Assembly: GCA_025060395.1 (NCBI GenBank)
Contig: JANXCC010000002.1
Span: 166,234 to 230,233, forward strand
DNA length: 64,000 bases
From: Candidatus Bipolaricaulota bacterium
GTDB lineage: Bacteria > Bipolaricaulota > Bipolaricaulia > RBG-16-55-9 > DRXL01
Direction of reading: 5' to 3'
Position numbers and translations under genes: made by a program
In this document: positions 1-64,000 of the stretch, one piece after another
Layout: the number at the start of each line of letters is the position of its first letter
Position numbering within the stretch: position 1 is the first letter of the stretch
The notes under the pieces: model-generated
What the model was told of the DNA's origin: nothing
Databases searched by the model: none
Seen by the model: only the letters and a program-made list of their open reading frames with translations

Positions 1-671
1 GAGGCCCAGACGAGTTTATTCGCCGCGGCATTCTCGTTGACGGCCTTGATCACCGCAGCAGCGGTCGTCCCTGCCGGAGCGGTCACGGTGATCGCCGAGC
101 CGCTGACGCTCACCCCTAGCGCAGCGCCGCTAGTGATGGCTACGGAGACGTTGTTGCCCTCGGGTCCTAGCAGGAGATTGGCGCGCCAGACGATCGCGTT
201 CTTCTTAGCGACCTCCCCGGTGGTTGCCGAAGCGGGGCTATAGGCCAAGCGCCCAAGCACTGCTCCACGGAAGGGCGCGGCGCAGTCTGGGTGGAGGGCT
301 CGCTCCAAGTTGAGCTTGACGACGTCAGCTGTCAGATCCGTACCGTCGTGAAACTTGATCCCTGAGCGTAGTTTGAACGTCCAAGTCTTGCCATCTGGAG
401 AGACCGACCAGCTCTCGGCCAGCACCCCTTTGGGGGTTGTCTCGAGCTGTCCATCTCTATCTTCGATATCCAGCCGCACCAGCGTCTGGATGATGTGCTC
501 CATGATGGAGGCGGTCGGCGATGCCGTGAAGTTAATGGGATCGACTGACTCGGCATCCGTCCCTTGAGCAATAATTAATTTCCCTCCCAAGCGCTGACCG
601 CCCACTGGAGCATTAACGGCCATGATGAGCCCTAGGGCCAATACCAATCCAAGCAGCACATATCGCCGCAT
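1..671 (-). CDS. ABC transporter substrate-binding protein, family 5 (peptide/nickel type), partial (runs off window start), with an atypical inserted beta-domain
   Basis: Manual translation from ATG at 671: MRRYVLLGLVLALGLIMAVNAPVGGQRLGGKLIIAQGTDAESVDPINFTASPTASIMEHIIQTLVRLDIEDRDGQLETTPKGVLAESWSVSPDGKTWTFKLRSGIKFHDGTDLTADVVKLNLERAL... is typical SBP_bac_5; open to position 1. Confidence 0.9.
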   Translation of the reverse strand, partial: MRRYVLLGLVLALGLIMAVNAPVGGQRLGGKLIIAQGTDAESVDPINFTASPTASIMEHIIQTLVRLDIEDRDGQLETTPKGVLAESWSVSPDGKTWTFKLRSGIKFHDGTDLTADVVKLNLERALHPDCAAPFRGAVLGRLAYSPASATTGEVAKKNAIVWRANLLLGPEGNNVSVAITSGAALGVSVSGSAITVTAPAGTTAAAVIKAVNENAAANKLVWA

Positions 672-829
672 GTGTGAATCACTCTCCTCCTGCTGAAGTT
701 TTTATAGATTCGAATCTGAAAGCTTTTATGAATCCCCGCGATCACCTCCTTTAATTAGGTAAAGTATAGAAGACCAGGAGCTAAGCGTCAAGGGGGGGGG
801 AGGGAGGGCTCAGCCGACACGCGCCTTAG

Positions 830-1585
830 CTATAGAGACCAGAGGGCCCGTAGATACTCTCGTCTCATGAGAGCGATGTGCTTGATCGAGATGTTCTTTG
901 GGCAGACGGCCTCGCACTCGCCGTGATTGGAGCAATCTCCAAATCCTTCTTTGTCCATCTGCTCGACCATGCGCAGAACCCTTCGTACGCGCTCAGGCTG
1001 CCCCTGGGGCAAGAGCGCCAGATGTGCGATCTTGGCGCTCACAAAGAGCGAGGCTGACGCATTAGGACACGCCGCAACACACGCTCCACACCCAATGCAC
1101 ACCGCGGCATCGAACGCCTGCTCGGCGATCTCCTTGGGGATAGGAATGCTATTGGCGTCAGGGGCACTCCCCGTGTTCACAGAGATATAGCCTCCGGCTG
1201 CCATGATTCTATCGAACGCGCTTCGGTCAACGACCAAGTCTTTAATGACGGGGAAGGCCTTGGCCCGGAACGGTTCAAGGGTGATGGTCTCGCCATCCTT
1301 GAAGTCCCGCAGATATTGTTGGCACGCGGTGCGGCCGCGCTTGGGGCCGTGAGCCACCCCGTTCACTAAGAACCCACACGTTCCGCAGATCCCCTCACGA
1401 CAGTCACTGTCGAACTCCACCGGGGGCTCCCCCTTCTTGATCAGCTCTTCGTTGAGCACGTCTAAGAGCTCAAGCAACGACATGTCCGGGGAGACATCCC
1501 GGATCGTATAGGTGACGAACTTCCCTGGGGCATTCGGGCCAGGCTGCCGCCAGATCCGCAGATGTAGAGTCATCTTCTTGGACAT
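830..1585 (-). CDS. sdhB: succinate dehydrogenase/fumarate reductase iron-sulfur subunit
   Basis: 2Fe-2S motif [11 protein letters not shown] and [12 protein letters not shown] / CPKNI cluster motifs; adjacent to flavoprotein subunit. Confidence 0.95.
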
Positions 1586-1586
1586 A

Positions 1587-3512
1587 TTACTTATAGCTCC
1601 TTACTGTTGGCTTGACGAACTCGAAGACTAAGGGTTCTTTGTGCAGCTCGGGTTTGCTCAAGTCCCCTGTGTACTCCCACGCCGCAACATAACAGAATTT
1701 CTCGTCATTGCGCAGGGCTTCGCCCTCGGGAGTCTGATACTCTTCGCGGAAGTGCGCCCCGCACGACTCTTCTCGATGGAGCGCATCGATCGCCATAAGC
1801 TCAGCAAGTTCTAAGAAATCCGCGACGCGTCCCGCCATCTCTAGGTTCTTGTTGAGCGTATTGGCGTCGCCATGGACTTTGAGATCGTTCCAGAACTCTT
1901 CGCGCAGCTGTCGGATCTTCTCTATTGCTATCTGAAGCCCCTGAGCGTTACGGGACATTCCCACGTAATCCCACAGGATCATCCCTAGTTCGCGATGGAA
2001 CTCCAAGGTGGTCTTGGTGCCCTTTATTGACAAGAGCCGTGTCAAGAATCTTTGTACTTCAGCGAGCGAATCTTTAAACGCGCTGTGCTCGGTTGAGACC
2101 TTGGGCAGCGTCGTGTTAGCGAAGTAATCCCCAATCGTGTAGGGGATAATGAAGTATCCATCGGCGAGCCCCTGCATGAGGGCGCTGGCACCTAGGCGAT
2201 TGGCCCCATGATCAGAGAAATTGGCTTCGCCGAGCACAAAGAGCCCAGGGATCGTGCTCATTAAGTTATAGTCGACCCAGAGCCCGCCCATGGTATAGTG
2301 CACAGCGGGGTAGATGCGCATGGGCACTTTATAGGGATCTTCTCCGGTGATGTGCTGGTACATCTCAAAGAGATTACCGTACTGTTCTTTGATGTAGTCG
2401 ATACCCTTCTCGCGGATGGCATCGGAGAAGTCGAGGTAGACGGCGCGGCCGGTGGGACCGACGCCGCGGCCCTCATCACAGACGGCCTTCACAGCACGCG
2501 AGGCGATATCGCGTGGGGTTAAGTTCCCGTAGGTGGGGTACTTGCGCTCGAGGAAGTAATCGCGCTCGTCCTCGGGGATCTCGGTGGGCGGGCGGGTGTC
2601 CCCTTTCTTCTTTGGCACCCAGACGCGCCCGTCGTTGCGCAAGCTCTCGCTCATCAGAGTGAGCTTCGACTGATAAGTTCCCGTGATAGGGATGCACGTG
2701 GGATGGATCTGCGTAAAGCACGGATTGGCGAAGAGCGCGCCGCGCTTATGGCAGCGCCAGATCGCCGTTGCGTTGGAGCTTCTTCCGTAGGTCGTATGGA
2801 AGTAGATATTCCCGTAGCCGCCGGTGCAGAGCACCACGGCATCGCCTGCATAGGCTTCGAGCTCCCCTGTGATAAGGTTCCTGCAGACGATCCCGCGCGC
2901 TTGGCCATTGATCACGACCAAATCCAGCATCTCACGTCGGGGGTAGAGCGTGATGCGCCCGGCGTCGACCTGACGCATCATCGCGCTGTAAGCCCCAAGG
3001 AGCAACTGTTGTCCTGTCTGCCCGCGAGCATAGAACGTCCGTTCGACGAGGGCACCTCCAAACGATCGGGTATCTAGCAGCCCTCCGTACTCGCGAGCAA
3101 ACGGCACCCCTTGGGCAACACACTGATCTATAATGTTGACGCTCAGCTCGGCAAGCCTATAGACATTGGACTCGCGGGCGCGGTAGTCCCCGCCTTTGAT
3201 CGTGTCAAAGAACAACCTCCAGACGCTGTCGCCGTCGTTTCTATAGTTTTTCGCGGCGTTGATGCCACCTTGGGCCGCAATTGAGTGCGCTCGTCGGGGC
3301 GAATCATGGATGCAGAACGATTTGACGTTATAGCCCAGCTCGGCCAGCGACGCCGCTGCCGAGGCCCCGGCCAAGCCCGTGCCTACTACAAGAATCGTGT
3401 ACTTGCGCTTGTTAGCGGGGCTGACAAGCTTTAAGCTATCTTTGTGCCGCGTCCAGCGCGATTCCAAGGGACCGCTGGGAGCCTTCGAGTCTAGTTTTAT
3501 TGCAAGAGCCAT
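1587..3512 (-). CDS. sdhA: succinate dehydrogenase/fumarate reductase flavoprotein subunit
   Basis: [17 protein letters not shown] dinucleotide fold; [29 protein letters not shown]. Confidence 0.96.
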
Positions 3513-3519
3513 AGCCCTC

Positions 3520-4188
3520 CTAGAGATAGAGATAGACCCAGATGGGGATCACAATAAACCCAACAGCAAGTGCTATAGCTACGAGCACGCCACCAGAATA
3601 CCACACCGCCGTCCAGCGAGGATGATAAGCACCTAGGGATTGTAAGGCGCTCCAGAACCCGTGGCGCAAATGGAACCCGAGGAAGACCATCACTCCTACA
3701 TAAAGAGCTACATTGATAGGGTCGCTGAAGACTTCGACGACGAGTCGGTGCAGATCACGCATCTCGACCCCGTCGACCATGACCGTGTAGTATGGCCCAA
3801 ACCGAAATGTGACGACATGCCAGATGACGAACGCTAAGAGCGTAAGTCCGGTGTAGATCATCGTTTGGGAGGAGAGGGTCTGGCGGCTTGTCCAGCCTGC
3901 GGAACGATAGACTCTGTACCCCTGGGGGCGGGCCTTGAGTTTGTCCCAATAGACCAGAAGTGCGCTCCAGATATGCGCAAGAAAGAACGCTGCTAGCCCA
4001 AGCTCCAGCACGGTGAGCAAGGGCCCTAAGCTATGAAGAAAATGCGCCCAGCGGTTGTAGTCATCGGGGTTGCCAGTAAGTAAGAGTAAATTCTCCGCCA
4101 AGTGGACGATCACGAAGAGGGCCAGACCGATCCCTGTGACGGCGTTGAGAAACTTCTTAGCAATCGAGGAGCGCGGCCAGAACACCAT
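3520..4188 (-). CDS. sdhC: succinate dehydrogenase cytochrome b subunit (single-membrane-anchor type)
   Basis: Five-TM-like hydrophobic 222 aa protein directly upstream of sdhA, with conserved His residues ([26 protein letters not shown]). Confidence 0.88.
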
Positions 4189-4367
4189 GCCTGGTCATCT
4201 CCTTAAAATTTTTGTCATTTTACTGCCTCGATCTCCTTTCAGCAAAGGGCTTATACCGTACTTTGAGAGCTCTCACCATGATCTCGGTCAGGGGCGCATG
4301 AGACACGGCGCACGTCCTTTTCCAGACGCAAAAAATTTGCTAGACTAAGCAGGGGTCGAGGGACGCT

Positions 4368-5759
4368 ATGACCAAGCGCACGAAGATCGTTTGTACGATC
4401 GGACCGGCTTCATCACGTCCAGAGACGATCCGCGCCATGATCGAGAGCGGTATGAATGTAGCGCGGATCAATATGGCCCACGGCACGCATGAGGAGCATC
4501 GGGAGATTATCCAACGCGTACGCGCTGTGGCTCGGGAGCTTGGAGTCCCCATCGCGGTCATGGCCGACACCAAGGGGCCAGCCATCCGCACCGGTGAGCT
4601 CAAAACTGAAAAGATCTTCCTGCGGCAAGGCCAGAGCCTGACACTAGTCGAAGAACCCATCCTGGGTGATGAGACCCAGATTTCGATCAGCTATAGGGGG
4701 CTCTCCCAGTATGTTCGGCCGGGAATGAAGATCCTACTGGCCAACGGGGAGATCGAACTGGTTGTTCGGGAGGTGCAGCTTGGGCGCATCCTCTGCGAGG
4801 TACAGAACTCGCGGGAGCTTGGGGAGCGCAAGCGTGTCAGCATTCCCGAGGTCAGCTTGCCCGGCATTGCTCAGACCGATGAAGAAGATATTCTCTTTGC
4901 CCAGAGGGTTGGGGTTGATTACATCGCGGCGAGCTTTATCCAAGTGGGCTTAGACATTGATCATATTCGCCGGCTTCTTGGCCCAACTGATATAGAGATC
5001 ATAGCTAAGATCGAGACGCGCGAAGCTGCGCGCAATATCGACGATATCATCGCGGCATCTGATGCCGTGATGGTGGCGCGCGGGGATCTAGGGGTCGAGC
5101 TCCCCCCTGAAGAGGTCCCCCTGTTGCAGAAGGAGATCGTTAAGAAGTGCAATCGTGCGGGCAGGCCCGTGATCATCGCCACGCAAATGCTCAAATCGAT
5201 GACAGAGAACCCTATGCCGACGCGGGCTGAGGTCGCCGACGTCGCCAATGCCATCCTCGATGGCACAGACGCGGTGATGCTCTCGGAAGAGACTGCTATC
5301 GGGAGCTATCCTGTGGAGGCGGTGCGCATGGTAAGCCGGATCGCCGAGCGCATCGAGCGATCCCCAGCGATCTATCACCGCTACGAGATGAGCGCGGGCA
5401 CGGTGACGGAGGCGATTGGGGAATCAGCATGTCAGATCGCCCACAGGATCGGTGCTGCGGCGATCATTCCCTCGACGACTTCAGGGTCGACGGCAAAGCT
5501 AGTGGCGAAGTTTCGCCCTACGGTGCCGATCATTGCGGTCACGTACACCGAGCGGGTGTGCAACAAATTGGCGCTGGTGTGGGGGATTCACCCCGTGCAG
5601 GTAGAGTTCTCCAGGGATACGGATGCGATGTTGCGGCTCTCTATCGAGGCGGCAGCCCGCGCTGGAGGGTTACCGTCGGGATCGCTTGTAGTAGTCACGG
5701 CGGGGGTGCCCTTTGGCGTGCCGGGGACGACGAATCTCATCAAAGTCGAGAAGATTTGA
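4368..5759 (+). CDS. pyk: pyruvate kinase
   Basis: TKIVCTIGPASS, MVARGDLGVELP, IIATQMLKSM, TRAEVADVANAILDGTDAVMLSEETA. Confidence 0.97.
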   Translation: MTKRTKIVCTIGPASSRPETIRAMIESGMNVARINMAHGTHEEHREIIQRVRAVARELGVPIAVMADTKGPAIRTGELKTEKIFLRQGQSLTLVEEPILGDETQISISYRGLSQYVRPGMKILLANGEIELVVREVQLGRILCEVQNSRELGERKRVSIPEVSLPGIAQTDEEDILFAQRVGVDYIAASFIQVGLDIDHIRRLLGPTDIEIIAKIETREAARNIDDIIAASDAVMVARGDLGVELPPEEVPLLQKEIVKKCNRAGRPVIIATQMLKSMTENPMPTRAEVADVANAILDGTDAVMLSEETAIGSYPVEAVRMVSRIAERIERSPAIYHRYEMSAGTVTEAIGESACQIAHRIGAAAIIPSTTSGSTAKLVAKFRPTVPIIAVTYTERVCNKLALVWGIHPVQVEFSRDTDAMLRLSIEAAARAGGLPSGSLVVVTAGVPFGVPGTTNLIKVEKI

Positions 5760-5766
5760 CCTCTTC

Positions 5767-5801
5767 CCTAGCCCCTCCCCAGCGTGGAGAGGGAGAAAGG
5801 A
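5767..5801. repeat. CCCTC/GAGGG palindrome copy, pyk-arcC intergenic
   Basis: CCCTCCCCA-GCG-TGGAGAGGG. Confidence 0.6.
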
Positions 5802-6758
5802 ATGCCGATGAATACGAATAAGACAGTTGTTATCGCATTGGGCGGCAATGCGCTCCTCGATCCAAAGACCAATGGGTCTATTATTGAGCAGATCCGGACT
5901 ATTGAGCAAAGCTGTCAGAGGATCGCGCAAATCATCGCGCGTGGGTATCGTGTTGTGCTGACACACGGCAATGGTCCGCAAGTCGGGAATCTCTTAATTC
6001 AGCAAGAGGAAGCGAAAGAGCTTGTGCCGCCGTTGCCGTTGGACGTTTGTGATGCGATGACCCAAGGGCAATTGGGGTATTTAATTCAGCAGAAGCTCCG
6101 TGAGGCTTTAGGGCAACTCGGCATCATAACGCAGTCCGTAGTGACAGTGGTGACCCAAGTGCAAGTAGACCCAGGTGATCCAGCGTTTGCCGATCCGACA
6201 AAGCCTATCGGGCCGTTCTATTCGGATCGAGAGCGCCTGCTGTTGGAGCAGAAGGGGTATGTGCTCAAGCGTGTTGGGAAGGGAGCGAAGCCGTGGCGGC
6301 GGGTGGTGGCCTCCCCGGAGCCAAAAGATATTGTTGAGCTTGGCGCGATCCGGGCGTTGTTGGCAACGGGTTCGGTTGTGATCGCGTGTGGGGGTGGGGG
6401 GGTACCAGTGGTGCGGGAGGGTGGGCGATTGCACGGGGTCGAAGCCGTGATTGACAAGGATTTAGCGTCGGCGCTGTTGGCGAGCGAGCTTGGGGCTCAG
6501 ATCTTGCTGATTTTGACGAACGTCGAGCGCGTCGCGTTGCACTTTGGCACGCCGCAGCAAGTCTTTCTCGATCGGATGTCGGTGCGCGAAGCGAGAAGAT
6601 ATTTGATAGAAGGGCATTTTCCGGCGGGGAGCATGGGGCCAAAAGTTGAGGCGGCGATTCGGTTTGTTGAAGGGGGTGGGGAGCGTGCGTATATTACTTC
6701 ACTAGAAAAAGCTTTGGAAGCGCTCGAAGGGCGCGCGGGGACGGAGGTTTATGCATAG
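5802..6758 (+). CDS. arcC: carbamate kinase
   Basis: VVIALGGNALL, VLTHGNGPQVGNLLIQ, GSMGPKVEAAIRFVE. Confidence 0.95.
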   Translation: MPMNTNKTVVIALGGNALLDPKTNGSIIEQIRTIEQSCQRIAQIIARGYRVVLTHGNGPQVGNLLIQQEEAKELVPPLPLDVCDAMTQGQLGYLIQQKLREALGQLGIITQSVVTVVTQVQVDPGDPAFADPTKPIGPFYSDRERLLLEQKGYVLKRVGKGAKPWRRVVASPEPKDIVELGAIRALLATGSVVIACGGGGVPVVREGGRLHGVEAVIDKDLASALLASELGAQILLILTNVERVALHFGTPQQVFLDRMSVREARRYLIEGHFPAGSMGPKVEAAIRFVEGGGERAYITSLEKALEALEGRAGTEVYA

Positions 6759-6858
6759 GTCAAGTTTTGAACTTACTGGTTCTGGTGAAAAAATCTCTTT
6801 ATATATCGAAATTGCATAGCCTAAGCCCAAGGGGATCTTATGAGCAAACTGTTCCATA

Positions 6859-7097
6859 CTAACCCCCGACAGTCTGTAAGGCATCGGCAATCTTTGCAGG
6901 CCCCTTCAGAATAGCTTCATTACCTGATTTGGATTAACGCCACCGAGCGCGATAGAGATGTTTTGAGAAACTTCTTCGATTTGTTGAGCATTTTGACGAG
7001 CCCCCTCTCTAATCTGCCCCTCAAGGTCTTCATAAGGCACTCTCTTCAAGCTGCTTAAAAAGAGACCGTCAAGCCTTGACAGTGCCTTCGCTATAGG
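6859..7097 (-). pseudogene. possible decayed, frameshifted gene remnant
   Basis: Minus-strand frame reads ...VPYEDLEGQIREGARQNAQQIEEVSQNISIALGGVNPNQ and, after a one-base frame change near 'CAGGTAATGAAG', continues NEAILKGPAKIADALQTVGG*. No start codon or intact ORF. Confidence 0.3.
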
Positions 7098-7116
7098 CTA
7101 ATATTCAAGAGCTAAG

Positions 7117-7164
7117 CTTCGCCCGCCCCAGCGGGCGAAGGCGCACAGTCCAGACGCAGTCTGG
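7117..7164 (+). repeat. two back-to-back perfect hairpins immediately upstream of tRNA-Leu
   Basis: CTTCGCCCGC-CCCA-GCGGGCGAAG (7117-7140) and CCAGAC-GCA-GTCTGG (7150-7164), the second abutting the tRNA 5' end. Confidence 0.85.
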
Positions 7165-7246
7165 GCCGAGGTGGCGGAATTGGCAGACGCGCACGTTTGA
7201 GGGGCGTGTGGGGTAACCCATGGGGGTTCGAGTCCCCCCCTCGGCA
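7165..7246 (+). tRNA. tRNA-Leu(GAG)
   Basis: GCCGAGG...CCTCGGC acceptor stem, anticodon stem CACGT/GCGTG with loop TTGAGGG (anticodon GAG), long variable arm, GGTTCGAGTCC T-arm; CCA not encoded. Confidence 0.93.
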
Positions 7247-7296
7247 CGAGAAAAACAAGAACTTATCAGCATAAGCTTCACACTGCCCTTAGTGCT

Positions 7297-8226
7297 TTGA
7301 TCTCCCTCAAAGAGCCTCTAAACCGACTAAGTTGTGTGAGTTTTTCCCAGGCCTTTGACGCCTACATGCTCTATATGGCTGTTGAGGGAAGATCGCGTCG
7401 CACCCAAGAGCTCTACCGCGAAATCTTAACCCGCTTCCTTGGATTTGTAGGAGATAGACTTCTGTCAGAGATAACTTCCCGCGATCTTCGAGCTTATATT
7501 GCTCATCTCCAAGGTCAAGGGTGTAAGCACAGCACGATTAATATCCATTTACGGGCGATTCGAGCCTGGCTGAACTTTCTCTACCGTGAGGGAATGCTGG
7601 CTGAAAAAGTGGCCGAGCGGGTTAAGCTCCTTCGCACGCCGAAGCAGTATCCATTCGTGCTTAGCGATGCTCAGGTTACGGCACTACTCCGAGCGGCGTC
7701 GAGCCACAAAGGGACGTGGGTAGGCTTCCGTAACTATACCATGATACTAACGTTTCTCGACACGGGACTCCGGTTGAAAGAGCTTTTAGCCCTCACTGTA
7801 GATGATCTCGATCTCAACCGACGAGCACTGAAAGTTATTGGCAAGGGGAATCGAGAGCGAGAGGTCTTCTTTGGGCGACGGCTTGGGCGTGTCTTGCGGG
7901 ACTGGCTTGCCCGCAGGACGCTATCACTCCCTGGTGATGCTTTGTTCTGTAGCCGGAAGGGTGATCCTCTCAAGAGACGATATTTGATTGAGATCGTGAC
8001 AAACTTAGCCAAAGAAGCTGGCATTACAGGTGTCCGATGCAGCCCACACACTCTAAGACACACTTTCGCCACTCAGTTTATCCGCAATGGCGGCGATCCC
8101 TTCGCACTCCAACGGCTCTTGGGGCACTCAGATATCTCAACGACAATGATCTACGTCCACATGGCAGGCACAGCGTTGAGAGAAGCCCACGCCAAGGCAA
8201 GTCCGATTGACAGGCTCCTTGAGTAG
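7297..8226 (+). CDS. tyrosine recombinase/site-specific integrase
   Basis: TGLRLKELLAL, HTLRHTFATQFIRNGG, LLGHSDISTTMIYVH catalytic motifs; N-terminal SAM-like core-binding domain; adjacent to a tRNA gene. Confidence 0.95.
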   Translation: MISLKEPLNRLSCVSFSQAFDAYMLYMAVEGRSRRTQELYREILTRFLGFVGDRLLSEITSRDLRAYIAHLQGQGCKHSTINIHLRAIRAWLNFLYREGMLAEKVAERVKLLRTPKQYPFVLSDAQVTALLRAASSHKGTWVGFRNYTMILTFLDTGLRLKELLALTVDDLDLNRRALKVIGKGNREREVFFGRRLGRVLRDWLARRTLSLPGDALFCSRKGDPLKRRYLIEIVTNLAKEAGITGVRCSPHTLRHTFATQFIRNGGDPFALQRLLGHSDISTTMIYVHMAGTALREAHAKASPIDRLLE

Positions 8227-8280
8227 CTATATAATTCAGGATATGAATGAGAGCCAAGCAAAGCTAAATGTGAAACAAGT

Positions 8281-8691
8281 ATGAGCGATAATCAAATCCA
8301 AGAGGTTTTTAATTTTGGTGAGCGAGTTTGGTTGATGAGACGTAAGAGCAAGGTATGGGGATGGCATTATTACATGCAGATTAAAGGTCAACATCAACCC
8401 AAGGTTGAATCCTTGAATAGATGGACTAAAGTAATATCTTGGGTATTAGAGTGGCTTGGTTTTATTGGCCTTTTCATTGCAGCAATAAACCAGCTACTCT
8501 CGGTGCTAGCATGGCCGGGTGCTTTCATTTTTTTGATCAGCCGTGTATTATTAAGAATACGCTTTAGATATTTTGTCAATACCGCGGGAGAGATCAAACC
8601 GTATGGGAAATTGGAGATAAAAAAGATAGCTAAACAAAAAGATTTGAACTCATCTCAAGACTCCGCTCAAGCAGACCATGAGACAAGGTGA
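8281..8691 (+). CDS. small hypothetical membrane protein (sole cargo of the integrative element)
   Basis: 136 aa, hydrophobic segment VISWVLEWLGFIGLFIAAINQLLSVLAWPGAFIFLISRVLL; AT-rich relative to surroundings. Confidence 0.6.
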   Translation: MSDNQIQEVFNFGERVWLMRRKSKVWGWHYYMQIKGQHQPKVESLNRWTKVISWVLEWLGFIGLFIAAINQLLSVLAWPGAFIFLISRVLLRIRFRYFVNTAGEIKPYGKLEIKKIAKQKDLNSSQDSAQADHETR

Positions 8692-8752
8692 TCATTAGGC
8701 GCAAAAATCGCCCGTTTTTTGAGCAAAAATTCCCCAGAGCCATTTTCGTGAA

Positions 8753-8812
8753 CACGTTTGAGGGGCGTGTGGGGTAACCCGTGGGGGTTCGACTCCCCCC
8801 CTCGGCACGAGA
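8753..8812 (+). repeat. attR: duplicated 3' portion of tRNA-Leu
   Basis: cacgtttgaggggcgtgtggggtaacccgtgggggttcgactccccccctcggcacgaga versus 7192-7251, 2 mismatches. Confidence 0.93.
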
Positions 8813-8834
8813 GTTACGAGAACTCAGAGCTTTT

Positions 8835-9830
8835 TTATTGTGTTGGTTCGGCTAACTGCGCCGCTGCCCCGATCACGACCTGAGCTAGACGCTTCGCATA
8901 CGAGAGATCGAGCTTATCTAATGTGTCTGCCGTCGTGTGATAATACGGGTTGAAATCGTCGCTCTCACCATACCCCGTGTCCTCAATCACCAAGACCGCA
9001 GGATACCCGCGACTCCAGAACGACGCGTGATCGCTACGATTCGACGCCCCGGCTTCAGCAACTTCAGGAGCAAGCTTGATCCCATACCTCTGCAGCGTCT
9101 CCACTAATAGATTAGCGAGCTTGAGGGAGTTCTCACGCACCCCAGCGTGGATCTCAAACGCGCCATCGCTGTCGCTGTCGTAGCCGATCATGTCCATATT
9201 GAAGACGCCAAGGATCGGTACGCCCTCGCTCGCAAGCTTGCCAGCATACGCCCGACTGCCTACTAGGCCTTGCTCTTCCCCGGTAAAGAGCACGAAGCGA
9301 ATCGTATGCTTGAACTGATATTGGCTGAGGATTCTCGCGGCTTCTAGGACAGCCGAGCTGCCGCTAGCGTTGTCGTCAGCCCCCGGCGCAATAGTCACCG
9401 AGCCAAACGTCACGCTGTCCAGATGCGCTGTAATCAGCACCGATTGAGACGATTCCCTCCCCGGGAGGATCGCTTCGAGATTGTGAGAGAGCCCCGAACG
9501 ACAGGAGAGCGCAAACGGCACGCGCTCCGTCTTCAAGCCGAGTTTTTCAAAATACCCTTGTGCGTATTCGAGGGCACGATCGATCGCCGCTCCATCGCAT
9601 GACCAGCGCGAGCCCTCAGTGTTACAGAACTCTCCGCCGTCGCGCGACTGGAGAACACAGATATGAGCACGCAGGTTCTCTTCGTTGACTTGCTGAATGA
9701 TCTCGCCGACGACCGTTGTTGTTGAAGCTATAGCCGGCGTCCCGATTGCTGGCTTGAGCACGAAAAGCCCAATGAGGACCGACAGCGAGATAAAAACGAT
9801 ACTCACTCTCTTCATAGTAGACTCCTCCAT
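8835..9830 (-). CDS. M28 family metallopeptidase (secreted aminopeptidase-like)
   Basis: Signal peptide; [60 protein letters not shown]. Confidence 0.93.
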
Positions 9831-9873
9831 TCACGGATGTATAGGGCTATTGTGCCTGATCGCGGTGCGGAAG

Positions 9874-10584
9874 TCAAGAAGAGGAACCCGAATCATCGCG
9901 GTGGCTGAGGAATCGGCCTAGACGCTCAGCATACCATGAGTAGGCCAGCGCTTCTTCGACGCGCTCGTGGAAGAACTTCCACGCAAAGAAGAGAAAGATC
10001 AATAACCCCAAAGCACCGAGGAGCCCGAACATTGTCAGGAGATTAAAGAGCCCGTGCGCGGCCATCGCTACCAGCAACCCGCTTCCTATGAGCACCCTCT
10101 GGCGCGCAGGGTCAGAGACGAACTTTGCTCTTCCTAGCGCTGCACCCCAAATCGTTGAGAAGAGCACATGTCCAGGTACAGAGAAGATCGCTCGTCCCAG
10201 AAAGATCGGCGTCAGGATGTCGTGCCCATGAGCCCGTATCAGATAGAGAAGATTCTCAATCGACGCGAAGCCGAGCGCCGCGGCTGCTGAGTAGACGATG
10301 CCATCCATGGGTTCATTGAAATCAATCTGTCTGTAGACAGAGCGGCTGACGACGAAATATTTCGCATATTCTTCGATGACCGGTGCAGCGATCGCTATAA
10401 GAAAGATCCCAGACCGCGCGAACGGGACTTCAAGCAATGCCGCAGGCAAAGCGCAGAGCATTCCTAAGAGAAACGTCTTGACGACGAGCTTCTGGGGCTC
10501 TGGCTCCCATTGGTCTTTTTGATAAACATACCAGAGCCAAAAGATTCCGGGGGCAAACGCGAGTACGACAAGCCACAGGATCAC
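9874..10584 (-). CDS. PrsW family intramembrane metalloprotease
   Basis: IEEYAKYFVV, GIVYSAAAALGFASIENLLYL, HGLFNLL. Confidence 0.85.
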   Translation of the reverse strand: MILWLVVLAFAPGIFWLWYVYQKDQWEPEPQKLVVKTFLLGMLCALPAALLEVPFARSGIFLIAIAAPVIEEYAKYFVVSRSVYRQIDFNEPMDGIVYSAAAALGFASIENLLYLIRAHGHDILTPIFLGRAIFSVPGHVLFSTIWGAALGRAKFVSDPARQRVLIGSGLLVAMAAHGLFNLLTMFGLLGALGLLIFLFFAWKFFHERVEEALAYSWYAERLGRFLSHRDDSGSSS

Positions 10585-11048
10585 GGCTCGATATTGATGA
10601 TCTTGTACGTGCGCACGCCGCGCGGGGTGCGAACTTCTATAAATTGTCCAGGCCCTTTCCCCAAGAGGGCCTGGCCCACAGGAGAGGCCGTCGAGATCAC
10701 GTCGTATTCCGGATCGGCTTCTGCTGGGCCCACGATCTTATATTTATATGCCTCGCCGGTGAGCGTGTCTTCGAGAGTGACCCAGCAGCCCAGCGTCACG
10801 TGCTGCTCCTGGCCCGTATTCGTAATGATGAATGCCCGGGAGAGCTTATACTCCAGCTCACGGATCTTCGCCTCGAGGAGCGCTTGCTTCTCTTTTGCCG
10901 AGTGATATTCGGAGTTCTCGCTAAGATCGCCGTAGGAGCGCGCGCGGGCGATGATCTCAGCGATCTTAGGACGTTCCGAGATCAAGCGCTCGAGTTCCGC
11001 TTTGAGCTGTTGGTAGCCCTCGGGCGTCATGGGGATTCGGTCGTCCAT
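10581..11048 (-). CDS. greA: transcription elongation factor GreA/GreB family
   Basis: MTPEGYQQLKAELERL, ARSYGDLSENSEYHSAKEKQ, SPVGQALLGKGPGQ. Confidence 0.93.
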   Translation of the reverse strand: MDDRIPMTPEGYQQLKAELERLISERPKIAEIIARARSYGDLSENSEYHSAKEKQALLEAKIRELEYKLSRAFIITNTGQEQHVTLGCWVTLEDTLTGEAYKYKIVGPAEADPEYDVISTASPVGQALLGKGPGQFIEVRTPRGVRTYKIINIEP

Positions 11049-11251
11049 CGAGCCCTCCTTTCGCGCGTTGAAGTATAACATACAGGGGGCCTTGCGCCAA
11101 GATACCGCTTTCCATCTCTTGAATTTTTTCCTTCCTCAAGGGAGTTGAACAGTCAATCTAGGACCATACAATCGCTGTTGAGGCATAGAGGAGAAAGCAA
11201 AAGCACCCGCTATACGACGGAGAAGTACGAGCCGCTCACAGCGATCAACAT

Positions 11252-11905
11252 TCAGCTAGCAACGGATTGCGCTTCTCCGCGAATAATATCTTTGATGCGC
11301 ATCAGCGAGGCCCGGGCGCTGCGCTCCATCTCGTCGAGCGCCATCGAGATTCTCTTGATATTCTCCTCGATTTGCGGGATCAGCACCCTCTCTAGAGCGT
11401 TCACGCGCCGCCGCGTCGTCTCGATCTCCTCAGCTAAGAGCTCCAAAGACTTCTCGATCTCTGCGAGCTTGATCATCTCTGGCAAAGCTTCTTTGAAGAG
11501 CGTCAGCGCTGTGTCTAACTCTGCCGACGTCGCGGCAAATCCATACGAATAGATATCTCTAGTGTCGCTGAGGGCAAAGCGCGGCACCCAGACGCTCATC
11601 ACGGACTCCATCTCCATCCGTAACATTCCGTCGCTGCCCGCGCCGGTCATCAGGGACTCTTCCAGAACTTCTTTGGACATCTCCGCCCGCGCAAGCAAGA
11701 AGCTGCGGAAGCCTGCGGCCAATTTCTCTTCGACGCGCTCGCGCAACCCCCGCGTCTCTTCTACTAATTGTAAGAATCGGTGCATCAGCTCATCGCGCTT
11801 CTGTTTTAAGAGCTTATGCCCGCGCTTGGCCATCGCCAGACGCTTCTTCTGCTTGAGAAGCTCCATCCGCGTGGCGTTGACCTTCTGCGCAACCGCCATG
11901 GACAC
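11252..11905 (-). CDS. V-type ATP synthase subunit D
   Basis: NATRMELLKQKKRLAMAKRGHKLLKQKRDELM; RRVNALERVLIPQIEENIKRI. Confidence 0.95.
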   Translation of the reverse strand: MSMAVAQKVNATRMELLKQKKRLAMAKRGHKLLKQKRDELMHRFLQLVEETRGLRERVEEKLAAGFRSFLLARAEMSKEVLEESLMTGAGSDGMLRMEMESVMSVWVPRFALSDTRDIYSYGFAATSAELDTALTLFKEALPEMIKLAEIEKSLELLAEEIETTRRRVNALERVLIPQIEENIKRISMALDEMERSARASLMRIKDIIRGEAQSVAS

Positions 11906-11914
11906 TCACTCCCC

Positions 11915-13309
11915 CTACGCCGTGACAGGCTCTTCTACCCCCTTGGGCAGATATTTCTCGATGAACTCGTCGCGCACGCGCTTGAGTTCTCCGCGGGGGA
12001 GCATGCTGAGCAGCTCCCAGCCGATCGTGAGCGTCTCGATGATCGTGCGATCTTCGTACTCACCCTGCTGAATAAATCTGCGCTCGAACTCATCCGCGAA
12101 TTTCATATAGATTCTATCGAGCTTACTGAGCGCGGCTTCACCCAAGATCGCTGCCATCTCGCGCACGTCCACGCCGCGCGCATAGGCAGCATAGAGCTGA
12201 TTGAGCACGCCCGCGTGGTCTTCGCGCGTCTTGCCTGGACCAATTCCCTTGTCTTTGAGGCGCGACAGGCACGGCAAGACATCGAACGGCGGGTAGATGC
12301 CCTTTCTATGAAGCTCCCTCGACAAGAAGAGCTGCCCCTCAGTGATGTAGCCCGTGAGATCCGGGATGGGATGGGTCTTATCGTCCTGGGGCATGGTCAA
12401 GATGGGCATCTGGGTAATAGACCCCTTCTTGCCCTTGATGCGCCCGGCGCGCTCGTAGATCGTGCTCAAGTCCGTATACATATAGCCGGGGTAGCCGCGC
12501 CGGCCAGGGACTTCTTTTCGAGCTGCCGAGACCTCGCGCAGCGCTTCTGCGTAATTAGTCATGTCCGTGAGAATAACTAAAACGTGCATGTCGCGCTCGA
12601 AGGCGAGATACTCAGCACACGTGAGCACTAATCTGGGCGTCGTGATACGCTCAATCACGGGGTCATCAGCCAAGTTAATGAACATCACGGCGCGCTCCAG
12701 CGCTCCAGTCTTTCTTAAGTCCGTGATGAAGAAATTCGCTTCTTCAAACGTGATGCCCATCGCGCCGAAGACGACCGAGAATTCTTCAGCTTCACCAAGC
12801 ACCTTCGCCTGACGCGCAATCTGCGCGGCGATACGGTTATGCGGCAAGCCCGAGCCCGAAAAGATCGGGAGCTTCTGCCCGCGCACCAATGTGTTCAGTC
12901 CGTCAATGACGGAGATACCTGTCTGGATGAACTCGTTGGGATAATCTCGTGAATACGGGTTGAGAGGCTCCCCGGAGATAGGGAGCTTCTTCTCCGGGAT
13001 GATCTGCGGCCCGCCATCGATAGGGCGGCCTGCGCCATCGAAGACGCGCCCTAGCATATCTTCGGAGACCCCTAGCTCCATCACTTTGCCCAGGAAGCGC
13101 ACGCGGCTCTGGCGCAGATTGAGCCCTTGCGCGGCCTCAAAGAGCTGGATCACGGCTTTATCGCGGTCAACCTCGAGCACACGCCCGCGCCGAATCTCCC
13201 CACCAGGGAGCTCGATCTCGACCAGTTCGTCGTATTTGGCCCCACTGACCCCCTCGACGATCATGATGGGGCCAGCGATCTCCGCAATGTTAGTGTACTC
13301 TTTCTGCAT
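11915..13309 (-). CDS. V-type ATP synthase subunit B
   Basis: [59 protein letters not shown]. Confidence 0.97.
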
Positions 13310-15086
13310 AGGCTCCTCCCGTCCTGGCCATCAGGTGCTCAAACGACTCTCGCAGCTCGGCCATGATCTCGCGCCACCGGTCCTCAAATTCGCTCTCCGG
13401 GATGAACTTGGCCTTCGCGATCCGCTCCCGCACCGGCAGCTCGATGATCTTATGAATATCGACGCCCTGATCGAGCGCTTGTTGTCCCAGATCGTAGAAC
13501 GCCTTGATCAGCTGCATCATTCTGAGCTGTTTCTTCAGCGACGTGTACGTATCTATGTCGTCGAAGGCGCTTTGCATGAGATAATCTTCGCGGATGCTGC
13601 GCGCGACTTCGAGCTTCAGCCTATCTGAGGGCGAGAGCGCCTCTACGCCGACGAGGCGCACGATCTCTTCGAGCTCGGCTTCGATCTGCAAAAGCTTCAT
13701 AAATTCGCGACTCAGCTCGTTCCACTCCGGGCCCACCTGTCTCTCAAAGTATGGCGCCAAGTCTTCTTTGTAGAGCGAGTAGCTGGTGAGCCAGTTGATC
13801 GCCGGGAAGTGTCTTCGATACGCGAGCTTGTCGTCCAAGCCCCAGAAGACTTTTACTAATCTGAGAGTGTTCTGGGTGACGGGCTCAGAGAGATCTCCCC
13901 CTGGGGGCGAGACCGCCCCAATAGCCGAAAGACTCCCCTGGCGTTCGGGCTTACCCAAGCAGACGACGCGCCCTGCGCGCGCATAGAAGTCCGCGATCCG
14001 CGAGCCCAAGTAGGCCGGATAGCCCTCCTCACCCGGCATCTCTTCAAGGCGTCCTGATATCTCACGCATCGCTTCAGCCCACCGGGAAGTCGAATCGGCC
14101 ATCAGCGCGACGCTGTAGCCCATGTCCCTAAAGTACTCAGCGATCGTGATCCCAGTGTACACCGATGCCTCACGAGCTGCCACGGGCATGTTCGAGGTGT
14201 TTGCAATCAGAACCGTGCGCTTCATCAAGGGTTCGCCGGTCTTGGGGTCTTCCAGCTCGGGGAACTCCATCAACACATCGGTCATCTCGTTGCCACGCTC
14301 GCCACAGCCCACAAACACGATAATATCCGCGTCGGCCCACTTCGCTAGCTGGTGCTGGATCACGGTCTTCCCACTGCCAAACGGCCCTGGTACGCATGCC
14401 GTTCCCCCTTTGGCAATGGGAAAGAGCGTGTCTATGATTCTCTGTCCTGTCGTCAGCAGCTCTTCGCTGGGGAGCTTCTCTCTATAGGGGCGGGCCTTGC
14501 GCACCGGCCAGCGCTGCATCAGCTTGATCTCATAGCGCTTGCCTTGGGCGTCTCGCACAATCGCGATCGGCTCATCGACCGTGAACTCTCCGGAACGGAT
14601 CTCTTCTAAAGTCCCAGAAATTCCGGGCGGGATCATAATCTTGTGCAAGACGAGCGTTGTCTCCTGCACCGTCCCGATGATGTCGCCTTCACTAACAAAA
14701 TCGCCCTTCTTAGCTGTGGGGGTGAAGCGCCATTTGAGAGCTCGGTTGAGCGCTGGGGCCTCGACCCCGCGACGGATATACGCGCCCCAGCGCGCTTGGA
14801 TCGCTTCTAGGGGGCGCTGAATCCCATCGTAAATAGAACCGATCAATCCGGGGCCAAGCTCGACCGAGAGCGGCTCACCCGTGCCCTCGACAGGATCTCC
14901 TGGTCCAAGTCCCGACGTCTCTTCGTAGACTTGGATCGAAGCCAAGTCCCCATCGAGCACGATGACTTCACCGACGAGCCTCTCCTTGCCCACGCGCACA
15001 ACGTCGTACATCTTGGCGTCGGTCAGCCCTTCAGCCACGACCAGCGGCCCGGCTACTTTCACGATCCTTCCCAGTGCCATAGGCAA
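13290..15086 (-). CDS. V-type ATP synthase subunit A
   Basis: Walker [57 protein letters not shown]. Confidence 0.97.
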
Positions 15087-15098
15087 TCCTCCCTAAAA

Positions 15099-15422
15099 CT
15101 ATCGCTCTCCACGAGAGAGAATGTCGATACCAACAGCGCGCTCCACGAGTTTTCTGATGCGCTCCCGTGCGATCCCTAAGCTCCCGGTGTTGTCGGGGAT
15201 CATCACGATCGCCGGGGTGGGCTGCTTCCGGAAGCGCTCTAGCAGCACCCCTAGTTCACGCGCCAAGCCTTCTTGAAGGAATATAATCGAAAATCCCTGA
15301 GCAGCAAGATCGAGCACGGCTTGCTCGGCCGCTTGCGGCGTGCGCGCATCGCGCACCGTCACTCCGAGTGCCTTGAACCCCACATAGACGTCCTTTTTGC
15401 CAACGATAGCAATCTTAGACAT
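15099..15422 (-). CDS. V-type ATP synthase subunit F
   Basis: MSKIAIVGKKDVYVGFKALGV; position in operon. Confidence 0.9.
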   Translation of the reverse strand: MSKIAIVGKKDVYVGFKALGVTVRDARTPQAAEQAVLDLAAQGFSIIFLQEGLARELGVLLERFRKQPTPAIVMIPDNTGSLGIARERIRKLVERAVGIDILSRGER

Positions 15423-16428
15423 ACGGCTCTCGCAGGTGCTCCTCGAGAATCTCTTTGGACAAGCCGTTGAGCTTGCCCACTAGGAGAATTCTTATGTTTT
15501 TCAACTCAGTCTCCTTCGCGAGCACATAGGCGATCAAGGGTTCAGCGCCATAGAGCGCGAGCTTGGCTCGCTTAAGGAAATCCATGACAAAATCATCGCT
15601 CAGTTTCTCTAAGAGCGCTAGAGATCTCTTCTCGACCCAATAGGCCACGCCACGGCTGAGCACCCCCGCATAGGGGGTATGGCGCAGTTCCTCGGCCCAC
15701 GCCTCGACACTTGTCTCCAAAAGAGCAAGCAAGTGAGAGGTCTCGAGCGAGCCAGGGACAAGCACCTTGTTGAGAAAAGCGCGGTCCTTCCCCAGAGCCC
15801 GCGTGCGCAGCAGCGCCTTGAGATTGAGCAAATCTGCCCAGATCGCGACGAGCGTCTCTGAGAACGGATGCCCCCGCACGGCGTTAGTCAGATAGAGAAA
15901 GAGCTCGCGATCCACGATGAGATCGATGCTTTGAGGGGTTCTTGTGCTCTCGTGCTCAGCGAGGGCGTGCTCCGCGGCGCGCCCCAGTTCTTCAGGAAGA
16001 GCACTCCAGATCCCCGTCGCCACAGAAGCTTCTATCAGTTTGGGGGGCACAAGGCCGACTCCTTCGAGAATTCCTTCCCGTGGCTCCTCTCCCAGCAGCC
16101 TTGCCTTGAGATAGACTTTGAGATGATGGAAGTCGTAGCGCCGCGCCAGCCACTCCAGACGCTCAGGAGCAAGGCGCTGAAGAAGCCCATAGACGGCGCG
16201 GAGTTCGTCGGTCAGCACCTCTTCGTAATCGTCAAGCTTCCGCTCTGCGGCTTTAGCGTAGCCCATCTCAGCAAGGGCGCGCCAAGCCTCGAGGGCATCT
16301 GGGGCCTCGAGCAGACGCTGGTAGTGCGCCCGATTCAACAATTTCACTTCCAGGGCACGGATGCGCCCTGTAGCAAACGCGAAGGCACCATCTTGTTCCA
16401 AGCGCGTCTCCAAGAGCTCGACGACCAT
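15415..16428 (-). CDS. V-type ATP synthase subunit C (AC39 type)
   Basis: FATGRIRALEVKLL; DFHHLKVYLKARLL; ETELKNIRILLVGKLNGL. Confidence 0.9.
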   Translation of the reverse strand: MVVELLETRLEQDGAFAFATGRIRALEVKLLNRAHYQRLLEAPDALEAWRALAEMGYAKAAERKLDDYEEVLTDELRAVYGLLQRLAPERLEWLARRYDFHHLKVYLKARLLGEEPREGILEGVGLVPPKLIEASVATGIWSALPEELGRAAEHALAEHESTRTPQSIDLIVDRELFLYLTNAVRGHPFSETLVAIWADLLNLKALLRTRALGKDRAFLNKVLVPGSLETSHLLALLETSVEAWAEELRHTPYAGVLSRGVAYWVEKRSLALLEKLSDDFVMDFLKRAKLALYGAEPLIAYVLAKETELKNIRILLVGKLNGLSKEILEEHLREPYV

Positions 16429-17036
16429 TACCTTCGTGCCTCCCCAAAGAGCATCCGAGCGACCTCGATCTCAAGCTCGTCTTGGGCACGCCGCAACAGC
16501 GTCTTGAGCGTTACGTTGATCTCGCTGTTTTTGCCCTTGAGGATGAAACCGCGCCCGATATCGCGTGTCTCCAGGGAGAGTCGGAGAGCTCCTTTCTTCC
16601 CCTGCTGGGCTAACTGGGAGTTCGCTTCGCGCACGAGTGCCTCGCCAAGGGTCTGTCGGTCGCCGGGGGAGAGAATGACTTCTTCGTCACCGGTTTCGAC
16701 AGCTCTCAGGAGAAGCCGCAGCAGCCAGCTCTTGTACTCAGTGGCTGGCATCGTTTTTATTCGTTCAGCGGCTTGCTGGAAGACTCTCTCTAGAAGGGCG
16801 CGCTTGGTCTCCAGCACGGCGTTGCGCGCTGCCGCTGTGGCGGCGGCAAGCTGCGCCCGCCGGCGACTCTGCGCTTCTTGCTGGGCTTGCGCTAAGATCA
16901 GTTCGCGCTGATGCTGAGCTTCGCGCTCGGCGTGCTCTCGGATCTGCGCTGCCTGAGCACGCGCACTCTCGAGGATGCGCGCGGCTTCCGCGCGCGCATC
17001 GCTGAGGATCTTCTCGACGATCTTCTCCGCGCTCAT
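16428..17036 (-). CDS. V-type ATP synthase subunit E
   Basis: Charged coiled-coil N-terminus KIVEKILSDARAEAARILESARAQA; operon position. Confidence 0.88.
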   Translation of the reverse strand: MSAEKIVEKILSDARAEAARILESARAQAAQIREHAEREAQHQRELILAQAQQEAQSRRRAQLAAATAAARNAVLETKRALLERVFQQAAERIKTMPATEYKSWLLRLLLRAVETGDEEVILSPGDRQTLGEALVREANSQLAQQGKKGALRLSLETRDIGRGFILKGKNSEINVTLKTLLRRAQDELEIEVARMLFGEARR

Positions 17037-17040
17037 CTTC

Positions 17041-17511
17041 TTACTTGAAGATCAAGAGCAGAATCGAAGCGATCAGGCCCAACACGGCATACGTCTCGAC
17101 GAAGACGCCCAAGACAATAGCTTTTCCAACTTCCTCAGGGCGCTTGGCAATCATCCCTGCGCCGGCAGCGCAGACCATCCCCTGATAGATCGCTGAGAGA
17201 AAGCCTGCGATGGCAATAGGCAATGAAGCCGTGAAGATCTGAAACCCCTGGGCAGCGTTCTCCGGGCGCCCAAAGATCCCAAAGAGAATAATAGCAGCGG
17301 TGATGAAGCCATAAAAGCCTTGGGTTCCCGGCAATGCCGTCAGCAACAGGAGCGAACCAAACTTGTTGGGATCCTCGGCAAGCACCCCGTTAGCCACTCG
17401 CCCCACTAAGCCAATCCCAATGGCTGAGCCAATCCCCGCTAGCCCATAGGCGAGGGCAGCTCCCAAATAGGCCCATCCTTGCCCGCTAATCCCCAATACC
17501 GTATCTTGCAT
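17041..17511 (-). CDS. V-type ATP synthase subunit K (proteolipid, duplicated hairpin, Na+-type signature)
   Basis: LPGTQGFYGF, SAIYQGMVCAAG, VETYAVLGL; four TM segments. Confidence 0.94.
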   Translation of the reverse strand: MQDTVLGISGQGWAYLGAALAYGLAGIGSAIGIGLVGRVANGVLAEDPNKFGSLLLLTALPGTQGFYGFITAAIILFGIFGRPENAAQGFQIFTASLPIAIAGFLSAIYQGMVCAAGAGMIAKRPEEVGKAIVLGVFVETYAVLGLIASILLLIFK

Positions 17512-17525
17512 GAGAACCTCCTTCT

Positions 17526-19703
17526 TTATCGCTGAATATCGTAATAGATCGACTCCCGAGCCAGCGGTCGGAAGGCTTCTCCGCCAGCTTCATAAAACTT
17601 TGTGAAGAACTCGACATAATGCAGACGCGCCGCATGGACGAACGCCGACAACGAGTTGATAACCAAGCTGAAGATCTGCCCTAGAGTGACTAATACCACG
17701 AAGGCTACCGTTCCCACCCATGGGATCTGGAGCAGCATTCCCGTTAGCTGATTGATCGAGTAGGCGATCAACCCTGTGGAGAGCCCTAAGGCCATAATAC
17801 GCGAGTAGGAGAGGACATCGCCGAGCAGCCCCGTAGCGCCATAGAGCCGGAAGAGCCCAGCTCCGATCCTCCCCAAGACGGCACGCACCCTGCTCCCCAA
17901 ACTCGATCCCCGATCTATCAATAATATCCATACTATGCTCGCAGCCCCAAGTAGCTCTCCCAAAGGCCATACCCCCAAGGGCTTTTGTATCCAGAGAACT
18001 GCCGCGCCAGTCAAGAGCAGCCACGGCATTTGACGGCTGACTTCATGAGGGGCTTCGACTCGGCTGAAGAAGAGCACCAAGAAGACACCAGCCAACGCTA
18101 GCGTTATCCCCCCTGGTAGCCAGCTGGCTGGCAACCCTGGCACCCCGAACTCCTGCAACGCTTGAAGTTGTGGTACCCCGGCTCCCGCTACTATCCCTAA
18201 ACCAGCCATAAAGACTAACCAGCTCCCCTCGTGCCATACGCCATCCCATAGATGCCCTGTACGTGCCTTGTCGTAGAGTTCCAAAAGATTTCCCAAGAAG
18301 ATTTGCACAAACCCCAGCGCAAACGAGAAGAGCAAGAAGACCACCAGGCCCGCAGGACGACTGATATCAAAGAGCACGCGTTCTCTTAACCACTCCACGC
18401 TCTGGACGATGTCCGGCCCAAAGAACCCTCCGGTTAGTATCCCAGCAACGACTGCTGCCCAACCCCCCAGTATGATGAGATTGGCAAAGGGCTGGAAGCC
18501 TCGCTTGTGGCGATAGCGCCGTTTCAGATAAGAGAAGATCAAGATCAGCGCTAAGCCGTAACCTGCGTCCGTCAGCGCGATCCCGAAGAAGATCGCAAAG
18601 AACGGGAGGACAAACGGCGTCGGATCGAGTTCTTTTTGATGAGGCAACCCGAAGAGCTTAATGAGAAACTCCGCAGGCTGAAAGAGTCTTCTGTTCTCGA
18701 GCGCGACTGGCGGAACTTCGTTGGGATCAGGGGTGATCCGCTCTAGATAGACGGCTTCGCTATTATTCTGTAGAGCCTGAGCGAGACGTTCATAATCGCT
18801 GGCGCGGACCCAGCCCTCCAGCACGAACGTATTGGGGCTTCCTAAGAGCCGCGCTTGGGCCTGTGCTTTCAGATATTCGTTATGCAAATAATCATAGAGT
18901 GCTTGGAGCTTGGGTTTCTCAGGTAGCAGTGCCTTGGCCTTCTCGGCGATCTCCGCTTGACGAGCATCTATCTCGCGAATGCGGCGCTCGATCTCTTCTA
19001 GGATTGCGTTGGGAAGCCCATGGGCCCCTGTAGGGAGATTGGGCACCCCAAGACGCTCTCCCCCATGCTCCGCCAGGATCTTGCCGAAGATCTCCTCCGA
19101 ATCTTTCAGCACGAGCGCATAGAAGTAGCTATCACGATCGTCAGTGCTAGCGGTGTGGACGAAAACCATCTCGCTGAGCTGGCTTTGAATGGCCTCTTGG
19201 AATTGGGCGTATCTCTCTTTAGGGAGGCGTCCTAGGAGGAAGAGGGTTGTCGCGGTCGAGCGCCACTCTTCAACAGGTAGAGGCAGCTGGCGCCAGGGGA
19301 GCAGCTCGGCTCGGCGCGTCTCCAGCTGAGCGCGCTCCGCGCGCAACTCTACACTCTCTTGATCCAACTGACGCACGCGCTGCCAGAGGGGGCGATAGTC
19401 GTACTCTCTCGCAATCCGCTCGATCTCCTCGAAGCGAATCAGCTCTTTCAGATTGAAGAAGCTCTGAATGAACCCTTTCTTTTCCGTGTCGTATCGTGCT
19501 AGGAAATCGAGGGTGTAGCGTAGGTCGGTGAGCTTTGTCTCTAGCTCATGAGTGGTGAGGGTCTTGGGGCGGAAGCCGGGCTCTTTTCTGTCTGTCAGAT
19601 CGGCGATCTGGAGCACGCCGAGATCTTGCAAGATCGTGAAGACGCGCTCACGCTCGGAGTCATGGCCGATGAGCCGGACCTTCTGCATCCGAGCTAAGCT
19701 CAT
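17526..19703 (-). CDS. V-type ATP synthase subunit I (a-type)
   Basis: MSLARMQKVRLIGHDSERERVFTILQDLGVLQIADL; C-terminal multi-TM domain DVLSYSRIMALGLSTGLIAYSINQL, SAFVHAARLHYVEFFTKFYEAGG. Confidence 0.95.
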   Translation of the reverse strand: MSLARMQKVRLIGHDSERERVFTILQDLGVLQIADLTDRKEPGFRPKTLTTHELETKLTDLRYTLDFLARYDTEKKGFIQSFFNLKELIRFEEIERIAREYDYRPLWQRVRQLDQESVELRAERAQLETRRAELLPWRQLPLPVEEWRSTATTLFLLGRLPKERYAQFQEAIQSQLSEMVFVHTASTDDRDSYFYALVLKDSEEIFGKILAEHGGERLGVPNLPTGAHGLPNAILEEIERRIREIDARQAEIAEKAKALLPEKPKLQALYDYLHNEYLKAQAQARLLGSPNTFVLEGWVRASDYERLAQALQNNSEAVYLERITPDPNEVPPVALENRRLFQPAEFLIKLFGLPHQKELDPTPFVLPFFAIFFGIALTDAGYGLALILIFSYLKRRYRHKRGFQPFANLIILGGWAAVVAGILTGGFFGPDIVQSVEWLRERVLFDISRPAGLVVFLLFSFALGFVQIFLGNLLELYDKARTGHLWDGVWHEGSWLVFMAGLGIVAGAGVPQLQALQEFGVPGLPASWLPGGITLALAGVFLVLFFSRVEAPHEVSRQMPWLLLTGAAVLWIQKPLGVWPLGELLGAASIVWILLIDRGSSLGSRVRAVLGRIGAGLFRLYGATGLLGDVLSYSRIMALGLSTGLIAYSINQLTGMLLQIPWVGTVAFVVLVTLGQIFSLVINSLSAFVHAARLHYVEFFTKFYEAGGEAFRPLARESIYYDIQR

Positions 19704-20017
19704 GGCTGCATCACCACGTGCTGGAGCACGAATTCTACGGCTGCGGCCAGCTTGGCCTCGGCATCTTTTTGGATGTGAGCGGCCTGGAGAGCGCCACGAC
19801 GCCGGATCTCTTCAGCTTCTTGGCGAGCTTTGTTCTCCTCTGCCGCGATGAGTTTCGCCCCCTCTTCCCGCGCTTGGTGTTGAGCAGCCTCAATGAGAGA
19901 ACTGGCAGCAGCACGCGCTTCCGACACGATCTGATCGGCTTGGCGGCGCGCTTCGGCCTTAAGGCGCTCTGCCTGCGCTTCCGCCTCGCGAATGCGCTCT
20001 AATACATCTTGGACCAT
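19700..20017 (-). CDS. V-type ATP synthase peripheral stalk subunit (G/H)
   Basis: Ala/Glu-rich coiled coil VLERIREAEAQAERLKAEARRQADQIVSEARA; first gene of ATPase operon. Confidence 0.82.
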   Translation of the reverse strand: MVQDVLERIREAEAQAERLKAEARRQADQIVSEARAAASSLIEAAQHQAREEGAKLIAAEENKARQEAEEIRRRGALQAAHIQKDAEAKLAAAVEFVLQHVVMQP

Positions 20018-20084
20018 CGCTCGTTCCTTCCCCGGTTACATAGTACAGAGAGAGGGCTTATTTTACTCTCTCCCCCAAGCCCTG

Positions 20085-20642
20085 TCAAACAGTCAGCAGT
20101 TGTTTCTCTTTGGCTTGTGCAGCCTGATCCACCTTGGCGGCATACTCATGGGTGACTTTGTCGAGCTCTTTCATGAGGCGTTCGTGATCATCTTCGGAGA
20201 GCGTGCCATTTTTCTTCTCTTTATCGAGTTTCTCTTTGACGTCGCGGCGGATGTTGCGCAAGGCCATCTTAGCCTCTTCTGCTTTCTCGTGGATGATCTT
20301 AGAGAGCTCTTTGCGGCGCTCCTCGGTCAGCCGAGGAATCTTGATGCGCAGTAAATCTCCCTCGACGATGGGGTTGAGCCCTAAGTTAGCAGCCTGGATG
20401 GCTTTCTCAATAGCATGGACTTGGCTTTTGTCAAAGGGTTGAATGACGATGAGATCGGGCTCCGGCGCGGTGATGCGGGCCAGATGCTTTAACGGCGTAT
20501 GGGTGCCATAGTAATCGACCTTGACGTCCTCGACGATAGCGGGGTTAGCGCGGCCGGTGCGCAGTTTCATTAGCTCATGCTCGAAGACTTGCATGGTCTT
20601 GTCCATGTGCGCCTTCAGCTCAGCGATATGTTTGTCCACCAT
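20085..20642 (-). CDS. frr: ribosome recycling factor
   Basis: LMKLRTGRANPAIVEDVKVDYYGTHTPLKHLARITAPEPDLIVIQPFD. Confidence 0.97.
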   Translation of the reverse strand: MVDKHIAELKAHMDKTMQVFEHELMKLRTGRANPAIVEDVKVDYYGTHTPLKHLARITAPEPDLIVIQPFDKSQVHAIEKAIQAANLGLNPIVEGDLLRIKIPRLTEERRKELSKIIHEKAEEAKMALRNIRRDVKEKLDKEKKNGTLSEDDHERLMKELDKVTHEYAAKVDQAAQAKEKQLLTV

Positions 20643-20709
20643 AGAGGGATCACCTGAAGCATTATAGTCTGTGTGCGTGCGGGGATTCAAGTGTTATTAT
20701 AGAAGCGTA

Positions 20710-21606
20710 ATGGCTACGATCTTCCTTACAGGGGCGACGGGATTTGTGGGGTGCCATCTCGTGCCAAGGTTGCTGGCCGCGGGGCATCAGGTGAGATGTC
20801 TCGTGCGTTCCCTTGAAAAAGCTAGATGGTTGCAGGAGCTCGGCTGTGAGATCACCGTGGGGGAGCTCCCTGCTGAGGGGATCACCCTTGGGAAGGCGGA
20901 GATCGTGATTCATCTAGCGGCGCTCCATCGGGGGCTGACGACGTTGCTCCTCAGGACAAACGTCACAGGGACGGCGCAGCTCGCGCGCGCTGCTCACAGC
21001 TCTGGAGTCAAAAGAATTATCTACCTCAGCACCGTGACTGCTGCCCCCAATCCCGCGTGGCCCTATGCGTATTCAGCGTGGCTGGCTGAGCGCGCTCTCC
21101 AAGAGAGCTCGGTACGGTCGACTATCTTGCGCAACACGGTGATCGTGGGACCAGGAGACCCGTTTTTAGGCAGCATTATCCGTATGGTGCGCGCTTTTCC
21201 CGTTGTACCGCTCCTCGGTTCGGGAAGGACGAGATTTCAGCCTATCTCCGTCTTTGATCTGGTGCGTTGCATCCTTCATATCGTCCAGGATGAGCAATAT
21301 CCAAGCAAGGTGGTGGCTATTGGAGGTCCCCAGGTGCTCTCCTACGAGCAGATCGTTGATATGATCCTTGAAATGCTGCGGATCTCCAAGCGCAAGATAT
21401 CGCTGCCGCGGCGGGGGACGCGCTGGTGTGTGCGGGGGCTTGAGCGACTTGGGGTGCACACGCCCTTTGTGCCAGAGCACTTCCTCTCGATCGATCTCGT
21501 TGCTGCGAGCACGACGGTGATCGAAGATGAGTTTGGCTTTCGCCCGCAGACGCTCCGCGAAGTCCTCCACACGATTTTAGGGGAGGGAGTTGCGTCCCCT
21601 GCGTGA
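20710..21606 (+). CDS. NAD(P)-dependent epimerase/dehydratase (extended SDR)
   Basis: MATIFLTGATGFVGCHLVPRLLAAGHQVRCLVR; IHLAALHRG; YAYSAWLAERAL (start chosen at the Rossmann Met). Confidence 0.92.
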   Translation: MATIFLTGATGFVGCHLVPRLLAAGHQVRCLVRSLEKARWLQELGCEITVGELPAEGITLGKAEIVIHLAALHRGLTTLLLRTNVTGTAQLARAAHSSGVKRIIYLSTVTAAPNPAWPYAYSAWLAERALQESSVRSTILRNTVIVGPGDPFLGSIIRMVRAFPVVPLLGSGRTRFQPISVFDLVRCILHIVQDEQYPSKVVAIGGPQVLSYEQIVDMILEMLRISKRKISLPRRGTRWCVRGLERLGVHTPFVPEHFLSIDLVAASTTVIEDEFGFRPQTLREVLHTILGEGVASPA

Positions 21607-21641
21607 AGGCGGTAGTGTAGAAAGACCTAAGGAGGGCACTT

Positions 21642-22199
21642 ATGGAACTGCAACCAGATGAGGCAGTCGTCGGTGAGGTCACAGCGATCAAGCCCTACGG
21701 GGCATTTGTGAGATTGGTCACCGGCGACGTTGGGATGATCCATATCTCGGAGATCGCGACGGAATACGTGCGCGACATCTCGCAGTATCTTTCGGTTGGG
21801 CAGAAGGTCGTGGTGAAGATCATCGGGCGCAATGAGGAGGGCAAGTACAATCTCTCGCTGAAGCGCGTCTCGCGCCAAGATCACGACGCGGCACTCTTTC
21901 ACAGTGAAGTCACTCAAGTGAAGAAGGCCCTTGATGAGCGATTAGCTGCGCTTGACGAGACGGTGAAGGAGCTCATAGCACGGCGGAGCAAGCGGCCTGG
22001 GCGGGAATCGCTCACCGCCTGGTTAGCAAGCGTTAAGAAGGAGCGACAGGAGCTAGAGCGGCGCCAGCAGCGGCGCTTGCGCTTCTACGAGCCCGGCTGG
22101 GCACAACTTGCTGAGGAGAGCTCGCCGGTATCGACGCCTGCTCAGGAGGACACCAGCGACCACGAAGAACCCTCGCAAGAAGGAGCGACCGATGTGTGA
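21642..22199 (+). CDS. S1 RNA-binding domain protein
   Basis: VVGEVTAIKPYGAFVRLVTGDVGMIHISEIATEYVRDISQYLSVGQKVVVKIIG. Confidence 0.9.
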   Translation: MELQPDEAVVGEVTAIKPYGAFVRLVTGDVGMIHISEIATEYVRDISQYLSVGQKVVVKIIGRNEEGKYNLSLKRVSRQDHDAALFHSEVTQVKKALDERLAALDETVKELIARRSKRPGRESLTAWLASVKKERQELERRQQRRLRFYEPGWAQLAEESSPVSTPAQEDTSDHEEPSQEGATDV

Positions 22200-22725
22200 G
22201 AAGACGTTGGCTTCGCGTCACGTCTTTGTCGGCAGACTGCTGAAGATGCGGGTCGATGATATCGCTCTTGAAGGTGGCCGGCGTACGACGCGCGAGATTG
22301 TGGAGCACCCCGGCGCGGTCGCTATCGTCGCTCTCCAAGGGGAAGGCGATAATCAGCAAGTCGTACTTGTCCGGCAATTTCGCAAGGCCGCCGAGCAATT
22401 TTTAGTGGAGATTCCCGCGGGAACGCTTGAGCCCGGCGAAGATCCCCTCGCCTGCGCACAGCGCGAACTCTTGGAAGAGACCGGACTGAGCGCAGAGCGC
22501 TGGTCGCTCCTGCAGACGTTTTACACAGCTCCGGGCTTCTGCACGGAGAGAATGTGGCTCTATCTTGCCCAGGGCTTGCGCTCTTATCCCCAAAACCAAG
22601 CTGTTGATGAGCAGATCGAGGTGGGCTTCTACAGTCGGGCTCAGGTGAAAGAGCTTCTCCGAAACCAGCAGATTCAGGATGCGAAGACGCTCGTTGGGCT
22701 CTTGTGGTGGTTGTGCGCCCTGTAG
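22192..22725 (+). CDS. NUDIX hydrolase (ADP-ribose pyrophosphatase-like)
   Basis: NUDIX box GTLEPGEDPLACAQRELLEETGL; ATG overlaps upstream stop. Confidence 0.93.
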   Translation: MCEKTLASRHVFVGRLLKMRVDDIALEGGRRTTREIVEHPGAVAIVALQGEGDNQQVVLVRQFRKAAEQFLVEIPAGTLEPGEDPLACAQRELLEETGLSAERWSLLQTFYTAPGFCTERMWLYLAQGLRSYPQNQAVDEQIEVGFYSRAQVKELLRNQQIQDAKTLVGLLWWLCAL

Positions 22726-22729
22726 AGCT

Positions 22730-23515
22730 ATGCGCGTTGTCTCTTTGGCTAGCGGCAGCAGCGGGAACTGTACGTTGATTGTCTCCGAGCACACGCGGTT
22801 GCTGATAGATGCTGGGCTCTCCCGGCGTCGGATCATCCAGCGACTGGAGAAGATTCTCGGCTTGCTCCCGCGCATCGATGCTATACTCATTACTCACGAG
22901 CACAGCGATCACATCAACGGTCTGGGGCAAGTAGCGCGTGCCCTCAAGTGCCCTATCTACGCGAGCGAGGGGACGGCGCCGTTCCTCGAACCCTTGCTCC
23001 AGGGGGGAGAGAAGGTGCTCACGTTTAGGCCCGGCCAAGGGTTCTCCGTGCGCGATCTGTTTGTAGAACCCTTTCGTATCCCCCACGATGCTGCCGAGCC
23101 ATGTGGCTTCACCATTGCAGAAGAGTCCCTCTTTGCAAGTCTCAATAAACGCATCGCACTAGCGACGGACTTAGGCACGGTCACCGACGAAATCCGGGAA
23201 CGTCTCTTGGCATGTGAGCTGGTGATGCTGGAGTCCAATCACGACATTGCGATGCTCGTGAACGGTTGGTATCCTGAAGACCTCAAACAGAGGATTCTGA
23301 GCGACCTGGGGCATCTCTCCAACGAGGCTGCTGGCCAGACGTTGCGGTATCTTGCGGAGCGGGGGCGTCTGCGCACGGCCGTCTTAATGCATTTGAGTAA
23401 GAACAACAATCGTCCAAAGCTAGCCCTGGAGACAGTCCAAGGGCACTTACACGATACAGAAGTGACCATAGCAGTGGCGCCTCGTGACCGCATGAGCGCG
23501 ATCTTCACGGTCTAG
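22730..23515 (+). CDS. MBL-fold metallo-hydrolase (YycJ/WalJ-like)
   Basis: MRVVSLASGSSGNCTLI; ILITHEHSDHINGLG; MLESNHD; HLSKNNNRP. Confidence 0.93.
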   Translation: MRVVSLASGSSGNCTLIVSEHTRLLIDAGLSRRRIIQRLEKILGLLPRIDAILITHEHSDHINGLGQVARALKCPIYASEGTAPFLEPLLQGGEKVLTFRPGQGFSVRDLFVEPFRIPHDAAEPCGFTIAEESLFASLNKRIALATDLGTVTDEIRERLLACELVMLESNHDIAMLVNGWYPEDLKQRILSDLGHLSNEAAGQTLRYLAERGRLRTAVLMHLSKNNNRPKLALETVQGHLHDTEVTIAVAPRDRMSAIFTV

Positions 23516-25166
23516 GAGGGATGCGGTCGAGCGCAATCAGCTGCTGAGCGATCTCTCTGAAGATAGGGGCTGCGGTCTCGCTGCCGTAGTACTCGCGGCC
23601 TCCGGGCTCGTCGAGCACAACTAAGATCAGATACTTAGGCGCTTCGGCGGGAAAGAAGCCCTCAAACGACGCGACGTACTTGCCCTTGACGTAGCCCTGG
23701 CCTGGCAAGGCCTTCTGGGCTGTGCCCGTCTTCGCAGCGATGGTATACCCTGGAATCTGCGCTAAGATCCCTGTGCCAGAGCGCACGGTCTCGATCATCA
23801 TCGCGGTGAGCTGGCGACAGAGTCCTTCGGGGACGATGGACCTCTCCTCCCGCCCCTCCCCTAAAGGGGGAGTCCTCGCCTTCACTATCTTGGGGTGCAC
23901 CAGCTTACCCCCGTTGGCGATCAGCGCTACTCGTGAGGCTAGTTGAATAGCCGTCACAGAGAGGGATTGCCCAATAGCAATCGAACCGATCTCTAGCGCT
24001 GACCATGACCGCACTGGGGGCAGATACCCAGAGACTTCCCCTGGAAGTTCAATCCCCGTCTTCTGGCCGAACCCGTACTTTTTGAGGGCTTCATAGAAGC
24101 GCTCTTCGCCGATGCGCTGAGCGATCCGAATCATTGCCGTGTTAATGGAGTTCTTGATGACGTCGGTGGGGGTGACCATGCCGTACTCGCGCCCGTCGGC
24201 GTTGCGAAACGTATGATGAGCAATCCGATAGGTAGCGCTTCCTGAGATGCGCTCGTGCAGGTCGATAACGTTATACTCGAGCGCCGCGAGCATGGTGAAG
24301 ACCTTGAACGATGACCCCGGCTCAAAGGGATAAACAACGGCGAGATTCTGTCTTTGTTCGGGGCGAGATGCTTGAAAATTATTGAGATCGTATCGTTTGT
24401 CTTGGGCCATCGCTAGGACTTCGCCGGTCCAAGGGTCCATCACCACGACGATCCCGGCTTTAGCTTTGTACGTGCGCACCCCGCGCGTGATCGCGTTTTC
24501 CGCGATATATTGAATCCGGCTGTCTATCGTCAGCGTCAGATCACGCCCAGGATGACCGGCTTGGATCTGCCGTCGCTCGACTTGGATACCATTGGCCATG
24601 CGCACAAAGCTCCAGATCGACTCGGTCCCCTGAAGCTCTTGGTCAAAGAAGAGCTCGATTCCCTCTAAGCCCCTGCCGTCAATCCCTACAAAACCCAGAA
24701 CGTTTGAAGCCAGATCTCTGTGGGGGTACTGGCGCTTGCGATCTTCAAGAAAGAGAAGCCCACGAGCGCCGGCTTGGCGAGCAGCTTCCTTGAGGGTTTC
24801 GGCGTGCTCTGGGGAGATCGCGCGGGCAATCCAAGTGAAATAGCTTGGGCGGTAGAGCTTCTCCCGCACTGTTGCCCGAGGGATCTTTAGCTGGGTGACG
24901 AGCAGCTCTTCGAGCACCTCCGGGCGCGTCATCGTATAGTTATCGAGGGCGACGGAGATGGCACGGACGTCTTCAGCAAGCAAGACGCCATTGCGGTCGT
25001 AGATGCGCCCGCGGAAGGCCGGGATGGTGACCGTACCCTCTTGGAAGCGTTTGGCCCACGCTCTCCACTGATCGGCCTCAATGATCTGTAACTGAACAAG
25101 CCGGCCAGCAATGATCATGAAAAAGCTCATCAGACAGACAAATGCCACGATGAACCGTCGGTTCAT
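23505..25166 (-). CDS. penicillin-binding protein (FtsI/PBP2 family transpeptidase)
   Basis: GSSFKVFTMLAAL (SxxK), KNSINTAM (SxN), AAKTGTAQ (KTG); N-terminal TM. Confidence 0.93.
   Translation of the reverse strand: MNRRFIVAFVCLMSFFMIIAGRLVQLQIIEADQWRAWAKRFQEGTVTIPAFRGRIYDRNGVLLAEDVRAISVALDNYTMTRPEVLEELLVTQLKIPRATVREKLYRPSYFTWIARAISPEHAETLKEAARQAGARGLLFLEDRKRQYPHRDLASNVLGFVGIDGRGLEGIELFFDQELQGTESIWSFVRMANGIQVERRQIQAGHPGRDLTLTIDSRIQYIAENAITRGVRTYKAKAGIVVVMDPWTGEVLAMAQDKRYDLNNFQASRPEQRQNLAVVYPFEPGSSFKVFTMLAALEYNVIDLHERISGSATYRIAHHTFRNADGREYGMVTPTDVIKNSINTAMIRIAQRIGEERFYEALKKYGFGQKTGIELPGEVSGYLPPVRSWSALEIGSIAIGQSLSVTAIQLASRVALIANGGKLVHPKIVKARTPPLGEGREERSIVPEGLCRQLTAMMIETVRSGTGILAQIPGYTIAAKTGTAQKALPGQGYVKGKYVASFEGFFPAEAPKYLILVVLDEPGGREYYGSETAAPIFREIAQQLIALDRIPPRP
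23838..23881. repeat. CCCTC/GAGGG palindrome-like copy inside the PBP2 coding region
   Basis: Minus GGCGAGGACTCCCCCTTTAGGGGAGGGGCGGGAGGAGAGG encodes (K)ARTPPLGEGREER. Confidence 0.55.
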
Positions 25167-25423
25167 GGCGGTGGGAGCTTCAAGGTCTTAGGGGGTATCT
25201 TCTTCATGCCCAGGCGTTCTTTGGCCATGCGCTCAACATTCTCTAAAGACCAGACTTGGATGACTTCAAGCTTGAGGCGATCGCGCTGAGCGAGCAAAGC
25301 ATCGCGCTCCAGGCGGCTCTCGATGACTTTGCTCGATAGATACGTGATCTGCCACTCTTGCCAGACATACCACAAGAGCAATCCAGCCACGGCGAGCGAC
25401 GCGAGAAAGACTCCCGATCTCAT
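25163..25423 (-). CDS. FtsL/DivIC-like small membrane protein
   Basis: 86 aa, single N-terminal TM plus coiled coil, RLKLEVIQVWSLENVERMAKERLGMKK; directly upstream of the PBP gene. Confidence 0.7.
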   Translation of the reverse strand: MRSGVFLASLAVAGLLLWYVWQEWQITYLSSKVIESRLERDALLAQRDRLKLEVIQVWSLENVERMAKERLGMKKIPPKTLKLPPP

Positions 25424-25488
25424 ACCAGGGTTAGCGTACTAGGGTGCGAGTGCTCCCTCAAGGACGGGGGTTATCTTGAGGCGGGGAA

Positions 25489-26121
25489 TTATGCCCGCCC
25501 CCGTTGAGAGACTATTTGCAAGATCATTAGGCGCTTGGCCTGAGCTTGGGCAGAGAGCCGCTCGCGCGCTTGGCTGTATTTGCTTCGGAAGGCCTCGTCA
25601 GCAAGAGCAGAGAGATTCATAGCGACGTTCAGGAGCGCGGCCTGGAGCGCCCCTTCGGCCAAACACGCGGCCGTGCCCCCGTCGCTCAGGGCGTTCTTGT
25701 TCCCCTTGGTCACGACGATCTCTGCCAACTCGAGGACGCGAAAGCAACGCAGTGCCGTCTGATAGGGCACTTCTGTGGCTTGTTGGAGTGCGACTTGGAT
25801 GGCCTTCTCTCGCTCAACACGGTCTACTTCGTTCTCCTTGGGCAGTTGATATGCGGCCATCACAGCATCGAACGCTGCGCTATCACGATCAGCATAGTCT
25901 ATCAGCTCGTCCCGAAGCGTGAGCGCTTCCGAGAGCACGCTGCGCATTTCGTGTTCGACAGATTGATATGCTTTCTTCCCGAGGGTCAGCCCCGCGACCA
26001 TCGCAACCAAGGAGGCCGAGATGCTGCCCACGAGAGCTGCTGCGCTGCCCCCTCCTGGCGTAGGCGTTGCTGCTGAGAGCTTGGTTAAAAAGCTGAAGAC
26101 GTTCTCATCGCGGGTGGCCAT
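25489..26121 (-). CDS. cyclodeaminase/cyclohydrolase family protein (FTCD_C)
   Basis: FLTKLSAATPTPGGGSAAALVGSISASLVAMVAGLTLGKKAY; KGNKNALSDGGTAACLAEGAL. Confidence 0.9.
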   Translation of the reverse strand: MATRDENVFSFLTKLSAATPTPGGGSAAALVGSISASLVAMVAGLTLGKKAYQSVEHEMRSVLSEALTLRDELIDYADRDSAAFDAVMAAYQLPKENEVDRVEREKAIQVALQQATEVPYQTALRCFRVLELAEIVVTKGNKNALSDGGTAACLAEGALQAALLNVAMNLSALADEAFRSKYSQARERLSAQAQAKRLMILQIVSQRGRA

Positions 26122-26124
26122 AGC

Positions 26125-26622
26125 CTAGGGAGATTTAGGGCGGTCATCGCGGTGCCAGTAGACGCGGGCGAACTGATCCCCCTCAGAGTATTTGATATCG
26201 AGGGTGCCTTTGTGGGCTTGATAGATTGCTTCGCCGATACGCCGCGCAAGATGCACATCAGTCGTGGCGATTTCTAGTCCCTGGCCATTGGGCTTGATCC
26301 ACATGATGCGTTGGAGTGGGCGATGTTCGCGCGCCAATCTCTCTTGGTTTTTCGCAGTGTTGAGGATCTCATCACGATGGGTTTGCAGATACGAGCCGTC
26401 AAGATAGACGACGCCGCCGGGGTTGCGATCTTGGATGCGTCTGCACGCAGGGCAGAGCTCGCGATTGGCCCCCGCGGGCACGGTGTGGCTATTGGTCCAG
26501 TGCCCTTTATGATAGACGAGGCCGCAGCCTGAGCAAACCGTTGGCTCGGGGTACTTGCGCAGCTCATAGTAAGGGCTCCCTGTGTCTTGGGCGAGGATCT
26601 CGCGGCGGGTTGTCTTTCTCAT
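26125..26622 (-). CDS. zinc-ribbon protein resembling the BCAM0308 family
   Basis: CSGCGLVYHKGHW...CPACRRIQDRNPGGVVYLDGSYL. Confidence 0.65.
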   Translation of the reverse strand: MRKTTRREILAQDTGSPYYELRKYPEPTVCSGCGLVYHKGHWTNSHTVPAGANRELCPACRRIQDRNPGGVVYLDGSYLQTHRDEILNTAKNQERLAREHRPLQRIMWIKPNGQGLEIATTDVHLARRIGEAIYQAHKGTLDIKYSEGDQFARVYWHRDDRPKSP

Positions 26623-26754
26623 ACTCTTGCATCACCCTCCTCGACGTGGCCCAATCACTATACCCGTAGGGCAAGGACCTGTCAAATATAGAGACTCGAA
26701 GCGGCATCTTGCGCAAGTACTGCTCGCGGTGTACAATGGCGGCGGAGGTGGGAG

Positions 26755-27342
26755 ATGACATCCCACGCGGTCGCGCCCCTGCGCGAGCCCATCGCGTATC
26801 AGTTGCTTTATGAGCTTAGAGACGCTCCGTTAGGGCGACGCACGCTCGTGGAGCGAACGGGGCTGACGGAGAGCGTCGTGCGTACGGAGCTGGAGAAGCT
26901 CAAAGTTCATGAGCTCGTGTCATTCTCCAAGATGGGCACGGCGCTCACGACGCGCGGACGGCGGTTTCTTACCCTCAAACTGGGCTCGATAATCGATGTT
27001 CGCGATGTGCAGCTCCATGACTTGATGCTCGATAGACACGCGCGGGCGGCACACGTGCGCAGGGGCCGCGATCACTTTTCGGCGTGGCTCTATCGAGACA
27101 TTGCCGTGCGCCAGGGCGCGACTGCCACGCTCTTTTTGACTAAGCACCAGGGCGTGCTCTGCTTCGTCGACGAGCATGAGGCACTTGCGGTCAAGAACCC
27201 TCACGATAGCCTAATGCTCGCGGAGGTCTTCCCCAAGCTCCAAAACGGCGATCTCATCGTGATCGTCTTTGGGCCGACCAAGGGGATAGCCGCGAGGGGG
27301 CTGTGGGCTGTCTTATGGGCTTTGGTATCGAGAAAATCATAA
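26755..27342 (+). CDS. winged-helix transcriptional regulator-like protein heading the B12 cluster
   Basis: N-terminal HTH ELRDAPLGRRTLVERTGLTESVVRTELEKLKVHELVSF; alpha/beta C-terminal domain; 23 bp upstream of the btuF-like gene, same strand. Confidence 0.6.
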   Translation: MTSHAVAPLREPIAYQLLYELRDAPLGRRTLVERTGLTESVVRTELEKLKVHELVSFSKMGTALTTRGRRFLTLKLGSIIDVRDVQLHDLMLDRHARAAHVRRGRDHFSAWLYRDIAVRQGATATLFLTKHQGVLCFVDEHEALAVKNPHDSLMLAEVFPKLQNGDLIVIVFGPTKGIAARGLWAVLWALVSRKS

Positions 27343-27365
27343 AGACATCCTAAAGGAGGAGACGC

Positions 27366-28256
27366 ATGCGCTGGACAGGGTGGAAGCTCTTCGGGCTGAT
27401 AGCGCTCTTGCTTGTTGGGCTGGTCGTGCCGTCGTGGGCGGACTATCCCGTCAAGGTGACGGACGACCGCGGAAAGACGATCATAATCCCCAAGCGTCCT
27501 GAGCGCATCGTTGTGGCGGGGACGCCGCTCTATACGGAGATTCTGATCGACTTGGGTGCGCTCTCTCGCATCGTGGGTGTGGCGGAATCGCCAGATAACC
27601 CCAAAGAAGTGGCGAACGTTCCGCGTGTCGGCCCGACCTTCAATCCCAACGTCGAAGCGATTATCGCGTTGAAACCCGACGTCGTCTTCGGCGCCATCGG
27701 CGCAGTGCGCGAGACGCTCGAGCGTGCCGGCTTGATCGTCGTCTCGCTGGGCAAGGTTGGCAGCGGTGCTATCGACAGCGTCACAGAGATCTTTAGGACG
27801 ATCCGCTCGGTCAATCTCGTCATCGAGGGGAATGTGAAGCTTGCCGATGTGCTCATTGGCAGGATCGCTGAAGATATTGTCGTTACAGAAGGGACGGTGC
27901 TGGATCGCTTCAAGCCAACGGTAGCTATTCTCTATCCGTCGGGGGACCAGCCGCCGTTTGCTGCTGGGCGCGGTACTCCAGAGAACGAGATCGTCTTGCG
28001 CGCTGGGGGCATCAACGTCTTCCCTGACATTGTTGACTATAAACAAGTGAGCTTTGAGGAGATCGTCAAGCGCGATCCCAGCGTGATCTTTACGGATCCT
28101 TTCCTAGTGCCGCTCATCACTCAGAATCGCTTCTTGCAAGAGGTCAAAGCTGTGCGCGAGAAGCGCGTCTACGGGATCAAAGCGTCGCAGTGGGTCAGCT
28201 CGCGCATTGCGCAAACGATTAAGACCGTCGCTGACTTGTTGCATCCAGGTCGTTAG
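27366..28256 (+). CDS. ABC transporter substrate-binding protein, cobalamin/iron-siderophore type (BtuF-like)
   Basis: Signal peptide; VTDDRGKTIIIPKRPERIVVAGTPLYTEILIDLGALSRIVGV; followed by FecCD permease and ATPase. Confidence 0.9.
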   Translation: MRWTGWKLFGLIALLLVGLVVPSWADYPVKVTDDRGKTIIIPKRPERIVVAGTPLYTEILIDLGALSRIVGVAESPDNPKEVANVPRVGPTFNPNVEAIIALKPDVVFGAIGAVRETLERAGLIVVSLGKVGSGAIDSVTEIFRTIRSVNLVIEGNVKLADVLIGRIAEDIVVTEGTVLDRFKPTVAILYPSGDQPPFAAGRGTPENEIVLRAGGINVFPDIVDYKQVSFEEIVKRDPSVIFTDPFLVPLITQNRFLQEVKAVREKRVYGIKASQWVSSRIAQTIKTVADLLHPGR

Positions 28257-28258
28257 AA

Positions 28259-28302
28259 ACCCTCATCCCAGCTTCCCGTAGGTCGCTACGGGAAGGAGCC
28301 GG
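28259..28302. repeat. palindromic element between btuF-like and btuC-like genes
   Basis: CCCTCATCCCAG-CTTCCCGTA-GGTCGC-TACGGGAAG-GAGCCGG; 9-bp perfect stem. Confidence 0.75.
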
Positions 28303-28315
28303 ACAACGACACGTC

Positions 28316-29305
28316 ATGAAGCGCTGGAAGGGCGTGCTGGCTCTCAGTAGCTTAAGTGCTTTGCTTATGGGAGCTCTAGCGTTGGGTATAGCCCTGGGGG
28401 CTGTGCCTGTCTCCCCCTTGGATAAAGATCCGACGAATCGCTTGATTCTCCTACATATTCGGCTCCCCAGGGTACTGCTTGCTGCCCTTGTAGGCGGCGC
28501 TTTGGGGCTCTGCGGGGCTGTCATGCAAGGGCTGTTTCGCAACCCCCTCGCTGACCCATATCTGTTGGGGATCGCCAGCGGGGCGACAGCTGGAGCGGCG
28601 CTCGTCATCGCGCTCCATCTTGAAGTCTATTATTGGGGGTTTGTGCCCCTGGGGGCGTTTCTCGGCGGCGTGCTCGCCGTCACTATCGTCTATCGCGTGG
28701 CGCAGACGCGTTGGGCCCGACTTGACAATTACGCGCTCATTCTCTCAGGCGTTGCACTCGCAGCGCTCTTCTCAGCCGTGACGAGCTTTCTGCTCTTTTA
28801 CGCCGGAGCCGCTCACGATGCTCGACGCGTGATCTTTTGGATCTTGGGGGGGCTGGGCGGTGCTCAATGGCTCTATGTCCTAGGGGTGCTGGGGACGTTG
28901 CTGATTGTCGGAGCAACGCTTGTGCTCTTCGCGCGGGAGCTCAATGCGCTGGCGCTTGGCGAAGAGATGGCAGCGCACTTGGGCATCGAGCCGCGACACC
29001 TGAGAAAGATTTTATTGTTCGCGGTAACGCTGCTGACAGCTGTTGCTGTAGCTGTCTCGGGGACGATCGGGTTTGTGGGGTTAATCGTGCCCCATATATT
29101 GAGACTGATCGTGGGACCAGATCATCGAGTCTTGTTGCCGGCCTCCGCGCTGGGAGGGGCAGTGTTGTTGACGCTCTGTGACGCGGTTGCGCGAACGGTG
29201 CTCGCCCCGGCGGAGCTGCCCATCGGAATTATCACAGCACTGCTTGGCGCGCCGTTCTTTCTGTTTTTGCTGCGTCGGCGAGCGCAGCCTGGAGTGACGT
29301 TATGA
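28316..29305 (+). CDS. FecCD/BtuC-type ABC transporter permease
   Basis: LRLPRVLLAALVGGALGLCGAVMQGLFRNPLADPYLLGIASGATAGA. Confidence 0.94.
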   Translation: MKRWKGVLALSSLSALLMGALALGIALGAVPVSPLDKDPTNRLILLHIRLPRVLLAALVGGALGLCGAVMQGLFRNPLADPYLLGIASGATAGAALVIALHLEVYYWGFVPLGAFLGGVLAVTIVYRVAQTRWARLDNYALILSGVALAALFSAVTSFLLFYAGAAHDARRVIFWILGGLGGAQWLYVLGVLGTLLIVGATLVLFARELNALALGEEMAAHLGIEPRHLRKILLFAVTLLTAVAVAVSGTIGFVGLIVPHILRLIVGPDHRVLLPASALGGAVLLTLCDAVARTVLAPAELPIGIITALLGAPFFLFLLRRRAQPGVTL

Positions 29306-30063
29306 TCCGTCTAGAGCACGTTCGCTTGGGCTATGACGGGCGCTTGGTGCTGCGCGATCTCGAGCTCGAGATCGCCTCAGGGGAGGTCTTTGGGCTTGTG
29401 GGGCCTAACGGTTCTGGCAAGACGACGCTCCTGCGCGCGATCTCGGGGCGGCTCTCTCCCCAGGCGGGCGCGATCTATCTGGACTGTCGTCGCCTGAGCG
29501 AGCTCTCTTCTCAAGAGATAGCACGGGAGCTGGCCATGCTCGAGCAGGAGATCTCGTGCTCTTTTGACTTCACCGTGAGAGAGATCGTCGAGTTGGGGCG
29601 GCTCCCCCATCGCGCGCGTTGGCAACGGCTCTCCCCTCAAGACCACGAGATCGTGACCCGTGCGCTTCGGCTCACGGATACCCTACAGTTTGCGGACAGA
29701 TCGATTGGGAGCTTAAGCAGCGGGGAGCGCCAACGCGTCTGGCTGGCGTTAGCGCTCGCTCAAGAGCCAAAGATCTTGCTGTTGGATGAGCCGACGGCTC
29801 ATCTCGATCTGCGCTATCAATTAGAGATCCTGGAGCTGATCCGGCACCTAGCGGTTACCGAGGATCTCACGGTCGTGCTCTCGCTGCACGATCTCAATCT
29901 CGCGCTGCGCTTTGTGGATCGGCTGGCGTTGCTGAGCGAGGGGCACGTGATCGCTTGTGGAGACCCTGAAACGGTGCTCGTCCCTCACACCATCGAACGG
30001 GCCTATCGCGTGCGAGTACGGCGTCTAGAAGGGGATTGGCTCATTCCTGAAGGGGTTGCGTGA
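29302..30063 (+). CDS. ABC transporter ATP-binding protein (BtuD/FepC type)
   Basis: GPNGSGKTTLLRAISG, SLSSGERQRVWLALALAQ, LLLDEPTAHLD. Confidence 0.94.
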   Translation: MIRLEHVRLGYDGRLVLRDLELEIASGEVFGLVGPNGSGKTTLLRAISGRLSPQAGAIYLDCRRLSELSSQEIARELAMLEQEISCSFDFTVREIVELGRLPHRARWQRLSPQDHEIVTRALRLTDTLQFADRSIGSLSSGERQRVWLALALAQEPKILLLDEPTAHLDLRYQLEILELIRHLAVTEDLTVVLSLHDLNLALRFVDRLALLSEGHVIACGDPETVLVPHTIERAYRVRVRRLEGDWLIPEGVA

Positions 30064-30725
30064 TGATACAAGAGAAGATCGTGCTGCTGTGGAGTGGGGG
30101 CAAGGACAGTATGCTCGCGCTGATGCGCCTGCGCCAACGCTATGAGATCTATGGGCTGCTGACGACCTTCACCGAGGGGTATGATCGCGTCACGATGCAC
30201 GGCGTGCGCCGCGAGCTGCTCGAGACGCAAGTGGGGGCATTGGGAGAGCGCCTTCTGCCTGTGACAATCCGTCCTTGTTGTTCTAACGAAGAATACGACG
30301 CCCAGATGCGCACGATCCTGCTAGAGCTGAAGGGCCTTGGGATCACTAAGATCGCCAGCGGGGATATCTTTCTTGAAGACGTGCGGCGCTATCGTCAAGA
30401 GCGCCTGAACGAGCTGGGCTTTGAGCTGATCACGCCGTTGTGGGGGTGCGACTCACGCGCGCTGGTCGAAGAGTTTCTTGCGCTGGGCTTGCGGGCCATC
30501 ACGGTTTGTGTGAGCACGCGCTGGCTGGATGCGCGCTTTGTCGGACGAGAGCTGACGCGGGAATTCTGGCACGAGCTGCCCGCCACAGTAGACCCTTGCG
30601 GAGAGAACGGTGAGTTTCACAGCTTCGTCTACGATGGGCCACCCTTCCTCCAGCCGGTGCGCTTCTTCCAAGGGGAGAAGGTCCTCCGCGACGGACACTA
30701 CTACTGCGACCTGATACCCTCCTAA
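30060..30725 (+). CDS. Dph6/COG2102-like PP-loop ATP pyrophosphatase (diphthine--ammonia ligase family)
   Basis: VLLWSGGKDSMLALMRL PP-loop; CGENGEFHSFVYDGP C-terminal motif. Confidence 0.9.
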   Translation: MMIQEKIVLLWSGGKDSMLALMRLRQRYEIYGLLTTFTEGYDRVTMHGVRRELLETQVGALGERLLPVTIRPCCSNEEYDAQMRTILLELKGLGITKIASGDIFLEDVRRYRQERLNELGFELITPLWGCDSRALVEEFLALGLRAITVCVSTRWLDARFVGRELTREFWHELPATVDPCGENGEFHSFVYDGPPFLQPVRFFQGEKVLRDGHYYCDLIPS

Positions 30726-30740
30726 AGGAGATGATGCGCG

Positions 30741-31652
30741 ATGAAAATCGTCTCGCTGCTGCCCAGCGCTACCGAGATTGTCTATGAGCTGGGCTTGGGA
30801 GATCACTTAGTCGGGGTCTCGCACGACTGCGATTGGCCTCCTGAGGTCTCCGCCAAGCCGAAGCTCAGCCAGGCCGTCGTACACTCCGAGATGCCAAGCG
30901 CTGAGATCGACCGGATCGTGCGCGAGCGACTGCACAACGGGCTGAGCGTCTACCACATCGACGCTGAGCTGTTGCAGCGATTAGAGCCCGATCTGATCTT
31001 GACCCAAGAGCTGTGTGAGGTCTGCGCGCCGTCATTCGACGATGTGCGGCACGCTGTGAAGCTCTTGCACGGGCCGCCGCAGATCGTCTCACTAGAGCCG
31101 CACACTCTCGAAGATATCTTCGACAATATTCTCACCGTCGGCGAGGTCACCGGGCGCAGCGAGGTCGCGCGCAGAGTCGTAGGGCACTTGCGTCGTCGTC
31201 TTGAGCGCATTCGGGAGAAAACCAAGACAGTGCAGCACCGTCCCAGGGTCTGCTGTATTGAGTGGCTGGAACCGATCATGATCGGCGGGCACTGGGTGCC
31301 CCAGATGGTGGAGTACGCCGGCGGGGAGGATTGGCTTGGTGAGATCGGCTACCCGTCGCGCTACGCCGATTGGGAAGAGATCCTCACCTATAATCCAGAT
31401 ATTATCGTCCTGATGCCCTGCGGGTTTTCTATCGAGCGCACACTGCGCGAGCTCGATCTCCTCACCGAGCGTGACGGCTGGGAGGAACTGACGGCAGTGA
31501 AGGAGGGCCAAGTCTTTATAGTAGAAGCCTCGGCATATTTTAATCGTCCTGGCCCACGTATTGTGACGGGCTTGGAGATCTTAGCCGAGATCATTCATCC
31601 AGAGATCTTCTCTGGGCTAGCGCCACAAGAAGCTATGATGCGACTCTCCTGA
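30741..31652 (+). CDS. cobalamin-binding-like protein (BtuF fold) without obvious signal peptide
   Basis: MKIVSLLPSATEIVYELGLGDHLVGVSHDCDWP; DPDIIVLMPCGFSIERT-like region. Confidence 0.88.
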   Translation: MKIVSLLPSATEIVYELGLGDHLVGVSHDCDWPPEVSAKPKLSQAVVHSEMPSAEIDRIVRERLHNGLSVYHIDAELLQRLEPDLILTQELCEVCAPSFDDVRHAVKLLHGPPQIVSLEPHTLEDIFDNILTVGEVTGRSEVARRVVGHLRRRLERIREKTKTVQHRPRVCCIEWLEPIMIGGHWVPQMVEYAGGEDWLGEIGYPSRYADWEEILTYNPDIIVLMPCGFSIERTLRELDLLTERDGWEELTAVKEGQVFIVEASAYFNRPGPRIVTGLEILAEIIHPEIFSGLAPQEAMMRLS

Positions 31653-31661
31653 GGAGGAGCG

Positions 31662-32216
31662 ATGGAGCTTAAGAACGAGATGGGCTTAGTCCAAATGTGG
31701 TGGGGGAACGGTAAGGGCAAGACGACGGCTGCGCTGGGGATGGCGCTGCGTGCGCTGGGGCGGGGCTTCCGCGTGCACTTGATTCAGTTCTTGAAGGGCG
31801 GGATCGCGGGAGTCGAAGCCTTTGAAGAGTACGGCGAGTTGAAAGCGCTCAAGCGCTTTGAAAATTTTTCGTTTGAGCGCTACGGGATGCCCCAATGGCT
31901 CATTGGCAAGCCCACGGAAGGGCATATCGAAGCTGGGCGAAAGGCCCTGGAAGCGACGGCGCGGGCGCTCTCGTCGGGCAAATACGACATGGTCATCGTG
32001 GATGAGTGTCTCTACGCTGTTCAGATGGGCGTGATCTCGTCTGAGGATTTGATTCGGGTGATCAAGAGCAAGGCGCCGCATACAGAGTGCGTGCTGACAG
32101 GGAGCCACAAGAGACTCCCAGAGATCGAAGAGATCGCTGACTTAGTCACCGAGGTGCGCAAGATCAAGCACCCCTTCGATCGGGGGATCAAAGCGCGCCT
32201 AGGGATAGAATTTTAG
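31662..32216 (+). CDS. cobO: cob(I)yrinic acid a,c-diamide adenosyltransferase
   Basis: VQMWWGNGKGKTTAALGMALRALGRGFRVHLIQFLKG; DMVIVDECLYAVQMGVIS; VLTGSHKRLPEIEEIADLVTEVRKIKHPFDRGIKARLGIEF. Confidence 0.94.
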   Translation: MELKNEMGLVQMWWGNGKGKTTAALGMALRALGRGFRVHLIQFLKGGIAGVEAFEEYGELKALKRFENFSFERYGMPQWLIGKPTEGHIEAGRKALEATARALSSGKYDMVIVDECLYAVQMGVISSEDLIRVIKSKAPHTECVLTGSHKRLPEIEEIADLVTEVRKIKHPFDRGIKARLGIEF

Positions 32217-32260
32217 TGCGAGATTGGACGTCCCTTGGGCAGATCTGCTAAGATACAACT

Positions 32261-32758
32261 ATGACGAAGGCGCTTTACCCCGGCAGCTTCGATCCCATTA
32301 CGTATGGGCATATCGACATCATCCGAAGGGCCAAAAAGATCTTCGATGAACTTATCGTCGCGGTGATGCGGAACCCCACAAAACCTATGCTCTTCACCCT
32401 CGAAGAGCGCCATCGCTTGGTGATTGAAGCCCTCCGTGAAGTCGGTCTCAACAACGATATCATCGTCATCGCCCACGATGGGCTCCTGGTACACTTAGCG
32501 CGTCAACTTGGCGTCCACGCTGTTGTGCGCGGCTTACGGGCGAGCACCGACTTCGAGTACGAGTTTCAGCTGTCTCTGACAAACCGCGACTTGGACCCGG
32601 AGTTTGAAAGCGTCTATCTGATGACCAGCCGAGAGTTTTCGTTTCTGAGCTCAAGCATCGTCCGTCAAGTCAAGAGCTACGGCGGTGACGTCTCGCGCTT
32701 CGTTCCCAGGTGCGTTGAGCGTGCCCTCGAAGAGAAGCTCTCTAAAAGCGCGCGCTAA
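32261..32758 (+). CDS. coaD: phosphopantetheine adenylyltransferase
   Basis: ALYPGSFDPITYGHIDIIRRA; FEYEFQLSLTNRDLDPEFESVYLM; SSSIVRQVKSYGGDV. Confidence 0.97.
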   Translation: MTKALYPGSFDPITYGHIDIIRRAKKIFDELIVAVMRNPTKPMLFTLEERHRLVIEALREVGLNNDIIVIAHDGLLVHLARQLGVHAVVRGLRASTDFEYEFQLSLTNRDLDPEFESVYLMTSREFSFLSSSIVRQVKSYGGDVSRFVPRCVERALEEKLSKSAR

Positions 32759-33284
32759 AGAGCGGCAGTTGCCAGTGAAACCCTAAGGTGCCAAAGAGCG
32801 CGGCATAGAGAATAGGCAGGGAAACTCGCGTCACTGTGTAGATAGCCGTAATGTTGAGATCCCAGCCAAAGGTGTCCACCAACAGTTCGGAGACCTTCAC
32901 CATGCCCGCAGCATGGAGCCAGCCCGACCATGAGCCGACCATAGCATACAGATAGATGAAGAACCAATCGAGGGGGTCACTGACGACGCCGCGCCAAAAA
33001 CCGTCAGCAATAATCCCAACGCTCGCCCCCAGAGGAAGCGTCAGCGTATACACGACGATTTGCATCGCAGCAAATCCTAAGCCATGGCACAGATTAGGAT
33101 CCGGAGCCTCACGACAGAGCGTCGTCACATACATGAGTTCGACCGTAGGCCCCCCAAGAAATCCCCCAAGCAGCCCAAACACAAATTGCTCCATGAAGAA
33201 ATCACTTGACTTAGGCTGCCCATAGGCTGGACTCCAGAGAGCCACCAGCCCTATGCACAACACGCCTATGAGCCATCTCTTCAT
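32742..33284 (-). CDS. hypothetical membrane protein
   Basis: N-terminal signal-like segment and several hydrophobic stretches; start taken as ATG at 33284 (MKRWLIG). Confidence 0.7.
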   Translation of the reverse strand: MKRWLIGVLCIGLVALWSPAYGQPKSSDFFMEQFVFGLLGGFLGGPTVELMYVTTLCREAPDPNLCHGLGFAAMQIVVYTLTLPLGASVGIIADGFWRGVVSDPLDWFFIYLYAMVGSWSGWLHAAGMVKVSELLVDTFGWDLNITAIYTVTRVSLPILYAALFGTLGFHWQLPLFSARF

Positions 33285-33320
33285 GATAAACAATATAGTT
33301 GTACTATGAAGTATTAGGGC

Positions 33321-33349
33321 TTGTCAAATCCGTGACACCGCGCTATACT
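33321..33349 (+). promoter_or_regulatory. sigma70-type promoter of the metallopeptidase gene, leaderless spacing
   Basis: TTGTCA(33321)-17 bp-TATACT(33344-33349)-8 nt-ATG(33358). Confidence 0.65.
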
Positions 33350-33357
33350 GCTCAAGT

Positions 33358-33705
33358 ATGAAGCGTGAAGAGTTTGAGCAGCTCGTCTGGGAGGCGGTTG
33401 ACAGCCTGCCTCACTTCTTCAAGGAGCGGCTGCAGAACGTCATGATCGTCATCCAAGATGAACCCGCTCCTCCCGATGAGACCTTGCTTGGGCTCTATGA
33501 AGGGGTGCCCTTGCCCGAGCGCTCCGTCTTCTCTGATCAGATCAAGCCCGATATTATCTATATCTTCCAGAAGAACATCGAAACCCTTGCCCAAGGCAAC
33601 CCCAATGAGATCCGGCGTCAGGTACGTATCACCGTCATGCACGAGATTGGACACTACTTCGGCCTCGACGAAGCCCGCTTAGCAGCCTTGGAAGACGAAT
33701 CCTAG
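33358..33705 (+). CDS. metallopeptidase family protein (minimal zincin, DUF1025-like)
   Basis: HEIGHYFGLDEARL motif; LPERSVFSDQIKPDIIYIFQKNIE. Confidence 0.85.
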   Translation: MKREEFEQLVWEAVDSLPHFFKERLQNVMIVIQDEPAPPDETLLGLYEGVPLPERSVFSDQIKPDIIYIFQKNIETLAQGNPNEIRRQVRITVMHEIGHYFGLDEARLAALEDES

Positions 33706-34510
33706 ACCCCCTGGAGACGGACGATGGTGAAAGATCGAAGAGCTCATTGCGTCGGGCATAGCTGAAGAGATGATCTTCAATGTAGTGCATCTGGGAGCGA
33801 TAGCAGGAGATCGCCTGGCACTTGCGTTGGAGTTGTTCGGTACGCAGTTCATGAGTGATCCACTCTCCGTGTTGGAGGGAGCGGGGGGGGAGCAAGGGCT
33901 TATCGGGGCACTTCCCTACAGGGAATGGCCACGTCCCATAGTGAATGAGATAGTGGCGCAGCTGCGGGCGTAAACCGCTCTCGTGCACCGCGGCGCGCGT
34001 GAAGAGATAGACCGCATGATGATCGCTATGGCGATCCCGTGGATGCGGCAGATAGATCACGGCAGGATGTTCTGTTGTCAAGATCTCGGTGAGATCAGCG
34101 AGCAAGGATTCATATGTATAAGGAGCTCCTGGTCGATAGGCCCACTCATAGGGGACTGCGTGCGCTTTCGTGTAGCGCGAGATGTGAGGCTGAGATCTCT
34201 CAGCCCAAAGATGCGCTAAACTGCGATCGGGATACCCTAAGGCGATGATGCGCTTCTCATGCACACCGAGGAGCTGTAAGGCTTGAAGGGATTCGCGATA
34301 GCGCCGCTCCCCTAAGCGCAAGAAGTGCTTGGGAGGCAGGAGCAAGCCACGGCGCTGCCCGTCCCCACACGTCACGAGGATCACTTTGACACTATGCCCC
34401 TTGCGCAAGTGTTCTTGGATCACCCCCCCGCTAGCTAACACTTCGTCATCGGGATGTGGGGCGATCACAAGCACGCGCGGAGCCCTCTTCTTATTATGCG
34501 ACCGCGACAT
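33635..34510 (-). CDS. PIG-L/LmbE-family deacetylase
   Basis: RVLVIAPHPDDEVLASGGVI; HPRDRHSDHHAVY. Confidence 0.92.
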   Translation of the reverse strand: MSRSHNKKRAPRVLVIAPHPDDEVLASGGVIQEHLRKGHSVKVILVTCGDGQRRGLLLPPKHFLRLGERRYRESLQALQLLGVHEKRIIALGYPDRSLAHLWAERSQPHISRYTKAHAVPYEWAYRPGAPYTYESLLADLTEILTTEHPAVIYLPHPRDRHSDHHAVYLFTRAAVHESGLRPQLRHYLIHYGTWPFPVGKCPDKPLLPPRSLQHGEWITHELRTEQLQRKCQAISCYRSQMHYIEDHLFSYARRNELFDLSPSSVSRGSRIRLPRLLSGLRRGRSSVQSRA

Positions 34511-36857
34511 GGCGTGGCACAGCGATCTCTAAGACCTGAGAGATCTCTTCCACGAACTCAAAGCGCAGCGCTTCCTTGACGTTCTGGGGGAGTTCTTCTA
34601 AATCCTTCTCGTTGCGCTTGGGCAGGATCACCGTCTTGATGCCGGCGCGATGCGCAGCAAGCACTTTCTCGCGAATCCCTCCCACAGGCAAGACCTTGCC
34701 GCGCAGCGTGATCTCACCGGTCATAGCCAGATCAGGTTGGACCGGCGTGTCGGTTAGCAGTGACGCTAGTGCCGTCACAATTGTCACACCGGCTGAGGGC
34801 CCGTCTTTGGGGATCGCGCCCTCCGGCACGTGAATGTGGATGTCATGGGTGGCAAAGAAATCTGGATCTATCCCGAACTGCTCAGCATTGGCGCGAATGT
34901 AACTGAGCGCGGCTTGAGCGGACTCGCGCATCACTTCCCCAAGCTGCCCCGTGAGCTTCAGCTCGCCCTTGCCCTTCATCTTTGTCGCTTCAATGAAGAC
35001 GATATCGCCCCCAACTTGAGTGACGACCAGGCCGATGGCGACCCCGGACTTCGTCAAGCGCTCGGCAACTTCCGAGAAATACCGCGGCGGTCCAAGGAGC
35101 TTGGGTAGATCCTCCGGCTGAATGAAGCGCCTGGAGCGATCTCTCTTCTCCGCCACCTGAACGGCAATCTTGCGGCAGACCGCACCGATCTCGCGCTCGA
35201 GGTTCCTCACCCCGGCTTCGTGGGTATAGTCTCGGATGATCTGTCGCAGCGCGCTCTCGCTGAACTCGACTTGGTTGGCTCTCAGCCCATGCGCCTTGAT
35301 CTGCTTGGGGATGAGATATCTCCGAGCGATTTGCACTTTTTCGTCTTCGGAATAGCCGGGGAGTTCGAGCACTTCCATGCGGTCGAGCAGCGGCGCGGGA
35401 ATCGTATATAAGACGTTTGCCGTGGTGATGAAGAGCACCTTAGAGAGATCAAACGGCACATCGAGATAGTGATCGGTGAAATTGCTGTTTTGTTCTGGAT
35501 CGAGGACTTCGAGCAAAGCTGACGCAGGATCGCCACGGAAGTCGCTGCTCATCTTGTCGACTTCATCGAGCATGAAGACAGGGTTCTTTGAGCCAGCACG
35601 ACGTAGCCCTTGAATAATCCGTCCAGGCAGAGCGCCGACGTAGGTACGGCGATGCCCGCGAATTTCTGCTTCATCGCGCACACCTCCCAACGAGATGCGC
35701 ACGAACTTTCTCCCCAATGCTCGGGCAATCGAGCGCCCCAGCGATGTCTTCCCTACTCCCGGAGGCCCCACCAAGCACAATATCGGGCCCTTCATGTCTT
35801 TTTTGAGCTTCAGCACCGCGAGGTACTCGAGGACGCGCTCCTTCACTTTCTCTAAGTCATAGTGATCTTCATCGAGGATCTGGCGCGCCCGCGCGATGTC
35901 TAATGTGTCTTTGGTAGTCTTAGACCACGGCAACGCGATCAGCCAATCTAAGTAGGTGCGCGAGACCGTATACTCCGCGGAGCTTGGGTGCATCTGCGCT
36001 AGGCGTTCCAGCTCACGCATAGCCTCTTTCTCGACGTCTTTGGGCATCTTGGCTTGCTTGATCTTACGCCGCAGTTCTTCGATCTCCGGGCCCTCCTCTT
36101 CGCCCAGCTCCTTCTTGATCGCTTCGAGCTGCTCCCGCAGGATGCGCTCTCGCGTGGACCGCCCGATCTCCTCTTGCACCCGAGTGTGGATGCGCGAACC
36201 GACTTCTAGGATCTCGTTCTCCTCCTCGAGGAGTCTTAAGACAAGAGTTAGGCGCTCCTTGACGTTGAGCGTCTCGAGGACTTGTTGTTTCGCTTCGGTT
36301 TCGATATCGAGATTGGCTGTGATGAAGTCTGCTAATTGTCCTGGATCGGTCAAACTCGCGGCCATAGTGTGGATCTCGGGTTGGGGGTTGGGCAGGAGCG
36401 AGAGCATCTTGTGGAAGAGCGCCATGACTTGCTTGCTCAGCGCCTCGGTCTCGATATCTTTTTCGACAATCGACTCCAAAAGCCGGATCTTTGCTATCAA
36501 GTACGGGGTCTCATGGGTAAACGTCTCCACGGCAAAGCGCTGCAACCCTTGTACCCACAACAGAAGGGCATTGTTAGGGGTCTTGGTCACGCGAGCGATC
36601 CGGCAGATCGTCCCTACTTGATAGACATCACGAGGAGTGGGATGCTCGATATTGGGATCGCGCTGGGTGAGGACCCCGATGATCTTGGTGCCCGAGAGCG
36701 CGTCTTCAACTAGTTTGACAGAGCTTTCGCGCCCCACTGCAAGGGGCAAGACAGAGTTAGGGAATACCACGGTATTTTTTAAAGGCAAAATTGCGATGAT
36801 CTCTGGAAAATCGGTCTTCTGAGGCTCTGTCAACTCAAATCCCGCTGGGGTCATCAT
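34494..36857 (-). CDS. lon: ATP-dependent protease Lon
   Basis: [38 protein letters not shown], catalytic [11 protein letters not shown]. Confidence 0.98.
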
Positions 36858-36869
36858 GATACCAGAGAA

Positions 36870-36898
36870 ATTTTACTTTCGCAGGCAGGGCCTGTCAA
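36870..36898 (-). promoter_or_regulatory. sigma70-type promoter of lon
   Basis: Minus TTGACA-17 bp-TAAAAT-12 nt-ATG(36857). Confidence 0.65.
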
Positions 36899-36938
36899 GG
36901 CATCTCTTGCTTCGGGTATTCCGTCACGGTATAACAGA

Positions 36939-37586
36939 GTGATCGCTATGCAGACCATCACCCCAGAGACAATAGTAGCTTTGCTGACGTTCTTTGTGTG
37001 TTTCTACGGATATCATTTTGTCTATTTTTATCTATCGCGTCGGCACACCCATGCCACGCGCAAAGGTCGGATGCGCCAGGCCATCGCCGGCGCTTTGGTG
37101 CAAGCCCTCCACGAGGGCGACCACTTGCTCGTTGTGCATCAGTTGCGCAACATCATCATGGCGGTAACGTTTTTGGCCTCGGCGAGCGTGCTCTTGTTGA
37201 GCTTTATTATCAGTTTTAGCGGCGTTTGGGAGACGATCATCGAGCTGCCGCAGCTCTCCCGTCGTGGACTGCGCCCCTATGATTATCCCGTCTGGACTAT
37301 TATCTTGACGCTAGCCGTCTCATTCTTCAGCTTCCTGACGGCGTTGAGATACTTCAATCTCCTATCGATGTTGATCAGTGCTCCTCCAGAGGCGCTTCGT
37401 CAGATGGAGGGCACCGAGCCCACCCAATATCTCACTGATCTGTTCATGCGCGGCAGTGATGCTTACACCTTGGGGCGCCGAGGGTTCATTTATAGTGTGG
37501 TCGCGGCGCTCTGGTTTCTCCATGTCTGGGTCTTTGTTGGGGTCACTCTCGTGGTGACGGCGTGGGTGGCGGTGTTCGACCGCTAG
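36939..37586 (+). CDS. DUF599-like membrane protein
   Basis: 215 aa, multi-TM, HQLRNIIMAVTFLASASVLLLSF, TLGRRGFIYSVVAALWFLHVWVFVG. Confidence 0.7.
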   Translation: MIAMQTITPETIVALLTFFVCFYGYHFVYFYLSRRHTHATRKGRMRQAIAGALVQALHEGDHLLVVHQLRNIIMAVTFLASASVLLLSFIISFSGVWETIIELPQLSRRGLRPYDYPVWTIILTLAVSFFSFLTALRYFNLLSMLISAPPEALRQMEGTEPTQYLTDLFMRGSDAYTLGRRGFIYSVVAALWFLHVWVFVGVTLVVTAWVAVFDR

Positions 37587-38619
37587 GCACAAGAAAGAGA
37601 TCAGACGCGGAAAAGCCCAACTGTACCTGATCGCCCTCGCGAAGATCCAGTACACCAGATTTGACCACGACCGTGATCCCGGCTGCGTGGACGTAGAGCC
37701 AGAGAGTATCGCCAGCAAACTCTATCCCTATGATCTTCCCTCTCAGGGTATTCTCGGCGGGTTGATTGAGGCGGATCTTTTCGGGGCGAATGAGGGCGGT
37801 GACCCATTGCCCAGGCTCGAGCTGAGTCCCACAGTGAGCTTGAAACATGCTCTCTCCGAGTGAGAGCGTGACTTTGTTTCCCTCGCGCCGCACAACTCGC
37901 CCCGTTAAAAGATTGCCTCGCCCGATAAACCGCGCCACGAACTCTGTTGCTGGAAGGCTATAGACCTCGAAGGGCGTCCCAATCTGTTCGATATGAGCGG
38001 CGCTCATGACCGCGATCCTGTCAGCAACGGCAAGGGCTTCTTCTTGATCGTGAGTGACGTAGAGCGTTGTGATCTTGAGGGCTCTCTGGATCTTTTTGAT
38101 CTCAAGACGCAGGCGCTCGCGCAGCTTAGCATCCAGGGCGCTCAAGGGCTCATCGAGCAACAAGACCTTGGGATGAGGCGCCAAAGCACGGGCCAACGCG
38201 ACTCTTTGCTGCTGCCCCGCTGAGAGCTCCGAAGGCATTCGGCGTTCTAACCCCGTTAACCCTACAAGCTCCAACAACTCGTGCACCCGGTCCTCTACCT
38301 TCACAGAAGATCTTGTAAACTTTAGCCCATAGGCGACGTTCTCAAAGACGGTCATGTGAGGAAAGAGCGCGTAGTGCTGGAAGACTAGTCCAACCCCGCG
38401 CCGCTCCGGTGGCACCTTAAGCACGCTCCGACCATCGAAGAGAATATCCCCAAAGTCCGGAGCCTCAAAACCCGCGACCAATCTCAAAAGGGTCGTCTTG
38501 CCGCAACCGCTAGGACCCACGAGGGCAACGAGTTCCCCATCGCTCACTTCTAGAGAGATATTCTCCAAGGCGAGCGTCGCTCCAAAACGCTTCGTAATAT
38601 TTCTGAGCGCGATGCGCAT
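37543..38619 (-). CDS. ABC transporter ATP-binding protein (thiamine/iron/spermidine type)
   Basis: GPSGCGKTTLLRLVAGFE, LSAGQQQRVALARALAP, LLLDEPLSALDAKLRERL, TOBE-like C-terminus; operon with thiB-like gene under a TPP riboswitch. Confidence 0.9.
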   Translation of the reverse strand: MRIALRNITKRFGATLALENISLEVSDGELVALVGPSGCGKTTLLRLVAGFEAPDFGDILFDGRSVLKVPPERRGVGLVFQHYALFPHMTVFENVAYGLKFTRSSVKVEDRVHELLELVGLTGLERRMPSELSAGQQQRVALARALAPHPKVLLLDEPLSALDAKLRERLRLEIKKIQRALKITTLYVTHDQEEALAVADRIAVMSAAHIEQIGTPFEVYSLPATEFVARFIGRGNLLTGRVVRREGNKVTLSLGESMFQAHCGTQLEPGQWVTALIRPEKIRLNQPAENTLRGKIIGIEFAGDTLWLYVHAAGITVVVKSGVLDLREGDQVQLGFSASDLFLVPSGRTPPPTPSPRE

Positions 38620-38628
38620 TGGCTTATA

Positions 38629-40392
38629 TTATAATTTTAGAGCCTTCTCGCCTAAACGCTCTAGGACGAGGAACGCGAGAGCCGAGACGACGATCATCAC
38701 GACGCTCATAGCACTGGGAGCTCCAAGAGAATGCTGGCTCAAAAAGCGATAGACCGCTACGGGCATCGTGTTCAATCCTGGTCGGGCGAGCATCAACGTT
38801 GCGCTCATCTCGCCTAAGCTGAGAGCAAACGCGAAGATCGATCCTGCGATCAGTCCCGTTGCCACCAAAGGCAGCTCGATCTCACGCAGCGCTCGCCAGC
38901 GGGACGCTCCCAGACTGCGAGCCATCTCCACGAGCCTTTGGTCGAGGTTCTCCAAGATCGGCACAAGCGCTCGCACGACAAACGGAAAGATAATGACAGA
39001 ATGCGCGATGATCACGGCCGTCGCTGTGCCCACTAATCGCATCGGCGGCGCGTTGAACGCCCGTAGGAGCGCAAATGCTACCACAATAGACGACGTTGCC
39101 AGGGGAGCCATCAGGAGCGTATCGAAGAGCCTTCGGCCGGCCCAGCGCAGCCGCGCGATGACATACGCTAAGATCAGCCCTAGAGGCACGGCTATAGCCG
39201 TTGCTCCAAGTCCAAAGCTTACGCTGTTCAGAATAGCCTGCATCGGGGAGTCTCCCAAGAGCGCTTCATAGTTGGGGGTAAAGATATACGCATACCATCG
39301 GAGAGTCCAGCGTCCGCCCGTTGGTGTATCCTCCCAGAACGAGTCGGCAATGATCGCAAGTATCGGACCGATGAAGACTAATACGCTGCCAAGCACATAA
39401 AACCAAAGCAAGAGCTTGGTTGGACGGAGGAAATCTTTTATTCCGGCAAAGAGGGGCAAGGTGGGGCGTGGGCGCAGGTGCTCTGTCTGACGAGCAAAGC
39501 TCCCTTGCAAACGCAGATAGATATACGTCATGCCTAGCGAGAGCGTGAGCCCAATGAGCGCCAACGCTGCGCCGATCTTATAGTTCAGAAATTGAGGGTC
39601 GAGCCGCGTGACGACCCTTGTATAGATCTCGACCTCGATGGTCGAGAACCGTCCTCCGCCCACGGACAAAACGATGGGGAAGCTGAGAAAGCAAAAGATA
39701 AAGACGAGCGCTGCGCCGCTGAGCAGCCCCGGCAGGATCATGGGGAGCGTAACGTCCTTAAAGACATAGAAACGTGAGGCTCCCAAGGCCCGGGCGCTCT
39801 CTTCGTAGCGCGGGTCGAGTCGCTCCCAAGCTGCGTGCACCGTGCGCGTGATAATCGGCGCGTTATAAAACGCATGTGCCAGCACGATCCCCGCCAGAGA
39901 GTACATGATGGGTAACGGGGGTTCACTCAACCCTAGCAGATGCATCAAGAACTGATTGAGATAGCCGTTGCGCCCAAAGAGCAAGGCAAATCCTAACGCG
40001 ACTGTGATCGCCGGAAGCACAAAGGGCACGATAGTCAAAGAACGCACGACTCTCTTCAGGGGGAACTCATAATGCGTCAAGATATACGCCAAGGGCAGTC
40101 CTAAAGCGATGCTCGCCAACGTGCTCAGGAACGCCTGCCAGAGCGTGAAGAGGATCACGTATTGGAAGTAATCATCCGTGAGAATTTTTCGGATGAACTC
40201 GAGAGAGAAGGAGCCATCTTGAGTGAGACCCTCGCCGAGCAAGTTGGCGAGAGGAGCGTAGAAGAAGACTATTAAGAAGAGCAGAGGGAGGAGGAGCACG
40301 AGGCCCTCACCCTGGACCCCTCTCCCGTGGGTAGGCCACGGGAGAGGGGAGTTGTAGGCGAGGGGAGGACCTTTTCTTCCCAAGAATCCCAT
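38629..40392 (-). CDS. ABC transporter permease, ThiP/FbpB-like (start may instead be GTG at 40299)
   Basis: Duplicated binding-protein-dependent permease motifs EESARALGASRFYVFKDVTLPMILPGLLSGAALVF and EMARSLGASRWRALREIELPLVATGLIAG. Confidence 0.9.
   Translation of the reverse strand: MGFLGRKGPPLAYNSPLPWPTHGRGVQGEGLVLLLPLLFLIVFFYAPLANLLGEGLTQDGSFSLEFIRKILTDDYFQYVILFTLWQAFLSTLASIALGLPLAYILTHYEFPLKRVVRSLTIVPFVLPAITVALGFALLFGRNGYLNQFLMHLLGLSEPPLPIMYSLAGIVLAHAFYNAPIITRTVHAAWERLDPRYEESARALGASRFYVFKDVTLPMILPGLLSGAALVFIFCFLSFPIVLSVGGGRFSTIEVEIYTRVVTRLDPQFLNYKIGAALALIGLTLSLGMTYIYLRLQGSFARQTEHLRPRPTLPLFAGIKDFLRPTKLLLWFYVLGSVLVFIGPILAIIADSFWEDTPTGGRWTLRWYAYIFTPNYEALLGDSPMQAILNSVSFGLGATAIAVPLGLILAYVIARLRWAGRRLFDTLLMAPLATSSIVVAFALLRAFNAPPMRLVGTATAVIIAHSVIIFPFVVRALVPILENLDQRLVEMARSLGASRWRALREIELPLVATGLIAGSIFAFALSLGEMSATLMLARPGLNTMPVAVYRFLSQHSLGAPSAMSVVMIVVSALAFLVLERLGEKALKL
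40302..40370. repeat. palindromic element at the thiB-thiP junction (overlaps annotated thiP N-terminus)
   Basis: GGCCCTCACCCTGGACCCCTCTCCCGTGGGTAGGCCACGGGAGAGGGGAGTTGTAGGCGAGGGGAGG; long near-perfect stem. Confidence 0.8.
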
Positions 40393-40394
40393 GC

Positions 40395-41432
40395 TTATCG
40401 TCCCGTGATGACGAGCCTAGCCCACTCGTCGAGCCAGCGGTCGTCGTTCTCCGCGACTAAGTTTAAGGGCAGCATCACTGGCCTAGGCGGGATGACAGCA
40501 CACGTCCGCCATTTCTCCGGAAGCTTTGCTTGAGAGTTCGCCGGGAACATTACTTCTGTATCGGGGAGCTTCTCTTGGACGTCGACCGAGAGTAAGAAGT
40601 CGAGAAACATGCGTGATAGCCTTGGGTTGTCCGTGCTCTTGACGATCCCCGCGCCGAAGATCGTGCGATAACCCTGATCGTTGAGGAGCAGGGGCTTATA
40701 GCGCGCGTTGAAGCACGCGTCTGTCGAGAAGCTGACGACCATCGGCGCTTCGCCCCGTGTAAAGAGCTTATAAGCGGCGCTCCAGCCGGGTTGGATCGTC
40801 AGGATAGAGGGCAGGAGCTTCCGCCAATACTCGAGATACCCAGGATCGCCATAGCTATAGATCGTCCAGAGAAGGAAAGCATGACCGACGCTCGAGGTCA
40901 AGGCGTTCTGCACGATGAGCTTTTTGGTGTACCGGGGCTGGGTCAAATCCTCGAACGTCTTGGGCAGCTCTTCGGGCTTGAGCTTTTCGCTGTCGTAGAC
41001 AAGGGTGATAAACCCATGCTCGTAAGGGATGAGTGTCATGTCCGGATCGATGAGCAGTTCTTTGGGGACGGTCTTGAGGTTGGGGATGTCACGTTCGCTT
41101 AAGGGGACGAGAAAGCCGAACTTCTTCAGCCGTGGCACGTCGTTGATCTCCCCCATGAAGATATCGGCGGGGGAGCTGCCGGAGATCAACTCGTTCACGA
41201 GTCGGGCGAGCATCTCGCGGCTGGGGCCTGTGGCGACGAATTCAACCTCGACGCCGGGGTTACGCTTCTCAAACTCAGTCTTAATAAACTTGGCCGGACC
41301 CCACGAGACAAAGCTCTCATAGACGTAGACGACGAGCTTGGAACCTTCGCCAACTTGAGCCGAAGAGAGAGAGACACCCCAGATCAACACCGATCCGATG
41401 AAGAGCACGACAAGCGCTGAACGACGCAGCAT
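40395..41432 (-). CDS. thiamine ABC transporter substrate-binding protein (ThiB/TbpA-like)
   Basis: Signal peptide; LVVYVYESFVSWGPAKFIKTEFEKRNPGVEVEFV; downstream of TPP riboswitch. Confidence 0.88.
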   Translation of the reverse strand: MLRRSALVVLFIGSVLIWGVSLSSAQVGEGSKLVVYVYESFVSWGPAKFIKTEFEKRNPGVEVEFVATGPSREMLARLVNELISGSSPADIFMGEINDVPRLKKFGFLVPLSERDIPNLKTVPKELLIDPDMTLIPYEHGFITLVYDSEKLKPEELPKTFEDLTQPRYTKKLIVQNALTSSVGHAFLLWTIYSYGDPGYLEYWRKLLPSILTIQPGWSAAYKLFTRGEAPMVVSFSTDACFNARYKPLLLNDQGYRTIFGAGIVKSTDNPRLSRMFLDFLLSVDVQEKLPDTEVMFPANSQAKLPEKWRTCAVIPPRPVMLPLNLVAENDDRWLDEWARLVITGR

Positions 41433-41458
41433 GATGATCCCTCCTTCTGTTATGCGCT

Positions 41459-41476
41459 GATAGCTCTTGAGCTATC
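41459..41476 (-). promoter_or_regulatory. perfect hairpin between TPP aptamer and thiB start (possible expression-platform element)
   Basis: GATAGCTC-AA-GAGCTATC; no U-tract follows. Confidence 0.5.
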
Positions 41477-41516
41477 GGCTTGATATGAGGAGAGATCTCG
41501 GGAAGAGCGCTGAAAG

Positions 41517-41606
41517 GTTCCCTACGCCGGTATTACCCGGATCAGGTTCCAAGGGTCGGTCTCGGACTAGAGACCCTCTCAGCCCGGTTCCCCGAGCTCC
41601 CCTAGC
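41517..41606 (-). promoter_or_regulatory. TPP (THI-box) riboswitch
   Basis: Minus strand ...CTCGGGGAACCGGGCTGAGAGGGTCTC...GAGACCGACCCTTGGAACCTGATCCGGGTAATACCGGCGTAGGGAA matches the THI-box core (CUGAGA, ACCCUU, GAACCUGAUC, UAAUACC, GCGUAGGGAA). Confidence 0.95.
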
Positions 41607-41686
41607 TATGAAAAAAGTTTAACAAGAGGGAAGAGAGGCTGTCAAGGGCTGACCCTCATCCCATGGGTATGCTATAATAAAAAAAT

Positions 41687-42733
41687 ATGGAAGCGGTGAA
41701 TTCGTTTCGGGACTATCTTATCCCCCTGGCGATCTTGATCGGCTCGGTAGTCGTGGGGCTTGGGGTGCGACGCTATCTCTTCCACTATCTTCACGTCTGG
41801 GCGCAGCATACCCAGTGGGAGTTTGACAATATTATCATTCAGACACTGCGCGGGCCGTTTGTGCTGTGGGTCGTGGCGCTGGGCCTCTATCTTGCGCTGA
41901 AGTTATCCAAGCTCCCCGACGATCTTGTAACGTTCTTAGGCAAGGTACTCTTGGCGTTGGTAGTGCTGTCAATGACGCTAGTGATCGCTAACATCGTTAG
42001 CGCGCTCTTTCAGCGAGCGGTCGTGCGGGGCGAGGTCGAGGCCCCAGCCACCAGCCTGACTCGAACTTTTATCAAGATCGGCGTGATCATCGTTGGGATT
42101 TTGGTGCTCTTGTCGACCTGGGGGATTTCGATCGCACCCATTCTGACGGCCTTTGGGATTGGAGGGCTGGCCGTGGCGTTGGCCCTGCAAGACACGTTGA
42201 CCAATCTCTTTGCGGGGTTCAACGTCTCGATGGCGCGTCAGATACGCGTCGGTGACTATATCAAATTGGACACAGGGCAAGAGGGGTACGTCACCGACAT
42301 CAATTGGCGCACCACGAGCATCCGGGATTTCTCAAACAATCTCATCATCATCCCCAACGCCAAGCTCGCTCAGAGCATCATTACGAACTATCATATGCCC
42401 GAGAAACCCGTAATGGTTCGCGTCCCGGTGAGCGTCAGCTACAGCTCGGATCCAGAGCATGTCGAGCGCGTCCTGTTGGAGATTGGACATCAGGCGCTGG
42501 CGGAGATACCTCAAGTCGAGCCGAGCTTTGCACCAGTGGTGCGCCTTACGAACCTAGGAGAGTTTTCCCTTGAATTTCTCTTGATTATGCGGGTCAAGAC
42601 GTTTGACGATCAGTTTGTTGTCCAGCATGAGCTGCGCAAGAGGATTTTGAAGAGATTTCGCGAGGAGGGCATAGAGATCCCGTTCCCTGTGCGCACGGTC
42701 TACCTTAAAGATGAGAGGGGGGTAGCTCTTTGA
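41687..42733 (+). CDS. mechanosensitive ion channel, MscS family
   Basis: FGIGGLAVALALQDTLTNLFAGFNVSMARQIRVGDYI; TSIRDFSNNLIIIPNAKLAQSIITNY. Confidence 0.93.
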   Translation: MEAVNSFRDYLIPLAILIGSVVVGLGVRRYLFHYLHVWAQHTQWEFDNIIIQTLRGPFVLWVVALGLYLALKLSKLPDDLVTFLGKVLLALVVLSMTLVIANIVSALFQRAVVRGEVEAPATSLTRTFIKIGVIIVGILVLLSTWGISIAPILTAFGIGGLAVALALQDTLTNLFAGFNVSMARQIRVGDYIKLDTGQEGYVTDINWRTTSIRDFSNNLIIIPNAKLAQSIITNYHMPEKPVMVRVPVSVSYSSDPEHVERVLLEIGHQALAEIPQVEPSFAPVVRLTNLGEFSLEFLLIMRVKTFDDQFVVQHELRKRILKRFREEGIEIPFPVRTVYLKDERGVAL

Positions 42734-44019
42734 AGCCATGGCTTTCTCTTCTTGGTGCTCTTGGTGTTCTCGTGAGCGGCTGCACGCTGCTGCCATCGAA
42801 GCCGGGCGCAGTCATCGATGGCCTAATGGTAACGCTTAGGGTGAACTATGCGGCGCGGATCGCGCGCGTCTTGCAAGGGGAGCCCGTTCGGCTCGCTCTT
42901 GAGGTCGTCGCCCGCAATCGGGCTCGAACAATCGTACTGACTCGACGTCCAGCGTACGATTTCGTCGTCACGACGCAGGGGGGCATGGAGGTCTGGCGCT
43001 GGTCTCACGGGAAGACTATCGAAGAGATTCATAAAGATATGGAAGTCTGGAATTGGCAAAGCTCGTTTGATCCTCGAGGTACATGGGACTAGCGCGATCT
43101 CGATGGCGTCCCTGTCCCGCCAGGCACTTACTGGGCTCAAGGGATGCTCTACACTGACATAGGGATTTTAAAGTCTCAGAAAGTTGAGATGCGCATTCGG
43201 CAGGGCTCGCCGCTGCGACTCGAACTCGAGATCCCTTCTCAAGTCCCTCTCGCTCTGCGTGGGGAGGGTTACTGGAAGCTAGGGCAGCCGATCCTGCTCA
43301 CCGTGAAGCTCAGAAACGTCGCAGAACGATCAGTAGAGCTGACACTACTGGGACGCCCTGCTTACGACTTTATCGTGACGACAGACTACGGCCGAAGAGA
43401 AGTCTGGCGGTGGTCGCACGGGCACGTAATCCAAGAGATCGCGGAGATCCGGCGTCTCGCTCCGTGGGAGGCCTTAGAGTTTTCTGTTGAATGGGATCAG
43501 CGCGACAGCTCGGGAAATCTCATTAAGCCAGGACGCTACTGTGTGCGTGGGATGGTCTTTGTAGACCCAGCGGTCGAGGACCAGCCCGTTAGCTGTCTGG
43601 CGATTGGGCGAGGGCTTCCGCTGGAGCTCGTGATGGAGGTGCCGGAGCGAGTCAAGGCTGGCCAAGACGTGCCGATTATCTGGAGGATCGCCAACGTCAG
43701 TGCCTGTCCTGTCAGCTTGATCAATCTTTGGCTAGATTTCTCTGTGACTACCCTTGACGGTGTCGTGATCGTGTCCCGCGCGTCAAGAAGATGGTGGCGG
43801 TATCCGATCCCCATCAAGCCGGTTCTAGACGAAAGCGTCATCACGCTTCAGCCCGGTGAGGCTAAGGAATTTGAGGGCGTGTGGGATCAGCTCGATGACG
43901 AAGACTATCAGATAGAACCTGGGGTCTACCTAGTGCAGGGATTCGCGTGGGCAACTCAAGAGACTGAGGCACCAGATGTCCTGCAGAGCGTGCCTCAGCG
44001 TCTTATCGTCGAGCCGTAG
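42730..44019 (+). pseudogene. BsuPI-domain-like repeat lipoprotein interrupted by an in-frame TAG at 43090-43092 (ORFs 42730-43092 and 43144-44019 are one frame)
   Basis: Lipobox LVSGC; both ORFs in the same frame; repeat unit RPAYDFxVTT...EVWRWSHGxxIxEI...WDQxD...PGxYxxxGM; stop replaces the Gln of WDQ. Confidence 0.8.
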
Positions 44020-44733
44020 CTAAGCTGTGCCCAGATAGACTTTTTGGACGCGTTCATCAGCGCGGAATTCGTCGGGCGTCCCCTCTTTGACGATCACGCC
44101 TGTCTCTAGTAGATAGATCCTATGGGCATTCGCAAGCGCAAACGGCACGTTCTGCTCTGCGAGCAAGATGGTAACGCCGGAATTGTTGATCTGTTTGAGC
44201 GCTTCGGCAATGACTTTTCTCATGATGGGGGCAAGCCCCAACGTTGGCTCGTCCAAGAGCAAGAGTTCTGGGCGGCCCATTAGCGCTCGCCCGATCGCAA
44301 GCATTTGTTGCTCACCCCCGGAGAGCGTCCGTGCTGTCTGTCTCTCGCGTTGTCGCAAAATGGGGAAGAGCTGATAGATCTTCTCTAACTCGCTCTCGGG
44401 ATCAAAGTGCTTCAGGCGAAACGCGCCCATTAACAAATTGTCCTTGACGCTCATATCTGGGAAGAGATGGCGTCCCTCTGGACAGTGGATGATCCCCAAC
44501 TGCACGACCTGCGCGGGATCACGGGGAAGCGGAGCTCCATTAAAGCTGATTCGGCCTTGACCGTCTTTCAGCCCCGAGATCGTGCGCAAGAGCGTCGTCT
44601 TGCCTGCCCCATTAGGCCCAATGATTGAGACGAACTCCCCCGGCAAGACCTTGAGACTGACGTTCTTGAGGACGTGTGCCTTCGCGTAGTAGACGTTGAG
44701 ATCTTCGATGACCAACACGTTAGAAACCACCAC
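44020..44733 (-). CDS. branched-chain amino acid-type ABC transporter ATP-binding protein (LivF-like)
   Basis: LVIEDLNVYYAKAHVLKNVSLKVLPGEFVSIIGPNGAGKTTLLRTISGL; LSGGEQQMLAIGRALMGRP; start uncertain (GTG 44733 or 44718). Confidence 0.92.
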   Translation of the reverse strand: MVVSNVLVIEDLNVYYAKAHVLKNVSLKVLPGEFVSIIGPNGAGKTTLLRTISGLKDGQGRISFNGAPLPRDPAQVVQLGIIHCPEGRHLFPDMSVKDNLLMGAFRLKHFDPESELEKIYQLFPILRQRERQTARTLSGGEQQMLAIGRALMGRPELLLLDEPTLGLAPIMRKVIAEALKQINNSGVTILLAEQNVPFALANAHRIYLLETGVIVKEGTPDEFRADERVQKVYLGTA

Positions 44734-45472
44734 CAGCGAGATAGGCTTCTTGGACTTGAGGGTTGCGCGCCACTTCTTCAGGGGTTCCCTCGGCGATCTT
44801 CTCCCCAAAACAGAGCACGACAATCCTATCGGCCAGGCGCATCACCCCTCGCATATTGTGATCGACCAAGATGATCGTTTGGCCTTCGTCCCGAAGGCTC
44901 GCGATTAAGTGAGAGATCTCGTCGACTTCCCCCGAAGAGAGCCCAGCGAAGGGCTCATCTAAGAGCAGGAGCTCTGGATCGGTACCGATGGCCCGGGCTA
45001 ATTCGAGGCGTCTTAGTCCTCCTTGGGGGAGCATCCCGGGAAGCTCCTCGCGACAGATACAGCGATCTTCGTTTGGAGAGTGTTCGCACAAGCCGGTGCG
45101 CGCGCAGCTCTGTAGCGTCTTGGGGGCTGGATCAGGCGCGCGGATGAAGATCTCATTAGGGATTGCAGCGATCTCGACGTTCTCATAGACAGTCTTTCGT
45201 GGGAAGTACTGAGCGATCTGGAAGACCCGGGCGATCCCCGCGTCGACAATCTTATACGTCGGCCAATGGGTGATCTCTTGGCTTTTGAAAAAGATACGAC
45301 CTCGATCGGGCTTGAGCGTTCCCATGATGAGATTGAAGACGGTGCTCTTGCCCGCACCGTTGGGCCCAATCAGCCCGACGATCTCCCCAGGCTCGACCCG
45401 AAACGATACGTCTTTGACGGCCATCAAGCCTCCAAACGACTTACGCACGTTCTCTACACGTAAGAGTGCCAT
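44720..45472 (-). CDS. branched-chain amino acid-type ABC transporter ATP-binding protein (LivG-like)
   Basis: MALLRVENVRKSFGGLMAVKDVSFRVEPGEIVGLIGPNGAGKSTVFNLIMG; LVDHNMRGVMRLADRIVVL. Confidence 0.92.
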   Translation of the reverse strand: MALLRVENVRKSFGGLMAVKDVSFRVEPGEIVGLIGPNGAGKSTVFNLIMGTLKPDRGRIFFKSQEITHWPTYKIVDAGIARVFQIAQYFPRKTVYENVEIAAIPNEIFIRAPDPAPKTLQSCARTGLCEHSPNEDRCICREELPGMLPQGGLRRLELARAIGTDPELLLLDEPFAGLSSGEVDEISHLIASLRDEGQTIILVDHNMRGVMRLADRIVVLCFGEKIAEGTPEEVARNPQVQEAYLAGGGF

Positions 45473-45483
45473 GGCTTGACTCC

Positions 45484-46491
45484 TCAGCTCGCGTATCGCT
45501 TTTTGCCTCTCCTGAAAAACCCTGTAAGCAGTGGCAGCAGCCCCTGTCGTGCCACGAACAATAAGACAATTAAGAGCGTGAAGAAGATGAAAGTGGCCCA
45601 GCGCTCCACGAACGAGAGCGCCAGCCCCTCTGCGCCGATAGGAAGCTTCCAGTGTGCCACCTCGCGGATGAGTTCTTCCCCTCCGCGTACGAGAAAGCCG
45701 CCCCACAATGCCCCCACAATCGTTCCCATCCCACCAATCACCGATGCCACGATCATCTCAATGGACGTCGTCAGCGACAGCAGCGAGTTAAAGAAGACCG
45801 ATTCGTTGACATGCACGGAGAACGCTCCCCCTAGCCCAACCACACAAGCGCTAACCGCGAATGCAAAGATCTTATATTTGGCTACATTGATCCCTGCAGC
45901 TTCGACGGCTTCTTCGTTCTCACGGATCGCTTCCAAGATCTTCCCAATACGCGAGGTGCTCAGCCAGATTAAAAGGAGCCCTACCCCTGTCATTAAGGCC
46001 CATAGGGCATAATAGTTACAGTACTGATTAGCTTTGTAATCTAAGAAGGGGCACAGGGCAGCTACTCCAAATTTCCCGAGTTCGCCTCCCGTCCAATCTG
46101 CTAAGATGATCACCAATCGTGCGGTGGCGAGGGGCAAGATCAACGTGATCAGGGAGAAATAGGGGCCACGCAGGCGCAGCGCCGGCACGCTAAACATGAG
46201 GCCCGCTAGCACAGCCATCGCTACCCCCAGGAGAATCGTGGCCCAGATGGGCCATCTTAAGTAGAGATTGAGTAGCCCTGTCGTATACCCGGAGACCGCC
46301 ACAAAGAATATATGCCCGAAGCTGATCTGCCCTGTCATCCCTGATAGAATATCCCAACCCATCGCGTAGATGGCGAAGATCTGAGCGTAGGTGATGGTTG
46401 TCATCCATTTCGCGGGGAGAAATGGCCCGATGATCGCAATCACGATGACCGTCGCTCCTAGGAGGCTCAACCGCAGCGCGCGAGTGCTCAT
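45484..46491 (-). CDS. branched-chain amino acid-type ABC transporter permease (LivM-like)
   Basis: AMGWDILSGMTGQISFGHIFFVAVSGYTTGLL; ASVIGGMGTIVGALWGGFLV. Confidence 0.92.
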   Translation of the reverse strand: MSTRALRLSLLGATVIVIAIIGPFLPAKWMTTITYAQIFAIYAMGWDILSGMTGQISFGHIFFVAVSGYTTGLLNLYLRWPIWATILLGVAMAVLAGLMFSVPALRLRGPYFSLITLILPLATARLVIILADWTGGELGKFGVAALCPFLDYKANQYCNYYALWALMTGVGLLLIWLSTSRIGKILEAIRENEEAVEAAGINVAKYKIFAFAVSACVVGLGGAFSVHVNESVFFNSLLSLTTSIEMIVASVIGGMGTIVGALWGGFLVRGGEELIREVAHWKLPIGAEGLALSFVERWATFIFFTLLIVLLFVARQGLLPLLTGFFRRGKKRYAS

Positions 46492-47402
46492 TCGGTCCTC
46501 CCACTGAATAGCCCTTGGGGCTTGATGAACAAGATAGCAATCAAGACCAACAGCGACGAGACCCCCACCCACGACGACCCTAGAAACTCAAAGCACCGAA
46601 AAGAGAAACAGACTCGGATCGAGGGCGAATACGTCATGAGTACTTCTAAAAGCCCGATCAAATACGCCGCGACGATCGATCCCTTCAAGCTCCCCAAGCC
46701 GCCTACGACGACTATCGCGAAGCTGATAATCAACGGATCGCGCCACATGAACGGGTCGATCTTCACCCACGAAGCGAAGAAGACTCCGGCGATCCCAGCT
46801 AGCGCTCCCGAGATGGCCCAGGTGAGCGTATAGACCTTCTTCACGTCGATGCCCACCAAGGCTGCACCTTCGTGGTCTTGGGCGGTCGCCAATATAACTC
46901 TTCCCCAACGCGCCCGGTGCACAAAGAGCCAAAAGAGAATGATCGCCAGCCATGACGCCCCAAACGCGATGATTCGGTTGGTGATCACTGTGGTCTTGTG
47001 GATCTCGATGCTCCCGCTGATAAACGGTGCCAGCAGCTGGGTATTGGTGGTGAAGAAGATCTTGATGAGCTCTTCGATGATTAGGGCACAAGCGAGCGTG
47101 GCGATCAACGTGGCGATGGAAGAGCGCTGGACATGGCGCACAATCCCATGGTAGAAGACTATCCCCAACAGCGTGCAGACGGCGACAGCCAGCACAAAAG
47201 CGCTGTAGAGATCCCACCGCAGATGTTGTTGGGCAAACCAAGCCGTGTACGCTCCGACCATCAAGAACGCCCCGTAGGCCAAGTTTAACACCCTAGCCAC
47301 CCCGAAGATCAGGGTAAACCCCAAAGCTACGAGGGCATAGAGGGCGCTCATCAAGACCGAGTAGATGACAATTCGCTCCGCGATGATGAGAGCTTGGTCC
47401 AT
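46488..47402 (-). CDS. branched-chain amino acid-type ABC transporter permease (LivH-like)
   Basis: MSALYALVALGFTLIFGVARVLNLAYGAFLMVGAYTAW; VVVGGLGSLKGSIVAAYLIGLLE. Confidence 0.92.
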   Translation of the reverse strand: MDQALIIAERIVIYSVLMSALYALVALGFTLIFGVARVLNLAYGAFLMVGAYTAWFAQQHLRWDLYSAFVLAVAVCTLLGIVFYHGIVRHVQRSSIATLIATLACALIIEELIKIFFTTNTQLLAPFISGSIEIHKTTVITNRIIAFGASWLAIILFWLFVHRARWGRVILATAQDHEGAALVGIDVKKVYTLTWAISGALAGIAGVFFASWVKIDPFMWRDPLIISFAIVVVGGLGSLKGSIVAAYLIGLLEVLMTYSPSIRVCFSFRCFEFLGSSWVGVSSLLVLIAILFIKPQGLFSGRTE

Positions 47403-47413
47403 AGTGGTGGCGG

Positions 47414-47476
47414 TCGAGCTCTCGCCTACAGCTCCCCTAGGTCGCTAGGAGGAGAGAAGGGAGGCCCTCATCCCGC
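47414..47476. repeat. palindromic element between livK-like and livH-like genes
   Basis: CTCTCGCCTACAGCTCCCCTAGGTCGCTAGGAGGAGAGAAGGGAGGCCCTCATCCC; shares CTCGCCTACARCTCCCCT, TAGGTCGCTA and CCCTCATCCC with the other copies. Confidence 0.7.
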
Positions 47477-48916
47477 AAAGCATTTGGCGACACTGCGCGT
47501 GAACGCCTGCCACGCTTCAAACCGCCCGCCCTTCGGCTTGCCCTTCTTCTTCCATTCGTCGACAGCGGCGCGATACTCCGCTGCGGCTTTGCTGATACAC
47601 GCATCGATGCTGATGGGACGGCCCTCTCCATCCGAGCGCAGACGATACTGCTTAGGCCAGATCACAACACGCAAGGGATCTTTCTGAGGATTAGCCTTCA
47701 ACGGATCTCTGGCCAGAGTCGTCCACAAGACCCACTTGGCCACGACATACTCTGGGCCGTACTTGGGGTCGTGAGGGAAGGGATCGTTCTTTCCTTGGAA
47801 CTGAACCCGCCCCACTGTCCCGATATAGTCGGTCTTCTCTAGCTCTTCGACGAGCCTATCGGCGTCCGTGCTGCCCTTGGCCCGGTCAAGTGCTTCTTTT
47901 AAGATAAAGAGCGCATCGTACGTCGTGAACGCTGTGTAGAGTGGGCGGGAGGGAGGAGACTCCCCGTAGCGCTCGGTGTACGCTAAGAAGAACGGGAGCG
48001 TCTTTGGGGTGATGGGCGTCTCGCCGGTGGCAGCGTCCGCGTAGGCATGGCCCATGACGCGCCCGCCAGTGCTCTTCCAGTACTCGAATGCCTGGCCCTC
48101 CGTGATGATCCCGATGACCGGCGCGTCGACCCTGAGTTCATAGGTCTGGCCCACGAAGGGAATCCCTGGATTGAACGCGAACGCTGGGATGATCGCGTCA
48201 GCCCCGGAGTCACTCACTTGCTGCAAGATCGCGGCGAAGTCTGGGTTGCCCACGGGGAAGTTGATCGCTGTGGCGATCTGGATCCCCGCTTCTGAGGGCA
48301 GGCGTGCCTGCAAGATCTTGAGAAAATCTCGGCCGAAGTTGCTGTCCTCCATGACCAGCGCAACCTTCTCCACCCCAAGTTCCTCTCTCATCAAGCCCTT
48401 GGCCATGATTGCGGCGTCTTGGCCGAGGACCTCGGTGTTGAACATCAATCGGAAGTAATACTTATATCTCTCGTAATCGCTCTTGACGAGTTCGCTGAAC
48501 TGCTTCCCGCTGGTGCCTGTATTTAAGAAGGGCCTCTTCAGCCGGGCTAGTGAGGGCATGATCCCCATGACGGCTTCATCGAGGAAGCCCCCGACGATGA
48601 CCTGAGCGCCCTTCTCGACCAATTCTTCAAAGGCTGCCCGGGCCACATCGCCCCGTAAGACTTGGTCGTCCCGAATGAGTCCCTCCATAGTGAGCTTTGG
48701 TGGTGGCAGCTTCTTTTCGTCGACTAGTTTGTTGATCTCTTCTAGGGCAAGCTGAGCCCCGCGCACCATAGCGCGTCCCACGTCTAGGAGATCAATGGGA
48801 CCGATCAGACCGACCTTCACCGGCGGCTGTTGGCCCCACCCCCACACCGATCTCAGCGTCAGCGCTCCTGCCCCAACGCTAAGCGCCTTCAAAAACAGAC
48901 GACGATTCATCCTCAT
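47468..48916 (-). CDS. ABC transporter substrate-binding protein (LivK-like, Tat-type N-terminus)
   Basis: MRMNRRLFLKALSVGAGALTL; PVKVGLIGPIDLLDVGRAMVRGAQLALEEIN. Confidence 0.92.
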   Translation of the reverse strand: MRMNRRLFLKALSVGAGALTLRSVWGWGQQPPVKVGLIGPIDLLDVGRAMVRGAQLALEEINKLVDEKKLPPPKLTMEGLIRDDQVLRGDVARAAFEELVEKGAQVIVGGFLDEAVMGIMPSLARLKRPFLNTGTSGKQFSELVKSDYERYKYYFRLMFNTEVLGQDAAIMAKGLMREELGVEKVALVMEDSNFGRDFLKILQARLPSEAGIQIATAINFPVGNPDFAAILQQVSDSGADAIIPAFAFNPGIPFVGQTYELRVDAPVIGIITEGQAFEYWKSTGGRVMGHAYADAATGETPITPKTLPFFLAYTERYGESPPSRPLYTAFTTYDALFILKEALDRAKGSTDADRLVEELEKTDYIGTVGRVQFQGKNDPFPHDPKYGPEYVVAKWVLWTTLARDPLKANPQKDPLRVVIWPKQYRLRSDGEGRPISIDACISKAAAEYRAAVDEWKKKGKPKGGRFEAWQAFTRSVAKCFAG

Positions 48917-48978
48917 AGCTCGTCCTCCTCCGGCACTCTATTTGTTTATCTTAGCTGTTTGATAAGGGCTTGTGCAAG

Positions 48979-50106
48979 TCAGCCCTTGGCGTAGCGCGCA
49001 ATTGCGCTCTCGTCAAGCTCGACTCCAAGCCCTGGCCCCGACGGAACGGTGATATACCCATCAGCGTCGATCATCAACGGCTTCTTCAAGAAGAAATCTC
49101 GAGCTTGCGGAGTCCATCCCGGCGGCTCGTAGGGGAACTCAGCCCACTCGCAGTTGGGGCTTGCGCCCATCACGTGAAGGTTCGCAGCTAAGCCCAAGCC
49201 GTTGGTCCACGTATGAGGGGCGATACGTAGCCCCCAGGCTTCCGCCATAGCCGCGATCTTTCTCGCTGTGAGAATCCCGCCGGAGAGGATGGCGTCTGGT
49301 TGCAGAATATCTAACGACTGATTGAGAATCAACTCGCGGAACTCATGAAGATCTGAGTTCATCTCACCTCCGGCAAGCGCAATGCCCACTCGTCGACGGA
49401 GCAGCCGATAGCCATGGTAGTCGTTCTTCTCCAATGGCTCCTCGAGCCAGAGCACTCCTAGCTCTTTGAGTTCTTCGGCGATGCGCTGCGCCGTGGCCAA
49501 GTCCCACTGTGGGGCTTCGCCCAAGCCGGCTACGCGCCAGCCCATGTTCGCATCCACCATCAAGTCTATCTTTGGGAAATGCTCGCGCACCGCGCGCGCG
49601 ACTTTCAGATCTTCGCGCCAGTCTAAGCTGTGAAATCGCAACTTCACCGCGCGAAAGCCCAGCTTTTGTATCTGTTCAATATACTCTAAGCGCTCTTCAA
49701 CGCCCTTGAGTTCCCCTGTGCTCGCATAAGCCTTGATGCGTTCTTGATAGCCCCCCAAAAGCTTATAGACCGGAACATTCAAGGCTTTGCCAATAATGTC
49801 CCACAGCGCTGGCTCGACGTACCATAATCTCAGCCCTAAGAATGTCGCCGAGCGCAAGATCTTTACGATCTCTTCGACGTTGAACGGATCGCACCCCAAC
49901 AAAAACGGCGCCAGCAGCTCGCCAAGCTTTGAGCCCTCTTGCCCGAAGGCGAATCCCGCTGAGTAGCCCTTGATCCCTTCGTCGGTCTCTACAATAACGA
50001 GATTGACCCGATGGAACGCTTGAGGATACCCCGGCAGCCACGCGGGATAGAACGGCTGCTCGAGGGGATACTCTAAGAGCTTTACAGTGACGCTTGTAAT
50101 GCGCAC
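48979..50106 (-). CDS. mandelate racemase/muconate lactonizing enzyme family (enolase superfamily)
   Basis: FRAVKLRFHSLDW...LMVDANMGW...VLWLEEPLEKNDYHGYRLL...IALAGGEMNSDL. Confidence 0.92.
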   Translation of the reverse strand: MRITSVTVKLLEYPLEQPFYPAWLPGYPQAFHRVNLVIVETDEGIKGYSAGFAFGQEGSKLGELLAPFLLGCDPFNVEEIVKILRSATFLGLRLWYVEPALWDIIGKALNVPVYKLLGGYQERIKAYASTGELKGVEERLEYIEQIQKLGFRAVKLRFHSLDWREDLKVARAVREHFPKIDLMVDANMGWRVAGLGEAPQWDLATAQRIAEELKELGVLWLEEPLEKNDYHGYRLLRRRVGIALAGGEMNSDLHEFRELILNQSLDILQPDAILSGGILTARKIAAMAEAWGLRIAPHTWTNGLGLAANLHVMGASPNCEWAEFPYEPPGWTPQARDFFLKKPLMIDADGYITVPSGPGLGVELDESAIARYAKG

Positions 50107-50510
50107 TAGAGGTGCACTCCCTTCTCCACCAGGAATTTCTTATAGACTTCGATGGCCTGGGGCATGGTGCGCGTCAGCTGCATAATGCCGCTGACCTTGC
50201 CCTTGGGCTGAATCAGCCTCTTCGTGAACGCGAGCATAGCGTTCTCTTGGCCCGTGTAGAGCTTATGAAAGAGATCGGCCGTGAGCGTCAGAGACGCGCC
50301 CTCTTCCCCGCCAGGGTGAGTCTCACAGATCTGTATCCCCTCGCCACGAGCGTCCACCCAAAAATCTATATCGGGCTGCTTGATGTGAATGCCAATCAGC
50401 ATCTTCAGTGCCGACCAACCCTCGTATATTTCTTGCACATCCTTGAGGCGATTGGCGAACTCCAACACGAACTGTTTGGCTTGTTGCGGATCTGTGTATG
50501 GGAAACCCAT
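50106..50510 (-). CDS. SCP2 sterol-binding-domain protein
   Basis: ASLTLTADLFHKLYTGQENAMLAFTKRLIQPKGKVSGIMQL. Confidence 0.8.
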   Translation of the reverse strand: MGFPYTDPQQAKQFVLEFANRLKDVQEIYEGWSALKMLIGIHIKQPDIDFWVDARGEGIQICETHPGGEEGASLTLTADLFHKLYTGQENAMLAFTKRLIQPKGKVSGIMQLTRTMPQAIEVYKKFLVEKGVHL

Positions 50511-50526
50511 AGGCACCCCCCTTACT

Positions 50527-51648
50527 TTACCAGATCTGCTGCACCAGCTCACGCAGCTCTTTAGGACTCGGCTGGCGCGGGTTGAAGAGCACCGAGCCAT
50601 CAGCAAGAGCCAGCTCAGTAATTCTGTCTAGATCGTCCTCTTTCACACCCACGTCCCGCAAGCGCACTGGAACCCCAACTGATTTCATTAATTCCCGCAC
50701 GCGCGCAATTCCCTCGTCAGCTGAAGAGACCCCAAACGCTTGCGCAATCCGTTCGTATTTCTCTCGCCGCGCGTCGAGATTGAATTCCATCACAACTGGC
50801 AACGCCAACGCGCAGCATAGCCCGTGCGGCAGATTATAGATTCCACCCAAAGAATGGGCTATGGCGTGCGCCAGCCCCACCCAGCCGTTATTGAATGCTA
50901 TTCCCGCGATCAACGCAGCGTACGAGAGACTCGCCCGAGCTTCCATATCTGAGCCGTCTTTGACCGCACGGGGTAAGTGCTCAGCAATCAACTTGATCGC
51001 TTGAAGAGCAAGGAGATCGCCCATCGGCTGCGCCGAGATCGAGACTATAGTCTCGATTGCGTGTGTCAGCGCGTCTAATCCTGTGTGTGCCGTCACCGTT
51101 GGCGGCAGAGTCTTCGTCAGCTCGGGGTCTACGAGAGCGAGTGTCGGAGCCAAGTAGCGACTGACCAAGGGCAGTTTCTGTTTGCGCTCCGGCACGGTGA
51201 CCATCGCGATAAAAGTGACTTCGCTGCCGGTGCCTGCGGTCGTGGGGATAGCAATGAGCGGGCCGCACGGGCCAGGCACAGCGTCGTTGCCTTCGTAGTC
51301 TAAGACAGAGCCGCCGTGCGTCTTGACGGCATTTATCGCTTTAGCGCTGTCAATGACGCTACCGCCGCCAATGGCGATGAGCGCATCACGCCCTTGGGCA
51401 AGAGACAAAGCATTCTCGATGCACTGCACTGTCGGGTTCGGAAGAATTCCGTCGTAGACGACATAGTCAAGTCCGGCTAATTGTTCTTCAAGGTGCGCGA
51501 GCAGACCCGCTTGCGCTACCCCCTCGTCGGTGACGACAAGTATGGACTTCCACCCGCGAGTATCAAGCTCTAGGCGCAGATTCCCAAGAGCCCCGATGCC
51601 GAAGAGAATTCGTGTAGGAAGCTCGAAGCTGAAGAAAGTCTCTTGCAT
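50527..51648 (-). CDS. iron-containing alcohol dehydrogenase
   Basis: IAIGGGSVIDSAKAI, AIPTTAGTGSEVTFIA, TGLDALTHAIE, GLAHAIAHSLGGIYNLPHGLCCA. Confidence 0.95.
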   Translation of the reverse strand: MQETFFSFELPTRILFGIGALGNLRLELDTRGWKSILVVTDEGVAQAGLLAHLEEQLAGLDYVVYDGILPNPTVQCIENALSLAQGRDALIAIGGGSVIDSAKAINAVKTHGGSVLDYEGNDAVPGPCGPLIAIPTTAGTGSEVTFIAMVTVPERKQKLPLVSRYLAPTLALVDPELTKTLPPTVTAHTGLDALTHAIETIVSISAQPMGDLLALQAIKLIAEHLPRAVKDGSDMEARASLSYAALIAGIAFNNGWVGLAHAIAHSLGGIYNLPHGLCCALALPVVMEFNLDARREKYERIAQAFGVSSADEGIARVRELMKSVGVPVRLRDVGVKEDDLDRITELALADGSVLFNPRQPSPKELRELVQQIW

Positions 51649-51668
51649 TGCGCACTTCCTTGTGGGAA

Positions 51669-53135
51669 TCACATAAACCAATCGAAGAAATCCGGGCTGA
51701 TGTCGATCTGCACGCTCTTGACTTCTGTGTAGAGGTCGAGCAAGCAGTGCAGCCCTGCCTCGCGCCCAAAGCCGCTCTTCTTCATCCCCCCGTAGGGCAC
51801 GCCCGCCGGATGCATGTTGTAGCAATTGACCCAAACTCTGCCAGCCTTCACCCCATGCGCAACGCGTAGCGCTTTGCCGATATCTTGCGTAAAAACCCCC
51901 GCTGCAAGGCCGTACTCGACCGAGTTTGCGATCTGCACCGCTTCATCCTCGCTATCAAAGCTCATCACGGCGACAACAGGGCCAAAGACCTCTTCACAGG
52001 CGAGAGCCATCGTTGGCTGGACTTCTGTGAAAACAGTTGGCTCGAAGAAGAACCCGCGCGCAAATTCTGCTCCTTGGGGCTGCTTACCTCCTAAGACCAA
52101 GCGCGCGCCTTGCTCCTGGGCAAGCTTCACATAGTGCTTGACTTTCTCAAGCTGGGCTTGCGAGTGCAAGGTGCCAAACTCGGTCATGGGATCGCTGGGA
52201 TCGCCCATTTTAAGCTTCGAAGCACGCTCGACGAACGCATCTAAAAATCTCCTATAGATCGAGCGCTCAATCAGTAATCGCGCCCCGGCAGTGCACATCT
52301 GCCCCTGAGCAAAGAAATTTGCCAAGAGCGCCTGGGCGAGAGTTCTGTCGAAGTCGCAATCGGCAAAGACGATAAACGGGGCTTTGCCACCAAGCTCCAA
52401 CGAGACGCGCGTGATGTTGGGCGCAGCCAGTTGCATAATCTTCGTCCCCGTTGCCGTTGAACCCGTGAATGCGATTTTATTCACTAGGGGGTGCGCACAC
52501 AGGGCACTGCCCACAGTTGCAGGCGTCGGGTCGGTGAGCACATTGTAGACCCCCGACGGTAAGCCCACCGTTTCGGCAATCTTGGCAAGCTCAAGCGTCG
52601 TCACCGGCGTTGTTGGGGCGGGCTTGATGACGACAGTGTTTCCTGCAGCGAGCGCTGGGGCGATCTTCAAGGCGGCAAGCCATAGCGGGAAATTCCAGGG
52701 CGTGATCGCCGCGACGACGCCCAAGGGCTCGCGTCGCGTGTACGTGAGATACTCTCCTGGAACGGGAATAGTCTCGCCCATGACTGCCGGGCCGATCCCA
52801 GCAAAATACTCAAAGAGGCTGATCGTCGCAGGGATATCGTGCGCTTGGATCTCTTTGATGGGGCGGCCGGTCTCATGGCACTCTAAGAGCGCCAGCTCAT
52901 CGAAGCGCTCTTTGAGCGCGTTTGCGATAGCTCGTAAGAACTCGCTGCGCTCTTCATAGGAACGGGCAGCCCAATCCGGAAAGGCTTGGGCAGCGGCGCG
53001 CACAGCGCGATCCACTTCAGCTGCAGTAGCGACAGCACACTCTGCGATGGGCTCCTGGGTGGCGGGATTTCGGACCTGGTAGCATTGAGGGGTCTCCTGC
53101 CAGTGGCCTCCGATGTATAGCCCATAGCGGTGCAT
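51669..53135 (-). CDS. aldehyde dehydrogenase
   Basis: ITPWNFPLWLAALKIAPALAAGNTVVIKPA; VSLELGGKAPFIVFADCD; FAQGQMCTAGARLLIE. Confidence 0.96.
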   Translation of the reverse strand: MHRYGLYIGGHWQETPQCYQVRNPATQEPIAECAVATAAEVDRAVRAAAQAFPDWAARSYEERSEFLRAIANALKERFDELALLECHETGRPIKEIQAHDIPATISLFEYFAGIGPAVMGETIPVPGEYLTYTRREPLGVVAAITPWNFPLWLAALKIAPALAAGNTVVIKPAPTTPVTTLELAKIAETVGLPSGVYNVLTDPTPATVGSALCAHPLVNKIAFTGSTATGTKIMQLAAPNITRVSLELGGKAPFIVFADCDFDRTLAQALLANFFAQGQMCTAGARLLIERSIYRRFLDAFVERASKLKMGDPSDPMTEFGTLHSQAQLEKVKHYVKLAQEQGARLVLGGKQPQGAEFARGFFFEPTVFTEVQPTMALACEEVFGPVVAVMSFDSEDEAVQIANSVEYGLAAGVFTQDIGKALRVAHGVKAGRVWVNCYNMHPAGVPYGGMKKSGFGREAGLHCLLDLYTEVKSVQIDISPDFFDWFM

Positions 53136-53208
53136 ACGTCCCTCCCGTTACCCTCGTGCCCAGCTTAGAAGCCACTGCAAGTATATACGGCCTCTGAGGG
53201 GTGGATAG

Positions 53209-53281
53209 TGGAGCCGAGCGGAGTCGAACCGCCGACCTCCCGCTTGCAAAGCGGGCGCTCTCCCAACTGAGCTACGGCCCC
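53209..53281 (-). tRNA. tRNA-Ala(TGC)
   Basis: GGGGCCGTAGCTCAGTTGGGAGAGCGCCCGCTTTGCAAGCGGGAGGTCGGCGGTTCGACTCCGCTCGGCTCCA; CCA not encoded. Confidence 0.96.
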
Positions 53282-53351
53282 AAGGGACAGTTTGGCAGTT
53301 CTAAGTTACCAACTTTGAGGGTGTAGGTCAAGTTGAGAAGAGAAAATAAAT

Positions 53352-53426
53352 TGGTGGGTCTAGGAAGAATCGAACTTCCGACCTCGCGCTTATCAGGCGC
53401 GCGCTCTACCACTGAGCTATAGACCC
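53352..53426 (-). tRNA. tRNA-Ile(GAT)
   Basis: GGGTCTATAGCTCAGTGGTAGAGCGCGCGCCTGATAAGCGCGAGGTCGGAAGTTCGATTCTTCCTAGACCCACCA; CCA encoded. Confidence 0.95.
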
Positions 53427-53512
53427 GGGTGCTTATTTATATTAACACTCCCAGCCCTTGCTGTCAAGGTTGCTTTTGCTGCTAGCATTTATATAATTGA
53501 TGTACTTTTTCT

Positions 53513-54766
53513 GTGCGAGGTGAGTCCATGAGTCTGCGGGTTCTTTGGAAGTGGTCGGTGCTGGGGGTCGTGCTGCTTGGGGTGGCCTGGGGGGGCCAAG
53601 CCCAGCAGGCGGCATGGCAATCGGTCGTGATCGCCGAGGCGGGATTCCGCTCCGGAGATCTCGTCTATAATTCAGATCTAGCCGTCGCGCCTGATGGAAC
53701 GGCTTATGTCGTCTGGGCCGCTTTACAAGATGGCGCTGAGATCTTTCTCAGCGTCGTACCCCCTGGGGAGGCATTGCAACCTCGAGATCCCATCAATGTC
53801 TCTGAAGGGGCCGGAGGGGATTGGCCTGTGGCCCCGGCTGTCGCGCTCGGCGGTGGGCGGCTCTGCGTCGTCTGGGAGGGCTGGGATGATTTCGGCGGTG
53901 ATATCTTCATTCGTTGCTCGGACGATGGCGCCCGGACTTGGCTGAGCGATCCCGTCAAAGTCGCGGAAACCGAGACAGCATCGGGCCAGCACGAGCTCGG
54001 CAGTGAGTGGGACGGCAATGTTGATGTCTTTGTGGACGCGCAGAAGACCGTCTACGTCACCTGGTTTGAAGAATTCTCTAAGCTTGTCTGGAGTAAGTCC
54101 ACAGACGGACGGACGTTCTCGCCGTTTCAGGTGCTTTTAGAGACGTTCGACTACCTACGGTGGCCCCAGTGGGCCCAAGGGCCTGATGGCACGCTCTATG
54201 TGGCGTATACGCTTGCCCTCAACGACAACAACGCCGATGTCTATTTCTTCAAGACCGCTGACGGTGGCGCTACTTGGGAAGGCCCAATTCAAGTCACCTC
54301 TAACCCCGGGTTCTCCGACGCCCCTGAATGGGCTTTTCTCAATAACACGATCTACAACGTCAACGACGACACCGAGCAGGCTGCTCCCAATAGCGCCGAC
54401 ATTATGCTGACAGTCTCTCCAGACGGCGGCCGAACGTGGAACCCTAGCGTCGTCATCGCCAAAGATGGCGCATTCCCCTCTATCGCTACGGATGGGAAGA
54501 ATCTCTACGTGGGTTTCTCCAGCATCGTTGGAGAGGAACAGACGGGATTTGTCTGTTCGACCGACGGCGGACGAACATGGATCCGCGACGACATTCCCAA
54601 CTCCGGGCCAAACTTTGTCTTCTTAGGCTTACGCGGCCCGGGAATTGACGCTTCTGAGGTTGCTGTCGCCGTAGATGCCCAGGGGAATGTCTATGTTGCG
54701 TGGGCGCGCGGCAGCCGCGAGTTGGGACAATCGCAGATCATGTTGGCTAAGCGCAAGGGATGCTGA
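53513..54766 (+). CDS. secreted BNR/sialidase-like beta-propeller protein
   Basis: Signal peptide; repeated SxDGGRTW/SDDGARTW/ADGGATW Asp-box motifs. Confidence 0.88.
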   Translation: MRGESMSLRVLWKWSVLGVVLLGVAWGGQAQQAAWQSVVIAEAGFRSGDLVYNSDLAVAPDGTAYVVWAALQDGAEIFLSVVPPGEALQPRDPINVSEGAGGDWPVAPAVALGGGRLCVVWEGWDDFGGDIFIRCSDDGARTWLSDPVKVAETETASGQHELGSEWDGNVDVFVDAQKTVYVTWFEEFSKLVWSKSTDGRTFSPFQVLLETFDYLRWPQWAQGPDGTLYVAYTLALNDNNADVYFFKTADGGATWEGPIQVTSNPGFSDAPEWAFLNNTIYNVNDDTEQAAPNSADIMLTVSPDGGRTWNPSVVIAKDGAFPSIATDGKNLYVGFSSIVGEEQTGFVCSTDGGRTWIRDDIPNSGPNFVFLGLRGPGIDASEVAVAVDAQGNVYVAWARGSRELGQSQIMLAKRKGC

Positions 54767-54777
54767 AAGGATCATTG

Positions 54778-54821
54778 GCCCTCACCCCTGGCCCCTTGGG
54801 AGAGGGGCTGGAGGTGAGGGC
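54778..54821. repeat. palindromic element between convergent BNR-protein gene and prfA
   Basis: GCCCTCACCCCTGGCCCCTTGGGAGAGGGGCTGGAGGTGAGGGC. Confidence 0.8.
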
Positions 54822-55892
54822 TTATTTCTCTAACTCCGCCAACTGCTGCTCGCGATAGGCCTTGTCCAGGGCAGTGATGAGCTCATCTAACTCGCCCTCG
54901 AGAATACGATCAAGTTGATAGAGCGTTAGATCAATACGATGATCAGTGACGCGGTTCTGCGGAAAGTTATAGGTGCGGATCTTCTCGCTGCGCGCGGCGG
55001 TGCCGATCTGAATCCGCCTCTGCTGAGTGATCTCGCGCTTCTGCTCGGATTCGTATTTCTCCTGTAGGCGCGCGCGAAGCAACTTCATGGCCTTCTCGCG
55101 GTTCTTGTGCTGGCTCCGCTCTTCTTGACAAGTCACGACGATCCCTGTGGGTTTATGGATTAAGCGCACGGCCGTGGCGACTTTATTCACGTTCTGACCG
55201 CCAGGACCGCCAGCACGGAATGCCTCGAATTCTATGTCTTCCTCGCGGATCTCAATCTGCACGTCTTGAATCTCCGGCAGCACAGCGACCGTAGCCGTGC
55301 TTGTGTGTATGCGTCCTGAGGCTTCGGTCTCTGGGACGCGCTGGACGCGATGGACCCCGCTTTCAAACTTAAACTTCCCGTATGCCCCCGGACCCGTCAC
55401 CTCAAAGACGATCTGCTTAAAGCCCCCAAGATCTGTGGGGTGCGCATCGAGCACCTCTATATGGAAGTTATGGGCATCTGCGTATTTTTTGTACATCCGA
55501 AAGAGATCAGCGGCGAAGAGCGCTGACTCCTCTCCGCCCGCACCGGCACGGATCTCGACGATCGCATTCCCCTCATCTCGGGGATCTTCGGGAACGAGCA
55601 GGAGTCGCGCCTCGTCGAGGAGCTTAGCGCGCTCCGCCTCAGCGCGCTCTAGCTCCTCCTTCGCCAGGACGCGCAGATCCCCATCGCTCTCCAGGAGCTC
55701 ACGCGCCTCTGCTATTGATTGCTCCAAGAGCTGTAAACGCTCGTACAGCTCGACAGGACGCTTCAGCCGCGTGTACTCCCGCGAGAGTTGCACATACTGG
55801 GCACTATTGACAATCTCTGGTTGGCTGAGCTGACGCTCTAAATCATAGTACTTCCTGCGCAGCTCGGCGAGACGATCTATAAGCCTCTCCAT
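54822..55892 (-). CDS. prfA: peptide chain release factor 1
   Basis: [51 protein letters not shown]. Confidence 0.95.
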
Positions 55893-55922
55893 AGCTCTTT
55901 GTACTTTACAAAACGCAAGCCC

Positions 55923-55952
55923 TTGCGTCAATATGGCCCGGAACAGTATAAT
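55923..55952 (+). promoter_or_regulatory. sigma70-type promoter of nadBCA, leaderless spacing
   Basis: TTGCGT-18 bp-TATAAT(55947-55952)-5 nt-GTG(55958). Confidence 0.55.
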
Positions 55953-55957
55953 CAAAT

Positions 55958-57517
55958 GTGGCACGTACGGACGCTCTCACCAGTGACTTTCTCATCATCG
56001 GCGCAGGGCTCGCGGGGCTCTATGCAGCGCTTCAGGCGGCTCGTTATGGCTCTGTCTGCTTGCTCACCAAGACGAGTATCTCAGAGACGAATTCCGCCTG
56101 GGCCCAAGGGGGCATCGCCGCGGCCGTTGATGAAAACGATTCCCCGCAACTCCACAGAGAAGATACTCTGAGAGCTGGGCGTGGGCTGTGCGATGAGCGT
56201 GCTGTAGATGTCCTCGTGCGCGAGGGGCCCGAGTGCATTAAGGAGCTGGAGCGCCTAGGGGTGGCGTTCGACCGGACGCCCTCCGGCTATGAGCTGGGGC
56301 GTGAAGGTGGTCATAGTCGTCGGCGCATCGTCCACGCGGGAGGAAGCTCAACGGGTCAGCGCATTGTCGCTCGATTGTCTGCTTTGGTCTTGCAAAACCT
56401 TAATATCACCCTGATTGAGCACGCCGTGGTAACAGAGCTGCTCACCGTTGAAGGGTGCTGCGTAGGAGCGAGGTTCCTTTGTGATGGGCGGGAGCAACTC
56501 GTGCGAGCGCGCACGACGATCTTGGCTACTGGGGGAGCTGCAGCGCTCTATCACCGTACGACAAACCCGCCGGGGACCACTGGTGAAGGCATTGCCTTGG
56601 CGTATCGCGCAGGGGCGGAGCTTGCCGATCTCGAGTTTATCCAATTTCATCCAACGGCCCTCGCCCTTCCTACAGCCCGAAGCTTTCTCATTAGTGAGGC
56701 CGTTCGTGGAGAGGGCGCACATCTGCTCAACCCGGACGGAGAGCGCTTTATGCTCAAGTACGACGGGCGGGCTGAGTTAGCGCCGCGCGACGTCATTGCG
56801 CGCGCGATCTTCGAGGAGATGCGAAGATTCAAGACGGATCATGTCTTCTTGAGCTTACGCCATCTCGATCCTGCCTTAGTGCGCTCACGCTTTGCGAATA
56901 TCTACGAGACGTGTTTGCAGTATGGGCTCGATCTAACGCGCGATCTCATCCCTGTGGCGCCCGCAGCGCACTACACTATTGGAGGAGTGCGCACGGATCT
57001 CTGGGCCGAGACGACTGTACCGAATCTCTTTGCTGTCGGAGAGGTCTCCTGCACCGGAGTACACGGTGCCAATCGCTTGGCAAGCAATGCGCTCTTGGAG
57101 TGTCTGGTCTTTGCGCGCCGAGCCGTGGAGGCCGCGGTTCGCCATAAGGTCGCAAGCGCATCAGGGCAAGAAGTTGATGGGGTAAGAGCTTGCTCGCCTG
57201 CGAACTCGCAACCCTCTGAACTCTCTCGGGTAAGACAGCTTATGACACAGTACGTCGGGCTTGTGCGAGACCGTGCGGGCTTGGAATATGCCCTCGCTGA
57301 GCTGAGCCGCTTGGAAATAGCAAGCTCTGGGCTTTTGAGGGAGCAAGCGTTAGTAGCACGGCTAATCGCTCAGAGCGCACTCTTCCGCGCTGAGACGCGC
57401 GGGGTTCACATCCGTTCAGATTTTCCCAATGAAGACCCCTCGTGGCAAGCGCATATCATCGTTCAGAAAGATCGCCCCATGCGCTTGGAGAAACAGCTAC
57501 AGACAGAGTCGCCATGA
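55958..57517 (+). CDS. nadB: L-aspartate oxidase
   Basis: [59 protein letters not shown]. Confidence 0.95.
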
Positions 57518-58359
57518 ATGACCTGAATGCTCTTGCTGTTCGTGAGCTTGTCGAGAGGGCGCTGCGCGAAGACATCGGCGCTGGGGACGTGACTACAGAA
57601 GCAATCTGCGGGCCAGATCAGATGGGTCGGGCCGTCATTCGCGCGAAAGAGCCATGCGTTGTCGCGGGCCTTCCTATTGTGCAGGCGGTCTTTGCAGCCC
57701 TGGACGCTCAGATTCAGTTTATGCCGCGAGTACGCGAGGGTGACCAGCTCTTCGCCGGCCAAGCTCTCGCTGAGCTTGAGGGACGCTTGCGTGCGATCTT
57801 AACGGGCGAGCGCACCGCACTCAATATCTTACAGAGATTGAGTGGGATCGCGACCCTCACAGCGCGCTACGTCGAGGCCGTCAGAGATTTCCCTGTGAAA
57901 ATTTTAGATACGCGCAAGACCGCGCCGGGACTGAGAATTTTGGACAAATATGCTGTGAGAGTTGGCGGCGGACAGAACCACCGACTCGGACTCTACGACG
58001 GCGTGCTGATCAAGACCAATCACATCCGTGCTGCTGGGGGCATTGCGAAGGCTATTGAGCGCGCGCGGCGCTCTGTCCCACCGACGCTCAAGATCGAAGT
58101 CGAAGTGAAAAATCTCCACGAACTTCAAGAAGCCCTAGAAGCGCGAGCTGATATCATCATGCTGGATAATATGGCCCTTGAAGAGATGCGTGAGGCGGTC
58201 AAGATCGTCGGTGGGCGTGCCTTGCTTGAGGCCTCCGGCGGCGTTACTTTAGAGAACGTGCGGCAGATCGCGGCGACAGGAGTAGACTTCATCTCTGTTG
58301 GCGCCCTCACGCACTCGGTCAAAGCGATTGATATGCACCTGGAGGTGCTTGCACCATGA
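57514..58359 (+). CDS. nadC: nicotinate-nucleotide pyrophosphorylase (carboxylating)
   Basis: EDIGAGDVTTEAI; LTGERTALNILQRLSGIAT; ILDTRKTAPGLRILDKYAVRVGGGQNHRLGLYDGVLIKTNH. Confidence 0.97.
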   Translation: MNDLNALAVRELVERALREDIGAGDVTTEAICGPDQMGRAVIRAKEPCVVAGLPIVQAVFAALDAQIQFMPRVREGDQLFAGQALAELEGRLRAILTGERTALNILQRLSGIATLTARYVEAVRDFPVKILDTRKTAPGLRILDKYAVRVGGGQNHRLGLYDGVLIKTNHIRAAGGIAKAIERARRSVPPTLKIEVEVKNLHELQEALEARADIIMLDNMALEEMREAVKIVGGRALLEASGGVTLENVRQIAATGVDFISVGALTHSVKAIDMHLEVLAP

Positions 58360-59306
58360 CCGTCGTCGAACACTTGGAGATCACGCAAGAGATCAAGAGA
58401 CTCAAATCTGAGAAGAATGCCGTGATCTTGGCGCATAATTATCAGCGCCCGGAAGTGCAAGACATCGCTGACTTTATTGGCGATTCGCTGGGGCTGTCGC
58501 AAGCCGCAGCCAAGACCAACGCCGATATTATTGTCTTCTGCGGCGTGCATTTTATGGCCGAGACCGCTTCTATTATCTGTCCGGAGAAAAAAGTCTTGCT
58601 GCCCGATCTGGAGGCGGGCTGTTCGCTTGCCGCGACGATCAACGCTGAACAGTTACGCCAATGGAAAGCCGAGCATCCCAACGCTGTCGTCGTCGCGTAC
58701 GTGAACACGACGGCTGAAGTGAAAGCCGAGTCAGATTACTGTTGCACGTCGACGAACGCGCTTAAGGTCGTGCAGTCGATTCCCCCAGACAGAGAGATTC
58801 TCTTTCTGCCCGATATGTTCTTGGGCGCGTACATTCAGAGGGTGACGGGGCGGAAGATGCACATCTGGCCGGGGGAGTGTCACGTGCACGCGGGGATTCG
58901 TCCCAGAGATATAGACGCGATGCGCGTAGCGCACCCAGAAGCTGAGCTGCTCGTCCACCCGGAGTGCGGCTGCTCGTCGTCGTGCATGTACTATCAAGCA
59001 ACAGGGGATTTGAAGGGCGAAGTGCACATTCTCTCGACGGAGGGCATGGTCAGACACGCGCGCCAGAGCCCAGCGCGAGAGTTCATTGTCGCGACAGAGA
59101 TCGGGATTCTGCACCGACTCAAGAAAGAGACCTCAGGCAAGACGTTCTATCCGGCCAACGAGCGCGCGATCTGCGAGTATATGAAGAAGATCACGCTCGA
59201 CAAAGTCTTGAGATCGCTGCGCGAAGAGATCTACGAGATTCGCGTGCCGGAGCCAACAGCCAGCAAAGCCCGAAGAGCGATTGAGCGCATGCTCGCGATT
59301 GTGTAG
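58356..59306 (+). CDS. nadA: quinolinate synthase
   Basis: ILAHNYQRPEVQDIADFIGDSLGLSQAAAKTNADIIVFCGVHFMAETASIICPEKKVLLPD. Confidence 0.97.
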   Translation: MTVVEHLEITQEIKRLKSEKNAVILAHNYQRPEVQDIADFIGDSLGLSQAAAKTNADIIVFCGVHFMAETASIICPEKKVLLPDLEAGCSLAATINAEQLRQWKAEHPNAVVVAYVNTTAEVKAESDYCCTSTNALKVVQSIPPDREILFLPDMFLGAYIQRVTGRKMHIWPGECHVHAGIRPRDIDAMRVAHPEAELLVHPECGCSSSCMYYQATGDLKGEVHILSTEGMVRHARQSPAREFIVATEIGILHRLKKETSGKTFYPANERAICEYMKKITLDKVLRSLREEIYEIRVPEPTASKARRAIERMLAIV

Positions 59307-59308
59307 GC

Positions 59309-59698
59309 CTACTGAGACTTTGACAGCCTAGGGGACTGGATCTCGCTCCTACGCTTGATGATATAGCCCCATACGGCAAGATACGCAAGGCCTATGAACA
59401 CCCGCATCCAGGGATAGAGAGGATTTGGTTCACCAAAGAGTTCGTTCATGAAACATAAGGGAAGCACCAAAACCGATGTTATGATTCCATCTATCCATAA
59501 ATCGAGCTTTGCCCAGCGTGGATATCTTTTCACAAACTGGGGGAAAGTTTGCACTGCGATAAACCATTGAAATATCAAGACCAACGCAAGCCCAAAAGGC
59601 CACCAAATGTCCGTTATCTCCCTTACAATCATTTCCCTTGTAGCTTCATCCACGACGATCACCGTTTTACTTATAGCACTTTGCGCTCTCATTGTCAA
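59309..59698 (-). CDS. hypothetical membrane protein
   Basis: 129 aa, about three hydrophobic segments (WPFGLALVLIFQWFIAV, GIITSVLVLPLCF, VFIGLAYLAVWGYII). Confidence 0.55.
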   Translation of the reverse strand: MTMRAQSAISKTVIVVDEATREMIVREITDIWWPFGLALVLIFQWFIAVQTFPQFVKRYPRWAKLDLWIDGIITSVLVLPLCFMNELFGEPNPLYPWMRVFIGLAYLAVWGYIIKRRSEIQSPRLSKSQ

Positions 59699-59704
59699 GA
59701 TGTG

Positions 59705-59733
59705 TTGAGAAGGCTCTCACTTTGCTCTACAAT
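59705..59733 (+). promoter_or_regulatory. sigma70-type promoter of mnmA, leaderless spacing
   Basis: TTGAGA-17 bp-TACAAT(59728-59733)-9 nt-ATG(59743). Confidence 0.6.
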
Positions 59734-59742
59734 GAGCTCGCT

Positions 59743-60876
59743 ATGAAGCGCGTCCTAGTCGGGATGAGCGGCGGCGTGGATAGCTCTGTTGCGGCACTCT
59801 TGCTCAAGCAACAGGGCCACGAAGTCATTGGCGTCACGCTCAACTTATGGTCTTATGAAGACCGCCAGGAGCCATATAACGAATGTTGCTCGTTGGAAGT
59901 CCGCACCGTCGCGCAGCAGTTGGGGATCGAGCATCACTTCATTGACGCAGGGAAAGAGTTCAAAGAGCGCGTTATAGACGCTTTTCTTGCGGAGCACGCC
60001 CAGGGGCGCACCCCTAGCCCCTGCGGCCGGTGCAATCGCCTCGTGCGCTTTCCCTTGCTCTTAGAGCTCGCGGACCGCTTCGGATGCGAGTACTTAGCAA
60101 CGGGACACCACGCGCGTATCGCCGTCGAAGACGGCGTGTACTATCTCTTGACGAGCAAAGATGCTATCAAAGATCAGTCGTACTTTCTCTATGGGCTGAC
60201 GCAAAGTCAGCTCAGGAGAATTCTCTTCCCTGTGGGGCATCTCTTGAAGAGCGAGGTCTGGCAGATCGCCAAAGAGCATAACTTAGTCTCAGCCCGCAAG
60301 CCCGAGAGCATGGACTTATGTTTTATTCCCAGGGGCGATTATCGCGCGTATCTGCGAGAGAAGCTCGACGGCGCTTTGTTAAAGCCTGGGGAGATTGTAG
60401 ACACTACCGGGCGTGTCGTCGGCCGTCACGAAGGGCTCGCTTTTTATACTATCGGGCAGCGCCAGGGGCTGGGAATCGCCTTAGGGCAGCGCGTCTACGT
60501 CGTGGGCTTCGACTATGAAAAGAACAGACTCATCGTGGGTGACGAGCGCGCGCTCTTCTCCGAAGGGCTGATCGCAACGGACGTGAACTTTGTCTATCCT
60601 CCAGATCTAGCTTTAAGAAAGGGGCTAGGGGAGAGATCTATCACCGTTAAGATTCGCTATCGCAGCCCGCATGTGCCTGCGACGTTAGAGCTCCTCGAAG
60701 ATGGGCGGGTGCGCGTACGCTTCGCGCAGCCCCAGCGGGCCGTTACGCCGGGACAGATCGCGGTCTTTTACGAAGGTGAGCGCGTCCTCGGCGGTGGTGT
60801 GATAGAAAGCGCGCTACGGCAAGCAGACAGTGCCGAGTCTATTACTGAAAATCCTGTTTTGGTAGAGCACTGCTGA
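59743..60876 (+). CDS. mnmA: tRNA-specific 2-thiouridylase
   Basis: MKRVLVGMSGGVDSSVAALLLKQQGHEVIGVTL; TPSPCGRCNRLVRF; SQSYFLYGL-like KDQSYFLYGLTQSQL. Confidence 0.96.
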   Translation: MKRVLVGMSGGVDSSVAALLLKQQGHEVIGVTLNLWSYEDRQEPYNECCSLEVRTVAQQLGIEHHFIDAGKEFKERVIDAFLAEHAQGRTPSPCGRCNRLVRFPLLLELADRFGCEYLATGHHARIAVEDGVYYLLTSKDAIKDQSYFLYGLTQSQLRRILFPVGHLLKSEVWQIAKEHNLVSARKPESMDLCFIPRGDYRAYLREKLDGALLKPGEIVDTTGRVVGRHEGLAFYTIGQRQGLGIALGQRVYVVGFDYEKNRLIVGDERALFSEGLIATDVNFVYPPDLALRKGLGERSITVKIRYRSPHVPATLELLEDGRVRVRFAQPQRAVTPGQIAVFYEGERVLGGGVIESALRQADSAESITENPVLVEHC

Positions 60877-61716
60877 GCCGCGAAAGTTATCCGAGAGATA
60901 CCTACATTTGCGTAACTGAGCTGCCACTCCCCAAAGCTCGTTCTGGGCTATCACGTTCGCGATAAGCTCTGTCTGAGACGCTCCCACGAGCAAGATCCCG
61001 GACCCACGATTCTGCACGACCTCGCTCTCAAAGACTTTGACAGTGCCAACGCTCTCGACGCCGGAGCGCCCGCTCGATCGAATGAGCGTTCTCACTATGG
61101 AAGCTGTGCCCCAGATCTCAAGGCCGTTTTCGCGGCTGCGCTCGACTGTGCTGTCGCGCAGCTCCACCGACGCGCTAGGAGAGACGTAAACTCCCCAGCC
61201 GTTCTCCAGAACTTCCGAGCTGAACACAGAGACGTGAGCTGTATCGAGCACGTAGACGCCGACCCAAGGGGTGCGTGCGATGCGCACGGAGTCAAGAGTG
61301 ACGCGAGCAGCGCCGCGGGCTTGCAGCCCCGACGGACAGAGCAACTCGGGGTAGAAGAGCGCGCACTCCTTGCCGTGTTGAGGAGCATCTGATGCTTTAG
61401 GCGCGTCTGCGAGTGTCAAATTGCTGAGGGTCACAGTAATGGGGTTGTCGCTCTGCACGAAGATCACGGGAAACCCGGGCTTACCGCCGCGTAGCATAGT
61501 CTGTGCTATCCCCGCGCCCTTGAGCGTGAGACTTTTTGTGATCACGAGATTCTCCGTGCAGACTCCAGGAGCGAGCATGATGGTATCGCCATCGCGAGCG
61601 CGATCAATAGCGGCTTGGAGTGAGCTGGTCGTGCAGTCTAGGAGAGGTTCTGAGATCATCAGAGCACTCACAAGAAGGAGGACGCTGGCTAACTCCACGA
61701 TATGTCGTGCTGCCAT
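60814..61716 (-). CDS. secreted right-handed parallel beta-helix repeat protein
   Basis: LQAAIDRARDGDTIMLAPGVCTENLVITKSLTLKGAG; repeated VxVFxSExxxNxGxGI pattern. Confidence 0.85.
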   Translation of the reverse strand: MAARHIVELASVLLLVSALMISEPLLDCTTSSLQAAIDRARDGDTIMLAPGVCTENLVITKSLTLKGAGIAQTMLRGGKPGFPVIFVQSDNPITVTLSNLTLADAPKASDAPQHGKECALFYPELLCPSGLQARGAARVTLDSVRIARTPWVGVYVLDTAHVSVFSSEVLENGWGVYVSPSASVELRDSTVERSRENGLEIWGTASIVRTLIRSSGRSGVESVGTVKVFESEVVQNRGSGILLVGASQTELIANVIAQNELWGVAAQLRKCRYLSDNFRGSAVLYQNRIFSNRLGTVCLP

Positions 61717-61723
61717 AGCTCGT

Positions 61724-64000
61724 TCAGGTCACCGCGATCGGGCTCAGTTTCAAGATCCTCCTCAAGAACTGTCCCGTGTACGATTCCGGCACACAGGCGA
61801 CTTCTTCAGGTGTCCCCTCGGCGACGACCTGTCCTCCAGCGTCGCCACCTTCGGGGCCTAAATCAATGATATAGTCTGCTGTCTTGATGACGTCCATATT
61901 ATGTTCAATGACTACAATAGTATTACCCGCCTCTACCAATCTGTGCAGCACGTCGAGTAATTTCTCGATATCTGCCAAGTGCAGCCCTGTCGTTGGCTCA
62001 TCCAAGATATAGAGCGTCCGTCCGGTGTCGCGCTTGCTTAGCTCCGTTGCTAATTTCACACGCTGTGCTTCGCCACCCGAAAGTTGCGTCGCTGGCTGTC
62101 CTAGCTGAATGTACCCCAAGCCCACGTCGTATAGGGTCTGAAGCTTTCTCTTAATCGCCGGATGGTGCTCAAAGAACGCCAGCGCCTCTTCGACAGTCAT
62201 AGCTAAGACATCGGCGATGTTCTTGTCTTTATAGCGAATCTCAAGAGTCTCGCGATTGTAGCGCTGGCCCTTGCAGACCTCGCAGGGGACGTAGACGTCG
62301 GGCAAGAAGTGCATCTCTATCTTTATGAGCCCATCGCCCTTGCAGGCCTCGCAGCGCCCACCCTTGACGTTGAACGAGAACCGTCCTGGCTTATAGCCTC
62401 GCGCCCGCGCTTCGGGCACCAGCGCAAAAAGCTTTCTGATGTCGTCAAAGACCCCGGTATACGTTGCAGGGTTGGAGCGCGGCGTGCGTCCAATGGGCGA
62501 TTGATCTATCTCGATGATTTTGTCTATCTGTTCTAACCCTAAGATCGCGTCGTGCTCGCCGGGACGCTCGACAACGTAGCCCAATCTCTGGGCGACGCCG
62601 CGATAGAGAATCTCGTCGATCAGCGTGCTCTTGCCCGAACCTGAGACTCCCGTGACGCAGACGAAGACCCCCAACGGGATTCTTACAGTGAGATTCTTTA
62701 AGTTATGCTGGCGCGCCCCGACGACAGTAAGAAAGCCCTTAGGCTGACGGCGCTTCGTCGGCACGGGGATCTGGCGGCGCCGGCTTAAGAATTGCCCCGT
62801 GATCGAGTTGGGATTCGCACATATATCTTCGAGGCTCCCTGTAGCAACGATATATCCCCCGTGCTTGCCCGCGCCCGGCCCAATGTCCACGATAAAATCA
62901 GCAGATCGTATTGTCTCTTCGTCGTGCTCAACGACGATCACGGTATTGCCCAGATCGCGTAGCCCTTTGAGTGTGTTTATGAGTCTCTGGTTATCTCGTT
63001 GGTGCAGCCCGATGCTCGGCTCATCTAAGATATAGAGCACTCCTACCAAGCCAGAGCCAATCTGCGTTGCCAGCCGAATGCGCTGGGCTTCGCCGCCAGC
63101 GAGCGTCCCTGCCGGACGGTCTAACGTCAAATACTCCAGGCCAACGTCGATGAGAAACTTCAATCTTGTCTTGATCTCTTTCAAGACTTGATGGGCGATC
63201 AGCCACTCACGCTCAGTCAGCTCCAACTCAGAGAAGAACTTATACGCGTCTTTAACGGAGAGCGCGCAGACGTCCATGATGTTCTTTCCGGCAATCGTGA
63301 CCGAGAGACTCTCTGGGCGCAGGCGTTTTCCGTTGCAAGCTGCGCACGGACGCTTGCTCATATATTGCTCGATCTCTTCGCGGGCCCAGTCGGACTCGGC
63401 TTCTCTGTAAGCGCGCTCCAGTGCGGGGATCAGCCCTTCGTAATAGTCCATAAAGTAGCGCGTCCGCCCATAACGATTCGTGTACGGGAACGTGACAGGA
63501 ATGCCGTCCGTGCCGTAGAGCAAGACGTCGAGCTGCTCTCTGGACAGCTTCCCTAGAGGCTTATCTGGATCGATCTTGTACATTCTGCAGACGCCAAAAA
63601 GCACCCCCCAGAGCCATTTGCTCTGCCGATCGGCCCACGGGATCAGCCCGCCGTCTTTAAGAGACTTTTCCGGGTCGATGACGCGCTCTGGGTCGATCTC
63701 CATCTTAAAGCCTAGGCCTGTGCACGTGGGGCACGACCCAAAGGGGCTGTTGAACGAAAACAATCTTGGCTCGATCTTGTCGTAGCTGATCCCGCACTGG
63801 GGACAGGCAAACTGCTCACTGAAGAGAATTTCTCGCTTTTGGTCGACGACGTCGATCAGCACCAAGCCCTTGGCTCTCTTGAGCGCGGTCTCGACAGCAT
63901 CAGCAATTCTGTTCTTATTATCTTGGCGGACGATAATACGGTCGACTACGACCTCGATCGAGTGTTTTTTCTTCTTATCGAGCTCGATCTCGTCTTCCGT
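61724..64000 (-). CDS. uvrA: excinuclease ABC subunit A, partial (5' end beyond window)
   Basis: [63 protein letters not shown]; open past 63865 to window end. Confidence 0.97.

Follow-up and report, generated by a model that had tools for sequence, protein, structure and literature searches.

A tRNA-Leu gene whose 3′ part recurs about 1.56 kb downstream raises the question of what the DNA in between is and how it came to lie there. The locus is part of a stretch of 64,000 nucleotides analysed as a whole (hereafter the window, to which all unprefixed coordinates refer) on a contig of 314,790 bp, and so lies away from the assembly edge; the host is a bacterium of the Candidatus Acetothermia type, and its genome is assembled into 86 contigs totalling 1.70 Mb, at 88% completeness. 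An initial annotation from the sequence alone had described an intact tRNA-Leu(GAG), a tyrosine integrase, a 136-aa ORF and a repeat of the tRNA 3′ part, an arrangement confirmed here with ARAGORN, the ORF listing and Pfam. The tRNA gene (7165–7247, plus strand, as are all features unless otherwise stated) appears to be a reconstituted one, with a host 5′ part and an element-borne 3′ part. By repeat comparison, a 72-nt direct repeat was found at 7192–7263 (attL) and 8753–8824 (attR), showing 92% identity over the 72 nt at an offset of 1561 bp, which is the length of the element; attR consists of the 3′ part of the host's tRNA-Leu gene, now displaced, plus a short conserved 3′ flank, and no other comparable repeat was detected within 7 kb. 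The repeat opens in the anticodon stem, at tRNA position 28, just as had been claimed, with a 28-nt exact match (tRNA positions 28–55). The reported identity of 58/60 over the first 60 bases was reproduced exactly, the mismatches being A/G (position 7220) and, in the T-loop, G/C, and the full repeat runs on to 72 nt. The anticodon stem-loop at its start (7192–7208; 5-bp stem arms and a 7-nt loop) is the putative crossover core.

Between the repeats there are two plausible genes, those of the tyrosine integrase (309 aa; 7297–8226) and of a predicted membrane protein of 136 aa (8281–8691; hereafter ORF136), and no further ones. The statement that no replication or packaging gene lies there proved correct for the ORFs of the element. 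Thus, the ORF listing and Pfam revealed no replication protein ORF in 7248–8752, so that the element is not, by content, an integrative plasmid of the Prim-Pol or DnaB type; no relaxase ORF was found within it, which sets it apart on that count from an IME or ICE; and ORFs for packaging, capsid interference or the phage-satellite core (PICI, P4, PICMI, tycheposon) were likewise absent from it. What the locus does possess are the attributes of a tDNA island, namely an integrase inside, an intact tRNA gene with a displaced 3′ fragment in the same orientation, and a relative with an empty attB; at 1561 bp it falls below the 2–200 kb length filter of Islander, a cut-off that is operational and not biological. 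Being flanked by att sites and carrying an integrase with no hallmark of a virus, ICE or transposon, it also answers to the description of a cryptic integrated element.

The integrase is a member of the Phage_integrase family (PF00589, E 5.5e-41) and aligns with the XerD structure 1a0p (E 3e-36), with R159, K183, H251, R254, H277 and Y286 in catalytic register. The enzyme is therefore predicted to be catalytically complete, and the element is probably still integrase-competent. Its start is TTG as listed, a GTG at 7336 being also possible, and the homologues mostly align from about residue 14. Grouping with chromosomal XerC/D had been named as grounds for abandoning the interpretation as a mobile element. 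In a maximum-likelihood tree of 43 integrase rows, the eight chromosomal Xer rows, that of the host included, form one clade (support 100/100), and the element integrase stands outside it in a separate, tRNA-associated family. Its scores with the XerC, XerA and XerD models are below threshold, those for XerC (215.9 vs 335) and XerD (202 vs 329.6) missing the NCBIfam equivalog cut-offs, and it is 31% identical to the host's own Xer, encoded on contig C11. The tree and the equivalog cut-offs together rule out a domesticated chromosomal Xer. Moreover, the window integrase forms a three-member clade (100/97) with integrases of the genomes G006 (from the host's taxonomic family) and G015, and all three adjoin the 3′ side of a tRNA-Leu gene, the anticodon being GAG in the window, TAG in G006 and CAA in G015.

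The empty tRNA-Leu(GAG) site that the initial annotation had proposed to look for in related genomes is present in G005, of the same genus. There (L074, 9654–9736), the tRNA-Leu(GAG) gene is followed, after about 50 bp with nothing between, by the orthologue of the M28-type peptidase gene that flanks the element in the window (8835–9830, minus strand; 82% identity between the two). When the window flanks are joined at the repeat, 223 of 285 aligned positions are identical to G005 through the junction. The downstream repeat is thus not an ancient tRNA pseudogene, the other objection that had been anticipated, since its first bases are those of the anticodon stem, the empty site of G005 lacks it, and it corresponds to the truncated tRNA copies that related integrases generate. 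On the other side, the host flank contains a carbamate kinase gene (5784–6758), found upstream of the tRNA in G003 and G007 as well, and a putative tRNA-Leu promoter in host DNA (TTGACA-17-TAATAT, 7076–7104; 10/12 consensus matches), in a flank resembling the DNA upstream of the same tRNA in G007. A larger island extending beyond 8812 was ruled out, the next genes (M28 and greA) occurring also in G003 and G005.

The same site has a varied occupancy among the relatives. G003 (same genus) shows the order carbamate kinase, tRNA-Leu, a different insert of about 4.5 kb, and M28; the tRNA-Leu/M28 slot has therefore been used more than once in the genus. The insert of G003 (L083, G003:C69, 3010–7517) carries a YhcG/DUF1016 nuclease gene (PDC-S02) and split type IIG/type ISP restriction-modification ORFs, and neither an integrase nor a second tRNA copy was found in it. 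In G007 (sister genus), the carbamate kinase gene and the tRNA stand at a contig end, and an overlapping contig leads to an unrelated gene with no insert. Elsewhere in the host's genus (G000:C86:29833-30932, and L045, L049 and L050), a paralogous M28 peptidase gene adjoins tRNA-Leu(TAG), which suggests an old duplication of the tRNA–M28 pair. The window element itself was found in no second host among 100 genomes of the phylum. At position 7220 the rebuilt tRNA has A, as do G007 and G008 of the sister genus, and attR has G, as do G003, G005, G006 and G016; this single SNP would fit, weakly, an element-borne 3′ part coming from another host. That the repeat copies differ twice over their first 60 nt indicates that the insertion is not very recent.

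Integrases of this family (E ≤ 1e-40) occur in 19 of the 100 phylum genomes. In about 26 loci fetched, the integrase gene starts roughly 50–300 bp from a tRNA gene, and the adjoining tRNAs are those for Leu, Val, Gly, Arg, Ser, Met, Thr, Cys, Pro and Lys. The family repeats of the 3′ type start at tRNA position 19, 28 or 30, those of the 5′ type end at position 39, 40, 65 or 69, and in G017 the entire tRNA is repeated. Because all three kinds overlap in the anticodon arm, the crossover is located there, in agreement with the core that had been postulated in the anticodon stem region. Recombination on the 5′ side, which is unusual among tRNA-targeting elements, was observed at L064 (G006:C149), L066/L133 (G006:C81), L077 (G017:C21), L091–L092 (G032:C72) and L158 (G083:C73), where the tRNA 5′ part or the whole tRNA plus upstream bases is repeated and element DNA lies upstream of the intact tRNA, whose promoter is probably supplied by the element. 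On G032:C72 (L091–L092, L135–L136), a tRNA-Val(GAC) gene is common to two elements, one on each side of the intact tRNA, the 5′-half repeat delimiting 21.4 kb and the 3′-half repeat 36.4 kb. At a 5 kb element, the second copy of tRNA-Gly (L097, G036:C69, 10581–10668) bears a 14-nt duplication in the anticodon arm, which resembles a scar that recombination might leave at the site of crossover. A displaced tRNA-Leu(TAG) 3′ copy at L065 (G006:C4, 17689–17762) is 83/84 identical to the tRNA adjoining the closest relative of the window integrase, on a different contig, and is probably the far end of that relative's element.

Sizes in the family could be derived from paired att repeats where contigs were long enough to hold both ends, and amounted to 5.0 kb (G036), 8.65 kb (G017), 8.9 kb (G083), 10.9 and 32.6 kb (G006), 13.0 kb (G005), and 21.4 and 36.4 kb (G032). 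The window element is the smallest of those mapped, by a factor of three; no other family element below 5 kb was found, many contigs ending soon after the integrase. The larger elements in Acetothermia-type genomes (G005, G006, G017, G032, G036, G083) share with it a related integrase beside a tRNA gene and a crossover in the anticodon arm, but differ in their 5–36 kb length and, in several cases, in the presence of Prim-Pol or DnaB-N/AAA genes. Replication genes near family integrases were of the Prim-Pol/PriCT type in G006 and in G013, whose contig is too short for the distal att site, and of the DnaB-N/AAA type in G017 and G036; serine resolvases also occur, one near a family integrase of G006, and G005 and G008 have related ORFs. 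The smallness of the window element beside its relatives points towards a larger ancestor that was reduced, a course that the family context favours as well. The sequence of the element showed no remains of a replication module that had been lost, and we therefore infer its descent from a larger one from the family only.

ORF136, presumably the cargo, is an orphan in the homology searches. Its product would have a continuous hydrophobic stretch (residues ~49–93) between charged tails. Among 2000 mononucleotide-shuffled versions of the 526-nt gap, two contained an ATG-initiated ORF of its length. The GC content of ORF136 is 39.7% vs 56.7% for the window. No homologue was found in Pfam, PHROGs or PADLOC, nor in phage records, plasmid records or an IMG/VR pattern scan; NCBIfam returned two matches, both below cut-off (best E 0.018), and the 100 phylum genomes a single weak partial match (E 0.004), none of them convincing. 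An AlphaFold model from the single sequence is all helix but uninformative (pLDDT 75, pTM 0.31), and a viral fold search gave no match. Upstream, a perfect sigma-70 consensus (TTGACA-17-TATAAT, 8207–8235; 12/12) overlaps the 3′ end of the integrase gene and reads into ORF136; it is the only perfect match on either strand of the 64 kb window. This suggests that ORF136 is expressed independently from a promoter of its own. Independent expression is a property of prophage morons. Right after the predicted promoter, a possible ORF of 13 aa, read from the sequence (8243–8284), ends with a stop overlapping the ORF136 start (ATGA) and is possibly a leader for translation coupling. An exclusion-type or other host-protective role of ORF136 is a guess.

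Collectively, we consider it fairly probable that the locus is an integrative element of 1561 bp whose own tyrosine integrase, specific for tRNA-Leu, inserted it, and that the element is a reduced one with one cargo gene, now helper-dependent or sessile. The original proposal of a near-minimal element, or of a remnant or satellite in need of a helper, is thereby supported, having withstood three attempts at refutation. The integrase would recombine an attP that includes the 3′ part of the tRNA with tRNA-Leu(GAG) at its anticodon arm; the 7-nt anticodon loop is the presumed place of strand exchange, and the 5-bp stem arms would form the core. On the left, the tRNA would be rebuilt with the 3′ part brought by the element, and on the right, the original 3′ part of the host would be left as attR. 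The ancestors, judging from the family, may have been larger integrative elements that resembled plasmids or viruses and had replication genes, and their reduction would have retained the recombination module (integrase and att sites) and one cargo gene. ORF136 would be driven by its own strong promoter in the manner of a prophage moron, and might plausibly protect the host, for instance by excluding competing elements. The element can probably excise as a circle; lacking any replication, conjugation or packaging gene, it would depend on a helper or on natural DNA uptake for transfer to a new cell, and it may by now be sessile.

Other accounts of the locus fare less well. It is possible, if doubtful, that the element is a genuine minimal mobile cassette or satellite, which excises as a circle and passes between cells by way of a helper phage, a plasmid or transformation, ORF136 being the selected cargo. 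The compact and complete set of integrase, promoter, one ORF and att sites would accord with this, as would, weakly, the sister-genus A allele at the one SNP in the rebuilt tRNA against G in attR, and the thaumarchaeal precedent of 2.6 kb and four genes (PMC6563490); however, the element is present in 1 of the 100 phylum genomes, and neither a packaging or transfer signal in it nor a helper is known. Rather unlikely, in our estimate, is a dead remnant, that is, a larger integrative plasmid or provirus whose interior was deleted, leaving the integrase and ORF136 as immobile leftovers. In its favour, all other mapped family elements measure 5–36 kb and replication genes are common near family integrases, and the att copies do differ at 2/60 positions, one of them in the T-loop of the displaced copy; but the integrase frame and catalytic residues are intact, as are both att ends, no pseudogene fragments are present in the element, and ORF136 has a perfect promoter of its own. 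We would likewise call unlikely, and advance only tentatively, the idea of an active two-gene element at the lower size limit of tyrosine-recombinase elements, made up of the integrase, the att sites and a membrane cargo gene with its own promoter, moving by excision and uptake or piggy-backing and representing a sub-2 kb class missed by surveys. A local, non-mobile tRNA duplication (or pseudogene) beside a domesticated Xer-like recombinase, to which the XerC/D-like size of the integrase and its sub-threshold XerC, XerA and XerD scores might have pointed, is highly improbable and was ruled out by the empty site of G005 and by the truncation of the copy exactly at the anticodon arm, the more so as the integrase is in a clade separate from the host's own Xer and truncated copies of this kind arise at other tRNAs through related integrases.

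The favoured reading, a reduced element inserted by its own integrase, has counterparts among known systems. Cryptic integrated elements of Thaumarchaeota, integrated mostly in tRNA genes, resemble the window element in having an integrase and att sites in the form of direct repeats, while genes for replication or transfer cannot be recognised in them (PMC6563490). The smallest of them, NitUzo-E2, is 2.6 kb long and encodes an integrase, a wHTH protein and two hypothetical proteins (PMC6563490), whereas the window element is bacterial, measures 1.56 kb and contains the integrase and one ORF, with no wHTH. The tDNA islands of Islander likewise have a regenerated tRNA at one end, a displaced fragment at the other and an integrase inside, in the right configuration and orientation; the survey drops candidates < 2 kb (PMC4383910), a minimum that the window element does not reach, and elements like it are therefore missed by the method. 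Tycheposons, for which PMC10872708 quotes lengths of 4–200 kb, also combine a tRNA-associated tyrosine recombinase with cargo, the window element being far smaller. Phage satellites such as PICMI (PMC10803314) offer a functional analogy, as small integrative elements that depend on outside help for transfer; unlike them, the window element has no identified replication, regulation or packaging signal and no known helper. In a literature search of partial coverage, no smaller element of such a kind was found. What is new here is the extreme small size, elements integrated in tDNA being already known as a kind.

The element thus puts a concrete lower limit on the gene content of tRNA-targeted integrative elements, and it makes plain that elements of this sort can be too short for the 2 kb filter applied in surveys of tDNA islands. 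The family to which its integrase belongs is of use in its own right: within one phylum it is spread over many tRNA isotypes, and it recombines on either side of the tRNA, 3′ or 5′. In the tRNA-Leu clade, the isotype follows phylogeny, and the family makes change of integration specificity testable.
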